From contig JAGBAX010000022.1 of NCBI GenBank assembly GCA_017938765.1, positions 50,538 to 114,537 of the forward strand: a DNA stretch of 64,000 bases. The letters are read 5' to 3'. The notes under the pieces were generated by a model that saw only the letters and a program-made list of their open reading frames with translations, was not told where the DNA came from and ran no database searches. This DNA is from Alistipes sp. (GTDB taxonomy: Bacteria; Bacteroidota; Bacteroidia; Bacteroidales; Rikenellaceae). The translations under genes and the position numbers were made by a program. This document shows positions 1 through 64,000 of this stretch, piece after piece (the first letter of the stretch is position 1; every line of letters begins with the position of its first letter).

Positions 1-446
1 CTAACGTAGCACCAAAGTTTGCCGGCGCATTTGCCGATATGACAGGCATTTGGTACAACCTTACGCTTGCGGTGTTGGTAATCCTGTTCACATTCTTCTA
101 TACAGCGATTATCATCAACCCTCAGCAGATGGCTGACGATATGAAGCGTAACAACGGCTTTATCCCAGGCGTTAAGCCAGGTAAGAGCACAGTTACCTAT
201 ATCGACAACATTATCACAAGAATCACCCTTCCAGGTTCAATTTTCCTTGCAATTGTCTCTATACTTCCAGCACTTGCAATGAAGTTCCTCGGTGTACAGC
301 AGGCATTCGCATACTTCTATGGCGGTACTTCGCTGCTCATCATGGTAGGTGTAGTTCTTGACACTCTTCAGCAGATAGAGAGCCACCTTTTGAATCGTCA
401 CTACGACGGTCTTATGAAGACTGGACGTATTCAGGGTCGCCGCTAA
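1..446 (+). CDS. secY: Protein translocase subunit SecY (C-terminal part)
   Basis: The reading frame is open from the left edge (codons from base 3) and ends at 446. It encodes the last part of SecY, the channel-forming subunit of the general secretion translocon in the inner membrane. Three hydrophobic segments are visible, including 'LAVLVILFTFFYTAIII' and 'IFLAIVSILPALAMKFL', followed by the conserved C-terminal stretch with GGTSLLI and a cytoplasmic basic tail ending RIQGRR. 'ADDMKRNNGFIPGVKPGK' is the conserved loop before the last transmembrane helices. The start lies outside the window. It is followed after 18 nt by map, the usual Bacteroidetes order in the spc operon. Confidence 0.97.
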   Translation, partial: NVAPKFAGAFADMTGIWYNLTLAVLVILFTFFYTAIIINPQQMADDMKRNNGFIPGVKPGKSTVTYIDNIITRITLPGSIFLAIVSILPALAMKFLGVQQAFAYFYGGTSLLIMVGVVLDTLQQIESHLLNRHYDGLMKTGRIQGRR

Positions 447-464
447 AGTTTAGCACAGAGTAAG

Positions 465-1235
465 ATGATATATCTGAAGACAGAAGAAGAGATCGGGTTG
501 CTCCGTGAGAACAACATTCTGGTGAGCCAGGCGCTCGCCGAGGTTGGACGCCACATCAAACCTGGCGTTACGACGAAGCAACTGGATAAAATCGCAGAGG
601 ATTTTATCCGTTCTCACGGTGCAACTCCGGCTTTTCTTGGATACCAAGGCTACCCAGCATCGGCCTGCATATCAGTAAACGAGCAGGTAGTACACGGTAT
701 TCCGTCAGACAAAGTCGTAATTAAGGAGGGCGATATAGTATCGGTCGACTTAGGTACGTTCATGAAGGGGTTTGTTGGTGATTCGGCATATACGTTTGCC
801 GTTGGAGAGGTTGACCCGGAAGTACGTCAACTGTTAGATGTCACCAAAGAGGCTCTTTATAGAGGTACCGCACAGGCCAAGGCAGGCAATCGCGTAGGCG
901 ATATCTCTGCAGCTGTGCAGGACTACGCCGAGAGTTTCGGATACGGCGTAGTGCGCGAACTGGAGGGACACGGATTGGGTAGAAAGATGCACGAAGCCCC
1001 AGGGGTCCCAAATTTCGGTATGCGTGGCAGAGGCCCAATGCTCAAGGAGGGCATGGTCATCTGCATAGAACCGATGATTACGATGGGAAGCAGAGCGGTA
1101 GTATTTGAGCGAGACGGCTGGACCGTACGTACCAAGGACCGCAAGCCAGCAGCACACTATGAGTTTGCTGTTGCCATTCGCAAGGATGGAGCTGATGTAC
1201 TAACAGACTTTAGTATCATTGAACAGTCACTTTAA
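465..1235 (+). CDS. map: Type I methionine aminopeptidase
   Basis: This cytosolic metalloprotease removes the initiator methionine from new proteins. At 256 residues it has the standard type I length with no N-terminal extension. All five expected metal ligands are in place: D95 (SVDLG), D106 (VGDSA), H169 (EGHG), E202 (IEPM) and E233 (HYEF). H78 in VVHGIP matches the conserved substrate-side histidine. It sits between secY and infA and is presumably co-transcribed with them. The ATG at 465 gives a typical N-terminus (MIYLKTEEEI), so no alternative start is needed. Confidence 0.97.
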   Translation: MIYLKTEEEIGLLRENNILVSQALAEVGRHIKPGVTTKQLDKIAEDFIRSHGATPAFLGYQGYPASACISVNEQVVHGIPSDKVVIKEGDIVSVDLGTFMKGFVGDSAYTFAVGEVDPEVRQLLDVTKEALYRGTAQAKAGNRVGDISAAVQDYAESFGYGVVRELEGHGLGRKMHEAPGVPNFGMRGRGPMLKEGMVICIEPMITMGSRAVVFERDGWTVRTKDRKPAAHYEFAVAIRKDGADVLTDFSIIEQSL

Positions 1236-1253
1236 TAAAAAGCGCAAAACTCT

Positions 1254-1472
1254 ATGGCAAAACAGACTGCTATTGAAAGAGACGGTACAGTAACCGAGGC
1301 GTTGTCAAATGCAATGTTCCGCGTTGAGCTTGACAATGGTCACGTTATTACCGCTCACATCTCCGGAAAGATGCGTCAGCACTACATTAAGATTCTTCCA
1401 GGAGATAAAGTAAAGGTGGAGATGACACCATATGATCTTACTAAGGGTCGTATATCATTCCGCTACAAGTAA
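1254..1472 (+). CDS. infA: Translation initiation factor IF-1
   Basis: IF-1 is a 72-residue OB-fold protein that binds the A site of the small ribosomal subunit during initiation. The sequence [17 protein letters not shown]... through '[18 protein letters not shown]' is the classic full-length IF-1 pattern, with the terminal RISFRYK. It lies 18 nt after map and 31 nt before rpmJ, as in other Bacteroidetes alpha/spc operons. Confidence 0.97.
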
Positions 1473-1503
1473 AAATTTACCAAACACAAAAGATTGCTTA
1501 ATC

Positions 1504-1620
1504 ATGAAAGTAAAAGCATCAATTAAGAAGAGAAGCGAGGATTGCAAGATTGTTCGTCGCAAGGGTAAGCTCTATGTGATTTGCAAGAAGAATCCTAAGT
1601 TCAAAATGCGCCAAGGGTAA
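1504..1620 (+). CDS. rpmJ: 50S ribosomal protein L36
   Basis: This is a 38-residue zinc-ribbon ribosomal protein. An in-frame extension upstream is possible (from about 1432), but it runs through infA, and the family N-terminus [10 protein letters not shown] fixes the start at 1504. The zinc-binding residues C14 (SEDCKIV) and C27 (YVICKKNP) are visible, followed by the usual PKFKMRQG end. The third and fourth ligands of the four-Cys/His form are partly lost, which is common in Bacteroidetes L36. Confidence 0.95.
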
Positions 1621-1656
1621 ATAAAAACGATTAAAAATTAGAAAAAAAGAGAATTT

Positions 1657-2037
1657 ATGGCACGTATAGTCGGTGTAGATTTACCAAAAAATAAGCGAGG
1701 CGAGATCGGTTTGACCTATATCTATGGTATCGGTCGTAGCACCGCTCAGAAGATCCTCGATAAGTGTGGCATTAGCTACGATATTAAGGTTGAGGACTGG
1801 ACAGACGATCAGGTAGGTGCAATTCGTTCTGCAATTGCCGAGATGGACATCAAGGTAGAGGGCGAGTGCCGTTCGCTTGTACAGTTGAACATTAAGCGTT
1901 TGATGGACATCGGTTGCTACCGAGGTATCCGTCACCGTATTGGTCTTCCAGTTCGCGGTCAGAGCACCAAGAACAATGCACGTACTCGTAAGGGTAAGAA
2001 GAAGACTGTAGCAAATAAGAAGAAGGCAACTAAGTAA
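1657..2037 (+). CDS. rpsM: 30S ribosomal protein S13
   Basis: S13 is the head protein of the 30S subunit and contacts the 50S subunit and tRNA. It is 126 residues long, in the normal size range. The N-terminus [10 protein letters not shown], the helix-two-turn-helix [11 protein letters not shown], the GCYRGIRHR(I/V)GLPVRGQ motif and a lysine-rich tail ([12 protein letters not shown]) are all diagnostic. It is part of the alpha operon rpsM-rpsK-rpsD-rpoA-rplQ, 36 nt after rpmJ. Confidence 0.97.
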
Positions 2038-2048
2038 TATTGGTAGTT

Positions 2049-2438
2049 ATGGCAAAGAAAACAGCAACAGTTAGAAAGAAGGTTGTAAAGGTTGGTCAGA
2101 CCGGTATGGCATTCGTACACTCAACCTTCAATAATGTTATCGTAACCATCACTAATGAGATTGGCGAGGTAATCAGCTGGTCATCAGCAGGTAAGATGGG
2201 TTTCCGTGGTTCTAAGAAGAACACACCATATGCAGCACAGACTGCCGCAGCAGATTGCGCAAAGGTTGCTTATGATATGGGTTTGCGTAAGGTAAAGGTT
2301 TACGTGAAGGGTCCAGGTCAGGGTCGTGAGAGTGCAGTACGTACAATCCACGGCGCAGGTATTGAGGTTACAGAGATTATCGACGTAACTCCACTGCCAC
2401 ACAACGGATGTCGCGCTCCAAATCGTCGTCGCGTATAA
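2049..2438 (+). CDS. rpsK: 30S ribosomal protein S11
   Basis: S11 is a platform protein of the 30S subunit involved in tRNA and mRNA positioning. The longest open frame begins with TTG at 2040, but the ATG at 2049 ([10 protein letters not shown]) matches the family start and is used here, giving 129 residues. The central motif '[12 protein letters not shown]' and the '[13 protein letters not shown]' stretch are diagnostic. The end [12 protein letters not shown] is the universal S11 C-terminus. It follows rpsM by 11 nt. Confidence 0.97.
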
Positions 2439-2498
2439 TGGTCGCAAACAAGGAGAGTAAACATTTTACATTACAAAATTCAAAAAGTTAAAACAATT

Positions 2499-3107
2499 AT
2501 GGCAAGATATATAGGACCAAAGACCAAAATCGCAAGAAGATTTGGCGAGGCTATTTACGGCGCTGACAAGAGTCTTGACAAGCGTAATGTTCCACCAGGA
2601 CAGCACGGTCTTGCACGCAAGCGCAAGAAGGTTACTGAGTATGGCGTTCAGCTTACAGAGAAGCAGAAGGCAAAGTATACCTATGGTATCCTTGAGAAGC
2701 AGTTCTCTCGTACCTATGAGCAGGCAGCTCGTATGGGCGGTATTACAGGTGAGAACCTTCTGAAGCTTCTTGAGTGCCGTCTGGACAACGTAGTATACCG
2801 TCTCGGTATCGCTCCTACCCGCGCAGCTGCACGTCAGCTCGTATCACACCGTCACATCTGTGTGAACGGCAATGTTGTCAATATCCCATCATACACCCTT
2901 CGTGAGGGTGATGTAGTGTCTGTACGTGAGAAGTCAAAGTCACTTGAGGTTATCACTTCATCACTTCTTGGTACTTCACACAGCCGCTACTCATGGCTTG
3001 AGTGGGATGGTGCTACCCTTAGCGGTAAGTTCCTCCAGAAGCCAGAGCGTGAGGAGATTCCTGAGAACATCAAGGAGCAGCTTATCGTCGAGCTGTACTC
3101 TAAGTAG
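2499..3107 (+). CDS. rpsD: 30S ribosomal protein S4
   Basis: S4 is a primary 16S rRNA-binding assembly protein of the 30S subunit. The protein has 202 residues, the normal length. It starts [14 protein letters not shown] and contains the S4 RNA-binding domain from about residue 93 ([32 protein letters not shown]). The N-terminal zinc-binding cysteines found in some S4 proteins are absent, so this is the zinc-free form. It lies between rpsK and rpoA. In E. coli S4 is also the autoregulator of this operon, but no leader signal can be assigned here. Confidence 0.97.
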
Positions 3108-3138
3108 TAATTAACAAGTAATAAACTGTAGTAAAATT

Positions 3139-4131
3139 ATGGCAATATTAGCGTTTCAAAGACCTGATGAGGTTTGCATTCTTGAGTCAACGGCGACTTA
3201 CGGTAAGTTTGAGTTCCGCCCACTTGAGCCAGGCTATGCAATGACCATCGGTAATGCTTTGCGTCGCGTGCTGCTTTCATCGTTGGAGGGTTATGCCATC
3301 ACAACGGTTAAGGTTGCCGGTGCCGACCATGAGTTAGCCGCTGTTCCGGGCGTGATGGAGGATATGCTCAATATCATCCTGAACCTGAAGAAGGTTCGCT
3401 TCATCCGTACTGTAGATAATCAGGAGGCCGAGAAGGCATCCATCAACGTTGCAGGTGTTACGGAACTTACTGCAGGGTATATCTCGAACTTCCTTACATC
3501 GTTTAAGGTTCTTAATCCAGACCTTGTAATCTGCCGTCTTGCTCCAGGCACTAAGATGCAGATGACAATTACCATCGGTAAGGGTCGTGGTTATGTTCCA
3601 TCAGAGGAGAACGCTCCAGAGAACGCAGAGTTCGGCGTGCTTCCTATCGACTCTATCTTCACACCAATCGTCAATGTGAAGTGGGCTCGTGAGGACTACC
3701 GTGTAGAGCAGCGCACCGACTATGAGAAGCTTGTTCTTGAGATTACTACTGATGGCTCTATTAAGCCAAACGATGCACTTAGCGAGGCAGCGAAGATTCT
3801 TATCCAGCACTTTATGCTCTTCTCGGATGATAAGATGAACTTCATCCTTGAGGATACAAATGCTGATAACGATCTTAACGAGCCAGAGCTTCACATGCGC
3901 CAACTCCTTAAGACAAAGCTTGTTGATAAGGATTTGTCAGTCCGCGCACTCAACTGCCTCAAGGCAGCAGACGTTGAGACTATCGGCGACCTTGTAAAGC
4001 TCAATCGCAGTGAGCTTCTCAAATTCCGTAACTTCGGTAAGAAGTCTCTCACAGAGCTTGATGCCCTTCTTGCATCACTCGACCTGAGATTCGGAATGGA
4101 TGTATCTATGTACAAACTTGATAAAGATTAA
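3139..4131 (+). CDS. rpoA: DNA-directed RNA polymerase subunit alpha
   Basis: Alpha dimerises to scaffold RNA polymerase assembly and contacts promoters and activators through its C-terminal domain. The 330-residue protein has the N-terminal assembly domain ([24 protein letters not shown]) and the C-terminal domain from about residue 255, with '[21 protein letters not shown]' and '[20 protein letters not shown]'. It lies 31 nt after rpsD and 5 nt before rplQ, so all are expected on one transcript. Confidence 0.97.
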
Positions 4132-4136
4132 ATCAA

Positions 4137-4688
4137 ATGAGACACAATAAGAATTTTAACCACCTCGGCAGACAGGCAGGCCACCGCAAGGCAATGTTGT
4201 CAAACATGGCTTCATCCCTGATTCTCCACAAGCGTATTGAGACTACTGTTGCAAAGGCAAAGGCTGTGCGTCAGTTCGTTGAGCCACTTGTAACACGCTC
4301 AAAGGAGGATACTACTCACTCACGTCGTGTAGTTTTCTCATACCTCAAGCAGAAGGAGGCAGTAACTGAGCTGTTCCGCACTATCGCTCCAAAGATTGCA
4401 GAGCGTCCAGGCGGCTATACTCGTATCCTTAAGACAGGTTTCCGTCTTGGTGACGGCGCAGATATGTGCATCATCGAGTTCGTAGACTTCAATGAGGCTT
4501 ACAATACTGGCGTAGCTCCAGCAGCTGCAGCTCCAGTAGAGTCTAAGCCAAAGACTCGCCGTTCACGTAAGAAGAGCAGCGAGGAGGGTGACGACAAGAA
4601 GGTTGCTCAGAAGGCTCCAAAGTCTACAGTAGCAAAGGCTTCAGCAGCTAAGGGTGCGAAGCGTACTAATGTAGGCAAGAAAATGTAG
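4137..4688 (+). CDS. rplQ: 50S ribosomal protein L17 with long basic C-terminal tail
   Basis: L17 sits near the peptide exit tunnel of the 50S subunit. The first ~120 residues are canonical: [44 protein letters not shown], and '[28 protein letters not shown]'. The remaining ~60 residues form a low-complexity Ala/Lys/Ser tail ([25 protein letters not shown]...), making the protein 183 residues against roughly 120-130 in E. coli. Such extensions are common in Bacteroidetes L17. It closes the operon and is followed by a long nested palindrome and then an intrinsic terminator. Confidence 0.96.
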
Positions 4689-4695
4689 TAAATCT

Positions 4696-4806
4696 GTTTT
4701 TTAGAGGCTTTTTCAGCGTTACGCATAACCAACTTCAACAGTCACATACGCTTTAGTATGCTCCTGCTTCGTTGATTATGCAAGCCTTGAAAAATCACTC
4801 TAAAAC
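4696..4806. repeat. Long nested palindrome with apical loop GCTTTA (element A)
   Basis: About 110 nt fold into a single interrupted stem. From outside inward the paired arms are TTTTAGAG/CTCTAAAA, TTTTTCA/TGAAAAA, GCATAA/TTATGC with CAAC/GTTG, and at the centre CATAC-GCTTTA-GTATG (4745-4760). Two further palindromes in the window (27519-27646 and 43372-43478) have the same GCTTTA loop although their arms differ. It lies directly after rplQ and ahead of a separate intrinsic terminator, so it is not needed simply to end transcription. Function unknown; it may be a mobile palindromic repeat or an RNA processing or stability element. Confidence 0.85.
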
Positions 4807-4820
4807 TCCAGATTTCAATA

Positions 4821-4857
4821 AGAATCCTGAGGGTAACCTTGGGATTCTGTTTTTTTA
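4821..4857 (+). terminator. Intrinsic terminator of the ribosomal protein operon
   Basis: AGAATCC and GGATTCT arms with an inner AGG/CCT pair around a GTAA loop are followed by a run of seven T. It is placed about 130 nt after the rplQ stop. Confidence 0.85.
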
Positions 4858-4928
4858 TGCCGAGGCGGAGCGGTGAAGGGTTGCCAAAGGCGAGCCAACG
4901 GCCAATGGCTAAAAGCTAACGGCAAGAT

Positions 4929-4960
4929 TTTGCGTTTTCAGAATAATTTTTGTAAATTTG
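4929..4960 (+). promoter_or_regulatory. Promoter of pgk (Bacteroidetes -33/-7 type)
   Basis: TTTG at 4929-4932 and TAAATTTG at 4953-4960 are separated by 20 nt, the spacing expected for the primary Bacteroidetes sigma factor. The predicted transcript starts about 50 nt before the pgk ATG. Upstream, 4858-4928 holds only a GGCCAATGGC/AGCTAACGGC-type degenerate repeat stretch and no gene. Confidence 0.75.
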
Positions 4961-5014
4961 TGTCGTAAAGTGTAAATATGATTTTCATTAATATAAACTA
5001 AACACAAAATCACT

Positions 5015-6277
5015 ATGTTTGCTATTGACAACTACGATTTTACAGGCAAGCGCGCGATTATCCGCGTAGACTTTAATGTGCCTCTCAACGGTGAGGGTCA
5101 GGTTACTGACGACACTCGTATCCGTGCAGCTATCCCTACTATCAAGAAGGTACTTGAGAAGGGTGGCGCAGTGATTCTTATGTCACACCTCGGTCGTCCA
5201 AAGAAGAATCCAGATCCAAAGTTCTCTCTTGAGCAGATTATCCCTGCTATTGAGGCTCGCCTTGGTGTAAAGATTCAGTTTGCAGGCGACTGCATGGGTC
5301 AGAAGGCTGCTGATATGGCTGCTAATCTTAAGGCTGGCGAGGTTATGCTCCTTGAGAACCTCCGTTTCTACGCTGAGGAGGAGGGTAAGCCACGCGGTCT
5401 TGCTGAGGATGCTACTGACGAGGAGAAGAAGGCAGCAAAGAAGGCTCTTAAGGAGGGTCCTCAGAAGGAGTTTGTTCGTAAGCTCGCTTCATATGCTGAC
5501 TGCTACATCAACGACGCATTTGGTACTGCACACCGTGCTCACTCATCTACAGCTCTTATTGCTGACTACTTCCCACAGGATAAGATGTTCGGCTATGTTA
5601 TGGAGAATGAGCTTCAGGCTATCGACGGCATTATGCAGAACCCACAGCGTCCATTTACAGCTATCGTAGGTGGTTCTAAGGTATCTACAAAGATTACCAT
5701 CATTGAGAAGCTGATGGAGAAGGTAGATAAGATTATTATCGGTGGCGGTATGACCTACACCTTCGCAGGCGCACTCGGTGGTCAGGTTGGTAAGAGTATC
5801 TGCGAGCCAGATATGTTCCCAGTAGCTCTTGAGATTCTTGAGAAGGCTAAGGCTAAGGGTATCAAGATTGTAATGTCTCCAGATGCACTTATCGCAGACG
5901 ACTTCTCTGAGAATGCAAACACACAGACCGCTCCAGTTAGTGAGATTCCTGCTGAGTGGGAGGGTGTTGATATCGCTGAGGCTGGTAAGGCTCTGTTCCG
6001 CGAGGAGATTCTTGCAAGCAAGACTATCCTTTGGAATGGTCCTGTAGGCGTATTTGAGATTAACAAGTTCTCTACTGGCTCACGCGCTGTTGCTGAGGCT
6101 ATCGCAGAGGCTACTGCTGCTGGTGCTTACTCACTTATCGGTGGTGGCGACTCTGTAGCTTGTATCAACAAGTTCGGCCTTGCGGACAAGGTTTCTTATG
6201 TATCAACTGGTGGTGGTGCACTTCTTGAGTATATGGAGGGTAAGGAGCTTCCAGGTGTAGCTGCAATCCGCAAGTAA
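5015..6277 (+). CDS. pgk: Phosphoglycerate kinase
   Basis: This cytosolic glycolytic enzyme transfers phosphate from 1,3-bisphosphoglycerate to ADP. Family motifs are RVDFNVPLN (residues 18-25), SHLGRPK (57-63), '[14 protein letters not shown]', 'GGSKVSTKI', '[11 protein letters not shown]' and the ATP-binding GGGDS near the C-terminus. The length of 420 is slightly above the usual ~390-415 because of a charged insertion around residues 122-150 ([19 protein letters not shown]). It is monocistronic, with its own promoter and terminator. Codon use is strongly biased to highly expressed codons (GAG, AAG, GGT, CGT), as in the ribosomal genes upstream. Confidence 0.98.
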
Positions 6278-6297
6278 TAAAACTACATACACAAGAA

Positions 6298-6335
6298 GGG
6301 TGTTTTCAACTGAAAACACCCTCCTTGGTTTTTAG
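6298..6335 (+). terminator. pgk terminator, repeated downstream
   Basis: Arms GGGTGTTTTC and GAAAACACCC with a 4-nt loop AACT are followed by TCCTTGGTTTTTAG. Bases 6300-6335 recur with one mismatch at 7739-7774, which is the terminator of the leftward ABC/GntR operon. The two therefore look like copies of one terminator. Confidence 0.85.
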
Positions 6336-6376
6336 CCTTTTCTGCCGAATGGGTTTTCTACCACACTGTCAGGGAG
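6336..6376 (-). pseudogene. Fragment of the 3' end of the 133-residue gene at 7784-8185
   Basis: These 41 bases are identical to 7821-7861, which encode residues LPDSVVENPFGRKG of the membrane protein at 7784-8185. Here the segment has no start, no stop and no continuation. It is joined directly to the terminator copy at 6300-6335, whereas in the intact locus 46 bases (7775-7820) lie between the two blocks. It is a duplication remnant with an internal deletion. Confidence 0.85.
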
Positions 6377-6388
6377 TACTTGCTACCG

Positions 6389-7576
6389 TTAGAAGGAGGA
6401 CTTCTTTATCATCTTATCAAACCAAGAAATAAGCTCTACGCCCTTCTCTCTGCTGTAGCCCACACGCTCTTCGGACATTCCGTATTTATTATAGATAAAC
6501 AAGATTGAAGGATTTGTTGCCGATGTTCGGAATGCAGTGGAGTAATCACGCAAGGTGTTACCCCCTCGTAAGCCTAATACAAGGTAGAGATCATATTTCC
6601 CTTCATATCCCTTCAAAATCATATTCCAATCCCCCATTAGATTTCGAGAGGGTTGGCAAGTCTCCTCAACTGCCACCACCACTACTGGTCGCGTTGCAGT
6701 TTTCATACGCTCACCCAACTGTTCAAGGGTAATTCCTCCGATATCTTTATAATACATCTGGCAACAAACTCGCCCGACATCAACACCCCATTGTTTACAC
6801 CAGTTTTTCATACGATCAACTGCCGACTCTTGATCTCGCTTCAGACTCACAATCGTTCTGCGAAGCAACAAATCACGCCCCTTCACACGAAAACGAAGCG
6901 GAGTCTTCCCATCCTTATCGTAGGCTGGCGTCCACTTAGGCGAGCGTGTCAGCACTTCGGTTACCTGTTTTGCTAATTGTTCATTTTGAGGAGTTCCGGT
7001 CGTAACATTTTCTACTGTCACCGATCCACTTTTCTCAATCACGATGGTAATGCTCTGAATGCTACGAATGCTGTCCTGCGCTGGCATCTCTTGCATAAAC
7101 CACTCCCGAAAATTTTTATAACGGCTGCTATCGCTCTTAAATTTGGGCACATGCGGAGCCTTTTCATAAATCATCGTAGCTTTATTATAGGCCTTGAATA
7201 CCCGCTTGCGAGTGTAATAATCACTCCTATTCATACCACCATAGACTTTTATCTCTTTATAGTCCGTAGAAATATGATAGTCAACATTATTGCGCGTAAA
7301 AGTAGTTTTAGAGTTTCGTTTCAGTAGATTTTGTGTCCAATACTCACCATCAGGGGCGGCTGGATAGACGACTAGGGGCGAACGTGAGCCCTTGTAAATT
7401 GCCCAATAGAGTTTCTTGCCCTGAAGATGTGGCTCAACCGAATATTTATATTTTGGTTTTCCCGATTTATAAGTCGTAGTGTAGCTGTGGCTGTATTCAT
7501 ACTCATAACACATTACCTGTGCTTGAAGCGTTGCCACTACAAACAGTGCCACCAAGAAAAGGAACAGTCGTTTCAT
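6389..7576 (-). CDS. Secreted protein with a TonB C-terminal-like region
   Basis: The 395-residue protein has a signal peptide (MKRLFLFLVALFVVATLQAQ). Around residues 175-245 it has the pattern of a TonB energy-transducer C-terminal domain (ITIVIEKSGSVTVENV ... VLTRSPKWTPAYDKDGKTPLRFRVKGR), but there is no N-terminal membrane anchor or proline-rich spacer as in real TonB. The last ~130 residues (VDVGRVCCQMYYKDIGG ... SILFIYNKYGMSEERVGY) look faintly thioredoxin-like, without a CxxC. Function unknown; probably periplasmic. Both flanks carry pieces of a duplicated sequence, suggesting the gene was inserted between pgk and the ABC/GntR operon. The start at MKRLF is set by the signal peptide. Confidence 0.75.
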   Translation of the reverse strand: MKRLFLFLVALFVVATLQAQVMCYEYEYSHSYTTTYKSGKPKYKYSVEPHLQGKKLYWAIYKGSRSPLVVYPAAPDGEYWTQNLLKRNSKTTFTRNNVDYHISTDYKEIKVYGGMNRSDYYTRKRVFKAYNKATMIYEKAPHVPKFKSDSSRYKNFREWFMQEMPAQDSIRSIQSITIVIEKSGSVTVENVTTGTPQNEQLAKQVTEVLTRSPKWTPAYDKDGKTPLRFRVKGRDLLLRRTIVSLKRDQESAVDRMKNWCKQWGVDVGRVCCQMYYKDIGGITLEQLGERMKTATRPVVVVAVEETCQPSRNLMGDWNMILKGYEGKYDLYLVLGLRGGNTLRDYSTAFRTSATNPSILFIYNKYGMSEERVGYSREKGVELISWFDKMIKKSSF

Positions 7577-7724
7577 CGCTCAATTTATTAAAAGGTTAGT
7601 ACACAAACACTGCGGCGTTGGCTGTCAGGACTACACAACTCGCAGTTTATCAACAAAGCTAACAAATTCCCCCAAAATTTCCAAATAACGCGCTCGCTTT
7701 TTTAGCGAAAAGCATTGAGCGTGC
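7577..7724. other. Intergenic stretch upstream of the secreted TonB_C-like gene
   Basis: No ORF is supported. It contains short inverted repeats (for example GCTCGCTTTT/AAAAGC near 7691-7712) and no confident promoter. Confidence 0.5.
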
Positions 7725-7774
7725 AAAAAAAACGAAGAGTGTTTTCAACTGAAAACACCCTTCTTGGTTTTTAG
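7725..7774 (-). terminator. Terminator of the ABC transporter/GntR operon
   Basis: Read leftward, the GTGTTTTC/GAAAACAC hairpin is followed by TCTTCG and eight T (the A-run at 7725-7732 on the + strand). It is homologous to the pgk terminator at 6300-6335. Confidence 0.8.
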
Positions 7775-7783
7775 CTAATCGTG

Positions 7784-8185
7784 CTACTCCCAATTGCTTA
7801 CATAGACGGCATAACCATTGCCTTTTCTGCCGAATGGGTTTTCTACCACACTGTCAGGGAGCAGGAGCAGCTCGGCAGAAGGGATAGATATACGGGTGAC
7901 ATTGTCGCTGATGATAAGAGTATCGCCCACGACCTTTACCATATCCTCCTTATCATTAATCTTGCTTTCTATCCAAATTAGCCCCTTGTCGGTGTGTGCT
8001 TTATCATCGCGGGCCAGTGTAAGGTTTGCACCACGAGCATCTACTACGCGAATGCTACCGATATTGATGTTGTTTATTGTCTGCACACTTTTCCTTGTGT
8101 TTGCTACAACCAGCGCAAGGATTACTATTGATGGCAGAATTGCAAGGAAGATTACTGCAATCAGTGCTTTATTACTTGTTTTCAT
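7784..8185 (-). CDS. Small membrane-anchored protein of the ABC/GntR operon
   Basis: The 133-residue protein has one N-terminal transmembrane segment (ALIAVIFLAILPSIVILALVVA) followed by an extracytoplasmic part rich in short beta strands (IRVVDARGANLTLARDD, DTLIISDNVTRISIPSAEL). The exposed part resembles beta-solenoid DUF4097-type modules only loosely, so no function is assigned. It overlaps the GntR gene by 14 nt and is the last gene of the operon, which suggests an accessory or sensing role for the transporter. A 41-bp piece of its 3' end is duplicated at 6336-6376. Confidence 0.75.
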   Translation of the reverse strand: MKTSNKALIAVIFLAILPSIVILALVVANTRKSVQTINNINIGSIRVVDARGANLTLARDDKAHTDKGLIWIESKINDKEDMVKVVGDTLIISDNVTRISIPSAELLLLPDSVVENPFGRKGNGYAVYVSNWE

Positions 8186-8540
8186 TGTTATAGTCGTTAT
8201 AAAGTGTTAAAATCTCTTCGGCTGTAATACCGATACTTTTCATTTTTGCAAAGAGCTGTGGCAGCTGCTCTGTGATAAATCTCTCGCGGGCAATGGCGGC
8301 TGCTCTTTGCTGAGCATCTTCGGCCACAAAGTAACCTATGCCTCGGCGGTTGAAGATAAGATTCTCCTCTGTCAGTCGCTCGTATGTGCGCATAACGGTG
8401 TTAGGGTTTACCACAAGCGTGGCACCAAGCTCGCGTACCGAGGGTATTCGCTCCCCCTCTGGCCACTCTGACGATGCTATACGGCTCAGTATTAGCTCGT
8501 ATATCTGCATCCATATTGGTTGTGAGTTGTCAAAATTCAT
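8172..8540 (-). CDS. GntR-family regulator, YtrA-like short type
   Basis: The 122-residue protein has an N-terminal winged helix (FDNSQPIWMQIYELILSRI ... RIPSVRELGATLVVNPNTVMRTYERL) and a short C-terminal dimerisation helix pair instead of a ligand-binding domain. This is the YtrA subfamily architecture, which normally represses a linked ABC transporter operon. It overlaps the permease gene by 4 nt and the downstream gene by 14 nt. A palindrome GTGTATTA-N6-TAATACAC at 10126-10147, just downstream of the operon's -7 box, is the likely operator, so the operon is probably autorepressed. Confidence 0.92.
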   Translation of the reverse strand: MNFDNSQPIWMQIYELILSRIASSEWPEGERIPSVRELGATLVVNPNTVMRTYERLTEENLIFNRRGIGYFVAEDAQQRAAAIARERFITEQLPQLFAKMKSIGITAEEILTLYNDYNNENK

Positions 8541-9262
8541 AGCTCTCGTTCACGCAGTTTAAGGTATGAGACATAGTATAATCCGATAAGGATTAAGCCG
8601 TTGAAGGCAAGGTGCAGCCACCCTGAAATCTCTGTAAATAGCTCCCAACGATAGACAAGTCCGTCTGTCTCGTAGATATTTGACATATAGACCGCATTGT
8701 TGTTTGGCAGCAGTGAGAAGTACTTGCCATAACCGTAGCTGATGAAGATATCTATCTGCTCAAAGAGAGATGTAATGCCTATCACTACCGCGAAGAATAT
8801 CAGCACTGCATAGGAGTAGCCTCTTTTTGCACCCCAGCAGGCAACAACCATCAGCGCGGCGTGTATAAGCGCCATTGTGCAGAGGGTTGGAACAAACTGC
8901 TGTGCGGGGATGTCAAGTACAAGTGTTGGTGCTACTACGCCCAAAACAAATGAGTTGAGCATTATAAATGTAAATCGCTCAATGGTATTTACAGGCAGTG
9001 TGAGGTCAATAATGTCACTCTTGCAGTTAAGGCTACCCATAGATGTAGCGGTAATATGGCTGACTATTCCCATAAGAGCAGCAATGGTGACAACTTGCTT
9101 AGTGTTGAGTATATCTTCGCCTACCATACCTGAATGCTCCATAATCGCGAATAGTGCCCATATACCAACAAGAACGAGCATAGCGATTTTATACTTCTGA
9201 CCATACTCTGCATAGTGCTTTGCAGCGAAGGTCTTAAATCGGTTAAAACTAAAACACTTCAT
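8537..9262 (-). CDS. ABC transporter permease-like membrane protein
   Basis: The 241-residue protein has about six hydrophobic segments (for example IAMLVLVGIWALFAI, VVTIAALMGIVSHIT, AVLIFFAVVIGITSL and a final LAFNGLILIGLYYVSYL). It is the membrane partner of the ATPase encoded 2 nt upstream, and ends overlapping the GntR gene. No ABC2 family motif is strong enough to name a substrate. In YtrA-controlled operons such transporters commonly respond to cell-envelope stress, but that is inference here. Confidence 0.85.
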   Translation of the reverse strand: MKCFSFNRFKTFAAKHYAEYGQKYKIAMLVLVGIWALFAIMEHSGMVGEDILNTKQVVTIAALMGIVSHITATSMGSLNCKSDIIDLTLPVNTIERFTFIMLNSFVLGVVAPTLVLDIPAQQFVPTLCTMALIHAALMVVACWGAKRGYSYAVLIFFAVVIGITSLFEQIDIFISYGYGKYFSLLPNNNAVYMSNIYETDGLVYRWELFTEISGWLHLAFNGLILIGLYYVSYLKLREREL

Positions 9263-9264
9263 AT

Positions 9265-10095
9265 CTAACCCAATTTTTGTGCAATAACATTGCGAACACT
9301 CTTAGTCGCCTTTACTGCTGCGTTAAACAATAGTTCAAGGTCAAATCTTCCCTCCTCGGTGTTGTCAGCTGCCCAAATGCCGACAGTGCCAGCCACGCTC
9401 TGTTGGCTGTAGATAGCCTCATGGCCTGCAGTAATACCAAAGCCAAAGAGCTGCTGAAGCTCGCTAACGCTCTGATTAATTAGTACATCGCCCTGATGAA
9501 GAATTACTACGCGGTCTACAAGATTCTCAATGTCGTGCGCCTGATGCGTAGAGATAATCAGGGTCTTGCTCTCATCGGCATACTGCGCAAGAATAGAGCG
9601 CAGGGCAGCCTTGGCTGTAATATCAAGACCATTTGTAGGCTCATCAAGGAGCAATAGCTCCGCATTGCAAGCAAGAGCAAAGGCGAGATATGCCTTCTTG
9701 CGCTGACCCATTGATAGGTCTGTAAAGCGGGCAGAACACTCTACCTCTAACGCCTTGCAGTAAACATCAAACTGCTCACGGCTAAAGGTAGGGTAGAGGG
9801 GCGCAGTGTGAGCCACAAAGCTCTCTACGCTAACCTTTGGCAGGGTAAACTCCTCTGGTACTACCATTAGTCGGCTGTAGAGCTCCGCTCCGCGAACTGT
9901 CTTCTCGCCGTTAAATGTCACCTCGCCCTGCTGTGGAGTGATAAGGGCGGCAAGTAGCTTTATCAGCGTACTCTTGCCTACACCATTCTGACCCAGCAGA
10001 CCGATAATCTCACCCGCAGGTAGGGCGAGGGATAGACCCTCAAAGACCCTACTACCTCGCGGGTAACTAAAGCTCAAATTCCTAACTGTAATCAT
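9265..10095 (-). CDS. ABC transporter ATP-binding protein
   Basis: Walker A (GLLGQNGVGKST), the signature region (TDLSMGQRKKAYLAFAL) and Walker B (ELLLLDEPTNGLD) followed by the switch His (STHQAHDIENL) show an intact ABC ATPase. An in-frame extension reaches 10221, but it crosses the operator and promoter and has no family similarity. MITVRNLSFSYPRG at 10095 is the normal start and gives 277 residues. It is the first gene of the operon ATPase-permease-GntR-small membrane protein. Confidence 0.93.
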   Translation of the reverse strand: MITVRNLSFSYPRGSRVFEGLSLALPAGEIIGLLGQNGVGKSTLIKLLAALITPQQGEVTFNGEKTVRGAELYSRLMVVPEEFTLPKVSVESFVAHTAPLYPTFSREQFDVYCKALEVECSARFTDLSMGQRKKAYLAFALACNAELLLLDEPTNGLDITAKAALRSILAQYADESKTLIISTHQAHDIENLVDRVVILHQGDVLINQSVSELQQLFGFGITAGHEAIYSQQSVAGTVGIWAADNTEEGRFDLELLFNAAVKATKSVRNVIAQKLG

Positions 10096-10125
10096 AAACA
10101 CATTGTTTTTTGGTTGGTTGTTTCG

Positions 10126-10147
10126 GTGTATTAGTGCATTAATACAC
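10126..10147. promoter_or_regulatory. Probable GntR (YtrA-type) operator
   Basis: Perfect 8-bp arms GTGTATTA and TAATACAC flank a 6-bp centre. The site lies just downstream of the leftward -7 box (10157-10150), covering the predicted transcription start. GTGTA...TACAC half-sites are typical of YtrA-type GntR operators. Confidence 0.75.
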
Positions 10148-10149
10148 TG

Positions 10150-10180
10150 CAAAGGTAGCGAGAAAATTTTTGTTTCCAAA
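10150..10180 (-). promoter_or_regulatory. Promoter of the ABC/GntR operon
   Basis: On the minus strand the -7 box TACCTTTG is at 10157-10150 and TTTG is at 10180-10177, with 19 nt between. The transcript would begin inside the palindrome at 10126-10147. Confidence 0.75.
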
Positions 10181-10200
10181 TTTTTTTGGCAAAAAATTAC

Positions 10201-10208
10201 TATATTTG
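10201..10208 (+). promoter_or_regulatory. -7 box upstream of the GH3 gene
   Basis: TATATTTG lies 16 nt before the GH3 ATG. No good TTTG at the -33 position is seen, so the promoter is only half supported. Confidence 0.45.
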
Positions 10209-10223
10209 TAAAAAATACCAAAC

Positions 10224-12564
10224 TATGAGACGATTACCTATATTTATTACAGCATTTGCACTCTTTTGTAGTGCAGCAGAGGCTCAGGAGCTGAAGCTTC
10301 GCGAGGATAACATTGACCAGATTGTTGCGGCGATGACCCTTGAGGAGAAGGCGCACCTTGTTGTGGGAGCCGATATGAAGAAGATTGACTTTGCGGGCGA
10401 GGTGGGCGACACGCAGATGGTTGTCCCAGGTGCTGCGGGCATTACATATCCAATCCCGCGACTTGGCATTCCATCAATCGTTATGGCAGACGGCCCTGCG
10501 GGTCTGAGAATCTCTCCAACGCGCGAGGGCGATAGCAACACATATTACTGTACTGGCTTCCCAGTAGGAACGCACCTTGCGGCGACTTGGAACGATGATA
10601 TTATCTATCAGGTTGGTAAGGCTATTGGTGAGGAGGTAAAGGAGTATGGCGTAGATATTCTGCTTGCTCCGGGTGTAAATATGATGCGTAATCCTCTTTG
10701 TGGCCGAAACTTTGAGTATTTTTCTGAGGACCCACTGCTTGCAGGAAAGACCGCTGCGGCAATTATCAATGGCGTTGAGAGCAACGATGTGGGGACTTCG
10801 CTCAAGCACTTCTGTGCTAATAATCAGGAGATTAACCGTCTGGGTAACGATGCGCGTATCTCACAGCGAGCCCTGCGCGAGATATATCTTCGTAACTTTG
10901 AGATAGCTGTTCGCGACTCTCAGCCTTGGACTATTATGACATCGTACAACTACCTCAATGGTCGCTATACATCGGAGGATAAGGGGCTGCTTGAGGATGT
11001 TCTTCGTGGCGAGTTTGGCTTTAAGGGTGCTATTGTCACTGACTGGGGTGGTGGCCTTGATGCAGCGGCGCAGGTGGCTGCCGGAAACGATATGATTCAG
11101 CCAGGCGAGGTTGATGAGTATGAGGCTATCGTGGCGGCTGTAAAGTCGGGTAAACTCTCTATGGCAGAGCTTGATAAGTGTATTACACGCATCCTTAAAC
11201 TCATTGTTCAGACTCCACGCTTCAAGGGTTATAAGTTTACAAACAAGCCAGACCTTAAGGCCCACGCAGCAGTTACTCGCGAGGTGGCAAGTGAGGGTTT
11301 TGTGCTTCTGAAGAACGAGGGTACACTGCCAATGGTTGGTGGAGAGAAGGTCTCTCTGTTTGGCGTTGGTAGTTACGACTTTATCGCTGGTGGTCGTGGC
11401 TCTGGCGATGTAAATAAGGCCTATGTTGTAGACCTTCGCGAGGGTATGCTCTCAAATGGTATTACACTCAACAGCGCACTGGATGAGGTCTATGTAAAGC
11501 ATATGGAAAAGGAGAAGAGGCGTATTGCTCCGCTTGATGCTCATCGCCGTTGGACACACTACACCCTGCGCCCTAACGAGATTAGAGACCCAAGAAGCCT
11601 CGTTGCTGGTGCGGCAAGCAGTAGTGATATTGCTGTTATAACCTTCTCGCGCCACTCTGCAGAGGGTTTTGACCGCCATATTGAGCGCGACTTTAACCTT
11701 AGAATTAACGAGATAGCACTGCTTAACGAGGTAAGCCGCGAGTTCCACGCTGCGGGTAAGAAGGTTGTCGTAGTGCTTAACATCAGCGGACCTGTGGAGA
11801 TTGCTTCGTGGAGAGACAAGGTAGACGCTATCCTTGTATGCTGGATGCCTGGTCAGGAGGGTGGAAATTCTGTGGCAGATGTGCTTCTGGGCAAGGTTTC
11901 ACCATCGGGTCACCTGCCTATGAGCTTTCCAATTAGCTATGCTGATGTGCCATCGCAGAACTTCCCAGTAAATGTGCCAGAGACAGGTCTTAACCAGTCG
12001 TTTGAGAACTACAGCACAGTGCATAAGTACTACGACCAGCCAAATATTGACTACACAAACTATACTGAGGATATCTTTATTGGCTATCGTCACTACGCAA
12101 CTCGTGGTGTTGAGGTGGCATATCCATTTGGATACGGACTGACATACAGCGACTTTGAGCTATCGGATATGAAACTCAAGAGGTCTGGCGATAAGATTAC
12201 TCTATCCTGTCGCGTGAAAAATGTAGGTAACAGAGCTGCTAAGCAGGTTGTTCAGCTCTACTCTACAGCCCTCTTCCCAGACCACGAGCGTCCACTTGTT
12301 GAGCTTCGTGGCTACAGCAAGACCCCACTGCTTGCTGCGGGCGAGAGCTGCACCGTTCAGATTGCAATTACAAATGATGACCTTGCGATTTTTGACGAGG
12401 CGAAGTCTGCTTGGGTACTTCCTGCGGGCGACTACCGACTCTCACTTGGCTTTAGCAGTGCCGACCTTAAGCAGTATAAGGAGATGTTTATCCCTGCAAC
12501 AACGGTTGTTCGTAAGGTTACCGATGTGCTTAAGCCAGCAGACGGCAAATTATATATTGAGTAA
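10224..12564 (+). CDS. Glycoside hydrolase family 3, secreted beta-glucosidase type
   Basis: The ATG at 10224 begins a signal peptide (MRRLPIFITAFALFCSAAEAQ); the frame is open from 10186, but that part is promoter sequence. The 780-residue protein has the GH3 N-terminal barrel with KHF (about 194-196) and the nucleophile motif VTDWGG (D273), the C-terminal alpha/beta sandwich (GEKVSLFGVGSYDFIAGGRGSGDV) and a fibronectin III-like end (YPFGYGLTYSDFEL). GH3 enzymes of this layout release beta-linked glucose or xylose from oligosaccharides, probably in the periplasm. The next gene starts 2 nt later, so they form an operon. No SusC/SusD pair is adjacent. Confidence 0.93.
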
Positions 12565-12566
12565 TA

Positions 12567-14597
12567 ATGAGAAAAATTCTTACCCTTGTTTTAGCTGTTG
12601 TAACTCTCTGTGCAACAGCTAAAACGCATATAGAGTACAACCCATTTAGCCTCTCGGTAGATGGGCAGCGGGTTGTTACAGCCCCAGCTGAGGGATTGTG
12701 GTCTGTGGCGACCGATTGGACAGATGGCTGGATGACAGATTGGCACCACGCCTCGCCAGAGCGAACTGAGAGGGTTGGGGAGTGGACTGTTCTGCACGGA
12801 AAGATAACACTTGACAAGGGTACACTTCTTCTTCGGGATAGCTACCGCGAGGTTGAGGGTGGAAAAGTAGAGTGCCGCAGGCGTTTTGAGTGGCGGGGTA
12901 GCGAGCCGCTTGAGAGGGTAACGCTCTCTGTGCGACTTAATGTTGTGGGTCAGACACTTATGCCTTGCCTACCCGGAATATTGTACTACGGAAATAAGAA
13001 TGGCGCGAAGGTAAATTCTGATATCATCCCCGTATATAATGGCACAGCGGGCGAGTTCGCTATTTTTGAGGAGCACCGCTATCCTATGCCCTTTGCGATG
13101 CTTGAGTCTGGGGCGGAGGGGTATGCCGCTGCGCTGCACACTACGCCAAGTCCAGTTCGTGGCGCTGTGCTTAGTGACCAGTGGTGGTCGTTAGGCGTTG
13201 AGGCCTTTGAGGGCTATAGCCAGTTGGTGCTCTATTCGGGTGCTATAGGCTATAATGGGGTGCATAGCGTAGCAAAGGCGCTGCAGAAGCGACCTATGCC
13301 GTACGATGACACATACATAACCCTTGAGCCACAGCAGATTATAGAGAAGCAGTTCTTCGTTGAGCTATATCCCGTCTCTCGCGAGGGTAGTGGCTTTCAG
13401 CGGCCTATTTACACCTCTCTTGACCTTCATAAACCATATAATGCCGAGCGTTTCCCGACTTTTGAGCAGATTGTCCGCTCAAAATATGACTTTGCAAAGC
13501 GTCGCTGGATAGAGTTTGACTCTACGGCTGTCGGATTTAATATGTACGATACGGCAGTGCGCAAGGATATTGTTATGGGCTGGTGTGGTCAGGCGGACTC
13601 GCCAGGATTCTCTCTGCAAGCGCTATCTAAAGTCTTGAACGATAGCGATATAGGGCCTATGGTGCAGCGCTCGCTGGACTACCTTTCGACCTTTGCTGTA
13701 GATAGAGAAAAGGGGGTGTTTGTTGTCGGATATAATGGCGAGAAGTTTCACGGCGGCGACCCCGTTTCGTGCGGTCAGGCGATGTATAACTTTGCCAAGG
13801 CGATAACTCTTGCCCGTAAAAACCGACACTACGACACGACGAAGTGGGAGGCATTTTTAGTTAAGGCTTGCGATGCGGTGAGTGACCGCATACTTTCAGC
13901 GGAGTGGGACCCCAAATCTACTGCCGAGGGCTTCTATATTGCGCCACTGGCTATCAGCTCAAAGCTCTTTCGTAACAAACGCTACCTTGCTGCAGCGCGT
14001 AAGGCGGCAGATGTTTTTGCTCAGCGACACCTTACGATGAATGGTTGCTACTGGGGTGGAACTTTGGATGCTACTTGCGAGGATAAGGAGGGTGCGTGGG
14101 CTGCCTTTCAGGGCTTTTTGGAGTTGTATGAGCGCACAAAAGAGCCTCACTACCTTGAGTGGGCAAAGCACGCTATGGATGTCTGTATAAGTTATGTCGT
14201 TTTGTGGGATATACCTCTGCCAGCGGGTCGCCTTGCTGACTACAACTTCAAGACGACGGGTTGGAGCGTTGTCTCGGCACAAAATCAGCATATAGATGTC
14301 TACGGAGTGCTCTTTGCGCCAGAGGTTTACAAGATGGGCAGACTGCTTGGCGACAATCGCTTGTGCCGCCTTGCTGAGGTTATGTTCCGCAGTTGTGCGC
14401 AGCTCACTGACCCTTATGGCTCACAGGGCGAGCAGATACAGCAGACCAACTTTGCACAGCGTGGCGATATGAGCAATGTGCATAAGCTGCGCGGAGGCTA
14501 TGCCGAGCGTTGGACTGTCTTTTGGATTACGGCTCACTTCTTAAATTCTGCAGCACGATTTTATCTTGAGAATGGAGATTTTTGCTTTGAGCGATAA
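12567..14597 (+). CDS. Secreted protein, probable (alpha/alpha)-barrel glycosidase
   Basis: The 676-residue protein has a signal peptide (MRKILTLVLAVVTLCATA), an N-terminal beta-sandwich-like part to about residue 280, and a helical C-terminal half. The helical half has repeating patterns such as YAAALHTTPSP, GGDPVSCGQAMYNFAKAITLARKN and EGAWAAFQGFLELYERTKEPHYLEWAKHAMD. That helical part resembles six-hairpin glycosidases, with D/E-rich motifs (WGGTLDATCEDKEGAW, GWCGQADSPG). I cannot place it in a numbered CAZy family. Co-transcription with the GH3 gene suggests the two act on the same glycan. Confidence 0.7.
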   Translation: MRKILTLVLAVVTLCATAKTHIEYNPFSLSVDGQRVVTAPAEGLWSVATDWTDGWMTDWHHASPERTERVGEWTVLHGKITLDKGTLLLRDSYREVEGGKVECRRRFEWRGSEPLERVTLSVRLNVVGQTLMPCLPGILYYGNKNGAKVNSDIIPVYNGTAGEFAIFEEHRYPMPFAMLESGAEGYAAALHTTPSPVRGAVLSDQWWSLGVEAFEGYSQLVLYSGAIGYNGVHSVAKALQKRPMPYDDTYITLEPQQIIEKQFFVELYPVSREGSGFQRPIYTSLDLHKPYNAERFPTFEQIVRSKYDFAKRRWIEFDSTAVGFNMYDTAVRKDIVMGWCGQADSPGFSLQALSKVLNDSDIGPMVQRSLDYLSTFAVDREKGVFVVGYNGEKFHGGDPVSCGQAMYNFAKAITLARKNRHYDTTKWEAFLVKACDAVSDRILSAEWDPKSTAEGFYIAPLAISSKLFRNKRYLAAARKAADVFAQRHLTMNGCYWGGTLDATCEDKEGAWAAFQGFLELYERTKEPHYLEWAKHAMDVCISYVVLWDIPLPAGRLADYNFKTTGWSVVSAQNQHIDVYGVLFAPEVYKMGRLLGDNRLCRLAEVMFRSCAQLTDPYGSQGEQIQQTNFAQRGDMSNVHKLRGGYAERWTVFWITAHFLNSAARFYLENGDFCFER

Positions 14598-14713
14598 TAT
14601 TTTTTGAGCAGACGCCTCTATAATTGTACAGACCAATTTTTTTATTTCTTGTAAATAGTGTATATTTGCGAAAATATTTGATAGTCAAAAAATTATTGAT
14701 ACTCACTCACATT

Positions 14714-16642
14714 ATGAAGAGACTTTTTACTACTATTCTGCTCTTGTTCGGTATATTACCGCTCTATGCACAGCATATAAACTCTATTGTAGACCTTAAT
14801 CTTGCTGAGGAGATTATGCAGGATACGCAATATGAGCACTATGTTTGGGCAGTAGGTTACGGCAGTGACCTTACAGCGGCGGATAATATGGCTATGCAGA
14901 ATCTATCCTCTATAGACCTCAGCCTTGTGACTGTCCACACTGGTCAGACAACAAACGAGGAGATTAACCGTGAGGCCGCCCGCACAAAGGAGGTTGATGA
15001 GATGAAATTTGTCGGCTCGGCAATGATGTATCTTGAGAATGTACACCGCATAGACCTCTCAAATCAGACTAACAAGAAGGATAATCAGAAGTACAACTAT
15101 ATGGTGCTTCGTTATGTTACGGCTGACGAGTGGAGCAAGCGCTACGACAGTATGAAGGTTAAGATTGAGAACTATATCTCTTCGGCAGAGATATTTTCAT
15201 CAGTCGTAGACCGTCTGCGTTGCTACACTTGGGCATACGCGTTGCTGAAGCACTATCATGGCCCTGCAATTACTGTTGAGGGTGTGGCTGCAGACCAGTT
15301 TGCAATTAGCCAGATAACAAATCTGCTTGACGGTATCAAGGTAAATGTTATCGGTATTGAGAAGGTAGATACCGACAAAAACTACCCGTACAAGCTCTTC
15401 CTTGACTTTACCTTTGAGGGCGAGCCACTGTCAAATATCACATTCAGCTACTTTGACGGTAACGGTATTATTGACGGCGAGAGTGTTAAGGATGGCCGTA
15501 GTCTGCTGATGATGAAAAAACTGGGCGATACGCTCAAGATATCTATTGACAGCTACATGGAGGATCAGGCTCGTCAGCAGGACCCAGGTATCTATGCCTG
15601 CATTCAGGAGCTTCGCCTCAGTGGTGCACTTACTGGTAGTAATAAGGAGGTGGATATGCAGCCAAAGGGTGTTAAGCAGCAGAAGGTTGTTGATACAAAC
15701 AGCACCAAGGTTGTCTCTCAAGTTGCTCAGAGCCTGAAGAATAACGAGGCTCAGTATGGCAAGACTACTGCAGCAACAAATACGGAGGTCTATAGTGCGA
15801 TAATGGATAAAATCGTGGCTTCGTTTACAAATAAGGAGGAGGATATTCAGAGTATGTTTACCCCTCGTGGTTGGAGCGACTACTCAAAGATTGTTAAGGA
15901 GGGAAATCCAGTCGTTGCCCGCACTCCGCAGTGGAAGTTTGTTAAGTTGGACACCCTTGTTATCTGCCGCGAGCTACCAGTAAAGCTGAAGTTTGCATCC
16001 TCTCGCAAGTCCTTTATTGAGGATGTGGTCTTCCGTATTAACGAGCGCACAAAGAAGATTGAGTCTGTGGCCTATAAGCTCGGTCAGTCTACCGAGAGTA
16101 GCATTATGGCTAAGGATTGGCGCGAGGTAGACCGTCTGACCCTAATAACATTCCTTGAGGACTACCGCTCGGCATACTGTCTACGCGATATTGCGTACAT
16201 CAACAAGGTCTTCTCTAATGATGCATATATCATTGTCGGTAAGGTGCTTCAGAAGTCTACAAAGAAGTTTAATGACAAGACCGAACTGATTGATAGCGAC
16301 GGCAAGGCGGTCTATACTCGCTACAGCAAGCAGCAGTATGTAGAGAATCTCTCGCGCAGCTTTAGAAGCAAGGAGTTTGTCAATGTCCGCTTTGAGGAGT
16401 GTGAGGTATGCTCTGGCTATGGTGCTAAGAGTGGTATCTATGCCGTTCAGGTGCGCCAGCTCTATACGTCAAACAACTATGCAGACGAGGGTATCCTTAC
16501 CCTTGCCATTGATATGCGAGACGAGGTAAATCCTCTTGTGCGTGTGCGTGTATGGCAGCAGGAGAGGGATGTGAACTATACGGCTGAGCAGATGATGGAT
16601 AGAACAGTATCTACCGAGGGCAGCTTTAGCCACAATCAGTAG
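14714..16642 (+). CDS. Secreted LPP20-like protein of unknown function
   Basis: The start at 14714 (MKRLFTTILLLFGILPLYAQ) is chosen for its signal peptide; an upstream in-frame extension from 14624 crosses a promoter-like TATATTTG at 14661-14668. The 642-residue protein has an N-terminal region of the LPP20 type (HYVWAVGYGSDLTAADNMAMQNLSS), which in other families resembles a FlgT/SHS2-type fold. A C-terminal 130 residues (DYRSAYCLRDIAYINKVFSNDAYIIVGKV...) look like an NTF2-like domain. It is followed 20 nt later by the PEGA protein, and the two probably form one envelope system. Confidence 0.7.
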   Translation: MKRLFTTILLLFGILPLYAQHINSIVDLNLAEEIMQDTQYEHYVWAVGYGSDLTAADNMAMQNLSSIDLSLVTVHTGQTTNEEINREAARTKEVDEMKFVGSAMMYLENVHRIDLSNQTNKKDNQKYNYMVLRYVTADEWSKRYDSMKVKIENYISSAEIFSSVVDRLRCYTWAYALLKHYHGPAITVEGVAADQFAISQITNLLDGIKVNVIGIEKVDTDKNYPYKLFLDFTFEGEPLSNITFSYFDGNGIIDGESVKDGRSLLMMKKLGDTLKISIDSYMEDQARQQDPGIYACIQELRLSGALTGSNKEVDMQPKGVKQQKVVDTNSTKVVSQVAQSLKNNEAQYGKTTAATNTEVYSAIMDKIVASFTNKEEDIQSMFTPRGWSDYSKIVKEGNPVVARTPQWKFVKLDTLVICRELPVKLKFASSRKSFIEDVVFRINERTKKIESVAYKLGQSTESSIMAKDWREVDRLTLITFLEDYRSAYCLRDIAYINKVFSNDAYIIVGKVLQKSTKKFNDKTELIDSDGKAVYTRYSKQQYVENLSRSFRSKEFVNVRFEECEVCSGYGAKSGIYAVQVRQLYTSNNYADEGILTLAIDMRDEVNPLVRVRVWQQERDVNYTAEQMMDRTVSTEGSFSHNQ

Positions 16643-16662
16643 AATAGATAAACTTAGATAAT

Positions 16663-18897
16663 ATGAAGCGTTTTCTAACCCTTTTTATCGCCGCGACAAT
16701 TGCACTTTGCGCCTCTGCAGAGGGTGTGATTAAGCAGAGTATCATTATTGATAAAAGTACCTTCCGCCCAGTGCAGACAGATCAGCTAACAGGTGTTAAT
16801 ATAGACCCTATTAGACCAGACCTCTCTCGCCGTCCGTGTGCCAGAATAAAGATTTTCTTCCACCAGATGACCCGCGAGCAGATGGGGCTGTTAGAGGCTA
16901 TATACCCATCTGGAAGCATTCAGGGAACAAAGTGTAAGGTTGCCGAGGGAAACACAGTACTTATCCTTGAGATGACCGCAAAGCCTGCAACAAAGTTCTA
17001 CCTTACTCACCCAAAATTTGGCACATCTAACGAGGTGGAGTTTAACCTTGAGGGGAATAAAGAGTATCAACTTGAGGCTACGCTCAATAAGCAGCTGACG
17101 ATTAACATCGCCTCAAATGTTGAGGGTGCAAGCGTATATCTTAACAATGAGTTTAAGGGAACTACCGCAGCGCCAAATAACATCTGCACTATTGCAGACC
17201 TCTTTCAGGGCACATACGACCTGCGTTTAGAGTATGGCGACCGCAAGTCAGAGTCTAAGATTGAGGTTATTGATGGTAGCAATATCTACTTCCGCCTTGA
17301 TATTGACGATACAGCGCCAGTATATCAGTATCTTGTTATCAACACCAACCCAAAGAGCGCCCTTGTAGAGATTGACGGCAAGAGCATCCAGCGTAAAAAT
17401 GGTAAGGTCGAGGTCAGACTAACAAAGGGAGTGCATAACTACCGAATCTCTGCCGACGACTACTATACTACAGTGGATACTGTGGTGCTTGATGGTAGCA
17501 GAACGCGCACTATGGAGGTTGCGCTAAACCCCGCCTTTGGATTTCTGAAGGTTGAACACGCCTCTGAACTTAAGGGCGCAGAGGTCTATGTAAACAACCG
17601 TTTGCGCGGTACACTGCCACTGGAGAAGCCTATTCCAGTAAAGAGCGGACAGGCCGATGTGCGTATTGTTAAGAACCTCTATCACGACTATAATACCACT
17701 CTTGAGGTGGCTGATAACCAGACATATACACTCAAGGCAGACCTTGTTCCAAACTTCGCCGAGGTGACAATTACAACAGACGCGACTACAGAAATCTGGA
17801 TTGATGGTCAGAAGCGTGGCACGGGTAAGTGGAGTGGAGAGCTTGAGATTGGCAAGTATACTATTGACTGCCAGAAGATGTCGCACGAGCCTGCACACCA
17901 CCTGCTCAGTGTTGTAGATACAAATCCTGTTTCGGTAAACTATAGTGCACTCAAGCCTATCTATGGCAGTTTGGATATCTCTTGTAATGTAGATGGGGCG
18001 AAGTACTACATTGACGACATTGAGATTGGTACACTTCCGTTTGTAGATAACGCTGTGCTTGTTGGTACTCGCACAATTAAAATCTATGCTGATGGGTATG
18101 ATACTTACACTGAGACTGTTACTATTGAGGCAGGAAGAATTACTACTGTAAATGCTGCGTTGACTGCTAAAAGGACATCAACGACAGTGAAAAGTTCAAG
18201 TGGCTCATATAGAGGTAGTAGTGAAAGAACTTCTCATTACAGTGGTAGAAGGTCTTACCATGATGGCAGTTTTGTCCAGCTTGGCTTTGGTTTTGACTGG
18301 GGTTTTGGCGGAGGAGGAATGTCCTTCAGTGTCCCTGTGGAGATGAGAATGGGTCGTGTTTGTCAGCTGGTTAACGGTTTTATAGGTGCTCGTTACAACT
18401 ATGCAAGTGTTAGGAGTGAAGAGAAGTATCAAGGCAATCCTCTATTCGCCGTACACCAGGTATCTCCGCTTGCCAAGCTCAGATTTAATGTGCGCCACTG
18501 GAATACATATGAGAGTTTCTATGTTGAGGCTGGTGGAATGTATAATTTGAATCTCTCTTCGCTTTATAAAACTAAAAATATAGCACAAGGTTCATCTTCT
18601 GCTTTGACATTTACTTCAGAGACGAAGTATAAGATAGAGGATGTTCTCAATAAGAGTTCAGTCTCTTGTATGGTTGCAGTGGGCTATGGTGCAAAATTGT
18701 GGGATATATCGCTATATGGCATCTATAATATCACTCCGACATTCAATGGCAATAGCCTATCTTCGTGGATAGTTTATGATGATGGATCCTATATTGCTAC
18801 GCTGGATGATTATGAGGATGTCCGTAAATTTATTGACTATCGTTTCAATATCGGTGTCTCAGTTAGAATCTACCTCTTCAGTGGATATGGAAAGTAG
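16663..18897 (+). CDS. Five-PEGA-domain outer-membrane protein
   Basis: The 744-residue protein has a signal peptide (MKRFLTLFIAATIALCASAEG). It then has five successive PEGA-type modules at roughly 143-205, 222-290, 292-360, 366-432 and 434-503, each with a (V/I)-x-(V/L/I)-(N/D)-(N/D/G)-x...G(T/K) signature such as VYLNNEFKGT, VYVNNRLRGT, IWIDGQKRGT and YYIDDIEIGT. A Ser/Arg-rich linker with RGSS and SYHDGS follows, and the C-terminal ~200 residues (FVQLGFGFDWGFGGGGMSFSVPVEMRMG ... FNIGVSVRIYLFSGYGK) look like an outer-membrane beta barrel ending in an aromatic-rich strand. It is probably surface or envelope anchored. It is co-transcribed with the LPP20-like gene. Confidence 0.8.
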   Translation: MKRFLTLFIAATIALCASAEGVIKQSIIIDKSTFRPVQTDQLTGVNIDPIRPDLSRRPCARIKIFFHQMTREQMGLLEAIYPSGSIQGTKCKVAEGNTVLILEMTAKPATKFYLTHPKFGTSNEVEFNLEGNKEYQLEATLNKQLTINIASNVEGASVYLNNEFKGTTAAPNNICTIADLFQGTYDLRLEYGDRKSESKIEVIDGSNIYFRLDIDDTAPVYQYLVINTNPKSALVEIDGKSIQRKNGKVEVRLTKGVHNYRISADDYYTTVDTVVLDGSRTRTMEVALNPAFGFLKVEHASELKGAEVYVNNRLRGTLPLEKPIPVKSGQADVRIVKNLYHDYNTTLEVADNQTYTLKADLVPNFAEVTITTDATTEIWIDGQKRGTGKWSGELEIGKYTIDCQKMSHEPAHHLLSVVDTNPVSVNYSALKPIYGSLDISCNVDGAKYYIDDIEIGTLPFVDNAVLVGTRTIKIYADGYDTYTETVTIEAGRITTVNAALTAKRTSTTVKSSSGSYRGSSERTSHYSGRRSYHDGSFVQLGFGFDWGFGGGGMSFSVPVEMRMGRVCQLVNGFIGARYNYASVRSEEKYQGNPLFAVHQVSPLAKLRFNVRHWNTYESFYVEAGGMYNLNLSSLYKTKNIAQGSSSALTFTSETKYKIEDVLNKSSVSCMVAVGYGAKLWDISLYGIYNITPTFNGNSLSSWIVYDDGSYIATLDDYEDVRKFIDYRFNIGVSVRIYLFSGYGK

Positions 18898-18932
18898 AGC
18901 GAATAGCGGACTATTTGGTGTGCAAGTAAATG

Positions 18933-18963
18933 AAAACGGCTCCAACAAGGAGCCGTTTTTATT
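18933..18963. terminator. Bidirectional terminator between the PEGA gene and an AraC gene
   Basis: AAAACGGCTCC and GGAGCCGTTTT arms with a 5-nt loop are followed by T-runs in both directions. The leftward arm overlaps the stop codon of the convergent AraC gene. Confidence 0.9.
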
Positions 18964-19990
18964 ATTTAGTCTCACTCTTGCGAGGACGACCTCGGCGGCG
19001 AGGTGTCTCTGCGCTCTCCGCAGAGCTTGCTTTGGTTGAGGCGCTCTGGCGACGTGCGCGGTCAAGATTCTTCTTTACATCCTCAAGCGTTGTTACAACG
19101 CCGAGGTGGCTACGGCGACGCAGTGTGCGTGGCGTGTCACCCAAGAACTTACGGCAGAAGAGCGAGAAGTGTCCGTGACTGGTAAAGCCATACTTCTTAA
19201 TAATGCTCTTGATAGGTATAGATGTGTCATTGAGTAGCGCGGCAATCTCTACGGCGCGGTTCTGCTGCATCCATACATATGGAGTCTGGTCAAAGTACTG
19301 ACCAAAGAGTAGCTTGAAGTGTGACAGACTATGTCCGCACATCTTTGCCAATGCCTCGACATTTTTGGCATTTGGAGCGTTGTTTTCTACAAGTGTGCGG
19401 AACGACATATTGTTGTTAAACATGCTGTAGAAAGTACGCAGGAAGATTTCGCGAGAGTAGAAGTGGCGGAAGATGACAAACATCTCCTCAATCTTTGCGC
19501 GGTGCATAGCCATTGTATTGACGTTGTGCTCCAAGAAGAAGACTACAGAGTCAACAAAGCCTCCAAAGATATTAACCATAGGTATAGCTGTAAACTTGTA
19601 GTTAATCTTTGAGACCTCAGCGGCTATAGAGCGATATGTATCGCCCTCGGCTGTAAGGGGGCCTGTGACAAAACGAGCAATAAGCAGTGAGCACTCCTCC
19701 TCAGCTACCATAGTATAACTATGCGCGCGCGAGAGGAACAAAATGTGTGACTCTCTGACTGAATAGTCAGTTCTCTCTACAGAAGAGATTGTGAAGCGAC
19801 CGCTTCGGAGGAACAGCAGACGATTTGCATCATCTGGGTTAATAACCAATGTTTCGCCGGCTTTAATGGTACTTAAGTAAAATCCCGGCTCGGGCAATTG
19901 TGAATTAGACGAGCAGGAAGTGGAACATAAATTGTTCGTCAATTTCATAAAATATGTTTTTTTGTGGTTCAGGAAATCGTAGCACTTCAA
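18962..19990 (-). CDS. AraC-family regulator with an AT-hook-like C-terminal tail
   Basis: The 342-residue protein has an N-terminal ligand or oligomerisation region (about 20-130, cupin-like strands) and an AraC-type double HTH at about 205-295 (VEALAKMCGHSLSHFKLLFGQYFDQTPYVWM ... IIKKYGFTSHGHFSLFCRKFLGDTP). After the HTH there is a ~50-residue basic tail ending TPRRRGRPRKSETK, which contains the AT-hook core RGRP. The start could be at 19990 or at the internal Met 19948 (MKLTNNLC); the latter has a cleaner local context. The neighbouring divergent AraC gene at 20316 suggests a regulatory pair, but no target is evident. Confidence 0.85.
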   Translation of the reverse strand: MKCYDFLNHKKTYFMKLTNNLCSTSCSSNSQLPEPGFYLSTIKAGETLVINPDDANRLLFLRSGRFTISSVERTDYSVRESHILFLSRAHSYTMVAEEECSLLIARFVTGPLTAEGDTYRSIAAEVSKINYKFTAIPMVNIFGGFVDSVVFFLEHNVNTMAMHRAKIEEMFVIFRHFYSREIFLRTFYSMFNNNMSFRTLVENNAPNAKNVEALAKMCGHSLSHFKLLFGQYFDQTPYVWMQQNRAVEIAALLNDTSIPIKSIIKKYGFTSHGHFSLFCRKFLGDTPRTLRRRSHLGVVTTLEDVKKNLDRARRQSASTKASSAESAETPRRRGRPRKSETK

Positions 19991-20315
19991 GAGCGCACCA
20001 CTTAAGAGCTACCGTTTCCCACCACGAAAATAGTGACAAATTTTCATATAAACAAAAAATAAAAATAAAAAAATGCAACACTTTTTTCGTAAAGTGCTGC
20101 AATTCAGCGGTAAAACGAAAGTGAATAAATGAATATCTTGTCGGTTATAGATGAGTCAAATACATTTTTTTGTTATATTACTCTCTTGCCACGCTACATT
20201 TTTTTTGATTGAAAAGTTTGGTAAAACCTCTTGTAAGATAGATACCGTTTTTTCTTTACAAATTTTCAATTTTTCTGAAAAAAGTCTACCTTTGTTGTCA
20301 AAATCGGAATAGTTT
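19991..20315. other. Divergent AT-rich regulatory region between two AraC genes
   Basis: The 325-bp region contains no ORF. An inverted repeat GCA-a-CACTTT / AAAGTG-c-TGC at 20076-20101 may be an operator or terminator-like hairpin. A -7 box TACCTTTG at 20287-20294 faces the rightward AraC gene. Confidence 0.5.
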
Positions 20316-21185
20316 ATGGAGATTGTGAATATTCAGCGCGACCTGATGGAGGTCCCTTTTGTTGGTAAGCAGGATGTGGGCGTAAAGGTTGCCCTTTTTG
20401 ACAAGGGTGTCTCGGCAGAGTTGCCTACAGCCGACATCCGCGAGGGTTTTGTGCTTATCTGCCATAGCGGGACAGCTCTGTTTGACTATGCGCATAAGTC
20501 GCATACAGCACACGCCCGCGACATTATTATTGTCTTTCCGGGCGATATCTACTCGCTAACAAGCGCTTCGGCAGACTTTACAGCCTCGTGGGTCAGCTTT
20601 ACACCGCAGGTGATGGATGAGGTGCTGTATAATTTCCCTACATCATTCTTTAGTCATATTGCCGACCATCCAATATACAATCTCTCTGATAATGAGGAGT
20701 ATACAAACCGTATTGAGTATCTAAAACTGCTCTATGCACGGCTTGCAGACCAGAGTAATATCTGTCGTTATGAGATTGTGATGGCCTTTCTTCGCTCGTT
20801 GTTTATGGAGATTCTCAACCGCATTGTGCGCAATTTTAGCATTGATACTTCCGAGCCTAAGCATCGCCGAAGGCTGCTTGATGAGTTTGTGAATAGGGTA
20901 AACTCTACTCCGCAGTGTCGCGAGGTGGCATACTTTGCCGAGTTGCTCTGCATAACGCCTAAATATCTCTCCGCTATTGTTGCCGACGGCACGGGTTTTA
21001 CCGCCAAGGAGTTTATTGACCGCGCGGCAATAACTGCGATAAAGCAGCTTCTGCGAACTACAGACCTATCGGTAAAGCAGATTGCCGAAAGGCTTGACTT
21101 TTCGGGTAGTGGCAACCTCTGTAGGTTCTTCAAAACTAACACTGGAATAACCATTTCCGACTTCAAACGGGAGCTGAAAGGGTAG
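20316..21185 (+). CDS. AraC-family transcriptional regulator
   Basis: The 289-residue protein has an N-terminal cupin-type sensing domain (residues ~1-160; GVKVALFDKG, HTAHARDIIIVFPGDIY) and a C-terminal AraC HTH (REVAYFAELLCITPKYLSAIVADGTGFTAKEFIDR ... VKQIAERLDFSGSGNLCRFFKTNTGITISDFKREL). It is likely a sugar- or signal-responsive activator. The rhaA/rhaB genes lie about 2 kb downstream on the other strand and lack a linked regulator, but this location alone does not make it RhaR. A -7 box TACCTTTG lies 22 nt upstream of the ATG. Confidence 0.88.
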   Translation: MEIVNIQRDLMEVPFVGKQDVGVKVALFDKGVSAELPTADIREGFVLICHSGTALFDYAHKSHTAHARDIIIVFPGDIYSLTSASADFTASWVSFTPQVMDEVLYNFPTSFFSHIADHPIYNLSDNEEYTNRIEYLKLLYARLADQSNICRYEIVMAFLRSLFMEILNRIVRNFSIDTSEPKHRRRLLDEFVNRVNSTPQCREVAYFAELLCITPKYLSAIVADGTGFTAKEFIDRAAITAIKQLLRTTDLSVKQIAERLDFSGSGNLCRFFKTNTGITISDFKRELKG

Positions 21186-21336
21186 TTTTTTTGGTCGGTT
21201 TACCGCCAAGAATGGTCACTTCACCGCTTGTTGTTAAATTAATTTTTTTGGTTGAAAACGGCGTTATAACACTGTTTCGGCACGATATTTGCCAATTTTG
21301 GCGCGAAAAGCGTAAATGTTGTTTAAGAAGTAAAAA

Positions 21337-21368
21337 TTTGGAAGTTTAGAAAAACATATATATCTTTG
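21337..21368 (+). promoter_or_regulatory. Promoter of the ECF sigma factor gene
   Basis: TTTG at 21337-21340 and TATCTTTG at 21361-21368 are separated by exactly 20 nt. The untranslated leader is about 85 nt and ends with AAAGGAG about 7 nt before the ATG, a strong Shine-Dalgarno site that is unusual in this phylum. Confidence 0.8.
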
Positions 21369-21456
21369 CAATACAAACTAATGTTAAACTCTTTAAACAC
21401 TTATTGCCTATAGGAAAAATTCTACTCTGAACAATTTTTTAAGAAAGGAGAAGAAT

Positions 21457-22041
21457 ATGAAAGCACAGAACTCAAGCGACCGCGAGTTGCTTAATAGTTA
21501 TCTGCTAGGCAATAAGAGTGCAATTTCCACTCTGATAGAAAAACATAACCGTCGTGTCCGCGACTACATCCGTATGATGGTTGGGGATAGCGATATTGCT
21601 GCCGATATTGCGCAGGAGACCTTTATTAAGGCTGTAAGCGTGATTGATGAGGGTCGTTATATTGACAAGGGAAAGTTCCTCTCTTGGGTGCTCCGCATCG
21701 CTCACAATAAGACTTTGGACTACTTCCGCTCACAGAAGAGTAACACATCTGTCAGCGAGTCCAGTGCAGGATACAATGTGCTGGGAACTATAAAGTATGC
21801 CGACAAGAGCATTGAGGATAGTATGATTAGTGAGCAGATTGACACTGACATCCGCGCCCTTGTAGAGCAACTGCCAGAGGAGCAGCGCGAGGTGGTTATG
21901 CTGCGCTACTACTCAGACCTCTCCTTCAAGGAGATTGCTGACCAGACTGGCGTAAGCATCAACACAGCACTGGGTCGTATGCGCTATGCGCTGATAAATC
22001 TGCGAAAGATGATAAAAGAGAGAAATTTGTCATTGAGCTAA
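21457..22041 (+). CDS. ECF-type RNA polymerase sigma factor
   Basis: The 194-residue protein contains sigma region 2 (about 25-90; DYIRMMVGDSDIAADIAQETFIKAV...FLSWVLRIAHNKTLDYFRSQ) and region 4 (about 130-190; LPEEQREVVMLRYYSDLSFKEIADQTGVSINTALGRMRYAL). No transmembrane anti-sigma gene follows. Instead there is a hairpin and a 41-codon ORF that resembles the first residues of a sigma factor. Its strong ribosome binding site and consensus promoter suggest steady expression rather than the tight control typical of ECF sigma/anti-sigma pairs. Confidence 0.9.
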   Translation: MKAQNSSDRELLNSYLLGNKSAISTLIEKHNRRVRDYIRMMVGDSDIAADIAQETFIKAVSVIDEGRYIDKGKFLSWVLRIAHNKTLDYFRSQKSNTSVSESSAGYNVLGTIKYADKSIEDSMISEQIDTDIRALVEQLPEEQREVVMLRYYSDLSFKEIADQTGVSINTALGRMRYALINLRKMIKERNLSLS

Positions 22042-22049
22042 CAATAAAA

Positions 22050-22103
22050 ACATAGGCATCGGCGTTTATTAAGTGACTCACTTATAAAACCGATTGCCTA
22101 TGT
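22050..22103 (+). repeat. Hairpin covering the start codon of the sigma-like mini-ORF
   Basis: ACATAGGCA-TCGG...AAGTGA pairs with TCACTT...CCGATTGCCTATGT over about 24 positions with small bulges. The 3' arm contains the ATG of the 41-codon ORF at 22100, so in RNA the start would be sequestered. It lies 9 nt after the sigma factor stop. Confidence 0.8.
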
Positions 22104-22225
22104 ATCAAATCGACCCTATGTATTGCATGAGCGATGAGAAGTTGTTGATGGATTATGTCATATGCGGTGATGCTGAATTGTTATACATCGACACCCTTCT
22201 TCGCGAAACAATAAACAGAGGCTAA
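22100..22225 (+). CDS. 41-residue ORF resembling a sigma-factor N-terminus
   Basis: The ORF reads MYQIDPMYC MSDEKLLMDYVICGDAELLY..., and part of it aligns with the start of the upstream sigma factor: SDEKLLMDYVICGD against SDRELLNSYLLGNK, then TLLRETINR against TLIEKHNRR. It ends inside the following terminator. It could be a decayed sigma paralogue, a tiny regulatory peptide, or chance. An internal ATG (MSDEKLL) would match the family start better. Translation is not proven. Confidence 0.4.
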   Translation: MYQIDPMYCMSDEKLLMDYVICGDAELLYIDTLLRETINRG

Positions 22226-22245
22226 CAAGCCTCTGTTTATTGTTT
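22206..22245. terminator. Bidirectional terminator, sigma locus / rhaA
   Basis: A perfect 17-bp stem AAACAATAAACAGAGGC / GCCTCTGTTTATTGTTT encloses a 6-nt loop. The rhaA stop codon begins at 22248 on the other side. Confidence 0.92.
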
Positions 22246-23496
22246 CTATCTCTTTGAGGTAACCTCTCGCTCATACTGCTGAATATCAGCAATAAAGCCC
22301 TCGCCCACAGGGACACTGTTTCGCAGACAGAACATATCCCAAACGGCGTTCCAAGGCATACTCTTGCTCTCCTCAAGCAGAGCCAGTCGCTCAAAGCCCT
22401 GACCATTTGCCTCATACTGGCGCAGCTGAGCAAGTGGCTCAAGCATCGCCTGAAGCAGGCACTTCTGTGTTGCGCGAGTGCCGATAACATATGCGCCAAT
22501 GCGGTTGATAGATGCGTCAAAGTAGTCCAAACCGATGTGTACTCTATCAAGGGCGTTGCAACGGACAATCTCCTTACACAAATCCATAGTCTCGTCGTTC
22601 ATAATTGTCACGTGGTCAGAGTCCCAACGCACTGGGCGGCTCACGTGGAGCATAACCTCTGGCACAAACAGCAGCAGTGACGAGAGCTTATCTGCCACGC
22701 TCTCGGTAGGGTGGAAGTGGCCGGTGTCAAGTGTAATAATCTTGTTGTGAGTAGCTCCGTAGCCGATGTAGAAGTCGTTTGAGCCGACAGTGTAGCTCTC
22801 AAGACCGATACCGAAGACCTTTGACTCTACGCAGTCCTTCATATTGTTGTACTGCTGTGCAAAAATCTGGTCCAGAGAGTCTTTCAACAGCTCGCGGTAG
22901 AGCATACGATTGACAGTAATGTCCTTACTGCCGTCGTGTACCCACAGATTCATAATACATGGGTCGCCCTGACGCACGCCCATATACTCGGCAATGGCAC
23001 GGCAACGCTTTGAGTGCTCAATCCAGAAGTCGCGGATAGCCTTATCTGGATTTGCCAGCGAGAGGTCGCCCGACTTTGGATGTGAGAATGATGTGGTGTT
23101 GAAGTCAAGGCGCATACCGTTCTCAAGACCCCACTCAATCCAGCTCTCAAAGTGCTTTGGCTCTACCTTGTCGCGGTCTACAAACACTCCGCCAAAGTCG
23201 CCATAAATCTCGTGTAGATTTAGTCGCTGGCGGCCAGGTATGAGCGATGATGCCTTAAGAATATCGGCGCGCAGCTCATCTATATTGCGAGCCTTGCCAG
23301 GATAGTTTCCCGTAGCCTGAATACCGCCCGTAAGCTCTCCACTCGCCTCAAAACCAGATACATCGTCTGCCTGCCAGCAGTGCATTGATATCTCAATCTT
23401 CTGCAACTGTGCAAGCACCTGCTCCACATCTATACCAAGCTCTGCATATCGCTCAACAGCAATATCGTAAGCCTGTTTAATTCTTGTCTCGTTCAT
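22246..23496 (-). CDS. rhaA: L-rhamnose isomerase
   Basis: This cytosolic enzyme converts L-rhamnose to L-rhamnulose. The 416-residue length matches the family. Motifs include SMHCWQADDVSGFE near residue 37, 'LNLHEIYGDFGG', the metal-site regions 'WVHDGSKDI' and 'TLDTGHFHPTE', and 'LDYFDASINRIGA'. It lies 7 nt downstream of rhaB, so both come from one leftward transcript. The aldolase and transporter of the pathway are not in the window. Confidence 0.97.
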   Translation of the reverse strand: MNETRIKQAYDIAVERYAELGIDVEQVLAQLQKIEISMHCWQADDVSGFEASGELTGGIQATGNYPGKARNIDELRADILKASSLIPGRQRLNLHEIYGDFGGVFVDRDKVEPKHFESWIEWGLENGMRLDFNTTSFSHPKSGDLSLANPDKAIRDFWIEHSKRCRAIAEYMGVRQGDPCIMNLWVHDGSKDITVNRMLYRELLKDSLDQIFAQQYNNMKDCVESKVFGIGLESYTVGSNDFYIGYGATHNKIITLDTGHFHPTESVADKLSSLLLFVPEVMLHVSRPVRWDSDHVTIMNDETMDLCKEIVRCNALDRVHIGLDYFDASINRIGAYVIGTRATQKCLLQAMLEPLAQLRQYEANGQGFERLALLEESKSMPWNAVWDMFCLRNSVPVGEGFIADIQQYEREVTSKR

Positions 23497-23503
23497 AGGT
23501 TTA

Positions 23504-24988
23504 TTATTTTAGGTCTGTTCTATAAATTTGTATAAATCTACTGTATGCCTCGCTCCACGCCTCTGCGTTTTGAGGTGTGAAAGTCTCTGTAGTAATAGAG
23601 TTGCGGATAATCGCGCGAGCCTCTGCCACAGAGCCAACAACACCTGCACCTACGGCCTGCATCATTATGTTTCCGATAGCCGTAGCCTCCGAAGGGCCTG
23701 CAACAACACGCTTGCCCGTAGCATTTGCCGTATACTGGTTCAGCAGGGCATTCTTTGAGCCGCCACCGATAATGTTGAGGGTCTGAATAGCAAATGGAGC
23801 CATGCTCTCAAGTATCTCAAGCACCTGACGGTAACGCAGGGCAAGACTCTCAAATATCGTGCGGACAATCTGCTTGTCGCTCTTTGGTGCTGCTTGACCA
23901 GTTTGGGCGCAGAAAGTCTCTATCGCCGCGAGCATAGAGTCTGGGTTGGCAAAAATGTCATCATCGGGGTTGATAAAGCACTGGAAAGGCTCTGCACTCT
24001 GAGCCATAGCGACAATCTCTGGGTAAGAGTACTCCTTGCCCTGACGGCTCCACTCCTTGCGGCACTGCTCAAGAATCCACATTCCGCAGATATTCTTCAA
24101 AAAGCGGGTTGTGCCCTCTACGCCACCCTCGTTTGTAAAGTTATGGCGCATAGACTCCTCTGTAATTATCGGCGAGCGGGTCTCAATGCCCATCAGCGAC
24201 CAAGTGCCAGAGGAGAGGTAGGCGAAGTTCTCTCTCTCTACGGGCACTGCCATAACTGCCGAGGCGGTGTCGTGCCCTGCTACGGCGACAACATCAACCT
24301 CGCCAATGCCCGTCTGAGCAGCAATGGTAGGGTTGATTTTGCCGATAACGCATCCTGGTAGGGTTGGCTCAAGCAGAATATCGCTCTTTACGCCCGCAGT
24401 GGTAAGCAACTCTCTATCCCACATCTGTGTGCGTGGGTCAAGGCACTGCGATGTGGAGGCTATGGTATACTCGCAAATCTGTTTGCCTGTAAGCATATAA
24501 CTCAGCGCATCTGGTATAAAGAGCAGCCTATCTGCTTGAACAACAGGACTATATCCCTCTTTTACAGCTGCGTAAATCTGGAATAGGGTATTGAAGTTCA
24601 TCACCTGAATGCCCGTCTTGCTGTAGACCTGCTCGCGCGGAATAAGCTCAAAAAACTGCTCTGGCGCACCGTTAGTATATGGGTCACGATATGCGCGTGG
24701 CATACCGAGCAGAGAGCCATCCTTGCCAATAGGCACTACATCCACACCCCAAGTGTCAATGCCCACAGAGTCGGGGCGAATACCCCGCTTGGCGCAGAGA
24801 GCAAGTCCCTCTACGATATGCTCATACAGAGACAGAATGTTCCAGTAGTACTTGCCATTTACTGCCGTAATACCGTTACCAAATCGGGTAAGCTCCTCAA
24901 CCTCTACGCGACCGTCACGTAGAGTACCTAAAAGTGTGCGACCAGATGTTGCACCGAGGTCAAATGCCAGAAAGTTAGAGTGTTTCAT
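23504..24988 (-). CDS. rhaB: Rhamnulokinase
   Basis: This FGGY-family kinase phosphorylates L-rhamnulose at O-1. The 494-residue protein starts MKHSNFLAFDLGATSGR, the family phosphate-binding motif, and has 'GIDTWGVDVVP', 'AGHDTASAV' and 'IGGGSKNALLNQYTANATGK' in the C-terminal half. It is the first gene of the rhaB-rhaA operon. The only consensus -7 box adjacent to it leaves almost no 5' untranslated leader. Confidence 0.97.
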   Translation of the reverse strand: MKHSNFLAFDLGATSGRTLLGTLRDGRVEVEELTRFGNGITAVNGKYYWNILSLYEHIVEGLALCAKRGIRPDSVGIDTWGVDVVPIGKDGSLLGMPRAYRDPYTNGAPEQFFELIPREQVYSKTGIQVMNFNTLFQIYAAVKEGYSPVVQADRLLFIPDALSYMLTGKQICEYTIASTSQCLDPRTQMWDRELLTTAGVKSDILLEPTLPGCVIGKINPTIAAQTGIGEVDVVAVAGHDTASAVMAVPVERENFAYLSSGTWSLMGIETRSPIITEESMRHNFTNEGGVEGTTRFLKNICGMWILEQCRKEWSRQGKEYSYPEIVAMAQSAEPFQCFINPDDDIFANPDSMLAAIETFCAQTGQAAPKSDKQIVRTIFESLALRYRQVLEILESMAPFAIQTLNIIGGGSKNALLNQYTANATGKRVVAGPSEATAIGNIMMQAVGAGVVGSVAEARAIIRNSITTETFTPQNAEAWSEAYSRFIQIYRTDLK

Positions 24989-24992
24989 ACTA

Positions 24993-25000
24993 CAAATTTA
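24993..25000 (-). promoter_or_regulatory. -7 box of rhaBA close to the start codon
   Basis: TAAATTTG on the minus strand lies only 4 nt before the ATG. A second candidate, TATTTTTG, is at 25040-25033. If the nearer box is used, the mRNA is leaderless or nearly so. Confidence 0.5.
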
Positions 25001-25117
25001 TAAATATTTTTGCTGAAAGTCAATTGATTGTTCAAAAATATTGGTGATAGCTGCAGAGCATTCGAGAAATTGTTGTAATTTTGTGGCAGAAACAAAACAA
25101 ATTAATATCAGAATAGA

Positions 25118-26062
25118 ATGGAAGCTATTGTAAAGACAAACTTCAACTTTAAGGGTCAGCAGAGCCACTATGTTGGTAAGGTGCGCGATGTTTATGCAAT
25201 TGATGGCGACTACCTTGTAATGGTTGTCTCTGACCGTATCTCAGCCTTTGATGTGGTACTGCCAAAGGGTATTCCGTTCAAGGGTCAGGTGCTTAACCAG
25301 ATTGCCGCATCGTTCCTTGATGCAACGGCCGACATCCTTCCAAACTGGAAAATCGCTGTTCCAGACCCAATGGTAACTGTGGGTCACAAGTGCGAGCCAT
25401 TTAAGGTGGAGATGGTTATTCGTGGATACCTCTCTGGCCACGCATGGCGCGAGTATAAGGCTGGCAAGCGCACAATTTGTGGTGTAGCTATGCCAGATGG
25501 TATGGTTGAGAATCAGAAGTTCCCAGAGCCAATCATCACCCCTACAACCAAGGCTGACGAGGGTCACGATGAGGATATCTCTAAGGAGGAGATTATCGCT
25601 CGCGGTATCGTTAGTCGTGAGGACTATGAGCAACTTGAGGCCTACACCCGCGCAATTTTTGCTCGCGGAACAGAGATTGCTGCCAAGATGGGTCTTATCC
25701 TTGTTGATACAAAGTACGAGTTTGGTAAGAAGAATGGTGTTATCTACCTTATGGATGAGATTCACACTCCAGACTCTTCTCGCTACTTCTACGCCGAGGG
25801 CTATGCCGAGCGCCTTGCTGCAGGAGAGAAGCAGAAGCAACTGAGCAAGGAGTTTGTTCGCGAGTGGCTTATGGCAAACGGCTTCCAGGGTCAGGAGGGA
25901 GAGCAGGTGCCAGAGATGACTCCAGAGATTGTAGCATCTATTACCGACCGCTACATTGAGCTATATGAGAATATCACTGGCGAGAAGTTCGTTAAGGCCG
26001 AGTGTGACGATGTTGCAGCGCGCATTGAGAAAAATGTCAGCGACTTCCTTGCTACACTGTAG
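25118..26062 (+). CDS. purC: Phosphoribosylaminoimidazole-succinocarboxamide synthase
   Basis: SAICAR synthase joins CAIR and aspartate using ATP in purine synthesis. The 314-residue protein has the N-terminal KGKVRD-like motif ([13 protein letters not shown]), '[14 protein letters not shown]', '[15 protein letters not shown]', '[11 protein letters not shown]' and 'LVDTKYEFG', followed by '[14 protein letters not shown]'. The length matches the longer bacterial/yeast-type enzyme rather than the ~240-residue E. coli type. It is monocistronic, ending at a terminator. A -7 box TAATTTTG lies at 25076-25083. Confidence 0.96.
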
Positions 26063-26079
26063 TCAACCTTTTATAGAAA

Positions 26080-26114
26080 AAATGAGCGTGTCCAGATTCT
26101 GGGCACGCTCATTT
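26080..26114 (+). terminator. purC terminator
   Basis: AATGAGCGTG...CACGCTCATT arms with an inner CCAG/CTGG stem are followed by TGTCTGTTTT. It lies between the convergent purC and the TsaC-type gene. Confidence 0.8.
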
Positions 26115-26129
26115 GTCTGTTTTGTAACG

Positions 26130-26690
26130 CTATCGGATAATCTTTATCTCGCTATCCTCTCCAAAGGCTATTATTGAGCTTGGTGTGCCTGTGGGGCGAC
26201 CCTGAAAGCGAGGGTTTACGACAAAGTCTACCCCGTTAATAATTACCTGCTTAACCTCGGCAAGGTTTTTTGGACTCTTCTCGCCAGAGATGTTGGCAGA
26301 TGTAGAGACTATCGGCTTGCCGAACTTGTAGAGCAACTTCTGGCAAAAGTCGTGGTCGGGCACTCTTACGCCCAGCGTACCCTCTTCGGGAATAAGGTTT
26401 GCAGCCACGCCCGAAGCTCCTGGAAGAATCAGTGTAAGCGGCTTTGTAGCCATCTCCATAACCTCAAAGGCGATACCTGGAGCCTTGTTTACATAACGGA
26501 CAACCATATCGGCATCTTTGCACAGCACAAGCATAGACTTCTTGTCGCCGCTCTGCTTAAGGTCGTAAATCCTCTGCACAGCCTCTGCATTTGTCGCATC
26601 GCAACCTATACCCCAAACAGTATCTGTCGGGTAAAGTATTATTCCTCCACGACGGAGAACTTCAAGAGCAAGAGCTATTTCTCTATCCAT
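26130..26690 (-). CDS. L-threonylcarbamoyladenylate synthase (Sua5/YciO/YrdC family)
   Basis: This enzyme makes threonylcarbamoyl-AMP for the t6A modification of ANN-decoding tRNAs. The start at 26690 (MDREIALALEVLRRGG) is the family start; an open extension to 26828 runs into the divergent promoter region. The 186-residue protein has 'ILYPTDTVWGIGCDA', 'KSMLVLC' and 'PIVSTSANISGEKSP'. It lacks the C-terminal Sua5 domain, so it is the short TsaC/YwlC form. YciO paralogues are hard to separate by eye. Confidence 0.92.
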   Translation of the reverse strand: MDREIALALEVLRRGGIILYPTDTVWGIGCDATNAEAVQRIYDLKQSGDKKSMLVLCKDADMVVRYVNKAPGIAFEVMEMATKPLTLILPGASGVAANLIPEEGTLGVRVPDHDFCQKLLYKFGKPIVSTSANISGEKSPKNLAEVKQVIINGVDFVVNPRFQGRPTGTPSSIIAFGEDSEIKIIR

Positions 26691-26802
26691 AATTGAAAAA
26701 TTATTACTATTTTGATGCAAAATTAAGAAAAATCTCAACTTTTTTATAACTTTGCGGTTTAGAAAGTGTTTAAAATATAAAAAAATAAAAATAGAGACAA
26801 TT

Positions 26803-27519
26803 ATGGGAAGAGCTTTTGAGTATCGCAAAGCGCGTAAGATGAAGCGTTGGGGTCATATGGCTCGCGTTTTCACAAAGATTGGTAAGGAGATTGAGATTGC
26901 AGTAAAGGCTGGTGGTCCAGACCCATCTGCAAATACTCGCCTGCGTATCCTTATGCAGAATGCTAAGGCTGAGAATATGCCTAAGGAGAATGTTGAGCGC
27001 GCAATTAAGCGTGCCACTGACAAGGACGCAGCAGACTATAAGGAGGTTGTATACGAGGGATATGGCCCTCACGGTGTTGCCTTCCTCGTTGAGACAGCTA
27101 CTGACAACACAAACCGTACTGTAGCAAGCGTACGTATGTACTTTAACAAGTGCGGCGGTAACCTCGGTAACTCAGGTAGCGTGGCATTTATGTTTGAGCA
27201 CAAGTGCGTCTTTAAGTTCAAGGCTGCCGAGGGCGTAGATCCAGAGGAACTTGAGCTTGAGATGATTGACCTCGGCGTTGATGAGTTCTACGTAGAGGAG
27301 GATGGCATTACCGTTTATGCTGCTTATGAGTCTTTCGGTGCTATCCAGAAGTGGCTTGATGATCAGGGCTATGAGATTATCTCTGGTGAGAGTGTTCGCA
27401 TCCCAACCGACACCAAGGAGCTTGACGCAGAGGCTCGCGAGGCCGTTGAGAAGCTCGTTGAGAAGCTTGAGGAGGATGATGATGTAGTAAATGTTTATCA
27501 CACAATGGCCGAAGAGTAA
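26803..27519 (+). CDS. YebC/PmpR-family DNA-binding transcriptional or translation factor
   Basis: The ATG at 26803 (MGRAFEYRKARKMKRWGHMARVFTK) is the family start; the frame is open upstream from 26752, but that covers promoter sequence (-7 TAACTTTG at 26747-26754). The 238-residue protein has 'NTRLRILMQNAKAENMPKENVERAIKRA', 'YEGYGPHGVAFLVE' and 'NKCGGNLGNSGSVAFMF', characteristic of TACO1/YebC. Family members act as regulators or help translate polyproline stretches. It shares a divergent intergenic region with the TsaC-type gene. Confidence 0.95.
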   Translation: MGRAFEYRKARKMKRWGHMARVFTKIGKEIEIAVKAGGPDPSANTRLRILMQNAKAENMPKENVERAIKRATDKDAADYKEVVYEGYGPHGVAFLVETATDNTNRTVASVRMYFNKCGGNLGNSGSVAFMFEHKCVFKFKAAEGVDPEELELEMIDLGVDEFYVEEDGITVYAAYESFGAIQKWLDDQGYEIISGESVRIPTDTKELDAEAREAVEKLVEKLEEDDDVVNVYHTMAEE

Positions 27520-27646
27520 TTTTGTTGTGATAACGCGGATACCTACTTCCGCTAACAAAAATCCCAGCAATGGCTGTACGCTTTAGTACTATCCATCGCT
27601 GGGATTTTTGCCGAGCGTCGTATCTACCGCGTTCTGACAACAAAAT
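27519..27646. repeat. Long nested palindrome with apical loop GCTTTA (element B)
   Basis: The outer arms ATTTTGTTGT/ACAACAAAAT and ACGCGG/CCGCGT enclose AAAAATCCCAGC/GCTGGGATTTTT, then AATGG/CCATC and GTAC-GCTTTA-GTAC at 27576-27589. The outer left arm starts at the last base of the yebC stop codon. The inner hairpin alone could terminate transcription, but the outer arms extend the pairing to nearly 130 nt. Confidence 0.85.
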
Positions 27647-27794
27647 AGCCTTTGGCCGTTAGCCATTGGCTATTGGCTCACCTTCGGTGACCCTTCCCCG
27701 CTATCACAACAAATGCCATTTAACCATTGACTCTGTACTCTGTACTCTGTACTCTGTACTCTGTACTCTTTGGCTAACGGCTAACGGCCAACAG
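27647..27794. repeat. Intergenic low-complexity region with five 7-bp tandem repeats
   Basis: ACTCTGT occurs five times head to tail (27730-27764) plus a partial copy. It is flanked by inverted GGCCGTTAGCCATTGGC / GGCTAACGGCCAACAGC-type stretches that resemble the sequence at 4890-4925. No gene is seen. Confidence 0.85.
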
Positions 27795-29087
27795 CTAAAA
27801 ATCACTATTCCACTCCCCGTCGGCAGATGTGCAGATTACGGGGCGACTTTTCTCTACGCTCTTGAGCCACTGGTAAGTCTTGTAGAGGCAGTAGCCGTTA
27901 CCCGAATCCTTGCCAGCAAGGCTATAGGCGATAATGCAAACATTGTTGCGTGTGCGGTAGTACATGCTCTTTGTGCGCTCAAGGTACTGCTCCACAAGCT
28001 TTGGGTTGTTGGACGGAGTGCCACCAACAGTGCGGTTATTTGGCTCGGCAGTAGCATTGATGGCCACCTGCTCAATAACATACATACCCACATCATCGCA
28101 CAAGTTGTAGAACCACATCGGCTGCGGCGAGTCTGGGCAGAGGGTGTTGTATCCCTTGCTCTTTAGTGCCAATATATCCTTACGGCTCTGGGCGCGTGAC
28201 TGGTTGGCATTGTATGCTATCTTATTGATTTCTATCGGTTTACCATTGCGGTAAATCTTTCCATCCTCAAAGGTCGTCTTACCTGCACCAATGCGTACGG
28301 GCAGGTACTCAAATGGCTTTCCACCGCGCTTGACATAGAGCGTTGTGCGGTAGAGTGAAGGCTTATCGGCGCTCCAGAGGTATCTCAGCTCGGCGCCCAA
28401 GTCTACGCGCACCTTGAGCGTGTCGCGGCTTCTGCTCGCTACTGTAAAGTCGCGTACGGCATAATCAACAAGCTTACGCTCAGGGGTGTAGATGTCGTAT
28501 CCAATAGAGACGGTATCTTCAACATTAAAGTCGTTGCCGGCGATAATGTCAAGCTCAAGGTGCAGCTTGCCCTCGCGCTCAACAATGGCTGCATCGTAGT
28601 CGTAGACCGATGTGCGGTGCTGTGCAAAGATGTAGCATCCATTAAACAGCGCACAGCGTTGCTCGGCCTTTCCCTCGCTCAGCTGCGGATAGATTGTTCG
28701 GCGCAGAAGCAGCACCACATCGTTATCCCCCTGTCGCAGATATGGGGAGATAAAGTAGTCGGCAGGTGTTGATGCATCCTCTGAAGTGGCTACCACAGTG
28801 CCATTTATGGCTATGTCGTAGGCGCTGACGGTGTTCTCAATGTGCAGGTAGGTGTTATAGTCGTTCCACGCTGCGGGCACAGCGAGCTTCATACCATACA
28901 TAGCAAATGCGCCTATATCGCCTAATTTCTTCGGGACATAGGACATATGGTTTAGCGTGTTAGTATGGTCGCGGTTGATTGAATCCTCGCGAGTGTCGTA
29001 TAGTGTGAACTGGCTGCGGTAGACCTTCTGCGCAAAAACAGAGCTACACATCGCCATAAAAAGCAGAAGTAAAGCAAGTTTTTTCAT
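27795..29087 (-). CDS. GH2-like secreted protein lacking the catalytic acid and part of the barrel
   Basis: The 430-residue protein has a signal peptide (MKKLALLLLFMAMCSSVFAQ), a jelly-roll sugar-binding domain (WNDYNTYLHIENTVSAYDIAINGTVV), an Ig-like domain, and a shortened TIM barrel beginning about residue 280. GH2 enzymes have a WSLGNESGNG-type motif whose Glu is the general acid. Here the motif reads AYSLAGKDSGNG, with Asn-Glu replaced by Lys-Asp, and the protein ends at 'SADGEWNSDF', well before the nucleophile Glu region. It is therefore probably not catalytic; it may bind glycan or be a decayed gene. The frame itself is intact. Confidence 0.8.
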   Translation of the reverse strand: MKKLALLLLFMAMCSSVFAQKVYRSQFTLYDTREDSINRDHTNTLNHMSYVPKKLGDIGAFAMYGMKLAVPAAWNDYNTYLHIENTVSAYDIAINGTVVATSEDASTPADYFISPYLRQGDNDVVLLLRRTIYPQLSEGKAEQRCALFNGCYIFAQHRTSVYDYDAAIVEREGKLHLELDIIAGNDFNVEDTVSIGYDIYTPERKLVDYAVRDFTVASRSRDTLKVRVDLGAELRYLWSADKPSLYRTTLYVKRGGKPFEYLPVRIGAGKTTFEDGKIYRNGKPIEINKIAYNANQSRAQSRKDILALKSKGYNTLCPDSPQPMWFYNLCDDVGMYVIEQVAINATAEPNNRTVGGTPSNNPKLVEQYLERTKSMYYRTRNNVCIIAYSLAGKDSGNGYCLYKTYQWLKSVEKSRPVICTSADGEWNSDF

Positions 29088-29102
29088 AGTTTATCTCTTA
29101 AC

Positions 29103-29134
29103 TTTGCAAAGATACGATTATTTTCGTAACTTTG
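29103..29134 (+). promoter_or_regulatory. Promoter of asnS
   Basis: TTTG at 29103-29106 and TAACTTTG at 29127-29134 are separated by 20 nt. The overlapping minus-strand TATCTTTG (29114-29107) could serve the GH2-like gene. Confidence 0.75.
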
Positions 29135-29177
29135 CCAGTTAGAAAACAAAGAAAACAAATATAATACAGAAACAGTT

Positions 29178-30557
29178 ATGCGTATAGCTCAATTATTAAA
29201 GTCAACTGACTACAACAGCGAGGTTGTTGTAAAGGGTTGGGTGAGAACAAAGCGAGGCAACAAGAATGTGGCATTTATTGCCCTGAACGACGGTAGTTGT
29301 GTTGCCAATATCCAGATTGTGGTTGATTTGCAGAAGATTGACGAACAGTGCCTCAAGGCTGTTACTACAGGCGCTTGCATCTGCGTTAAGGGTACTCTTG
29401 TAGAGAGTCTTGGCGCTGGTCAGGGCGTTGAGGTGCAGGCCGAGAGCATCGAGGTTTACGGTGCGGCCGACCCAGAGACATACCCTCTTCAGAAGAAGGG
29501 TCACTCTCTTGAGTTCTTGCGCGACATTGCCTACCTTCGTCCGCGTACAAACACCTTTGGTGCTGTGCTTCGTATCCGTCACGCTATGGCGTATGCTATC
29601 CACAAGTACTTCAATGACAAGGGCTTCTACTACCTCCACACTCCGCTTATCACAGCCTCTGACTGTGAGGGTGCGGGTGCAATGTTTCAGGTAACAACCC
29701 TTGACCTAAATAACCTTCCAAAGGGTGAGGATGGTAAGGTAGACTACACTCAGGACTTCTTTGGCAAGCCTTGCTCTCTTACCGTTTCTGGTCAGCTTGA
29801 GGGCGAGCTTGGTGCGCTTTCATTGGGTCAGATTTACACTTTCGGCCCTACTTTCCGCGCTGAGAACTCAAATACTCCACGCCACCTCTCTGAGTTCTGG
29901 ATGATTGAGCCAGAGATGGCATTCTACGAGCTTGAGGATAATATGGAGCTGGCTGAGGACTTCCTTAAGTACCTTATCCGCTACGCCCTTGATAACTGCC
30001 GCGAGGACCTTGAGTTTATGAACAAGATGTGGGACAAGGAACTTATTGAGCGACTCAACTTTGTGCTTGAGAATGACTTTGTACGCCTTGACTACACTGA
30101 GGGTATCCGCATCCTGCAGGAGTCTGGCCGTAAGTTTGAGTTCCCTTGCCACTGGGGTTGCGACCTTCAGTCAGAGCACGAGCGCTACCTTGTTGAGGAG
30201 CACTTCAAGCGTCCAGTAATCCTGATTAACTATCCAAAGGAGATTAAGGCATTCTATATGAAGCAGAACGAGGATGGTAAGACAGTACGCGCAATGGATG
30301 TATTGTTCCCAAAAATCGGCGAGATTATCGGTGGTTCGGAGCGTGAGGCAGACTATGGCAAGCTTCGTGCAAGAATTGATGAGCTTCATATTCCGGAGAA
30401 GGATATGTGGTGGTACCTTGACACCCGCCGTTGGGGTTCTGCACCGCACTCTGGTTTTGGTCTTGGCTTTGAGCGACTGCTGCTCTTTGTGACTGGTATG
30501 GGAAATATCCGCGATGTGATTCCATTCCCACGTACTCCAAAGAACGCAGAGTTCTAA
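29178..30557 (+). CDS. asnS: Asparaginyl-tRNA synthetase
   Basis: This class IIb synthetase charges tRNA-Asn. The N-terminal OB-fold (about 15-110; [26 protein letters not shown]) is followed by motif 1, '[27 protein letters not shown]' (motif 2 FRAEN) and motif 3 '[17 protein letters not shown]'. At 459 residues it has normal length. It is followed 45 nt later by rpoN on the same strand. Confidence 0.97.
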
Positions 30558-30602
30558 ACGGACCTTCTCTCTTCGGTTTGAGGCGAAATAAAATAGGAAG
30601 CT

Positions 30603-32021
30603 ATGTCAATTTCACAGAGACAACAACTTCTGCAGCAGCAGAAACTTTCGCCCCAGCAGATACAGATGATAAAGCTGCTGGAGCTGCCTACCGCATTGCT
30701 GGAGCAGCGCATCAAACAGGAGATAGAGCAGAATATCGTGCTTGAGGAGGACCACTCTGAGACAGAGGGTGATGAGCCTATTGAGATATCTATGGATGAG
30801 TATCTTAAGGAGGACGACACGCCGTCATACAAGAGCCGACTCAACCACTACTCAAAAGACGACCGCCCCCGAAATTTTCAGATTTCGGGCGGTCGTTCTT
30901 TGCAAGAGTACCTTATCGAACAGCTCGGTTTTCGCACTCTTACCGATACTGAGCGTAGCATTGCCGAGTTTATTGTCGGCAGTATTGACAGCGACGGATA
31001 TTTGCGTCGTGACTTGCAGTCCGTTAGTGACGATATAGCCTTTACACTTGGTATTGAGGTAGATGTAGCCGAGTTGGAGCACCTGCTATCAATCATCCAA
31101 CACCTTGAGCCAGTGGGCGTAGGAGCAAGAGATTTACGGGAGTCACTGCTGCTGCAACTTAATAGCCAAAGCCTTGATAGTGAGGCTAAAAGGTTAGCGA
31201 ATAAGATTCTTACAGACCACTTTGAGGAGTTTGTAAAAAAGCACTACGAGCGTATGATTGCCCGCCTGGGCGTTACTGAGGAGCAGTTCCGCGCGGCGGT
31301 GCAGGAGATACAGCGCCTCTCGCCAAAGCCAGGCAACCTCTTCTCGGAGGATAGCGATGGCGCGCCATATATCATCCCCGATTTTATCCTTGACTATCGC
31401 GATGGTCGCTTTGACCTTCAGCTCAACTCTTACAACATCCCAGAGCTGAAGATTAACCGCCACTATATGGATGTTATTCGTCAGGTGCAGGGCAAGAGTG
31501 ACGATAGAATGAGCCAGCAGGAGCGTGAGGCGGTGCAGTTTGTCAAGAGTAAGATAGATGCTGCCAAGTGGTTTATGTCTGCTATAAAGCAGCGCCACGA
31601 CACCCTTATGCGCACCATGCAGACCATTCTTGACTACCAGCAGGAGTACTTCAAGGATGGTGACCGCAGCCGCCTTAAGCCGATGATTCTTAAGGATATA
31701 GCCGACCGCACAGGCCTTGATGTCTCTACAATCTCTCGCGTGGCAAATAGCAAGTATGTCCAGACCAGCTTCGGCATAATACTCCTCAAATCGCTCTTCT
31801 CGGAGGCTATGCAGACCGTTTCGGGCGAGGAGGTGTCAAGCTACGAGATTAAAAACCTTCTTGAGCAGTGCATTGCCGAGGAGGATAAGCGTCATCCACT
31901 GACAGATGAGCAGCTGATGAACATTCTCAACGACAAGGGCTACTGCATCGCCCGCCGTACGGTTGCCAAGTATCGCGAGATGCTCGGAATACCCGTTGCC
32001 CGTCTACGAAAAGAGATTTAG
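30603..32021 (+). CDS. rpoN: RNA polymerase sigma-54 factor
   Basis: Sigma-54 directs RNA polymerase to -24/-12 promoters and needs an enhancer-binding ATPase. The 472-residue protein has the Gln-rich region I (QRQQLLQQQKLSPQQIQMIKLLELP), the acidic region II, the core-binding domain and the C-terminal RpoN box ARRTVAKYRE (about residue 450). No enhancer-binding protein gene lies nearby. A sequence resembling a sigma-54 promoter lies 12 nt downstream of its own stop codon. Confidence 0.96.
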   Translation: MSISQRQQLLQQQKLSPQQIQMIKLLELPTALLEQRIKQEIEQNIVLEEDHSETEGDEPIEISMDEYLKEDDTPSYKSRLNHYSKDDRPRNFQISGGRSLQEYLIEQLGFRTLTDTERSIAEFIVGSIDSDGYLRRDLQSVSDDIAFTLGIEVDVAELEHLLSIIQHLEPVGVGARDLRESLLLQLNSQSLDSEAKRLANKILTDHFEEFVKKHYERMIARLGVTEEQFRAAVQEIQRLSPKPGNLFSEDSDGAPYIIPDFILDYRDGRFDLQLNSYNIPELKINRHYMDVIRQVQGKSDDRMSQQEREAVQFVKSKIDAAKWFMSAIKQRHDTLMRTMQTILDYQQEYFKDGDRSRLKPMILKDIADRTGLDVSTISRVANSKYVQTSFGIILLKSLFSEAMQTVSGEEVSSYEIKNLLEQCIAEEDKRHPLTDEQLMNILNDKGYCIARRTVAKYREMLGIPVARLRKEI

Positions 32022-32032
32022 CAATCTATCTA

Positions 32033-32080
32033 TGGCATAAACATTGATAGTGTTCTGGTGTAAACAAAAAACATCAGAAC
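32033..32080 (+). promoter_or_regulatory. Sigma-54-like promoter candidate and inverted repeat before the lipoprotein gene
   Basis: TGGCAT-N5-TTGAT (32033-32048) matches the sigma-54 consensus TGGCAC-N5-TTGCA except at positions flanking the -12 GC (GA here). It is followed by arms GTTCTGGTG and CATCAGAAC (32052-32080) ending 1 nt before the start codon. Either may be coincidental. Confidence 0.35.
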
Positions 32081-32081
32081 A

Positions 32082-32654
32082 ATGAAAAGATTTTTACTTT
32101 CAGTGTCCGTAGTGGCACTTGCAGTATGCAGTTTTATCGGTTGCTCACAGCAGAAGCAGTGGAATAGAGAGCAGCGCCAAGCCCTTCGTGAGATGTTGAA
32201 GGATTATCGCCAGATGGTATACCTCAATAACCTTACAGAGGCGGAGTATATGCTCTTTGCTGACCAAGTAGCTGCCGACATAGAGCAGGAGTATCCTGTC
32301 TATACAACCTTCGTTCAGATGCCCGCAGTAAATGACACGGTGCAGGTCTATGTTGTAACGACTATCGTTGAGCAACTTAATACTGATGCCCGCAATATGC
32401 GCCATCTGTTCCCGTACAACACCCTTGTAGAGAGCAATATCCTGCCAAGTGGCCTTGACCGTACACAGCAGAACGCATTCTACCGCTGTCTTGCCCAGAG
32501 GGTCAATAACACCTTTCCGACTATTGACAGCTTTGTCAATGCCGTTATTTCGGACACCACCTCAATGTCTACCATTACTCAGCTTGAGCAGCAGTGTGCA
32601 AACGATTTGTTCGGCTGGCAGGTTGATATAGTTGAGATTGTTGAGACAAATTAA
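32082..32654 (+). CDS. Lipoprotein of unknown function
   Basis: The 190-residue protein has a lipoprotein signal (LSVSVVALAVCSFIGC, lipobox Cys at about residue 21). The rest is helical and Gln/Asn-rich with no domain I recognise. It is placed 60 nt after rpoN, and its stop codon lies inside a bidirectional terminator shared with the convergent DUF3575 gene. Confidence 0.8.
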   Translation: MKRFLLSVSVVALAVCSFIGCSQQKQWNREQRQALREMLKDYRQMVYLNNLTEAEYMLFADQVAADIEQEYPVYTTFVQMPAVNDTVQVYVVTTIVEQLNTDARNMRHLFPYNTLVESNILPSGLDRTQQNAFYRCLAQRVNNTFPTIDSFVNAVISDTTSMSTITQLEQQCANDLFGWQVDIVEIVETN

Positions 32655-32697
32655 AGAAAATAGAAGAGAGAAATTTTTCTCTCTTCTATTTTCTTTT
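32653..32697. terminator. Bidirectional terminator with a 21-bp perfect stem
   Basis: AAAGAAAATAGAAGAGAGAAA and its exact complement are separated by 2 nt. The stop codons of both convergent genes (TAA 32652-32654 and TAG 32688-32686) lie within the stem. Confidence 0.92.
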
Positions 32698-33294
32698 GAA
32701 TATCATATATCCGATACTAACGCCCGCCTTAATGGGCATAATCTCCGACGAGCCATTAAAGGGGTCTGGATGTGTGTAGTTCTCGTGGCCGTAGGGGTTC
32801 ATAATTATCTCTCCATTAGCCTTGTAGCCATTGTACCACGAGCGGACAAAGTCAATAGCTACATAGGCATCTACAACCCACCGCCCTGCAAAGTGGTGCT
32901 GATATCCCGCACCAACGCCTACCATAGCACCAAAACCCTTGCTGTAGGTCTCCTTAAGCGAGATAAGACCACCATTGAAGAGGCGAGGTTTGTTGATGTC
33001 AAAGCCCATAATACCAGCATTTGCGCTTATGTACCAACCCTTAGTCGCCTCGCGGAAGTAGTATCGGTACTCGCCCTGAAAAATGCCGAAGTGGGCGTGC
33101 TTGCCGCCGATGCTCCTCCAAGGCGAGTATGTCGCATCTACAACAAGTGAGCTATGTGGCGAGATTGCCCCCTCCACCTGCGGATTGACAACACCAACAA
33201 CGGCATAGAGCGCATTGATTTTTGCGTAAATCTGCGCCCGCAGCGGTGTTGCTACAGCAAGCGTAAGGATAAGTATGGCTACTAATCGTCTCAT
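32686..33294 (-). CDS. DUF3575 outer-membrane-type protein
   Basis: The 202-residue protein has a signal peptide (MRRLVAILILTLAVATPLRAQ) and the DUF3575 pattern: KINALYAVVGVVNPQVEGAISPHSSLVVDATYSPW near residues 25-60 and 'QGEYRYYFREATKGWYISANAG'. The family is found in Bacteroidetes, often linked to fimbriae-like surface proteins, and probably forms a small beta barrel. It starts 1 nt after the thioesterase gene, so they are co-transcribed. Confidence 0.85.
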   Translation of the reverse strand: MRRLVAILILTLAVATPLRAQIYAKINALYAVVGVVNPQVEGAISPHSSLVVDATYSPWRSIGGKHAHFGIFQGEYRYYFREATKGWYISANAGIMGFDINKPRLFNGGLISLKETYSKGFGAMVGVGAGYQHHFAGRWVVDAYVAIDFVRSWYNGYKANGEIIMNPYGHENYTHPDPFNGSSEIMPIKAGVSIGYMIFKRK

Positions 33295-33295
33295 A

Positions 33296-33772
33296 TTACT
33301 CCTCTCCCTCTACAATGCAACGGGTAAGACCCATTTCAGAAGCCGCCTTCTCCTTTGAGAATAGGAAGTAGAGACAACTGCACTCTGTTGTAAGCTCTCC
33401 GTCGCTGTTGTATATCTCTCCCGCAACAGTGACAAGATTTCGGCGCACCTCGGCTGTTCGCGCCTTGAGTGTCAGCTTACCGCCATTTGTGTGTACTGGC
33501 TTGCGATATCTAATCTCCATCTTTGAGGTCACCGCACCCGTCTGGAACTTGCGGAACACCACCCAGCCACACAGCTCGTCAAGCAACGCCGCCTGAACGC
33601 CTCCGTGCAGAGTATTTATCCAGCTCTGATGCTCTCCATCTGGCTCCCAGAAGCTTACGATATCGTCGCCATCCTCGTAGAACTCCATCTTCAGGCCGTG
33701 CTGGTGGTTGGGGTCACAGCCAAAGCAGTGGTAGCCCTCCATGCCTAACCAGGGGTTGATAATCTTCTTCAT
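33296..33772 (-). CDS. PaaI-type hotdog-fold thioesterase
   Basis: The 158-residue protein has the hotdog helix motif LHGGVQAALLDELCGW (about 55-70), with the HGG and Asp/Glu positions of the PaaI/YbgC group, and strands 'VTSKMEIRYRKPVHTNGGKLTLKARTAEV'. It probably hydrolyses an acyl-CoA; substrate unknown. The N-terminal HCFGCDPNHQHGLKM is the conserved first segment of this subgroup. A -7 box TACCTTTG (33806-33799, minus strand) precedes it. Confidence 0.9.
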   Translation of the reverse strand: MKKIINPWLGMEGYHCFGCDPNHQHGLKMEFYEDGDDIVSFWEPDGEHQSWINTLHGGVQAALLDELCGWVVFRKFQTGAVTSKMEIRYRKPVHTNGGKLTLKARTAEVRRNLVTVAGEIYNSDGELTTECSCLYFLFSKEKAASEMGLTRCIVEGEE

Positions 33773-33853
33773 AATAGTGCTATTATCGTTAAACGATACA
33801 AAGGTAATAAAAACAGATGGAATAGAGAGTGTTCCATCTGTTCAAAAAGGGTT

Positions 33854-34017
33854 AGAAGATGTTTGAAATTTATTTACGAAATTATTTTATAGCTGTTTTG
33901 TGGCTATTTTCTCATATGATTTGAGGCGCATAGAGGGTACTATGTAACGAAAATCAGATGAGAAAAGAGTCGTAAACAGCATAAAAGAGTAAGATAAACA
34001 AATTTCAAACATCTTCT
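33854..34017. repeat. 164-nt imperfect palindrome (element D)
   Basis: The outer arms AGAAGATGTTTGAAATTT and the exact complement at 34000-34017 are perfect for 18 bp. Inner arms include CTGTTT/AAACAG and TTTTCTCAT/ATGAGAAAA, and the centre is CATAG-AGGGTA-CTATG at 33929-33944. The centre has the same CATA(C/G)-N6-(G/C)TATG geometry as elements A and C but a different loop. The whole intergenic space between the thioesterase and META genes (33773-34028) is taken up by it and by the thioesterase promoter. Confidence 0.85.
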
Positions 34018-34028
34018 TTCTATACATC

Positions 34029-34478
34029 CTATTTTACCACCTCTGACGGCAGAGCCTTAAACAGAGCCTTGATTACCCCCTGCTGAAGCAGAATGAGCTG
34101 GTCTCCGTCAATGTCGTAGTGGGTAACACTGCCCAGTACGGCTGTAAACTGACTCTCAAGTTCGCCATTCTCTGGGCAGAGCATCATTGTAGTGCCTACC
34201 TGACCGAAGTTTATGGCGTAGTTCTCTGCTACGGTATACTGACCCAGCAGACGGTTGCAAGCGCCGATGCCTGCCAGAGAGCCATCCTCGCCAAGGGTGA
34301 TGTTAAAGCTGTTTATAGGAAGGTCGATGTCCTTACCCTCAAGCTGTACAAGGTGCCACTCAGTACCCTTCAGTGGCTTAGCGTTCTTCTGTCGCTGACG
34401 GCATGCCGAGCAGCAACCTACAAGAATTGTCGCGCAAATAAGCGCAAAAAAGATTGATTTAAGTCTCATAGTTGTCAT
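34029..34478 (-). CDS. META-domain lipoprotein (HslJ-like)
   Basis: The 149-residue protein has a lipobox (ATILVGC) and a META/HslJ domain from about residue 37: LKGTEWHLVQLEGKDI, 'GIGACNRLLGQY', 'VGTTMMLCPENGELESQF'. Such proteins are outer-membrane lipoproteins of uncertain role, linked in E. coli to novobiocin resistance. The start could be the second Met (34469, MRLKSIFF). It lies 12 nt after the sulfatase and is probably the last gene of a five-gene leftward operon. Confidence 0.88.
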   Translation of the reverse strand: MTTMRLKSIFFALICATILVGCCSACRQRQKNAKPLKGTEWHLVQLEGKDIDLPINSFNITLGEDGSLAGIGACNRLLGQYTVAENYAINFGQVGTTMMLCPENGELESQFTAVLGSVTHYDIDGDQLILLQQGVIKALFKALPSEVVK

Positions 34479-34490
34479 AATTTTTATATC

Positions 34491-36134
34491 CTACTTTATA
34501 AGTTCGTTTGGCATTGGGATCCTTTTGCCTGTAGTACGGAGGGTTGGCAGCAGGGCGTCGTAGCCCTCAAGCTTGGCTGTCAGAGCATCGGCCATTTCGC
34601 GGAGCTTATCGGGGTTGCTTGCCGAGAGGTCATTGCGCTCGGTAATATCCTCACCTATATTATATAACTCAAGGGTCTGTTGGCGGTGGCGGTAGACAAT
34701 CTTCCAGTCGCCCTTGCGAAGGCTACTCATATAGTCGATGTCGTGCAGCTGGTATGGCTTCCACTGGTGTGGGAAGTGTGCAAGCACCTCGCGCTCAGGG
34801 TCAATGCCCGAAACGGACAGAGGTACAACAAAGTCGTTTGCCTGCTTCTGGGTGCTAATCTCGCCCGACTCCATAGCCTTTTTAGCCATCTGCGAGCCGT
34901 CGGTGAGCAGGCGAACAATGCTCTTGCCGTCTATCTCTTGCACAGTTTTGTAATTCTCTATGCCCGCCATCTCAAGGATTGTAGGGTAGATATCCTCCGC
35001 TACAACTGGTGTATTGAGGCGCGTGCCAGCAGCGACCTTACCCTTCCAGTAGACAACCATAGGCACGCGGATACCAGCCTCGTAGCACGAAGCCTTACCC
35101 TCGCGCAGTGGCGAGTTCTGGGTATGGCGAACTCCACCCTTTGATAGATTTTCGGAGTTGCCGCCATTGTCGGACATAAAGACGATAATGGTATTGTCCA
35201 GCACATCGCGCTGCTTAAGATATGCCATCAAATCGCCTAAACTCTTATCCATACCCTCGCACATAGATGCAAAGCGAGCCTGCCCCTCGTCCATACCTCG
35301 CTCAACATATTTCTGGAAGAAACGCATATCGCGGTGTATAGGCGTATGGACAGCGTGGTGGCAGAAGTTGAGGTAGAACGGTATGCCATTGTCTATCGGA
35401 TAGTCAAGGGTCTTAAGTGCCTCAAGGGTCAGTGCCTCTGTAAGATGAGTCTTTGTGCCGTAGTACTCTGCCATATTCTGCACAGAGAAGAAGTTCCACT
35501 TGTCGGCCGTATTACCATAGTTATCCTCGCCATAGTAGCTGCGAGGCTTGCCGGCAACCTGACCCGCCACATTGACACAGAAGCCCATATTGTATGGATT
35601 GGCCGCAGGGGTACCATTTGGTGCCCAGTGACCCTTGCCCACATGGATAGTATAGTAGCCATTATCCTTCAAAATCTGCGGATATGGTGTGATATGCACC
35701 GCGCGATCAAGTGGCTCGGCAGATGGGGTTACGCCGTTGATATTCCAATCGGTGCGCTCTACGGTATCATCAAGCTGGCTGCTTGGAGTGTCTGTAGCAT
35801 CGGGATTCCAATCCTTTGTTACAGATGTGTAGTTTGTAATTCTGGTATGTGCGGCATTCATACCCGACATAATAGATGTGCGGGTAGGGGTGGAGACTGG
35901 ACATACATAGGCGGAGGTCATTGTTGCGCCCGCCTCTGCAAGAGCAGCAATGTTTGGCGTGTCGTGGCGTAGGTTAAAGGGGTATACCTCCTCGCCAAAG
36001 GCGACAGATGTATCAAGCCATCCGAGGTCGTCAATCAGAAAGAGGACAATGTTTGGTTTTTCTTCCTCTGTTGCGCAACTTGCCAGCGGAAGCGCAAGGG
36101 CTACAGAAGAGAGTGTTTTCAGTGTGGTTTTCAT
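34491..36134 (-). CDS. Arylsulfatase-type sulfatase, serine-type
   Basis: The 547-residue protein has a lipoprotein-like signal (SVALALPLASC). The metal-binding start is KPNIVLFLIDDLGW (about 26-40), and the formylglycine motif S-T-P-T-R lies at 81-85 followed by TSIMSG. The residue to be converted is therefore Ser81, needing an anSME-type maturase that is not in the window. Further motifs are 'VGKGHW' and 'IIVFMSDNGGN'. Sulfatases of this kind remove sulfate from host or dietary glycans. No SusC/D or other glycan gene is adjacent; the neighbours are recR and a META lipoprotein. Confidence 0.92.
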   Translation of the reverse strand: MKTTLKTLSSVALALPLASCATEEEKPNIVLFLIDDLGWLDTSVAFGEEVYPFNLRHDTPNIAALAEAGATMTSAYVCPVSTPTRTSIMSGMNAAHTRITNYTSVTKDWNPDATDTPSSQLDDTVERTDWNINGVTPSAEPLDRAVHITPYPQILKDNGYYTIHVGKGHWAPNGTPAANPYNMGFCVNVAGQVAGKPRSYYGEDNYGNTADKWNFFSVQNMAEYYGTKTHLTEALTLEALKTLDYPIDNGIPFYLNFCHHAVHTPIHRDMRFFQKYVERGMDEGQARFASMCEGMDKSLGDLMAYLKQRDVLDNTIIVFMSDNGGNSENLSKGGVRHTQNSPLREGKASCYEAGIRVPMVVYWKGKVAAGTRLNTPVVAEDIYPTILEMAGIENYKTVQEIDGKSIVRLLTDGSQMAKKAMESGEISTQKQANDFVVPLSVSGIDPEREVLAHFPHQWKPYQLHDIDYMSSLRKGDWKIVYRHRQQTLELYNIGEDITERNDLSASNPDKLREMADALTAKLEGYDALLPTLRTTGKRIPMPNELIK

Positions 36135-36149
36135 TGTTGTGGGTTTAGG

Positions 36150-36755
36150 TTATCGGTTTTTATCTACCTCACGACGGTTTATCAGTGCCTGAGTGATTGT
36201 GTGCTCGTCTACATACTCAAGCTCATCTCCAAAGCCTATTCCGCGAGCGATAGTTGTAATCTTCAGACGCTCAAAGCGCTTGAGGCAGTTCATAAGGTAG
36301 AAGAGCGTAGTCTCTCCCTCCACAGATGCCGAGATGGCGATAATAACCTCCTTAACCTCGCCCATAGCGATGCGGTCAAGAAGCAGGTCTATTCTTAAGT
36401 CAGAAGGACCTATACCCTGCATTGGCGAGATAACGCCGCCAAGGACATTGTACACACCGCGATACTGACGAGTCTTTTCAATAGATAGCAAATCAGCCAC
36501 CTGCTCAACCACGCAGAGGGTTGTTCTGTCGCGCTTTGTGTCGGCGCAAATCTCGCAAATCTCGTTGTCAGAGAGGTTTCCGCACTTGGCGCAGTGGCAG
36601 ATGTTGTTTCTAAACTCAGATATGCTCTCGGTCATTGCTGCTACATCCTCACGCTCCATCTTTAGTATGTGCATAGCAAGGCGCAGAGCTGTTCTACGAC
36701 CTACACCTGGCAAGCGGTTAAGCTCGCTGACGATATTTTCTAATAGTAGCGACAT
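36150..36755 (-). CDS. recR: Recombination mediator protein RecR
   Basis: RecR works with RecF/RecO in loading RecA at gaps. The start at 36755 (MSLLLENIVSELNRLPGVGRRTALRLAMHIL) is the family start; the open frame extends to 36935 but into batE. The helix-hairpin-helix, a CxxC...CxxC zinc finger (CHCAKCGNLSDNEICEIC) and the Toprim domain with 'VYNVLGGVISPMQGIGPSDL' are intact over 201 residues. It lies 13 nt after batE and 15 nt before the sulfatase. Confidence 0.96.
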   Translation of the reverse strand: MSLLLENIVSELNRLPGVGRRTALRLAMHILKMEREDVAAMTESISEFRNNICHCAKCGNLSDNEICEICADTKRDRTTLCVVEQVADLLSIEKTRQYRGVYNVLGGVISPMQGIGPSDLRIDLLLDRIAMGEVKEVIIAISASVEGETTLFYLMNCLKRFERLKITTIARGIGFGDELEYVDEHTITQALINRREVDKNR

Positions 36756-36768
36756 TATTAGATGTTTC

Positions 36769-37572
36769 CTAAATTCTCTCCAAATGAGACATCTCTGTCC
36801 AACCCTTCTTGCCGTCTGCAATAGTAACCTCTGCCCAGCCCTCAATCTCAGACGAGATAGTGACCTTTGTACCCTCGTGCAGTACAAAGAGGTCTGTGGC
36901 TTCGCTATCTGGCGAGCTCTTGACAGATATTGCACTGCTCATAACAATAGCATCCTCGCGGTTGAGTATACGGCTACGCTCAGAGAGAGCAAAGGCTGTT
37001 GTGACAATAAAGAGCAGCGCAGAGACAATAGTGCCGTAAAATCCCGCCTTGCGAAGAGAAAGAGGTGAACTAAGAAGGAAAATAAGCAGTAGCGCAAGTG
37101 CTGTTCCAAGCAGAAGAAGTGACACGACGCTCCACGCAGTGCAACTCATTGTGCGCTGTAGTCGCTCTATCCATCTATTGAGGAAGAACTGCGGAACCTC
37201 TGTAATCTTATCCTTCGTCTGAGCCTCGGCAATCTCAAGGTTGTATCTTGCATCGTCCATAGATGGAGAGACCACAAGGGCGCGGTTGTAGTAGAGAATT
37301 GCCTTACCCAGGTTGCCAATCTTAAAGTAGGTGTTACCCATATTGTAGTATAGGCGAGCCGAGTAGTATCCCCCATCCTCAATTTGGCTATAGAGCTGTG
37401 CAGCAACACTATAATCGCCATCTATATAAGCCTGATTTGCACCCTGCCACAGAGCTTCATTATCAAAGTCCTGCTCTACTGGCTGTGGCGAGTCTATCTT
37501 TACGGTATCGCTCTGTGCTGCAGCAGTAAATGTAACAGCAAACATCGCTACTATTGAAAGTATATATCTCAT
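36769..37572 (-). CDS. BatE-like TPR protein with SH3 domain
   Basis: The 267-residue protein has a signal peptide, a TPR region (about 40-115; ALWQGANQAYIDGDYSVAAQLYSQI, YYNMGNTYFKIGNLGKAILYYNRAL), two transmembrane segments at about 140-190 and a C-terminal SH3b-like domain (VLHEGTKVTISSEIEGWAEVTIADGKKGWTE). This is the BatE layout of the Bacteroidetes aerotolerance-type cluster. It begins 4 nt after batD. Confidence 0.88.
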   Translation of the reverse strand: MRYILSIVAMFAVTFTAAAQSDTVKIDSPQPVEQDFDNEALWQGANQAYIDGDYSVAAQLYSQIEDGGYYSARLYYNMGNTYFKIGNLGKAILYYNRALVVSPSMDDARYNLEIAEAQTKDKITEVPQFFLNRWIERLQRTMSCTAWSVVSLLLLGTALALLLIFLLSSPLSLRKAGFYGTIVSALLFIVTTAFALSERSRILNREDAIVMSSAISVKSSPDSEATDLFVLHEGTKVTISSEIEGWAEVTIADGKKGWTEMSHLERI

Positions 37573-37576
37573 AGCA

Positions 37577-39421
37577 CTACTTTTTTACTATTGATTCAAT
37601 CTTGGAGACAATCTCAATGCCCCTGCCGTATATCTCTGTCATCGTTGCCGACTCTACAGGCGAGTACTGAGCCTCCTCGCACAGCGAGATAATGGCTGTA
37701 ATATCCTTCGCCTGCTCTGTAGCGCCTCGGCGAGTAAGCTCCTCGCGGATAGTCTCCTTTGTAAGGTCTGCCACTGGGATGTTAAATCTGTCGGAGATAT
37801 AACCCCATAGTGCGCGGAGCATCTCCTCGTAGAAGGCGTGGCGATTCTGCTCACGCATATATCTCTCGGCAGCGCGGAATCGCTGTACGGCAACCTTATT
37901 TGCACGGCGACCCTTGACAAGAACAGTGTTGTGGCTGTCGCGTATACGCTTGCTGATAACAAAGTAGAGAGCTACAGATAGCAGCACCATTGCCACCACA
38001 ATAACAAAGTAGAGTGGACTGAAGACAAGTGGAGTGACTACTGTGTGTAGATTTGGGCGGGTGAGCTTTATGAAGCGGATGTCGCTACCCAGTAACTTCA
38101 CATCTTGCTTGCCGACAATTGTAGATACAACCTGAGACGATGAAGCGCTATTTTTGTCTGGTGTAACAGAGATAGCAAAGCTATCTGATGTAAGGGTTAC
38201 ATACTGCCTACTCTCTGGGTTGAAGTATGTAAACTCTATAGGGGCGATGGTATAATTACCCTCCGCCCTTGCGATAAATGGATACTCAAAGCGACGGAAA
38301 CCATTGCTGCCAGCAGCTGTTGTGCGTATCTGCTCTGTAGACTTGACGTCGTAGAGCTCAAATGTTGCAGGGAGAGTAATCTTCGGCTCCTGCACAAAGC
38401 CTATATTTCCCGTTCCAGATATCTTTAGGTCTATATTGGCTGCTGAGTTTGCCGCCATCTCTGTCAGTGAGGCGTGTGCCTCCATTGTATACTTACCCAC
38501 AGCCCCTGTAAATGATGCTGGAGCGCCCGCAGGGAATGGCTTGACATCTATAGTTACGGCTGGCGAGACAACCTCGCGGCGCAGATTGTAGATGTCGTGC
38601 GTATTGTCAAAGAATGAGTTGCGAGGGCGGTTGTTGCGGACAAACATCTGCGCAACGATAGTAATCTTCGCACTCTCAATAGTAAGTTTTCCACTCTGCT
38701 GTGGGTAGAGAATATACTCGCCAAGGTTGTAGGCATCGTAGACCTTGCCACCAACCGTCTCGCGGAAAGGTCCCTGCTCAGCCTCAAGCTGCTGACTCCA
38801 GAAACCGTCAAAACTTGGTAGTTTTGCCCCCTCAGAGCCGATAACATTCACACGGCTATAGAGCTTGAGTGTTGCGCGGACAGCCTCGCCCTTGTAGACA
38901 GACGAGCGAGAGACATTAAATCGCAACATAAGGTCATCTTGTGCTAATTGACCCGCTGCCCTCTGCTCAAGGGTCTGCTCTGTTTGATTGTTCTGCGAGG
39001 AGCGACCATCTTGCGCTGCACCACCCTCTGCACTACTTTGGCGCACCTCTATAGGTGTTACTTGTGTTGAGTAGCTCTTGCCATCTACGCCGATAGTAGC
39101 CACGCCAATGCTCTTTTCGCCAGCACCTTGAGCCTGCAGTACATAGCTGATGGTGTAGTTGTAACTCTTTGTCATAGAGCCGTTTATAATCTGCACAGAG
39201 GAGCCGTGCGAGACAGACGGACCTGCAAGAACATTAAAACCCTCAAACGATGGAGCCACAAAAGATTTGTCATCTGGCTTTGCGTTGAGTGCAAACTCAA
39301 CCCTAAAGGCATCCGAGGCATTAATAATCATTGGGGCGTTTGTTTGGAATAGCACCTCCTCACCATACGCCACGCAAAACATCAAAACCGCCACAATGGC
39401 GACAAATAATCTCTTTCCCAT
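37577..39421 (-). CDS. BatD-like protein
   Basis: The start at 39421 (MGKRLFVAIVAVLMFCVAYGE) gives a signal peptide; the upstream extension to 39502 crosses a terminator. The 614-residue protein has repeated Ig-like modules in the first 480 residues (RVEFALNAKPDDKSFVAPSFEGF ...) and a transmembrane segment near 490 (YFVIVVAMVLLSVALYFVI) before a cytoplasmic C-terminus. BatD is usually encoded with moxR and batA-B-C; here only batD and batE are present. The Bat cluster is associated with aerotolerance and stress survival. Confidence 0.88.
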   Translation of the reverse strand: MGKRLFVAIVAVLMFCVAYGEEVLFQTNAPMIINASDAFRVEFALNAKPDDKSFVAPSFEGFNVLAGPSVSHGSSVQIINGSMTKSYNYTISYVLQAQGAGEKSIGVATIGVDGKSYSTQVTPIEVRQSSAEGGAAQDGRSSQNNQTEQTLEQRAAGQLAQDDLMLRFNVSRSSVYKGEAVRATLKLYSRVNVIGSEGAKLPSFDGFWSQQLEAEQGPFRETVGGKVYDAYNLGEYILYPQQSGKLTIESAKITIVAQMFVRNNRPRNSFFDNTHDIYNLRREVVSPAVTIDVKPFPAGAPASFTGAVGKYTMEAHASLTEMAANSAANIDLKISGTGNIGFVQEPKITLPATFELYDVKSTEQIRTTAAGSNGFRRFEYPFIARAEGNYTIAPIEFTYFNPESRQYVTLTSDSFAISVTPDKNSASSSQVVSTIVGKQDVKLLGSDIRFIKLTRPNLHTVVTPLVFSPLYFVIVVAMVLLSVALYFVISKRIRDSHNTVLVKGRRANKVAVQRFRAAERYMREQNRHAFYEEMLRALWGYISDRFNIPVADLTKETIREELTRRGATEQAKDITAIISLCEEAQYSPVESATMTEIYGRGIEIVSKIESIVKK

Positions 39422-39454
39422 ATATTGGAAACGAATAAAACGCAGTTTTATTGT

Positions 39455-39498
39455 AAAACCACACACCCTTTCTGTTGCCAGAAAGGGGTAGTGGTTTT
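39455..39498 (-). terminator. Fumarase terminator
   Basis: AAAACCAC/GTGGTTTT outer arms and an inner CCTTTCT/AGAAAGG stem lie 63 nt after the fumarase stop and 34 nt before the batD start. Confidence 0.75.
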
Positions 39499-39561
39499 GC
39501 AACGAGCCAAAGGAGTCTACCAGTGGCTTAAAGTAGTATCCGCAGTGCGGAGTTAATCTGT

Positions 39562-41175
39562 TTAGTGAGCAAAGTCTGCAAAGAAGTCATTGCCCTTATC
39601 ATCAACAATGATAAATGCAGGGAAGTTCTCTACATAAATCTTGCGGACAGCCTCCATGCCGAGCTCTGGGAAGTCTACAACCTCAACGCTCTTGATAGAG
39701 TTCTTTGCAAGGATAGCAGCAGGACCACCGATAGAGCCGAGGTAGAAGCCACCGTGAGCCTTACAAGCGTCAGTAACAGCCTTTGAGCGGTTACCCTTTG
39801 CAACCATAACCATAGAGCCACCAACGCTCTGGAACAGGTCTACATATGGGTCCATACGGCCTGCTGTTGTAGGGCCAAATGAGCCTGAAGCCATACCTGC
39901 AGGGGTCTTTGCAGGACCTGCGTAGTATACTGGGTGGTTCTTAAAGTACTCTGGCATAGGCTTACCCTCGTCAAGCATCTGCTTAATGCGAGCGTGAGCA
40001 ATATCGCGAGCAACAATAAGTGTACCCTTAAGGTTAAGGCGGGTCTTGATAGGATACTGTGTAAGGATTTCGCGTACCTTATCCATACCCTCGTCAAGGT
40101 CGATATCTACTGCTGGAGACATTGCTGGAGCCTGCTCTGGAAGGAAGCGAGCTGGATTCTTCTCAAGCTGCTCAATGAAGATACCCTCTGGGGTAATCTT
40201 AGCCTTGATATTACGGTCTGCAGAGCAGCTAACGCCGATAGCTACTGGGCAAGAGGCTGCGTGACGAGGTGCGCGGATTACGCGAACATCGTGTACAAGG
40301 TACTTACCGCCAAACTGTGCGCCGATACCCATCTCCTGGCAAATCTTGAGAATCTTCTCCTCCCACTCAAGGTCACGGAAGCAACGACCGCCCTCGTTAC
40401 CAGATGTTGGAAGCTCGTCAAGGTAACCTGCAGAGGCCTTCTTAACAGTTGCAAGGCACATCTCAGCAGATGTTCCACCGATACAAACGGCAAGGTGATA
40501 AGGAGGACAAGCAGAAGTGCCGAGGTCCTTGATATGCTCCTTGAAGAACTTTACAAGTGACTCCTCATTGAGCAGAGCCTTAGTCTGCTGATAGAGGAAG
40601 GTCTTATTTGCTGAGCCACCACCCTTAGTGATAAAGAGGAACTCATACTCCATACCTGGGTGACCACCGTAGATGTCAATCTGTGCAGGCAGGTTAGTGC
40701 CAGAGTTGTGCTCGTCGGTCATTGTGATAGGCACAACCTGTGAGTAGCGAAGGTTGCGCTCTGCGTATGTCTGATATGCACCGCGAGAGATATACTCAGC
40801 ATCCTCAACGCCAGTGTATACATCCTCACCCTTGTGAGCCACGCAGATAGCAGTACCTGTATCCTGACAAGTTGGAAGTTCGCCCTCAGCAGCAACAACA
40901 GAGTTCATAAGCATAGTATATGCTACAAACTTGTCGTTATCTGTAGCCTCGCTATCCTCAAGGATGTTGCGGAGCTTCTGCAGGTGTGAAGCACGGAGGT
41001 AGAAAGATACATCTGTATACGCCTCCTTAGCAAGTAGCTCAAGACCCTTAGGGTCTACCTTCAAAATCTGACGACCATCACACTCTACAACCTTTACATA
41101 GTCCTTTGTAAGCAGACGATACTCGGTGTTGTCGCGCTCTATTGGGAGCGGCTCTTGATAAATAAATTCAGCCAT
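39562..41175 (-). CDS. Fumarate hydratase class I
   Basis: This iron-sulfur fumarase interconverts fumarate and malate. The 537-residue single-chain enzyme has the N-terminal alpha-type part with cluster ligands in PTCQDTGTA (about 101) and '[18 protein letters not shown]', and the C-terminal beta-type part with '[26 protein letters not shown]'. In E. coli such enzymes are FumA/FumB. It is monocistronic, divergent from mntP; the -7 box TATCTTTG is at 41223-41216. Confidence 0.95.
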
Positions 41176-41292
41176 AATATTGATTTTTAATAGTGTTTAC
41201 GCTTCATAAAACACACAAAGATATAAAAATATGCTGAAAGATAAAAGGCGAAAGTAAAACTTTTCTATTTTTTCGTTATATTTGCAATTGTT

Positions 41293-41847
41293 ATGAGTAT
41301 TACCGACCTTCTTCTAATCGCAGTGGGGCTATCTATGGATGCCTTTGCAGTCTCTATTGGTAAGGGACTGTCGGTTGCTAAGGTGCGCCCGCGTTATGCT
41401 CTGACTGTTGGGGTCTGGTTTGGTGGTTTTCAGGCACTTATGCCCATTGTGGGATACTATTTAGGTACAAGTTTTGCAGACCTTGTTCAGAGTGTAGACC
41501 ACTGGATAGCCTTTGTGTTGCTCGGCATAATCGGCTTTAATATGATTCACGAGTCACTCTCTAAGGGGTGCGAGAGGAGCAGTGACGATTTTAGCCCAAA
41601 GGCGATGCTTCCGCTGGCGGTAGCTACGAGCATTGACGCGCTGGCGGTAGGAGTCTCTTTAGCATTTCTTAAGGAGCCGATTTTTGCCTCGGCGGCAGCT
41701 ATTGGTATCACTACGGCACTACTCTCTGCTGTGGGACTATATATCGGAAATATCTTTGGCTGTAAGTACAAGTCCAAGGCTGAGTTTATGGGCGGAGCGG
41801 TGCTAATACTTATCGGAATAAAGATTCTTGTTGAACACACATTATAA
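41293..41847 (+). CDS. mntP: Manganese efflux pump MntP
   Basis: This six-transmembrane exporter of Mn2+ has 184 residues, normal for the family. The two inverted halves carry the conserved acidic motifs GLSMDAFAVSIGKG (D16) and ATSIDALAVGVSLA (D~117). A -7 box TATATTTG at 41277-41284 leaves only a very short leader, so no Mn riboswitch is present. glnA follows 12 nt later and is probably co-transcribed, which is an unusual pairing. Confidence 0.94.
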   Translation: MSITDLLLIAVGLSMDAFAVSIGKGLSVAKVRPRYALTVGVWFGGFQALMPIVGYYLGTSFADLVQSVDHWIAFVLLGIIGFNMIHESLSKGCERSSDDFSPKAMLPLAVATSIDALAVGVSLAFLKEPIFASAAAIGITTALLSAVGLYIGNIFGCKYKSKAEFMGGAVLILIGIKILVEHTL

Positions 41848-41859
41848 AACCTTAATATT

Positions 41860-43365
41860 ATGAATGACAAGCAGTTACAATTAAATCCTAACAAGGTTGT
41901 AGCCTTTTTGGGTAAGCCTTGTAGCCAGTTTACTAAGGCCGACATTGTAAAGTTTATCAGCCAGAACGACATCCGTATGGTCAATTTTATGTACCCTGCG
42001 GGCGATGGTAGACTGAAGACCCTTAACTTTGTGATTAACAATGCCGAGTATCTTGACACAATACTTAGCTGTGGCGAGCGAGTAGACGGCAGTAGCCTCT
42101 TCCCATTTATTGAGGCGGGCAGTAGTGACCTCTATGTCCTGCCACGCTTCTCTACAGCCTTTGTAGACCCATTTGCTCAGATTCCGACACTTACAATGCT
42201 CTGCTCATACTTCAACAAGGATGGTCAGCTGCTTGAGAGCTCTCCAGAGAATACGCTCCGCAAGGCTTGCAAGGCCTTTAACGAGGTTACAGGAATGGAG
42301 TTTGAGGCTATGGGCGAGTTGGAGTACTATGTTATCGCACCAGACGAGGGGCTCTTCCCTGCAACCGACCAGAAGGGCTACCACGAGTCTGCTCCATATG
42401 CAAAGTTCAACCACTTCCGCACTCAGTGTATGTCCTACATCGCTCAGGCTGGTGGACAGATTAAGTATGGCCACTCCGAGGTGGGTAACTTTACTATTGA
42501 CGGAATGATTTACGAGCAGAACGAGATTGAGTTCCTGCCTGTCCCTGCCCTTAAGGCTGCCGACCAGCTGATGGTGGCTAAGTGGATTATCCGCAACCTC
42601 GCATATGAGTATGGCTACGACATTACTTTCGCTCCAAAGATTACTGCAGGCAAGGCTGGCTCTGGTCTGCACATCCATATGCGAATAATGAAAGATGGTG
42701 TAAATCAGATGGTTGAGAATGGCGTTCTGTCAGCAACTGCTCGCAAGGCTATTGCTGGAATGATGACCCTTGCGCCATCTATTACTGCCTTTGGAAATAC
42801 AAATCCTACATCTTACTTCCGCCTTGTTCCGCATCAGGAGGCTCCGACAAATATCTGCTGGGGAGATAGAAACCGCTCGGTGCTTGTGCGTGTGCCACTC
42901 GGTTGGACAGCAAAGAGAGATATGTGCAGCATAGCAAATCCTCTGGAGCTTGTGAGACACTACGACACAACGCAGAAGCAGACCGTAGAGATGCGCTCGC
43001 CAGATGGTAGCGCAGATATCTATCAGCTTATCGCAGGTCTTGCCGTTGCTTGTCGTCACGGCTTTGAGATTGAGAATGGTCTGGAGGTGGCAGAGAAGAC
43101 ATATGTCAATGTCAATATCCATCAGGCAGAGAATGCCGATAAGTTGGCAACACTTGCAACTCTTCCAGATAGCTGTGCCGCATCGGCAGAGTGCCTTGAC
43201 TCTCAGCGCGCTATCTACGAGGCTCACGGCGTCTTCAGCCCTGCAATGATTAATGGAATTATCAAGAAGTTGCAGAGCTATAACGACCGTACCCTTCGCC
43301 AAGATATGGATGGAGATACTGAGAAGATGTTGAGTCTTGTACATCAGTACTTCCATTGTGGATAG
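41860..43365 (+). CDS. glnA: Glutamine synthetase (type I-like)
   Basis: This enzyme ligates ammonia to glutamate. The beta-grasp domain (DIRMVNFMYPAGDGRLKTL) is followed by the catalytic barrel with 'GELEYYVIAPDEG', 'YGHSEVGNFTIDG', 'KAGSGLHIHMR' and 'GNTNPTSYFRLVPHQEAPTN'. At 501 residues it is longer than E. coli GlnA (469) and far shorter than the ~730-residue GSIII also common in this phylum. It carries no obvious adenylylation Tyr motif. A palindromic element and a terminator follow. Confidence 0.93.
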   Translation: MNDKQLQLNPNKVVAFLGKPCSQFTKADIVKFISQNDIRMVNFMYPAGDGRLKTLNFVINNAEYLDTILSCGERVDGSSLFPFIEAGSSDLYVLPRFSTAFVDPFAQIPTLTMLCSYFNKDGQLLESSPENTLRKACKAFNEVTGMEFEAMGELEYYVIAPDEGLFPATDQKGYHESAPYAKFNHFRTQCMSYIAQAGGQIKYGHSEVGNFTIDGMIYEQNEIEFLPVPALKAADQLMVAKWIIRNLAYEYGYDITFAPKITAGKAGSGLHIHMRIMKDGVNQMVENGVLSATARKAIAGMMTLAPSITAFGNTNPTSYFRLVPHQEAPTNICWGDRNRSVLVRVPLGWTAKRDMCSIANPLELVRHYDTTQKQTVEMRSPDGSADIYQLIAGLAVACRHGFEIENGLEVAEKTYVNVNIHQAENADKLATLATLPDSCAASAECLDSQRAIYEAHGVFSPAMINGIIKKLQSYNDRTLRQDMDGDTEKMLSLVHQYFHCG

Positions 43366-43371
43366 AGGTAG

Positions 43372-43478
43372 AATAAAAAGTCTATTTTGTCGTTATACTC
43401 GCCCTCAAAATCCTCACATACGCTTTAGTATGCTCCGGTTTTTCGGGCTTCGCAAGCCTAAAAATAGATCTTTTTATT
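43372..43478. repeat. Long nested palindrome with apical loop GCTTTA (element C)
   Basis: AATAAAAAG/CTTTTTATT and CTATTTT/AAAATAG outer arms enclose an imperfect CCC...AAAA..CC stem and the centre CATAC-GCTTTA-GTATG (43417-43432). The 16-bp centre plus flanks (CACATAC...GTATGCTCC) is identical to element A at 4743-4764. It is again followed by a separate terminator. Confidence 0.85.
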
Positions 43479-43489
43479 CAACCTCCACG

Positions 43490-43526
43490 AAAATGGGATG
43501 ACTGCGAAGGTCATCCCATTTTTATT
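43490..43526. terminator. Terminator between glnA and the TonB receptor gene
   Basis: AAAATGGGATGAC and GTCATCCCATTTT with a 7-nt loop, then TTATT. The convergent genes can both use it. Confidence 0.9.
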
Positions 43527-43528
43527 AC

Positions 43529-45832
43529 TTAGAAAGTAATCTTTGCACCGAGGAACCATGTGCGAGGCAGGGATGGTCCGTAGATATATCCCGCATCGCG
43601 GTCAGCACCCTTGTCAAAGTCGCTCTGGAACGAGTTGAAGATATTCTTCATTCCACCGTTAATCTGAAACCCGATTGTGCGGTAAATCTTAAAGTCGTAG
43701 CTCAGCTTAATGCCCATATCAAAGAATGGGTCGGTAAGTTTTGCGATATCCTTCTTTACATATCCTGCGAAGTGCTGAACAAGCATTCGGCCTGTGTATG
43801 TACCAGTGAGCGATATGTCAAAACGGCGCACTGGTGTGACAGTGGCTGTCAAAAAGGCATAGCTGTCTGGCGTGCGGAACATACGGGTCTCGGCTGGCAC
43901 GCTCTCATCCTCACTCCACTTCTCTGGCTCCTTGTAGCGACTCTTCTGCAGTGTACCACCCACCTGCATTTGTATCCAAGGGTTGAATGCAAGGCGAGCC
44001 TCAAGGTTTATGCCCATAACCGTTGCACCAGAGCCATTGCGACGCTCAAGGACAGTTGCAGTACCGCCATCGGCAGTCTCGCCAGTCTCCTCAAGGGTAA
44101 ATACATCTTTTAGGATAGTGTAGAAGCCCTCAACGAGCAAATTACCCTGAACACCATTTTTGAAGGTGTGGTACATATCTGCCGAGAGGCTGAATGAGTG
44201 GCTGCGCTCCTCCTTAAGGTCATCTGCAAGGCGGATGCGGGTACGCTCGCCACCGACAATAGTGATGTGCAAATCCTCGTCAAATGCCTGTGGTGCGCGG
44301 AAGCCTGATGAGTATACAGCGCGCAGGTTGATGTTGTGGGTAGGGTTGTAGCGGAAGTTCACGCGTGGCGAGAAGATAAGGTGGTCAATAAGGTTGTGCT
44401 TATCTGCGCGACCACCAATCAAAAAGCCCCAAGTCTCGTTTTTCCACTCGTTCTGTATATACGCGCTATAGATGTGAATTGTCTGGTTTGTAGGTGTATA
44501 GCCCTCTGTGAGCGGTGTATCCTTCATATAGTCAAGGTTGTACTCCGCGCCCACAGTAAGCTCGGCAGGTAGGAAGAGCATCTTTGGACAGCGGTACATA
44601 TATTGCACACCGCCCACAGCTGTAAATCCGTGTGTCGTTCCATAGGCGTTAGGGTCCATATAGCTGCCGTAGTAGCTGTCGCGGCGAATATCCTGCGCAG
44701 AGGCATAGAGGCTATAGCGGTGGCGGGTGTTGGCTGTAGTACCCTCAAAGGTAATTCCTCCGCTGTTGATAATGTGGTCAGTGGTCTCGGCAACATAGGC
44801 CTGATGTGGCGGAACATCAAGCTGGTCGCCACCACGACGATACTCCTTTGTTCCGTGATACTCAAGCGAGAGCTTGCTGTATGCGCTGGTCTTGATATAG
44901 CTTCTCAGACCCACTGTCTGTCCGTCAATCTCGCCAATCTCCACAAAGCCGTCGCCGTTGTGGTCATATCCTGAGCGGTGGCGGTTCTGTCCGTAGACCA
45001 TAAGTCCCGCCTTGCGGTTGTCAGTAACGAGCGATGCGTTGAGAGTGGTATTGTTATCAAACGAGCCAGAGCAACCTATAGAGCTGATTGTGTGAGCAAT
45101 CTGTCCAGAGTTGTAGAGTGGCTCCTTTGTGATAATATTCACTGTTCCACCAATCGCCGACGCACCATAGAGCGCCGAGCCACCACCGCGCACAACCTCA
45201 ATGCGCTCAATCATATTTGATGGCAGATGCTCTAATCCGTATACACCTGCAAGGGCAGAGAATACAGGTCGCGAGTCAATCAAAATCTGCGAGTAGTGAC
45301 CATCAAGGCCATTGATTCTCACCTGCGTAAAGCCACAGTTCTGGCAGTTGTTCTCTACGCGCACACCCGACTGGAAGTTAAGTCCCTCGGCTACGGTTGG
45401 TGATGTGGTAACATCAAAAAGGCGGGTATCAAGTACGCTTACAAGCGTTGGAGCCTCGCGGCGGGTTGTAACGTTTCGGTTTGCAGAGACTACGACAGCA
45501 TCAAGTGACACCTGCTCCTCTTTTATCTCAAAGTCAAGCTCTAAAGGCTCTCCATTTACAACCTTTACGGTCTTTGTAACAGTCTGATATCCAAGCGCAG
45601 AGACCTCAATGGTAATCTCTGTATCCTCTGGCACGTCATTTAGAATATAGTGTCCTGTAGTGTCAGTAGTCGTTCCGATAGTTGTGTTTTGCACTACTAC
45701 GTTGATATATGGGAGCATCTCCTTGCTCTTTGCATCTGTAACGTGACCGAAGATATGTGTCTCATAGTCAGATGCATACATGTTGCCGACAATACACAGT
45801 GCCGACAAAAGTAAAGATATAATTTTCTTCAT
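43529..45832 (-). CDS. TonB-dependent outer-membrane receptor
   Basis: The 767-residue protein has a signal peptide, an N-terminal carboxypeptidase-regulatory-like domain (residues ~25-110; IFGHVTDAKSKEMLPYINVVVQ), a plug (about 120-230; QVRINGLDGHYSQILIDSRPVFSALAGVYGLEHLP) and a 22-strand-type barrel ending PRTWFLGAKITF. The plug carries NNCQNCGF, a pair of close cysteines. No SusD partner is present, so it is not a glycan SusC; the substrate is more likely a metal complex or cofactor. A small membrane protein with a CxxC motif lies 44 nt upstream in the same direction. Confidence 0.92.
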   Translation of the reverse strand: MKKIISLLLSALCIVGNMYASDYETHIFGHVTDAKSKEMLPYINVVVQNTTIGTTTDTTGHYILNDVPEDTEITIEVSALGYQTVTKTVKVVNGEPLELDFEIKEEQVSLDAVVVSANRNVTTRREAPTLVSVLDTRLFDVTTSPTVAEGLNFQSGVRVENNCQNCGFTQVRINGLDGHYSQILIDSRPVFSALAGVYGLEHLPSNMIERIEVVRGGGSALYGASAIGGTVNIITKEPLYNSGQIAHTISSIGCSGSFDNNTTLNASLVTDNRKAGLMVYGQNRHRSGYDHNGDGFVEIGEIDGQTVGLRSYIKTSAYSKLSLEYHGTKEYRRGGDQLDVPPHQAYVAETTDHIINSGGITFEGTTANTRHRYSLYASAQDIRRDSYYGSYMDPNAYGTTHGFTAVGGVQYMYRCPKMLFLPAELTVGAEYNLDYMKDTPLTEGYTPTNQTIHIYSAYIQNEWKNETWGFLIGGRADKHNLIDHLIFSPRVNFRYNPTHNINLRAVYSSGFRAPQAFDEDLHITIVGGERTRIRLADDLKEERSHSFSLSADMYHTFKNGVQGNLLVEGFYTILKDVFTLEETGETADGGTATVLERRNGSGATVMGINLEARLAFNPWIQMQVGGTLQKSRYKEPEKWSEDESVPAETRMFRTPDSYAFLTATVTPVRRFDISLTGTYTGRMLVQHFAGYVKKDIAKLTDPFFDMGIKLSYDFKIYRTIGFQINGGMKNIFNSFQSDFDKGADRDAGYIYGPSLPRTWFLGAKITF

Positions 45833-45876
45833 TTTTGTGATTTTGTATTTGTTATAAAAAGGGTAGGAAACAGTTT

Positions 45877-46200
45877 TTATAACAATACAGGAGGTGCACG
45901 AAGAGAATAGATAACTCTCGGCTCAACAGCGCGTAAGATAACATCTACAGCTGAAATGACTGTCAGCAGGACAATAGCCGAGAGCAGAGCCTGGCTCTGT
46001 GAGATAATAAATAGGAGTAGGTTGAAGTGACAAATAGGACAGTCGTCACTCATACCATTTGATGCCGCACTGCGGGTATTTCTCAGCGAGTCGTAGTAGC
46101 TGTCTGGGTGGGTGTGCAGAGCCTTACCAGTATAGGCAATAGCAATTGCTGCGAGCATTACTCCCAGCACAATGTTTTGTATATACTTGCAGACTCTCAT
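45877..46200 (-). CDS. Small membrane protein with CPIC motif, partner of the TonB receptor
   Basis: The 107-residue protein has an N-terminal hydrophobic segment (IVLGVMLAAIAIAYTG), an extracytoplasmic HTHPDSYYD...DDCPICHFN stretch with His and CxxC residues, a second hydrophobic segment and the end YSLRAPPVLL. The CPxC plus terminal R-x-P-P layout resembles DUF2946-like proteins of proteobacterial metal-receptor loci (weak, by eye). It shares a promoter with the receptor gene. Confidence 0.65.
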   Translation of the reverse strand: MRVCKYIQNIVLGVMLAAIAIAYTGKALHTHPDSYYDSLRNTRSAASNGMSDDCPICHFNLLLFIISQSQALLSAIVLLTVISAVDVILRAVEPRVIYSLRAPPVLL

Positions 46201-46225
46201 CTATTTATGCGGCACAAATCCGCAG

Positions 46226-46257
46226 CAAAGGTAGAATAAAATGTTGAAAACGACAAA
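46226..46257 (-). promoter_or_regulatory. Promoter of the receptor operon
   Basis: On the minus strand TACCTTTG lies at 46233-46226 and TTTG at 46257-46254, with 20 nt between. The transcript begins about 20 nt before the small membrane protein gene. Confidence 0.75.
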
Positions 46258-46349
46258 AAAGTAGTGAAATTTAACACTGACATTTTGGCAGTTTTTTCTC
46301 TTTGGCAGCAAATTTGACCGCATATAGTCAAACAAAAAATTTTTAGATT

Positions 46350-48950
46350 ATGAATATTAACACGCTAACTATTAAGGCGCAGCAGGCACTGCAGGGTGCC
46401 GTGTCTACTGCACAGCAGACGGGCCAACAGGCCGTAGAACCACTGCATCTGCTCTCTGTTTTAGTTGCCGAGGAGAACTCTCTTGGCTCTTTTCTACTTG
46501 GAAGGGCTGGAGTGAATATAGTATCACTCCGAGCAGCCGTTAGTGAGGCTATATCTCGACTGCCGAAGGTGTCGGGCGCGGGCGAGCAGTACTTTGCTAC
46601 TGATACCACAAAGGTTATCCAGCGAGCAGTTGATTTTACAAAGAAGTTTAATGATAAGTACGCCTCTGTAGAGCATCTTCTACTTGGAGTGATTGCCGAG
46701 CGTGGTTCTGCTTCGGATATTCTCAAGTCTCAAGGCGCTACTGAAAGCGATATTATTGAGGCTATAAAGCAGTTCCGCAAGGGCTCTACTGTAGACTCAC
46801 AGAGCGCAGATAAGGAGTTTGATGCGCTGGGCAAGTATGCCATAAACCTTAACGAGCTTGCCCGAACTGGAAAACTTGACCCAGTTATTGGACGTGATGA
46901 CGAGTGTCGTCGTGTGCTGCAGATTCTCTCACGCCGAACAAAGAACAATCCGATACTTGTCGGCGAGCCAGGTGTTGGTAAGACTGCCATTGCCGAGGGT
47001 ATTGCACACCGTATTGTCAATGGCGATGTGCCAGAGAACCTTCGCTCAAAGAGCATCTACTCGCTTGATATGGGTGCGCTGATTGCGGGTGCGAAGTATC
47101 AGGGAGAGTTTGAGGAGCGACTCAAGAGCGTTGTTGCCGAGGTTGTGGCTTCAGATGGCGAGATACTGCTCTTTATTGACGAGATACACACCCTTGTGGG
47201 CGCAGGTAAGAGTAGCGGAGCGATGGATGCGGCAAATATCCTCAAGCCAGCCCTTGCGCGTGGCGAACTACGAACTATAGGTGCTACAACGCTGGATGAG
47301 TATCAGAAGTACTTTGAGCAGGATAGGGCGCTGGAGCGTCGTTTCCAGAAGGTTATGATTGACGAGCCGACGACAGAGGATGCTGTGAGCATTCTGCGTG
47401 GTCTGAAGCCTCGCTATGAGAGTCACCACCGCGTGAGAATCAAGGATGAGGCTATCGTTGCGGCTGTAGAGTTGAGCCACCGATATATCACATCGCGATT
47501 TTTGCCAGACAAGGCTATTGACCTTATTGACGAGGCGGCATCAAAGTTGCGCCTTGAGATGAACTCTGTGCCAGAGGAGATAGATACTCTTGACCGCCGT
47601 ATCCGCCAGATGGAGATTGAGCGCGAGGCTATACGCCGTGAGGGGGATAGTGCCCGCATTGCCACCCTTGACCGTGAGATTGACGAACTACGCGCAAAGC
47701 AGTCGCAGAGTCGTGCCGCTTGGCAGAGCGAGAAGGATATCCTTGTCAAGATTCAGCACAACAAGTCCCAGATAGAGTCTCTCACTGTTGAGGCACAGCA
47801 GGCTGAGCGCGAGGGAGACTATGGTCGCGTGGCGGAGATTCGCTATGGCAAGATTGTAGATTGTCAGCGCACTATAGAGGCTCTGCAATCGGAACTTGAT
47901 GCTATAAACAGCTCTGGCCGTATGATTAAGGAGGAGGTAGATGCTGCCGATATTGCCGATGTGGTCTCTCGCTGGACAGGTATTCCTGTGGCGCGTATGC
48001 TCGCCTCAGAGCGCGAGAAGCTCCTCAATATGGAGGCTGAACTTCATAAGCGAGTAGTGGGTCAAGAGCGCGCTATAGCCGTTATTTCGGATGCTGTGCG
48101 CCGCTCACGTGCGGGGCTTAACGACCCTCGCAAGCCTATAGGCTCGTTTATCTTCCTCGGCACTACGGGAGTCGGTAAGACAGAGCTTGCTCGTGCACTG
48201 GCGCAGTTCCTCTTTAACGATGAGAATATGATGACCCGTATAGATATGAGCGAGTATCAGGAGCGACACGCCGTATCGCGCCTCGTTGGAGCGCCTCCGG
48301 GATATGTTGGCTATGACGAGGGTGGTCAGCTTACCGAGGCTGTGCGCCGTAAGCCATACTCTGTCGTGCTTCTTGACGAGATTGAGAAGGCGCACCCCGA
48401 TGTGTTCAACATCCTGCTGCAGGTGCTTGACGATGGTCGTCTGACAGATAATAAGGGTCGCACGGTGGATTTCCGCAATACCATTATTATTATGACTTCT
48501 AATATGGGCTCGCACCTTATTCAGGAGGCATTTAGTAGTGAGCTGGAGAGAAGCAATACAATCTCGCAGCAGACACTTGACAGAGTTAGCGCCGATGTTG
48601 TAGAGCTGCTCAAGCAACAGCTTAAGCCTGAGTTTTTGAATCGTATAGACGAGATAGTGACCTTTGAGCCACTTACGCAGAGCGATATTGAGCAGATTGT
48701 GGATATGCAGATGCACAACCTCTCGCAGTTGCTCTCTCATAATGGTATTGCGCTCAACTATACCGAGCAGGTGCGTAAGTATCTTGCCACTGTAGGCTAC
48801 GATGCGATGTATGGTGCGCGCCCAGTCAAGCGAACTATCCAGCGCGAGATTGTTGGCGAACTGTCAAAACGCATCCTTGCGGGCGATGTAGATAACACTC
48901 GTCCGATAAAGATTACTATGGAAAATGATTTGTTACATTTTGCCAATTAA
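46350..48950 (+). CDS. clpB: ATP-dependent disaggregase ClpB
   Basis: ClpB solubilises aggregated proteins with the DnaK system. The 866-residue protein has the N-domain (to ~150), AAA-1 with Walker [10 protein letters not shown] (about 209-217), the ClpB-type coiled-coil middle domain (about 405-530; [20 protein letters not shown]...), and AAA-2 with GTTGVGKTE (about 607) and the arginine-finger region. It is a full-length single start at 46350. No heat-shock operator is evident. The 149 bp between it and the divergent receptor operon holds only that operon's promoter. Confidence 0.97.
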
Positions 48951-49206
48951 AAGTAACAAACTGAAACAGCAGACTTTCCAAAATAGAATTAAAAACGAAA
49001 AAAAGAGAGTAAAAACGCAAATAAAAAGGCATAAATTAGTAAAAAATAAGCGTAAAAACGAAAATTGTGAAGAGTGAAAAAATGCCACCTAACACTTTGT
49101 GAGCGTTCATACCGCAGTTTTAACCGTTCACGGCGCTATTTTTACCAGTTACCCAATTTTTTTAATAATTTTTCGCTTATAATTTGCAAGTTTGGAATGT
49201 TTGTTG
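48951..49206. other. Intergenic region after clpB, no gene seen
   Basis: A-rich sequence directly after clpB and then T-rich sequence. No ORF or hairpin of note was found. Confidence 0.5.
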
Positions 49207-49310
49207 TACTTTTGTAGTCGGAATGAGATATGAATCTCTTTTCAAGATAGGTTTTTAGGTTAGGTTTAGGAGCAGCACTTTGAGAAATCAAGGTGCTGCT
49301 CTGGTTTTAT
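49207..49310 (+). ncRNA. Candidate small RNA or leader with GAAA-tetraloop hairpin
   Basis: A -7 box TACTTTTG (49207-49214) is followed by a short hairpin GAGAT/ATCTC (49225-49238). Then comes a 13-bp stem AGCAGCACTTTGA / TCAAGGTGCTGCT closed by a GAAA loop (49271-49300) and TGGTTTTA. No ORF spans it. The layout suggests a transcript of about 80-95 nt ending at an intrinsic terminator. Confidence 0.55.
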
Positions 49311-49687
49311 ACAATAGCTATAAGTGGTTTAATAGTGTAACTTTGTGCAAAATATCAGTTAAATTTTTAGTCGTACTATTTTTCTCTTTTCTAATCGCCT
49401 AATTATCACTGTAATTCCTCTGCTGAATATATTAAGCACCTATGTTGAAGATGTGTGCTGAACTGGTCTCTTGCTACTGAGAGTAGGGCGCGGTCTTACA
49501 CTTGTTTTGTCTAATCATATATTTTGTTATTAATTATAACACTCTATCTACTTACTATTTTATTTAGATAGAAAAGGTTTATTGTTAATAAAAGAAAATA
49601 TTTATATGGTTAAATACTCTTTAATACACTGTTGTATAGAGTGATGTAGAGTTGATGTAGAAAAGCCCAGCTCTCTGTTTTAAGGCT
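49311..49687. other. AT-rich non-coding stretch
   Basis: 377 bp with no supported ORF. A further -7-like TAACTTTG lies near 49350, and no strong hairpin follows it. Base composition is distinctly more AT-rich than the coding regions, marking the edge of the accessory segment. Confidence 0.5.
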
Positions 49688-49703
49688 TACCTTTGCGTTC
49701 AGT

Positions 49704-49907
49704 ATGGATAAAAGGGATAATTTTAAGGCTATAGAGCTGCTGCATAGCAGTAGTTTGAGCATGATGCAGATTTGGCAACAGTGTGCTGCGGATGTTCCGT
49801 ACCACCAATTTGTTTTGGAGTTGCGCTATCGCTATTGCAAGAGTAGGGAAGATAGAGAATTACTCCGCCGTAGGGTCTGTGCTATTTTGCGGGAGCAAAA
49901 AAAATAG
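49704..49907 (+). CDS. 67-residue protein of unknown function
   Basis: MDKRDNFKAIELLHSSSL... is a small, charged, probably helical protein with a basic C-terminal half (CKSREDRELLRRRVCAIL). No family recognised. It has a -7 box TACCTTTG at 49688-49695 just before its ATG and ends 1 nt before the -7 box (49909-49916) of pncA. Confidence 0.6.
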   Translation: MDKRDNFKAIELLHSSSLSMMQIWQQCAADVPYHQFVLELRYRYCKSREDRELLRRRVCAILREQKK

Positions 49908-49936
49908 CTAACTTTGGGGTAGAAATACTCTATGTT

Positions 49937-50494
49937 ATGGGAAAGCGGATTTTAGTTGTAGTAGATTATCAGTACGACTTTTACTCCCCTCAAGGTGCGC
50001 TGTATGTTAATGGTGGAGAGGGGCTACAGGCAAAGATTGCGGATATCATCCCCGATTTTGACCACGTTGTCTTTACGCAGGACTACCACCTGTCTTCGCA
50101 CTGCTCGTTTGACCGAAATGGCGGAGAGTGGCCTGTGCACTGTGTGGCTGGGACTCATGGGGCAGAGATTCCTAATGAGCTTATCGCGCTATCAGCCTCT
50201 TATACAATCTCAAAAAAGGGGTGTAATCAGGACAAAGAGGAGTATGGTGCTTTTGCTGATAATAATGCTTCGCCAGAGTTGTTTGCAGGCGCACAGAGCG
50301 TTGTTCTCTGTGGCATCGCGGGCGACTATTGCGTACTTGAGACTCTGAAGAATATTGTTAGCACTGTTGGGTCAGATTGTGTGTCGGTATACCTTGATGG
50401 CGTAGCGAGCATAGATGGCGGCACGGCGCTTGGCTGCTATATGACCGAGCAGGGTATTAAGGAGTACCAAAAGATGGGGAAAACCACCTTGTAG
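49937..50494 (+). CDS. pncA: Nicotinamidase, isochorismatase superfamily
   Basis: This enzyme deamidates nicotinamide to nicotinate for NAD salvage. In the 185-residue protein the catalytic triad is Asp10 (VVVDYQYDF), Lys93/94 (ISKKG) and Cys132 (GDYCV), and the metal site is D49-x-H51 with H68 (WPVHCVAG). The -7 box TAACTTTG (49909-49916) resembles those before the helicase and DUF169 genes in following context (TTTGRGGTARAAT). The next enzyme of the pathway, pncB, is at 62884 but is broken. Confidence 0.9.
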   Translation: MGKRILVVVDYQYDFYSPQGALYVNGGEGLQAKIADIIPDFDHVVFTQDYHLSSHCSFDRNGGEWPVHCVAGTHGAEIPNELIALSASYTISKKGCNQDKEEYGAFADNNASPELFAGAQSVVLCGIAGDYCVLETLKNIVSTVGSDCVSVYLDGVASIDGGTALGCYMTEQGIKEYQKMGKTTL

Positions 50495-50538
50495 ATTGAA
50501 AAAATAGTTATCTTTGTCGTTATAAGCACGATATTATT

Positions 50539-52017
50539 ATGAGTAACTTAACACTTGCAATTACCACCGTTGGGGATTTGCTACTTAATGGTAAACTTAC
50601 GCGCAGGGAGGATGGACACTCTGAGCCCGTAAGGCTGACTATACCCGTCTACCAGCGCCCATACAAGTGGTCGGCGCGTAATGCTATTCAGCTGTTAGAT
50701 GATATTATAGAGGCGCGAAACGCCAACAAGGAGGTTTACCGCGTTGGTACGCTGATTCTGCATAAAGATGGCTGTGGTAACTACAATATTGTAGATGGTC
50801 AGCAGCGCACTATAACCTTCTCGCTGTTGCTCTATGCCCTCTATGAGTTGGAGCAGGAGCAAGATAGGCTAAAGATTGAATTTCTGGAGCAGGATGTGCT
50901 GAGCAATCAATTCAGCCGCCGCAATATCCCGAATAATCTCAACGCCTTTAGACGCAGGATTCTCAAGGGGGCAACGGACGAAGCGGATGGTGCGGAACAT
51001 AAGCGCAATATGCAGAATCTGAGGAGTTTTATTGAGTCGCAGTGCGAGCTTATTGTAGTCGTTACGGAGAATCTATCAGAGGCTTTCCAGTTCTTTGACT
51101 CGCAAAATGCGCGCGGCAAGGCCCTCTATCCGCACGACTTGCTCAAGGCATACCACCTGCGCGAGATGACAGACCTTAAGGCCGACGAGGTGGAGCAAAT
51201 TGTGGCGCAGTGGGAGACAATCCCGCAGGATAAGCTGGCAGAGTTCTTTGGACAGTATATCTACCGCATAAAGGAGTGGATAAATGGCAACTGGGCGGAG
51301 AGCCTTACGGAGCACAATATCTACAAGTTTAAGGGTATCAACCGCACTGCCCGCACACCTTATGCGCAGTTCTATAAGAGCGCGTACTCATACGCCCAAA
51401 TGATAAATAACTCGGCAATGCCTTTTGTGTCGGGCACAAGGGAGATTAATGCCTTTCAGCTCAACACGCCTATAATTGCTGGCAAACCATTCTTTGATTA
51501 TACACAGCACTACTACCGCATACTGCACGATGTGCACGATAATAGCAAGTACGAGGGCTTCTATATCAAAGATAATGAGATAGTTAAAACCCTTGACCGC
51601 TACTTTGATGGTGGCAGTGGCAACCGTATTGTAAGACTGCTTTTTGACACAGCCTTGCTACTCTATGTAGACCGTTTCTGCCCTGCCACATTCCCAACAA
51701 AGGAGGATACAGAGCTCTTTGAGCGATTTGTTGTCTACGCCTTTATCTGGGCATACTCACTGCGCGCGCAGTACTACCGTCTGGGTTGGCAATCTACCCA
51801 GAACTACATCCTCGGAGGCTCTGGTAAGGTAAATGAGGGCAATATCTACAAACTTATCACCGACTCGGATACTCCACTCTCGCTACTCAGTGCTATGGAG
51901 GACCGCCTAAGCCCAATTCGTGTGGGCGAGGATGTCGGCAATATTGATTGTAAGGATGATGGTGTATATAGGCACTACCTCCATTTTTTTGCAAAGTACA
52001 ACTTTTTAGATAAGTAG
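50539..52017 (+). CDS. DUF262-domain protein (GmrS-like half of a pair)
   Basis: The 492-residue protein has the DUF262/ParB-like nucleotide-binding and hydrolysis signatures IPVYQRPYKWS (35-45) and VDGQQRT (85-91), with 'FQFFDSQNARGKALYPHDLLKAYHL' downstream. No DUF1524 HNH end is present. DUF262 proteins include GmrS and SspE-type enzymes that restrict modified phage DNA. It is followed 4 nt later by a second DUF262 protein, which does carry the nuclease domain. A -7 box TATCTTTG lies at 50509-50516. Confidence 0.88.
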   Translation: MSNLTLAITTVGDLLLNGKLTRREDGHSEPVRLTIPVYQRPYKWSARNAIQLLDDIIEARNANKEVYRVGTLILHKDGCGNYNIVDGQQRTITFSLLLYALYELEQEQDRLKIEFLEQDVLSNQFSRRNIPNNLNAFRRRILKGATDEADGAEHKRNMQNLRSFIESQCELIVVVTENLSEAFQFFDSQNARGKALYPHDLLKAYHLREMTDLKADEVEQIVAQWETIPQDKLAEFFGQYIYRIKEWINGNWAESLTEHNIYKFKGINRTARTPYAQFYKSAYSYAQMINNSAMPFVSGTREINAFQLNTPIIAGKPFFDYTQHYYRILHDVHDNSKYEGFYIKDNEIVKTLDRYFDGGSGNRIVRLLFDTALLLYVDRFCPATFPTKEDTELFERFVVYAFIWAYSLRAQYYRLGWQSTQNYILGGSGKVNEGNIYKLITDSDTPLSLLSAMEDRLSPIRVGEDVGNIDCKDDGVYRHYLHFFAKYNFLDK

Positions 52018-52021
52018 AGTT

Positions 52022-54046
52022 ATGAGTAATAGACTACCTATAGAGGAGTGTTCAATATCCCAGATATATATGGAGGGCGGTACTCCCATCAGATACACTA
52101 TCCCTATCTACCAGCGCAACTACGCTTGGGGCGATGAGCAGATTGAGGCACTTATTAACGATGTTTTAAACGCGTTTCTCAAGTCCAGAAACTCTATCTA
52201 CTATATCGGCACCCTTGTTACCTATAAGCGCACCAATAGCGACTTTGAGGTTATTGATGGCCAGCAACGACTGACAACTATATACCTAATTCTCAAGCGT
52301 TTAGGTGTTGATGTGGTGAATACCCTGACCTATACCGCCCGAAAAGTCTCGGCAGCGACTATTCAGAGTGTGCCCAATTTAAATGAGGCCTCAGATAGCG
52401 CAATAGCGCATGGATACAGGGTTGTTGATAAAAAGATTACCGAGATTGAGGCTGCAATAGATTTAGGGGCATTCAAGAGCTTCTTCTTGAACAATGTGCA
52501 TATTATCTACTACCAAGTGCCCAAGGATGTGGACCTTAACCACTACTTTGAGGTTATGAACTCGCGTGGCGAGCAGCTTGAGATGCACGAGATTGTCAAG
52601 GCGATGCTCAGCGAGCCATTAGCTGCTGGCGCAGAGAGTAGCAAGATGTCTATTTTCAATGCAGTGTGGGAGGCTTGTAGTGAGATGAATGTCTACATAC
52701 AGCAGCGACTTTGCGATAGCACTATCTTCGGCAGCCACCTTGATAGATTTACTATTGACTCTTTTGAGGGTATCCCACAGCAGAGTAGTCAGGAGCAGAA
52801 GTGCTCAATACTCTCGCTGCTTAACCTGTCGGCGCAGAGTGTCGTTACAAGTAGCACCACCCAGCTGAGTGATAAGTTCCAGCCGATTATTGACTTCCCG
52901 AACTTTCTGCTTATTGTGCTTAAGCTGACCTTGAATGATGATAGGTGCTTGACTGTCGCTCTTGACGACAAGGAGCTGCTCAAGACATTTACCGATATGT
53001 GGTCTGCTTGCGAGAATAGGGCTGACTTTGCGCGTACATTTGCCTATAACCTGCTCAAGGCTAGATACTTGCTTGATAACTACATTGTCCATCACGATAT
53101 GTCGGATATAGAGCAGTTGGGCAATAACCCGTGGAGACTTGGGCGATACTATAAGGAGGACCGTAATAGCTATCCGAGGCAGTTGTCGGCAGATGACAAA
53201 GTGCAGTCAGAGATAGTACACCTACTCTCAATGTTTGAGGTCACTTTTACTGCAAAACAGCGCAAAAACTACCTCTTCTACTGCCTTAAGTATCTGTTTG
53301 ATAGAGATTTGGCAGATGATACAAACTTTGAGGACTATCTGCACTTCTTGCAACAGTTGGCAGATAAGTACTTCTACGATATCTATCTGAATAGAGCGTT
53401 GCTCTCTACTCGCAACCTGCCAAAGCCAAATACCTTTGATGAGGCAATTATTTGCGACGGTAAGCTCTGCTTGGATCTGAAGAGCAACATCTCGCCAGAG
53501 CTCTTTACCGCCCTCTATGTTGAGGGTAGCGATGCAATACCGCTCTATGTCTTTAACTATACCGACTACCGCCTCTGGAAGAGGTACGCCCTTGAGATGA
53601 GGGGCGAGGGGAGTAACGGCTCAAAGCGTACCGCCTTTTTTGAGAGCCTCGGCTGTGGCGATTTCGGTCTTAGAGTCTTTGATAACTTCTACTTCTCCCG
53701 CACCCGCAAGAGCCTTGAGCACTACTACCCGCAATCTAAGGCTGTCAAGGGCGATGTAGATACCGCCGAGGCGCTCAGTACAAAGAGCATCAACTGCTAC
53801 GGCAACTTCGCCATGATTGGCGCTGAGGCCAATAGCTCAGGCAATAACCTTGACCCAGTGACAAAGCTCATCCGCTATAACGACCGAGGCTTTGACCCTA
53901 TTAGCGTTGCCTCTCTGAAGTTCAAGATTATGATGCAGATGTGCCAAGACAATAAGGCATCCCAAACCCGCCCTCAATCTATGGAGTGGAACCGCGAAGA
54001 CATGCACCTCCACACCTCCAAGATGCTGGATATACTGTTTAAGTAG
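52022..54046 (+). CDS. DUF262-DUF1524 protein (GmrSD-like)
   Basis: The 674-residue protein has IPIYQRNYAW (27-36) and VIDGQQRL (77-84) of the DUF262 domain, and a C-terminal DUF1524 His-Me finger/HNH domain with LEHYYPQ (about 564-570) followed by NCYGNFAMIG (about 588-597). This is the single-chain GmrSD layout of type IV restriction enzymes. It is translated just after the DUF262-only gene, so both are likely made together. The C-terminal end is intact at 54046, 45 nt from the convergent SLOG gene. Confidence 0.9.
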   Translation: MSNRLPIEECSISQIYMEGGTPIRYTIPIYQRNYAWGDEQIEALINDVLNAFLKSRNSIYYIGTLVTYKRTNSDFEVIDGQQRLTTIYLILKRLGVDVVNTLTYTARKVSAATIQSVPNLNEASDSAIAHGYRVVDKKITEIEAAIDLGAFKSFFLNNVHIIYYQVPKDVDLNHYFEVMNSRGEQLEMHEIVKAMLSEPLAAGAESSKMSIFNAVWEACSEMNVYIQQRLCDSTIFGSHLDRFTIDSFEGIPQQSSQEQKCSILSLLNLSAQSVVTSSTTQLSDKFQPIIDFPNFLLIVLKLTLNDDRCLTVALDDKELLKTFTDMWSACENRADFARTFAYNLLKARYLLDNYIVHHDMSDIEQLGNNPWRLGRYYKEDRNSYPRQLSADDKVQSEIVHLLSMFEVTFTAKQRKNYLFYCLKYLFDRDLADDTNFEDYLHFLQQLADKYFYDIYLNRALLSTRNLPKPNTFDEAIICDGKLCLDLKSNISPELFTALYVEGSDAIPLYVFNYTDYRLWKRYALEMRGEGSNGSKRTAFFESLGCGDFGLRVFDNFYFSRTRKSLEHYYPQSKAVKGDVDTAEALSTKSINCYGNFAMIGAEANSSGNNLDPVTKLIRYNDRGFDPISVASLKFKIMMQMCQDNKASQTRPQSMEWNREDMHLHTSKMLDILFK

Positions 54047-54090
54047 CGGTTGCAACAAGATAAGTACCTAAGCAACTTGTAAAATTCTGT

Positions 54091-54549
54091 CTACAGGATT
54101 TTGACAGGTGTGTTGCTATAGTGTGTTAGGCTATAATACATAGGCGAGAGCATACTATTCTCGTCAAATGGACTTAGAAATACCTCATCTGCTATACTTG
54201 CCGCATACCAATTGCGAGTTTGGGCAGAACTCCAGCTATGGCGCTCAAAATCACGGACGGAGTCTATCAGCATACGACCTTCATTGATTGCATCTTGAAA
54301 TTCTGCTGGCACGCGCTTGTACATTGCACGACCGAGGAGGAGTATTACAGGGTGCTTGTGTTCAAGTAGAACTTTGAGAATCCTCTTTTCAAGTGGAGAG
54401 TGAAATCCGCTGATAACAACTGAGTCGGTGTTGCACATAGACTCTGCCCAAGCAATACATCTGCTTTCTGCCTCTGGTGTGACCGAGCGAGAGGCGAAGA
54501 AGGCTACAAGATGTCGCCCCAACAAATCCGTATTTCCGAGCGAACTCAT
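54091..54549 (-). CDS. DprA/SLOG-like Rossmann-fold protein
   Basis: The 152-residue protein resembles the Smf/DprA (SLOG) core: LLGRHLVAFFASRSVTP at the start, then 'SGFHSPLEKRILKVLL', 'HPVILLLGRAMYKRVP' and 'INEGRMLIDS'. It lacks the SAM and winged-helix domains of true DprA, so a DNA-uptake role is doubtful; SLOG domains bind nucleotides or single-stranded DNA. Its first ~17 codons and the 270 nt upstream are duplicated at 55009-55337. A minus-strand -7 box at 54819-54812 would drive it through a long structured leader. Confidence 0.8.
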   Translation of the reverse strand: MSSLGNTDLLGRHLVAFFASRSVTPEAESRCIAWAESMCNTDSVVISGFHSPLEKRILKVLLEHKHPVILLLGRAMYKRVPAEFQDAINEGRMLIDSVRDFERHSWSSAQTRNWYAASIADEVFLSPFDENSMLSPMYYSLTHYSNTPVKIL

Positions 54550-54819
54550 AAAAAAGCGCAGGCTGCTGTCTGCTTACCCCGCGCCCAAGGCCTTCGCTGC
54601 CCGTCAACAAGGATAAGTGACAGACAACCCACGCCGGATGTATATACAAACATACACTACGCCATAAACGCAGTGCTGACGATATAACATCGCAGGTGGT
54701 GCCTATCACCGTTCCTCCTGTTGACAAAATTTGCGAAGTTTTGGGTCGCAGAAGAATCGTTAATAATGCACAATCATACATTGACTTAACGATTTTCATC
54801 GTAAGCCATTACAAAGATA
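54498..54819 (-). ncRNA. Structured leader RNA of the SLOG gene, copy 1
   Basis: Reading leftward: a -7 box TATCTTTG (54819-54812), a GAAA-type hairpin (54805-54785), a long-range stem between TGTTGAC (54725-54719) and GTCAACA (54609-54603), a nested conserved hairpin (54675-54655), then a small hairpin and six T (54557-54552) directly before the ATG. Copy 2 keeps all these elements with different bases in the arms, and the last ~60 nt up to 54498 are identical between copies. The T-run before the ATG suggests an attenuator. Confidence 0.65.
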
Positions 54820-54874
54820 TAGAAAATTTTTGAGAAAGCGTGAATTTGTGAAAAACTCTTGTGTTGGAATTTCG

Positions 54875-54948
54875 TATCTTTGCACTATATCGCCAGATTT
54901 AGGGTGCAATCGCAGTGGATTATGACTGTGTGGATTGCGAGTGGCGAG
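54875..54948 (+). other. Rightward -7 box followed by a long hairpin
   Basis: TATCTTTG at 54875-54882 faces right. It is followed by a nested hairpin (54890-54947) with arms TCGCCA/TGGCGA, GCAATC/GATTGC and CAGT/ACTG. A transcript from here would run antisense through leader copy 2. No ORF is supported. Confidence 0.45.
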
Positions 54949-55008
54949 ACGCAAAAGCGAGGTTTATTTAGGCGTAAATGAGCATTTAGAGCGAGCCGCT
55001 TTGTTGTC

Positions 55009-55337
55009 AGAAGGCTACAAGATGTCGCCCCAACAAATCCGTATTTCCGAGCGAACTCATAAAAAAGCGTAGGTATCTGTATCAACTTACCCTCCGCTCA
55101 AGGCCTTCGCTGCCCGTTTGAATGAATAAGCAACACAGACAGCCCACGCCAGATGTATACGCAACAATCACTACGCCAGAAAACGCAGTGTGTGGATATT
55201 CATCCTTAATGGACGCCTGAATTGACTTACCTCATTCAAACTGTAAAGTTGCGAAGTTTAGAGCGAAGAAGTGTTGTCAACCATCGTCTATCATATATCG
55301 GCATTTGCGGTTTTGCCGCAAAGCCATTACAAAAATA
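55009..55337 (-). ncRNA. Structured leader RNA, copy 2 (stand-alone)
   Basis: Homologous to copy 1 from AAGCCATTAC (55321-55330) to AGAAGGCTAC (55009-55018). It has a -7 box TATTTTTG (55337-55330), a 5' hairpin with a 7-bp TTTGCGG/CCGCAAA stem (55322-55304), the long-range stem TCATTCAAAC/GTTTGAATGA (55232-55241 with 55116-55125), a hairpin at 55169-55190, and six T before ATG. The reading frame after that ATG stops after MSSLGNTDLLGRHLVAF. It is thus an RNA copy without its gene. Confidence 0.65.
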
Positions 55338-55425
55338 ATTCATTTTTAACAAATAATTGCATTTGCGCCAATAAATCTTCACATATAGCAAAATCATCGC
55401 CCGCCAGTACACTTTTTCACATAGT

Positions 55426-55455
55426 GAGAAAAAGTTTCGGCTTTTTCTCTTTTTG
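55426..55455 (+). terminator. Terminator, identical copy 1 of 3
   Basis: GAGAAAAAG and CTTTTTCTC with a TTTCGG loop, then a T-run. The 29-nt sequence recurs at 59461 and 60229, each time upstream of a promoter. Confidence 0.85.
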
Positions 55456-55497
55456 TTTTTGAATTATGCGTACCTTTGAGGTAAAATTGATTGCGAT

Positions 55498-58400
55498 ATG
55501 GGCATATTAGATATATTTAGACGGCGTAAAGAGGCTACAAGTGGCAGTATTAAACCTCAACAGCCAGTGCAATATCAAAGAATATTACAATTTAATGCTG
55601 AGTTTGCTGAGTTGTTGGACTGTGACTCGTTTATTGCTCGTAGTGATTACAAGCATTTTATCTCGGCATACCAAGAGGAGTATAAATTCTTCTGCTCTAT
55701 TGTTAAGGCTAATATCTTGGAAGATTATGTTGGCAAAAACCATATCAACATAGCGCAAATAGAGGCTTTCATAAATCATTACGATGAGATAAAAGACCTA
55801 ACCCAAGAGTCGGCTACCATCAAGAAACATAATGACCAATTCGTTGCTAACCACATAGAATCAGAAAAGGAGTATCTTGACAATATCCTCAAAGCGTGTG
55901 ACCCAGCTATATTGCTTGACAATGAGCAGAGAGAGGTTGTATTGTCAGAAGAGGATAACACCCTCGTTATTGCGGGTGCAGGTGCCGGCAAGACTACGAC
56001 GGTGGCGGCAAAAGTGCGATACTTGGTAGAAAAACGAGGTATTAAGCCCGAACAGATATTGGTCATTTCATTCACCAACAAGGCTGTTGAGGAGTTACGA
56101 GAGCGCATAAATCACAATCTGAAAATTCCAAGTGTCATTACCACATTCCACTCTATCGGCTACTCTATTCTTCGACAAGGAGAGGAGGAGCAACGCAAGA
56201 TTGTGGATAACGGCTTTATGTATAATGTTATCAACGAATACCTCAAAACGAAGGTATTGCGTAATCCTCAACTCGTTGATAAACTTATTTTATTCTTTGG
56301 TTCTTACTTCTCGGCTCCATACGAGGGCGAGGATTTAGGCGAGTATTTCCAATTTGTTGCCGATGCCGATTATTCGACTCTTAAAAGCGATTTGCAAGAC
56401 TATGTTCAGCAGGTTGTCGATAGGCGCACCCGTCGTACTCAAACCCTCAACAACGAGGTGTTGCGTTCAATGGAGGAGGTGCAGATTGCAAATTTCCTCT
56501 ACCTAAATCAAATCGACTACGAATACGAGCCGATGTATCAGTATCGCATTTTGAGTGCGAACAAACCATATACGCCTGACTTCCGCATAGTGCAAGGCGA
56601 CAAGGTTACATATATTGAGCACTTTGGCATTACGGAAGATGGTCGCAGTAGCCGATACACCCAAGAACAACTCAATAAATACAAATCTGTTATCAATGAT
56701 AAGGTCTCTTTGCACCGCAAGCACAAGACAGACCTTATCTACACATTCTCGCAATACAGAGATGGTAGGGAGATGCTGGAACACCTCCGAGAGATGCTGT
56801 TGGCTCACGGTTACGAACTCAAAGAAAGACCTACGGCAGAGGTGTACAAGCGCCTTGTTGATACCGAGGAGAACAAATACATTACTCGCCTTACGCAGTT
56901 GATATGTACCTTTATCGGTAACTTCAAAACACAAGGCTTTAAGGGTGGAAAGTTTGCCGATTTTAGAAGCAACACAAAGAATGTCCGCACCAAACTATTC
57001 TTTGATATCTGCGAGGTCTGTTACTTGGAGTACCAGCAAGCACTCAAAGAGCAGCATTGCATCGACTTTGAGGATATGATTAACGAGTCGGCAGAGTTGA
57101 TTCGTAAAAAGCAGATAGAGAAAGAACAGCTCAACTATAAATATATCATCGTTGATGAGTATCAAGACATTTCTCGCCAACGATACAACCTTATTAAAGA
57201 GTTGTCGCAGTTGTGTGAAGCAAAGATTATGGCTGTTGGTGATGATTGGCAGTCTATCTATGCGTTCAGTGGCTCTATCCTCCCTCTATTTACAAAATTC
57301 TGTGAGGAGGTTGGATATGGTCAAGAATTGAAGATTACCCGCACATATCGCAATGCCCAAGAGATAATCGACATTGCGGGAACATTTGTGCAAAAGAACT
57401 CTCAACAGATTAAGAAGGAGTTAATTTCGCCCAAACGCATAGACAACCCGGTGATTATCTTGACATATGGCGATGAAAAGGGAGCAAAGGGAGAATCTCA
57501 CAACGGCGGTCTGTTCTATAATCTCGGCGTGGCTATTGAGAATGCCATAGGCGAGATATTGGAATATAGTGCAGTTGAGGGTAAAACAAAGGTGCCATCC
57601 ATTTTGCTGATTGGTCGCTATGGTTTTGATGCACGCAATATGTGTAAAGCGGAGCAATTCAACTATAACGAGGAGAACGGTAGGGTTTACTCGGTTAAGT
57701 ATGGCAATAAGGTCAAACTTAATTTTATGACGGCTCATAGTTCAAAGGGCTTGACCGCCGAGAATGTTATTATCATCAATGCAAAGGATGAAACCTATGG
57801 TTTCCCCTCAAAGGTTGATGACGACCCCGTTTTGAATTTGGTCGTGTCGTTTGACACATCGTACAACTATGCCGAGGAGCGTCGCTTATTCTATGTGGCA
57901 TTGACCCGCACAAAGAATCGAGTATTTATCGTTACGCCCGATATGCGCCCATCGGAGTTTATCAAAGAGTTGTTGAGTGAGCCACATAACTATCCGAATG
58001 TAACCCTGCACGGAGAGTTGAAAGTGGATCTTAAAGCACCTAAAAAGGTAAAAGACCGCTGCCCAGTATGTGGTTATCCGTTACAATTGAAGTGGAATAA
58101 GAATTATGGTTTGAAGTTGTGGATTTGCACTAACGACCAAGAGATATGCGGATTTATGACCAATGACAAGCAAGGCGGTGAGTTGTCTATCCATAAATGC
58201 GATTGGTGTCAAGATGGTTATCTTATTGTAAAGAAGGGTACAGATGGCTATTTCTTGGGGTGCACTAATTTTAAGCACGACAGAACTGGGTGTACACGCT
58301 CTTTAAGCCCAAGTCAATATGAGTATTGGCTTAATAATTCATTCGGCATTGAGGATGCTTCAATATGTAAGCCATCGTACTTTGTACCCAAGAATTTGCC

Positions 58401-58758
58401 AACTGTTCCAAAGATGCAAAAGACTAAGGCGAAAGGTGGCGGCGCTACTATCTATACTACAGCATACAAAGAGACCATTATTGAGAATGAGGTGTTCAGA
58501 ATTGTAGTAGACTCCGAAGGTAATACACTAACCGATATGGAATTACTTGGTTTATTGCGTGCAATGCGTACCCGTGTGGCAATGGAGAAAGAGTTGCCAT
58601 TGTATTACCTTCTACATAACAACATCCTTGTGCTTATCGCAACAGACAAACCAACAACACGAGAAGAGCTGATGAGCATCAGCGGTTTTGGTTTTCGCAA
58701 ATGGGAGGTTTGGGGCGATGAGATTCTTAAAGTGGTATCAGCCTATATGACAGAATAG
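55498..58758 (+). CDS. Multi-domain SF1 helicase with nuclease insert, zinc ribbons and HRDC domain
   Basis: The 1086-residue protein is a UvrD/HelD-like helicase: Walker A AGAGAGKT (159-166), 'FTNKAVEELRERI', 'TFHSIGYSIL', Walker B VDEYQD near 553 and 'FYVALTRTKN' near 800. Between motifs is a PD-(D/E)xK-like insertion (E327, P360-D361, then YIEHFG with E374). After the helicase come two topoisomerase-type zinc ribbons (CPVCGYPL near 854; CDWCQDG near 900) and a C-terminal HRDC domain (about 1010-1083; TREELMSISGFGFRKWEVWG). The first 130 residues are helical and unassigned. -7 box TACCTTTG at 55471-55478. Probably a repair or defence helicase. Confidence 0.9.
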   Translation: MGILDIFRRRKEATSGSIKPQQPVQYQRILQFNAEFAELLDCDSFIARSDYKHFISAYQEEYKFFCSIVKANILEDYVGKNHINIAQIEAFINHYDEIKDLTQESATIKKHNDQFVANHIESEKEYLDNILKACDPAILLDNEQREVVLSEEDNTLVIAGAGAGKTTTVAAKVRYLVEKRGIKPEQILVISFTNKAVEELRERINHNLKIPSVITTFHSIGYSILRQGEEEQRKIVDNGFMYNVINEYLKTKVLRNPQLVDKLILFFGSYFSAPYEGEDLGEYFQFVADADYSTLKSDLQDYVQQVVDRRTRRTQTLNNEVLRSMEEVQIANFLYLNQIDYEYEPMYQYRILSANKPYTPDFRIVQGDKVTYIEHFGITEDGRSSRYTQEQLNKYKSVINDKVSLHRKHKTDLIYTFSQYRDGREMLEHLREMLLAHGYELKERPTAEVYKRLVDTEENKYITRLTQLICTFIGNFKTQGFKGGKFADFRSNTKNVRTKLFFDICEVCYLEYQQALKEQHCIDFEDMINESAELIRKKQIEKEQLNYKYIIVDEYQDISRQRYNLIKELSQLCEAKIMAVGDDWQSIYAFSGSILPLFTKFCEEVGYGQELKITRTYRNAQEIIDIAGTFVQKNSQQIKKELISPKRIDNPVIILTYGDEKGAKGESHNGGLFYNLGVAIENAIGEILEYSAVEGKTKVPSILLIGRYGFDARNMCKAEQFNYNEENGRVYSVKYGNKVKLNFMTAHSSKGLTAENVIIINAKDETYGFPSKVDDDPVLNLVVSFDTSYNYAEERRLFYVALTRTKNRVFIVTPDMRPSEFIKELLSEPHNYPNVTLHGELKVDLKAPKKVKDRCPVCGYPLQLKWNKNYGLKLWICTNDQEICGFMTNDKQGGELSIHKCDWCQDGYLIVKKGTDGYFLGCTNFKHDRTGCTRSLSPSQYEYWLNNSFGIEDASICKPSYFVPKNLPTVPKMQKTKAKGGGATIYTTAYKETIIENEVFRIVVDSEGNTLTDMELLGLLRAMRTRVAMEKELPLYYLLHNNILVLIATDKPTTREELMSISGFGFRKWEVWGDEILKVVSAYMTE

Positions 58759-58802
58759 TGGCATACATCTTGAACGATTTGAAGTAATAAAAACATTGCG
58801 AT

Positions 58803-59438
58803 ATGAAAAAGATTGTGATTGTGGATGGTGGTCCGCGAAAGGGTATGAATACTGCGCAGCTGTTGCAGCGATTTGCCGAGGGGGCAAAGTCTGTCGGCGA
58901 GGATGTTGAGGTGAAGAGAGTGCGACTCTACGACATTGATTATAAGGGTTGTACATCGTGTATGGCTTGCAAGCTCAAAGGCAAGGTATCAAATATCTGC
59001 CGCTTTCGGGATGTACTCTCGCCACTCTTGGACGAGATTGCCGAGGCGGACGGATTGGTGCTCGGCTCGCCCATCTATTTTGGCGAGGTGACGGGCAAGA
59101 TGCGCGCTTTTTTGGAGCGATTAGCCTTTCCTTGGCTCTCGTACAACGATTACAGCCTAACCGCGCCGAAGCGTATGCCTGTGGTGCTTGTCGAGACTAT
59201 GAACGGCACGCCCGAGCGCAACAACAGCAACCATTTCGGCACGATGGAGTGGTGCATAACAACGGCACTCGGCGAGATAGAACGCATCATCGGCTACAAC
59301 ACCTGTCAGGTAGCGAAATACGACAATTACGAACTGGGCAGCTTCTCCGAGGAGGCAAAACACGCTTGGCGTGATGCCCATTGGGTGGAGGACCTGCAAC
59401 GAGCCTACGATGCCGGCCGCAGAATGGCGGAGCAGTAA
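58803..59438 (+). CDS. NADPH-dependent FMN reductase family (flavodoxin fold)
   Basis: The 211-residue protein has the FMN phosphate-binding start MKKIVIVDGGPRKGMNTAQLL and the CxxCxxC motif CTSCMACKLKG (about 50-60) of iron-sulfur flavoproteins, then 'GSPIYFGEVTGKMRAFLERL'. It is likely a cytosolic oxidoreductase, substrate unknown. It starts 44 nt after the helicase gene, in the same direction. Confidence 0.88.
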   Translation: MKKIVIVDGGPRKGMNTAQLLQRFAEGAKSVGEDVEVKRVRLYDIDYKGCTSCMACKLKGKVSNICRFRDVLSPLLDEIAEADGLVLGSPIYFGEVTGKMRAFLERLAFPWLSYNDYSLTAPKRMPVVLVETMNGTPERNNSNHFGTMEWCITTALGEIERIIGYNTCQVAKYDNYELGSFSEEAKHAWRDAHWVEDLQRAYDAGRRMAEQ

Positions 59439-59460
59439 GGAGAGCAACTTATAGAATAGA

Positions 59461-59490
59461 GAGAAAAAGTTTCGGCTTTTTCTCTTTTTT
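59461..59490 (+). terminator. Terminator, identical copy 2 of 3
   Basis: The same stem and TTTCGG loop as at 55426, followed by six T. It lies 22 nt after the FMN reductase stop. Confidence 0.88.
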
Positions 59491-59573
59491 ATTGGCAACA
59501 GTAAGTTTTCGCAATTTAGCGACCACCGAATTGTAATAATCGCTATATTTGTGGAAAAATAAGACAACCCACC

Positions 59574-60140
59574 ATGAAAGAACTAAAAGAGCGCATATTA
59601 CGTGATGGCAAATGCTTTGGCGGCGGAATATTGAAAGTTGATAACTTCATAAACCATTTGATGGACCCTATACTTATGCGCAAAATGGCAAAAGAGCTCG
59701 TAAGGCGATTCTCTGACCATCAGATTAACAAGGTTATGACAATTGAGGCAAGTGGTATAGCTCCAGCGATAATGGTGGGGGACTATTTGAATGTGCCAGT
59801 CCTCTTTGCCAAAAAGAGAACTCCAAGCACAATGGAAAATATGTTGGTAACTGAGGTATTCTCATTTACAAAGAACCAATCATATTCGGTTTGTGTAAGC
59901 GGTGACTATCTGACCTCAAATGATAGAATATTATTTATAGACGACTTTTTAGCTAACGGCAACGCTGCTAAGGGTATTCTTGATTTAGTGGAGCAGGCGG
60001 GCGCTACATTGGAAGGTATGGGTTTTCTCATTGAGAAGGGATTTCAGAGTGGCGGCGAGCAGTTGCGTCGTATGGGCATACACATTGAGTCGTTGGCGAT
60101 TATTGACAATTTGGATAATTGTACTATTACTCTTCGATAG
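59574..60140 (+). CDS. xpt: Xanthine phosphoribosyltransferase
   Basis: This enzyme converts xanthine and PRPP to XMP. The 188-residue protein has the family start [25 protein letters not shown], '[12 protein letters not shown]', the PRPP-binding '[17 protein letters not shown]' and '[12 protein letters not shown]'. A -7 box TATATTTG is near 59543. No purine riboswitch is seen in the ~85 nt leader region. It is monocistronic between two copies of the repeated terminator. Confidence 0.94.
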
Positions 60141-60228
60141 TTTATGAAAATGGGCTAATTTATAGCTGCTGACCTACATCTATAGAAAGAGTTTATGACA
60201 TCAGAGCGAAAGCGGCAAAGAGACAAGA

Positions 60229-60257
60229 GAGAAAAAGTTTCGGCTTTTTCTCTTTTT
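60229..60257 (+). terminator. Terminator, identical copy 3 of 3
   Basis: The same stem and loop as at 55426 and 59461, 89 nt after xpt. It is followed by a -7 box TAACTTTG (60272-60279) for the next operon. Confidence 0.85.
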
Positions 60258-60297
60258 GTTGAGATATTGTGTAACTTTGGGGTAAAATAGAACCGTT

Positions 60298-61014
60298 ATG
60301 ACTCCACAACAATTTACCCAGAAGTTTCGTGAGGCATTTAGCGAGGTTGCGCCGCTACCTATCGCCTTTTGGTATGGCGACACAGCTGTTAATCCAGAGA
60401 GCCGAGTGCCTCGTTGTATGATTGGCGCAATTCGCAAGGTGTGTGAGGGTAATTCATTGACTCTCAGCACCGAAAATGTACAGTGTGGAGGTGGTGGGCT
60501 ATATACCGCCTTTCGCCCGATGCCTGAGCGCGTGCCGCTCTTTGTTTCCGAAACGGAGCATTATAAGCAGAGCCCAGAGCAGGTTAGAGGATATGTAGAG
60601 AGTCTGGGAATAGAGATTACTGACAAGCCCTATCTTAACTTCGTGCGCGTAGATGAGCTGCAGAGCTGGCAGAGTGTTGAGGCTGTGGTATTTTTCGCTA
60701 CGCCCGATATTCTGTCGGGACTTTGCACTTGGGCGTTTTACGATAATGATGCCGACGATGCAGTTGTGACGAAGTTTGCTTCTGGCTGTGCTGCTGTGGT
60801 CTCATTTGCCACAACGGAGAATCGCAAGGGTGGTAGAAGTTGTTTTCTGGGTATGTTTGACCCCTCGGCGCGCCCGCTTGTACCGAAGAATGAACTGACT
60901 TTTGCCGTGCCGATGAGTCGCTTTTCGCAGATGCTCAACACAATGTCCGTCTCGGCACTCTATCAGAAGGCTTTTTCGGCTGTTAGACGTAGAATAAATG
61001 GAGAGATAAAATGA
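60298..61014 (+). CDS. DUF169 family protein
   Basis: The 238-residue protein matches the DUF169 pattern: PLPIAFWYGDTAVNPESRVPRCM, 'GGGGLYTAF', 'SGLCTWAFYDNDADDAVVTKFASGCA'. It contains several conserved cysteines. The function of the family is unknown; its members often sit near redox or one-carbon genes in anaerobes. The gene overlaps the next by 4 nt, so they are translationally coupled. Confidence 0.85.
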   Translation: MTPQQFTQKFREAFSEVAPLPIAFWYGDTAVNPESRVPRCMIGAIRKVCEGNSLTLSTENVQCGGGGLYTAFRPMPERVPLFVSETEHYKQSPEQVRGYVESLGIEITDKPYLNFVRVDELQSWQSVEAVVFFATPDILSGLCTWAFYDNDADDAVVTKFASGCAAVVSFATTENRKGGRSCFLGMFDPSARPLVPKNELTFAVPMSRFSQMLNTMSVSALYQKAFSAVRRRINGEIK

Positions 61015-61313
61015 AGAAGATACGAGTTACCGTGATGCGTATTGCACACTATGCAGACCTTATGGCGCAATACGAAAATCCAATTGAACACACTTGCGAT
61101 ATGCGTCTTGGGCAGACCTTTACCGTTGAGAATTGTACAAAACCTGAAGGTATGTGCGATAGTGCTTGGCAGACGCTGCTTCCATTTGTGCGCGATTTGG
61201 CAGAGGGTGGGGGAAATTTCTTTGATGGGTGGATGAAAAACCCCTATTCGGCTATGCTCTCGTGCAATGATGGCTTTAGACCAGTTAGCTTTTATGTTGA
61301 AGTGGTTGAGTAA
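61011..61313 (+). CDS. TIGR04076 family protein
   Basis: The 100-residue protein has the family features KKIRVTVMRIAHYADLMAQY, 'CDMRLGQTFTV' and 'GMCDSAWQTLLPFVRDLAEGG' with 'CNDGFRPVSF' near the end. Function unknown. It shares an operon with DUF169 and the TfoX-ferredoxin fusion; co-occurrence of such proteins hints at an iron-sulfur or redox role (inference). Confidence 0.82.
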   Translation: MKKIRVTVMRIAHYADLMAQYENPIEHTCDMRLGQTFTVENCTKPEGMCDSAWQTLLPFVRDLAEGGGNFFDGWMKNPYSAMLSCNDGFRPVSFYVEVVE

Positions 61314-61333
61314 CTTACAATAAGATAGTTACT

Positions 61334-62425
61334 ATGGCTTGTAGTGAGGATTTTGTGCAGTATATAGTGGAGCAGTGCTCTGGTGCGGGGGAGATTGTGG
61401 CGCGCAAGATGATGGGCGACTACTGTCTCTATTGTGACGGCGTGGTCGTTGGTCTTATTTGCGATAACTCTCTATATATCAAGCCGACAGAGGCTGTCAG
61501 GGCGTTGCTTGATGAAGTAGTTTTCAGAAAGCCGTACGATGGCGCAAAGGACTATTTTTATATCACCAATGTAGACAATAGGGATTATTTGTCAGATATT
61601 GTAAGGACTACGGTAGTCAATATGACAAAGCCAAAAATAAAGAGGAAAAGTAAGAATATGAAGGTCACAACAATATATTTTAGTGCCACATATACCACAA
61701 AGCGCGTGGTTGAGGCGGTGGCAAAAAACCTCTCAAACGAGGTTACAGTCTACGATATTACAAATGATGCACCTACTGACGAGGTTACAATTCCTGCCGA
61801 TGAACTTGTGGTTGTCGGCGTGCCTGTATATGCAGGTCGTGTGCCAGCGATGGCAGCAGAGCGCCTGCGCCGTTTTCGTGGCGAGAGTACCCCTGTGGTG
61901 GTCGTGGCGGTATATGGCAATCGCCACTATGACGATGCTGTTTTGGAGTTGCACGATATTATGACCGAGTGTGGCTTCCGCACCGTCTCGGCAGGTGCTT
62001 TCATTGCACAGCACTCCATCTTTCCAAAGGTCGGCAAGGCTCGCCCCGATGCGGAGGATATGGCTGATATTAAGGCTTTTGCAGAGAAGAGTGCCGAGTT
62101 GGTTACGAAAGGCTTTGGTACGATAGCTCTCTCTGGCAACCGCCCATATAAAGTGCCTGGTGGAATACCTATCTGGCCGACAGCATCAAAAAAATGTACC
62201 GCTTGCGGAGCGTGTGCCCGACTATGCCCGACTGGCGCAATAGACCCCACCTCGCCAAAGGGCGTGGACAAAACGAAGTGCATCAAGTGTGGTCGCTGCA
62301 TCGTGGTCTGCCCCGCAAAAGCACGCCGCTTCTACGGCATAAAATACTCCCTCGCAGCGGCTCGTTTCAACTCCGCCTTCGCTGTCCGCCGAGAGAACGA
62401 AATGTGGTTTGCTGTAGAAAAATAG
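61334..62425 (+). CDS. TfoX_N-flavodoxin-ferredoxin fusion (EFR1-like)
   Basis: The 363-residue protein has three parts. Residues 1-95 match the TfoX N-terminal domain (VARKMMGDYCLYCDGVVVGLICDNSLYIKPT). Residues 109-270 are a flavodoxin (MKVTTIYFSATYTTKRVVEAVA, then GVPVYAGRVP). Residues 285-335 hold two 4Fe-4S motifs, CTACGACARLCP and CIKCGRCIVVCP. EFR1-type proteins normally start at the flavodoxin. An internal ATG (61658; MKVTTIYF) with A/G-rich sequence before it could also be used to make the short form. The frame is continuous across the junction, which contains a Lys-rich linker. Confidence 0.88.
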   Translation: MACSEDFVQYIVEQCSGAGEIVARKMMGDYCLYCDGVVVGLICDNSLYIKPTEAVRALLDEVVFRKPYDGAKDYFYITNVDNRDYLSDIVRTTVVNMTKPKIKRKSKNMKVTTIYFSATYTTKRVVEAVAKNLSNEVTVYDITNDAPTDEVTIPADELVVVGVPVYAGRVPAMAAERLRRFRGESTPVVVVAVYGNRHYDDAVLELHDIMTECGFRTVSAGAFIAQHSIFPKVGKARPDAEDMADIKAFAEKSAELVTKGFGTIALSGNRPYKVPGGIPIWPTASKKCTACGACARLCPTGAIDPTSPKGVDKTKCIKCGRCIVVCPAKARRFYGIKYSLAAARFNSAFAVRRENEMWFAVEK

Positions 62426-62437
62426 ACGAATTTTTAC

Positions 62438-62445
62438 TATCTTTG
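62438..62445 (+). promoter_or_regulatory. -7 box of the small secreted protein gene
   Basis: TATCTTTG 28 nt before the chosen ATG. No good -33 element is seen. Confidence 0.5.
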
Positions 62446-62472
62446 ACTGATAAACATTGAATGGAAAGTTCT

Positions 62473-62865
62473 ATGAAACGACTACTAATTTTTATAATGA
62501 TATGCTTCTGCTGTGCCACTCTGTCTGCGCAGAGTAGGGTATACTGCGAGATTGTTGAGAAGCAAGCCTTGGGCAAGAGGGTTAAGGTAATGATTGACTT
62601 CGGGCAGAAACGTAAAAGGAGCAAGGCTGCGCAAACGCTTGTAAATGAGAGCGGTAAGGAGATTGCCTTCAACTCAAAAATTGACGCACTAAACCATATG
62701 GACTCTCTTGGTTGGAACTTTCTGCAGGCATACACTGTCGTTAGTGGCAGTTCGGGGGACAATGGCTCAACATCAAGCGAGATACACTGGCTCTTGTATA
62801 AGGATGTTACCGAGGGAATTGACCCATACATCGGCATTGAGACCAAAGAGTCGTATAAAAAGTAG
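62473..62865 (+). CDS. Small secreted protein of unknown function
   Basis: The start at 62473 (MKRLLIFIMICFCCATLSAQ) is chosen for its signal peptide; another ATG is 12 nt upstream. The 130-residue protein has no recognised family; an N-terminal 'RVYCEIVEKQALGKRVKVMIDFGQ' and a 'GWNFLQAYTVV' segment appear in many Bacteroidetes hypothetical proteins. It lies between the fusion gene and pncB. Confidence 0.7.
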   Translation: MKRLLIFIMICFCCATLSAQSRVYCEIVEKQALGKRVKVMIDFGQKRKRSKAAQTLVNESGKEIAFNSKIDALNHMDSLGWNFLQAYTVVSGSSGDNGSTSSEIHWLLYKDVTEGIDPYIGIETKESYKK

Positions 62866-62883
62866 CAAACAAAACCTAAAACT

Positions 62884-63705
62884 ATGATAATCACGTCAAT
62901 GCTTGAGAACGACCTCTACAAGTTCTCAATGTCGCATTACTACCAGATTCACTATCCCAATGCGTGGGGTACATTCACCTTCCACGACCGCAACAATACG
63001 CAGTATAGCGACGAATTTCTCGCTGCGCTTAAATGTGAGTTAGTTTCGCTATCTACCTTGAGCCTTCAAGCGGAGGAGTTGCAGTGGGCGGTAAAGACAA
63101 TACACTACATCCCGCAGTGCTTCTGGGAGTGGCTCTGCTACTTCCGCTTTGAGCCGGAGAAGATTGATGTGTGGCTTGATAAAGAGAGACACCTGCACAT
63201 AGAGGTGTCGGATTTGATGTATAAGGTTACCTTCTACGAGATACCTATCCTTGCCATTGTCTCGGAACTCTACCACCGCCATATCGGCGACGGATATCAG
63301 ACCCGCAGCGAGCTTGAGGCGGCAATGATACCAAAGATGGCGGAGAAGGTTACAATAGCCTCACGCCACAACCTCTACTTTGCCGACTTCGGTCTGCGCC
63401 GCCGCTACAATGCCCTCTCGGAGCAGGTGATGATAGAGTATATGAAGGCCAACTGTCCAACCTTTACTGGCACCTCAACGGTCTTATATGCAATGAAATA
63501 CGGCCTTAAGCCTATCGGCACTATGGCGCACGAGTGCTTTATGTTACAGGCGGCTGTTCACACCCCTAAGGAGGCCAATTATGAGGTTATGGAGCGCTGG
63601 GTAGAGGTCTACGATGGTAATCTTGGTACGGTGTTGACCGATACATATACAGTAGATGCCTTTTTAAGAAACTTCTCTATGTATAATCGTCAAAACCAAA
63701 TGTAG
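62884..63705 (+). pseudogene. pncB: Nicotinate phosphoribosyltransferase, C-terminally truncated
   Basis: The first ~268 residues match PncB (MIITSMLENDLYKFSMSHYYQIHYPNAWGTF, 'ADFGLRRRYN', 'GTSTVLYAMKYGLKPIGTMAHE'). The family continues for another ~120 residues past DAFLRNF, including the phosphoribosyl-binding RHDSGDP region. Here the frame becomes non-homologous after '...DAFLRNFSMY' and stops six codons later. The sequence beyond does not resume PncB in any frame. The catalytic half is missing, so the protein is very unlikely to be active. The break coincides with the start of a different sequence block, consistent with an insertion. Confidence 0.85.
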
Positions 63706-63801
63706 CAAAGTCCAAAACCAAACGCGACTTTTCGACCTCAAAGGTCAGTCAAAACGAAATGCGACAAGAATTTGACGCACACACATAAATCAAAGCACAA
63801 T
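63690..63801. other. Left boundary of a probable inserted element
   Basis: From about 63690 the PncB similarity stops and a non-coding stretch begins that carries direct CAAAACCAAA and CAAAACGAAA motifs (63690-63760). The right end of the element is outside the window, so target duplications cannot be checked. Confidence 0.55.
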
Positions 63802-63850
63802 AAAAGAGTCCTCGAATGGCATTTGAATACCATTTGAGGACTCCTCTTTT
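63802..63850. terminator. Long hairpin at the end of the leftward partial gene
   Basis: AAAAGAGTCCTC pairs with GAGGAC..TCTTTT and an inner AATGGCATT/AATACCATT stem. It lies just beyond the stop of the partial leftward ORF and may also be the terminal structure of the inserted element. Confidence 0.75.
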
Positions 63851-63868
63851 ATACCTTCCCTCGGCTTA

Positions 63869-64000
63869 CTATGCAGCCTCTCGTTCAGTGTAGAACATCA
63901 TATCGGTATAGGTGGCATTGTAGTTCATCGTGGCGTTGAACTCAACCTTTCGACATCGAGCGAAAGGGTTGCCTATTGTTTGGTTCTTGCCCAGCCACTC
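63869..64000 (-). CDS. C-terminal 43 residues of an unidentified gene, running off the window
   Basis: The leftward frame is open from the right edge to TAG at 63869. It reads EWLGKNQTIGNPFARC...NYNATYTDMMFYTEREAA. I do not recognise the family. Its position inside what looks like an inserted element suggests an element gene, but that is inference. Confidence 0.5.
   Translation of the reverse strand, partial: EWLGKNQTIGNPFARCRKVEFNATMNYNATYTDMMFYTEREAA

Follow-up and report, generated by a model that had tools for sequence, protein, structure and literature searches.

A putative four-segment transcription attenuator RNA at the start codon of SLOG-type genes in Bacteroidales

Main finding

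Two copies of a leader RNA were found in the window (the whole 64,000-nucleotide stretch of Alistipes sp. DNA analyzed here), and each of them is read as a putative cis-acting four-segment transcription attenuator. In this RNA, a long rod would compete with a segment 1:segment 2 helix and a segment 3:segment 4 terminator located at the start codon of a SLOG/DprA-like gene. The probability of this reading is estimated at about 0.7. It is based on covariation within each of the two folds, a fixed site in front of the SLOG gene and the wide conservation of the leader. The two exclusive folds, the fusion of the T-run with the start codon, the wider leader family and the exchange of leader cassettes go beyond the preliminary description of this locus.

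Organization of the leader copies in the window

Direct comparison confirmed the two copies previously reported on the minus strand (54819-54498 and 55337-55009). Each copy contains a TAnnTTTG box followed by about 270 nt, a T6 run and, directly after it, an ATG. The box of copy 1 is TATCTTTG, which we take to be a -7 box according to the Bacteroidetes promoter consensus; a TAnnTTTG-like box was found by pattern in 30 of 31 sequences and also served to cut the sequences out. All paired arms listed earlier were present, namely TGTTGAC/GTCAACA and TCATTCAAAC/GTTTGAATGA, which form helix P3, and CTTACGAT/ATCGTTAAG and TTTGCGG/CCGCAAA, which form the 5' hairpin P1. The coordinates of all features are given in Table 1.

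Several parts of the preliminary description were revised. The element had been given a length of about 315 nt, but the leader proper comprises about 270 nt. The last 72 nt at the 3' end are 94% identical between the copies, and a 58-nt block running from T6 into the ORF, picked from the sequence itself and found 0 times in shuffles of the window, is identical in both; thus, the 3'-most 52 nt of each copy were attributed to coding sequence. Where a terminator-like hairpin with T6 had been described, the T6 run was retained and the small local hairpin was not: the conserved stem is long and imperfect and consists of GGCGTGGG..TTATCC paired with GGGGTAAG..CCTGCGC. Copy 1 does precede an intact SLOG ORF. 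Copy 2 was said to have lost the gene; the body of the gene is indeed gone, but 17 codons remain.

Table 1. Positions of the leader RNA features and SLOG sequences in the window
Feature	Position	Strand	Evidence
Leader RNA copy 1, -7 box to T6, SLOG gene intact downstream	54550..54819	-	R1 86.2 bits, R2 107.5 bits
Copy 1, presumed -7 box	54812..54819	-	sequence
Copy 1, P1 5' hairpin	54783..54807	-	
Copy 1, segment 1, partner of segment 2 in the terminator fold	54751..54773	-	covariation
Copy 1, P2 outer stem and core, 5' arm	54733..54749	-	covariation, core-anchored pairing
Copy 1, P3 5' arm (GTCAACA of the preliminary description)	54717..54729	-	cross-pairing test
Copy 1, segment 2, partner of segment 1 or segment 3	54696..54718	-	covariation
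Copy 1, apical hairpin P6	54654..54676	-	cross-pairing test
Copy 1, segment 3, partner of segment 2 or segment 4	54611..54635	-	covariation
Copy 1, P3 3' arm (TGTTGAC)	54603..54612	-	cross-pairing test
Copy 1, P2 core and outer stem, 3' arm	54581..54597	-	covariation, core-anchored pairing
Copy 1, segment 4, terminator 3' arm	54556..54580	-	consensus folding, covariation
Copy 1, T6 run fused to ATG	54547..54555	-	
SLOG/DprA-like ORF, 152 aa	54091..54549	-	ORF, profile matches
Leader RNA copy 2, -7 box to T6	55061..55337	-	R1 86.8 bits, R2 139.4 bits
Copy 2, P1 hairpin	55300..55325	-	
Copy 2, segment 1	55265..55288	-	
Copy 2, P2 5' arm	55251..55265	-	
Copy 2, P3 5' arm (GTTTGAATGA)	55230..55241	-	cross-pairing test
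Copy 2, segment 2	55211..55233	-	
Copy 2, apical hairpin P6	55169..55190	-	
Copy 2, segment 3	55124..55150	-	
Copy 2, P3 3' arm	55116..55124	-	
Copy 2, P2 3' arm	55095..55110	-	
Copy 2, segment 4	55067..55092	-	T6 next at 55061-55066
SLOG 5'-end remnant behind copy 2, 17 codons	55009..55060	-	copy comparison

Covariation support for two mutually exclusive folds

The rod comprises a variable outer stem (P2out), a CTT[C/G]GC/GC[C/G]AAG core, P3, a segment 2:segment 3 helix and an apical hairpin. The alternative fold consists of the segment 1:segment 2 helix and the segment 3:segment 4 terminator, which ends in the T-run. Since segments 2 and 3 are used in both states, the rod and the terminator fold are mutually exclusive. 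Folding of ten single leaders led to the rod in most cases and to the terminator in L055; consensus folding led to the terminator together with the segment 1:segment 2 helix.

Both folds were examined in an alignment of 70 leaders with less than 93% identity (A4), from which four sequences were left out (three cut by contig ends and one in which a -7 box was not found). Alignments were made using MAFFT; kinship among the sequences inflates the shuffle controls, and a single leader, L003, served for drawing the pairs of both folds by hand. In the terminator fold (39 pairs), 93.9% of cells were paired, compared with 39-48% in slid controls, and double changes were found at 20 pairs, amounting to 122 cells versus 48 in shuffled alignments. 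The covariation score of this fold showed a modest excess (0.288 versus 0.229 shuffled), and its pair types were reached by 2 of 500 shuffles. The rod (29 pairs) was paired in 92.1% of cells (36-48% when slid) with double changes at 18 pairs; here, 271 double-change cells were counted versus 81 shuffled, and covariation was 0.434 versus 0.212. By helix, the share of paired cells was 92, 81 and 94% for the pieces of segment 1:segment 2, 97.2% for segment 3:segment 4 (H34), 95% for the outer stem and 88% for segment 2:segment 3. Some individual pairs are missing in as many as half of the leaders: columns 130:189 of the terminator fold are unpaired in 38 of 68 leaders, and columns 195:288 and 207:276 of the rod in 32 of 67 and 34 of 70, respectively. 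Paired sequence change had earlier been taken as evidence for selection on RNA structure, with covariation in a larger alignment named as the test that could refute it; the claim survived this test on the 70 leaders, and the comparison supports selection on the structure of the RNA.

The outer stem of the rod is wholly different between relatives, yet it still pairs. When it was anchored on the core only, 91% of eight positions were paired, compared with 54% in shuffles and 35-44% in slid controls; this analysis covered 93 distinct sequences of the SLOG type and the wider family, 27 of 130 candidates having been dropped as not anchorable. All four Watson-Crick types were observed at seven of the eight positions, and the innermost pair was no better than shuffles. 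Three variants of the core were found (CTTCGC/GCGAAG, CTTGGC/GCCAAG and TCTCGC/GCGAGA), but they were not counted as a test because complementarity was a requirement of the search for the core.

An alignment-free cross-pairing test, in which the 3' arm of each leader was compared with 3' arms of dissimilar leaders, was also used. For P3, the own partner gave -11.8 kcal/mol versus -6.3 kcal/mol with the foreign arms. Among the 70 SLOG leaders, the own partner was better than the mean foreign partner in 66 for P2out, 64 for P3, 67 for H34, 60 for segment 2:segment 3 (H23) and 59 for segment 1:segment 2 (H12). It belonged to the best 5% of the cross set in 57 leaders for P3 and 52 for the outer stem, the strongest helices; the low counts for H12, H23 and H34 (16, 18 and 24) are explained by conserved arms that also pair across leaders. 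Cross-pairing was weaker in 27 non-SLOG leaders, where the own partner was better in 18 for H12, 18 for H23, 20 for P2out, 22 for P3 and 24 for H34. For P1, 65 of 86 leaders had a hairpin energy within the lowest 5% of the mononucleotide-shuffled sequences.

The computed energies of the two folds are close: the mean gap is 5.9 kcal/mol, of about 95, in favor of the rod. The rod was favored in 60 of 70 leaders, and 45 of 70 had a difference of no more than 8 kcal/mol between the states. After shuffling of segment 4, the mean gap was 17.3 kcal/mol (SLOG and other leaders); this control indicates that the segment 3:segment 4 stem is strong and says nothing of a tuned balance.

Proposed mode of action

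The order of promoter, leader and ORF, the pairing logic and the energy balance fit a transcription attenuator. As in terminator-type attenuators, a terminator stem followed by a T-run lies between the promoter and the ORF, and an alternative pairing that excludes the terminator is backed by covariation. In the rod state, segment 3 and the first bases of segment 4 would be occupied, and RNA polymerase would proceed into the gene (ON). Formation of segment 1:segment 2 together with segment 3:segment 4 would end the transcript at the T-run (OFF), and, as the segment 3:segment 4 hairpin stands directly before the ATG, translation would also be low. From termination and the start-codon hairpin alike, we infer that the rod is the ON state. 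The fold would probably be picked by a ligand or protein reading the conserved P2 loops (AA-CTT[C/G]GC and GC[C/G]AAG-GCC).

In trp-type attenuators, the overlapping helices 1:2, 2:3 and 3:4 are followed by a T-run after 3:4. The SLOG leader shares the three overlapping helices and the T-run behind 3:4, but differs in an additional covarying outer stem and core around 2:3, in a T-run that touches the start codon and in the lack of a conserved leader peptide among ATG-started frames. These frames over segment 1 differed by eye across 31 sequences, among them L024, which is without the leader; a sensor based on ribosome stalling of the trp kind is therefore unlikely. Riboswitches with a terminator platform join conserved core loops to an exclusive antiterminator and terminator, and the leader resembles them in these features. 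In contrast to riboswitches, the leader is about 270 nt long and precedes SLOG and many unlike genes rather than the genes of one metabolic pathway.

Occurrence of SLOG-type leaders

In a nucleotide search that scored two candidates per genome, 64 of 268 genomes from the family to which the window belongs had the leader. A covariance model of the final 89 nt of the leader (R1) matched 157 of these 268 genomes at an E-value of 0.001, with 16 candidates scored per genome and more distant leaders included. Many of the genomes searched are incomplete, and the E-values of the models are rough. From 140 R1 matches in 99 and 34 sources, 118 were inspected, with repeats of one place and some weak matches left out; 101 were SLOG-type leaders and 17 belonged to the wider family.

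In 92 of the 101 SLOG-type matches (87 distinct sequences), an ORF of at least 120 aa with a SLOG-type start began -2 to +3 nt from the end of the match; fusion of the T-run with the start codon is thus nearly invariable. Seven further matches had a shortened ORF (L036 and L075, both at contig ends, L022, window copy 2, L015, L144 and L143), and two matches in L146 had no SLOG ORF. Three leaders are located in tandem in L146 (2089-3031), about 320-325 nt apart, with a SLOG gene behind the last one only. In L022, an intact leader is followed by a SLOG ORF that ends after 17 codons, and the sequence beyond is unlike SLOG. In the order's other families, the R2 model described below found the leader at 0 of 7 loci with SLOG relatives, the upstream sequence of L042 being just 245 nt long.

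Wider leader family

Weak R1 matches had the same architecture upstream of unrelated genes. As R1 models a terminator, it is poor for judging distant matches, and the wider family was called with a rod model without segment 4 (R2), built from 43 sequences. With few candidates scored per genome, R2 matched 48 of 247 genomes of the order at an E-value of 1e-5, the window's own included, and, at the looser value of 0.001, 2 of 344 genomes of a phylum sample beyond the window's genome; the latter figure also bounds the false matches of R2. Five leaders were found in the window's genome, three of the SLOG type and two others; of the latter, L179 is followed by a lipoprotein-like gene and L180 by a secreted-protein-like gene, gene kinds being assigned by eye. 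In L179 (1765-1923), the leader and the lipoprotein-like gene are separated by a short ORF (MKNLEQRTYLIPEIEVNEI...).

The genes around the leader were compared at 53 distinct wider-family loci, with the leader end of R2 loci estimated from the model. Counting ORFs of 100 aa and longer, the nearest one downstream was co-directional in 49 cases, opposite in 3 and absent in 1, and the same-strand ORFs were located at a median distance of 93 nt. On the upstream side of these loci, 36 ORFs were on the same strand, 13 on the opposite strand and 4 were absent (median 311 nt). A crude pattern found a signal-like start in 28 of 52 first downstream ORFs. Pfam analysis of 50 such ORFs revealed LRR_5 in four, carboxypeptidase-regulatory domains in two, TerB in two and single cases of SPFH, kinase, HTH and others. 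In many leaders of the broad type (e.g., L095, L107, L113 and L188), a short hairpin-like stretch with GGGAGTY or GGGGTTG was observed about 10-45 nt past the T-run and before the start codon. A purine motif was counted at 16 of 59 loci versus 10 of 59 upstream control windows, six loci being repeated among the 59, and its enrichment is not established.

The wider family bears on two other explanations. According to the first, the leader would be an independent structured RNA that carries its own terminator and acts in trans, as a protein-binding RNA or a partner of SLOG, and SLOG would be expressed by leaky read-through. Type III toxin-antitoxin loci, in which a promoter, a structured RNA, a terminator and one ORF follow each other and the toxin is made by leaky read-through, have the same layout. 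The gene-less tandem leaders (window copy 2 and two of the three copies in L146) and the long rod with conserved internal loops would suit such an RNA. However, it would not need conserved mutually exclusive pairings, and the downstream genes of the wider family are unrelated to SLOG and still co-directional at almost all loci. A repeat search of the locus gave no tandem repeat within a leader, and the window ORF had no ToxN-like profile match, only DprA-type ones, unlike the type III systems. A trans-acting RNA is thus considered unlikely. The second explanation is a processive-antitermination leader of the kind of EAR and put, whose rod would load on RNA polymerase and carry it past the terminators of the operon. 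The length of the leader, its several copies per genome and its position before diverse genes agree with this. Nevertheless, the leader holds its own overlapping terminator and anti-antiterminator, pointing to a local switch, and in the SLOG type the controlled gene begins at the T-run, which makes processive antitermination distinctly improbable.

The Rfam 15 search of the window locus gave no match at the gathering score, and at a permissive threshold the best hit was unconvincing (14.5 bits against 50). In 20 related loci, Rfam found a tRNA in L160 only and no leader RNA match. Structured RNAs known from this phylum include the Bacteroidetes motifs of Weinberg 2010 (PMC2864571), among them Bacteroidales-1 and Bacteroid-trp. 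The leader was matched by none of the motifs that have an Rfam model; the comparison covers these motifs, Bacteroides-2 having no Rfam entry in the table of that paper. No paper on the leader RNA was recognized in the literature searched, and an earlier description is possible. As judged from these searches, the leader is an RNA family that is absent from Rfam 15 and order-wide in Bacteroidales.

The phage and plasmid records searched gave no match. Among viral contigs, SLOG was found in two and the core motif in one. A 181-kb viral contig (L212, 960-976) contains the exact core motif AAACTTCGCAACTTTGA and no full R2 leader in the stretch examined. A full leader before SLOG is present in a 10.5-kb contig catalogued as viral (L213, 2792-2962), which is possibly a host contig.

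Exchange of leaders between loci

Across 87 loci, leader RNA identity and protein identity gave a partial correlation of r = 0.70, and comparison of individual loci shows that the leader and the gene recombine as separate cassettes with different histories. Loci L005 and L006 are 93% identical upstream and 98% identical in the gene, with leaders of 55% identity. The reverse was found for L021 and L031, where 95.5% identical leaders lie between an upstream region of 46% and a gene of 55% identity. In the SLOG locus of L004 and L024, of which L004 lies at the site of L005, the promoter, 5' hairpin, T-run and gene are kept and nearly all of the leader between them is missing.

These swaps between flanks, conserved in one pair and diverged in the other, could also be taken to mean that the conserved ends serve mainly for swapping promoter-leader units, folding being a by-product of promoter and terminator needs. 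The stems covary across leaders, however, which argues that folding is kept by selection, and a mere recombination cassette is scarcely probable.

The leader before the MSSLGN-type gene of L010 shares 97% identity with window copy 2. Copy 1 matches the leaders of L009 and L008 at 95-98% identity; these belong to MDLSGN-type genes, yet copy 1 precedes an MSSLGN gene. In the simplest history, the copy-1 leader would have been brought in upstream of the gene and the body of the first gene copy lost, the order of events being inferred. Exchange of whole leaders between loci would explain the gene-less second copy. Leader swapping at a fixed locus is an unusual mode of regulatory evolution.

The SLOG protein and its gene neighborhood

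Weak profile matches link the SLOG protein with DprA, ShosA and PsyrA: DNA_processg_A (PF02481) was matched by 28 of 29 members, PsyrA by 27 and ShosA by 7. The window protein was below the cut-off of Pfam (23.8 bits versus 29.6) and missed that of the NCBIfam DprA equivalog (16.5 versus 191). A match at 0.0011 was obtained with DprA structure 3uqz from the PDB. PsyrA is a DprA-like antitoxin, and ShosA is named a DprA-like antitoxin in its PDB title. Modeling using AlphaFold2 with five sequences led to a mean pLDDT of 60.6 for SLOG, and a Foldseek search with the model gave nothing at an E-value of 0.001 or below (best E-value 0.071; ShosA, 8zva, E-value 0.24, query TM 0.51). Thus, the assignment of the SLOG fold is based on the weak profile matches. 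SLOG differs from DprA, ShosA and PsyrA in its size of just 152 aa, in the scores of the window protein under curated cut-offs and in the lack of a conserved neighbor gene in the sample.

The locus had been placed between a DUF262 pair and a helicase-nuclease. The pair was confirmed by Pfam as two GmrSD_N proteins; their adjoining genes (50539-54046), one of which encodes DUF7834, run convergently toward the SLOG locus. On the other side, a UvrD helicase with HRDC and a Zn-ribbon was found, but no nuclease domain was present among its Pfam matches at an E-value of 0.001. The neighbor genes of the window were not common to the other SLOG loci sampled. A link to defence islands, hinted at by the DUF262 neighbors, was not supported as a general rule by a scan of neighbor ORFs of SLOG loci: the 83 of 139 ORFs scanned contained 108 Pfam and 61 PADLOC families, each in at most two members, with DndC, GajB and WYL among the PADLOC families occurring once or twice. 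Individual SLOG loci may lie near defence genes. A recurring partner toxin gene of the ShosTA/PsyrTA type next to SLOG was not found by Pfam and PADLOC among these ORFs.

Significance for Bacteroidales

Bacteroidales dominate many gut communities, and, to our knowledge, few cis-regulatory RNAs have been described for them. It is possible, at somewhat less than even odds, that the SLOG leader belongs, as one branch, to a so far undescribed class of ligand-sensing leaders spread across the order, i.e., an orphan riboswitch-like attenuator, for secreted, surface and stress-type genes. The switch of the SLOG branch would then be an exchangeable cassette, so that one gene may meet different alleles, of two types or none, at one locus. 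A leader family absent from Rfam, clearly covarying and present in several copies per genome, would provide a new entry to the switching of DprA-like and many secreted-protein genes, and its conserved core makes a search for the signal practical.
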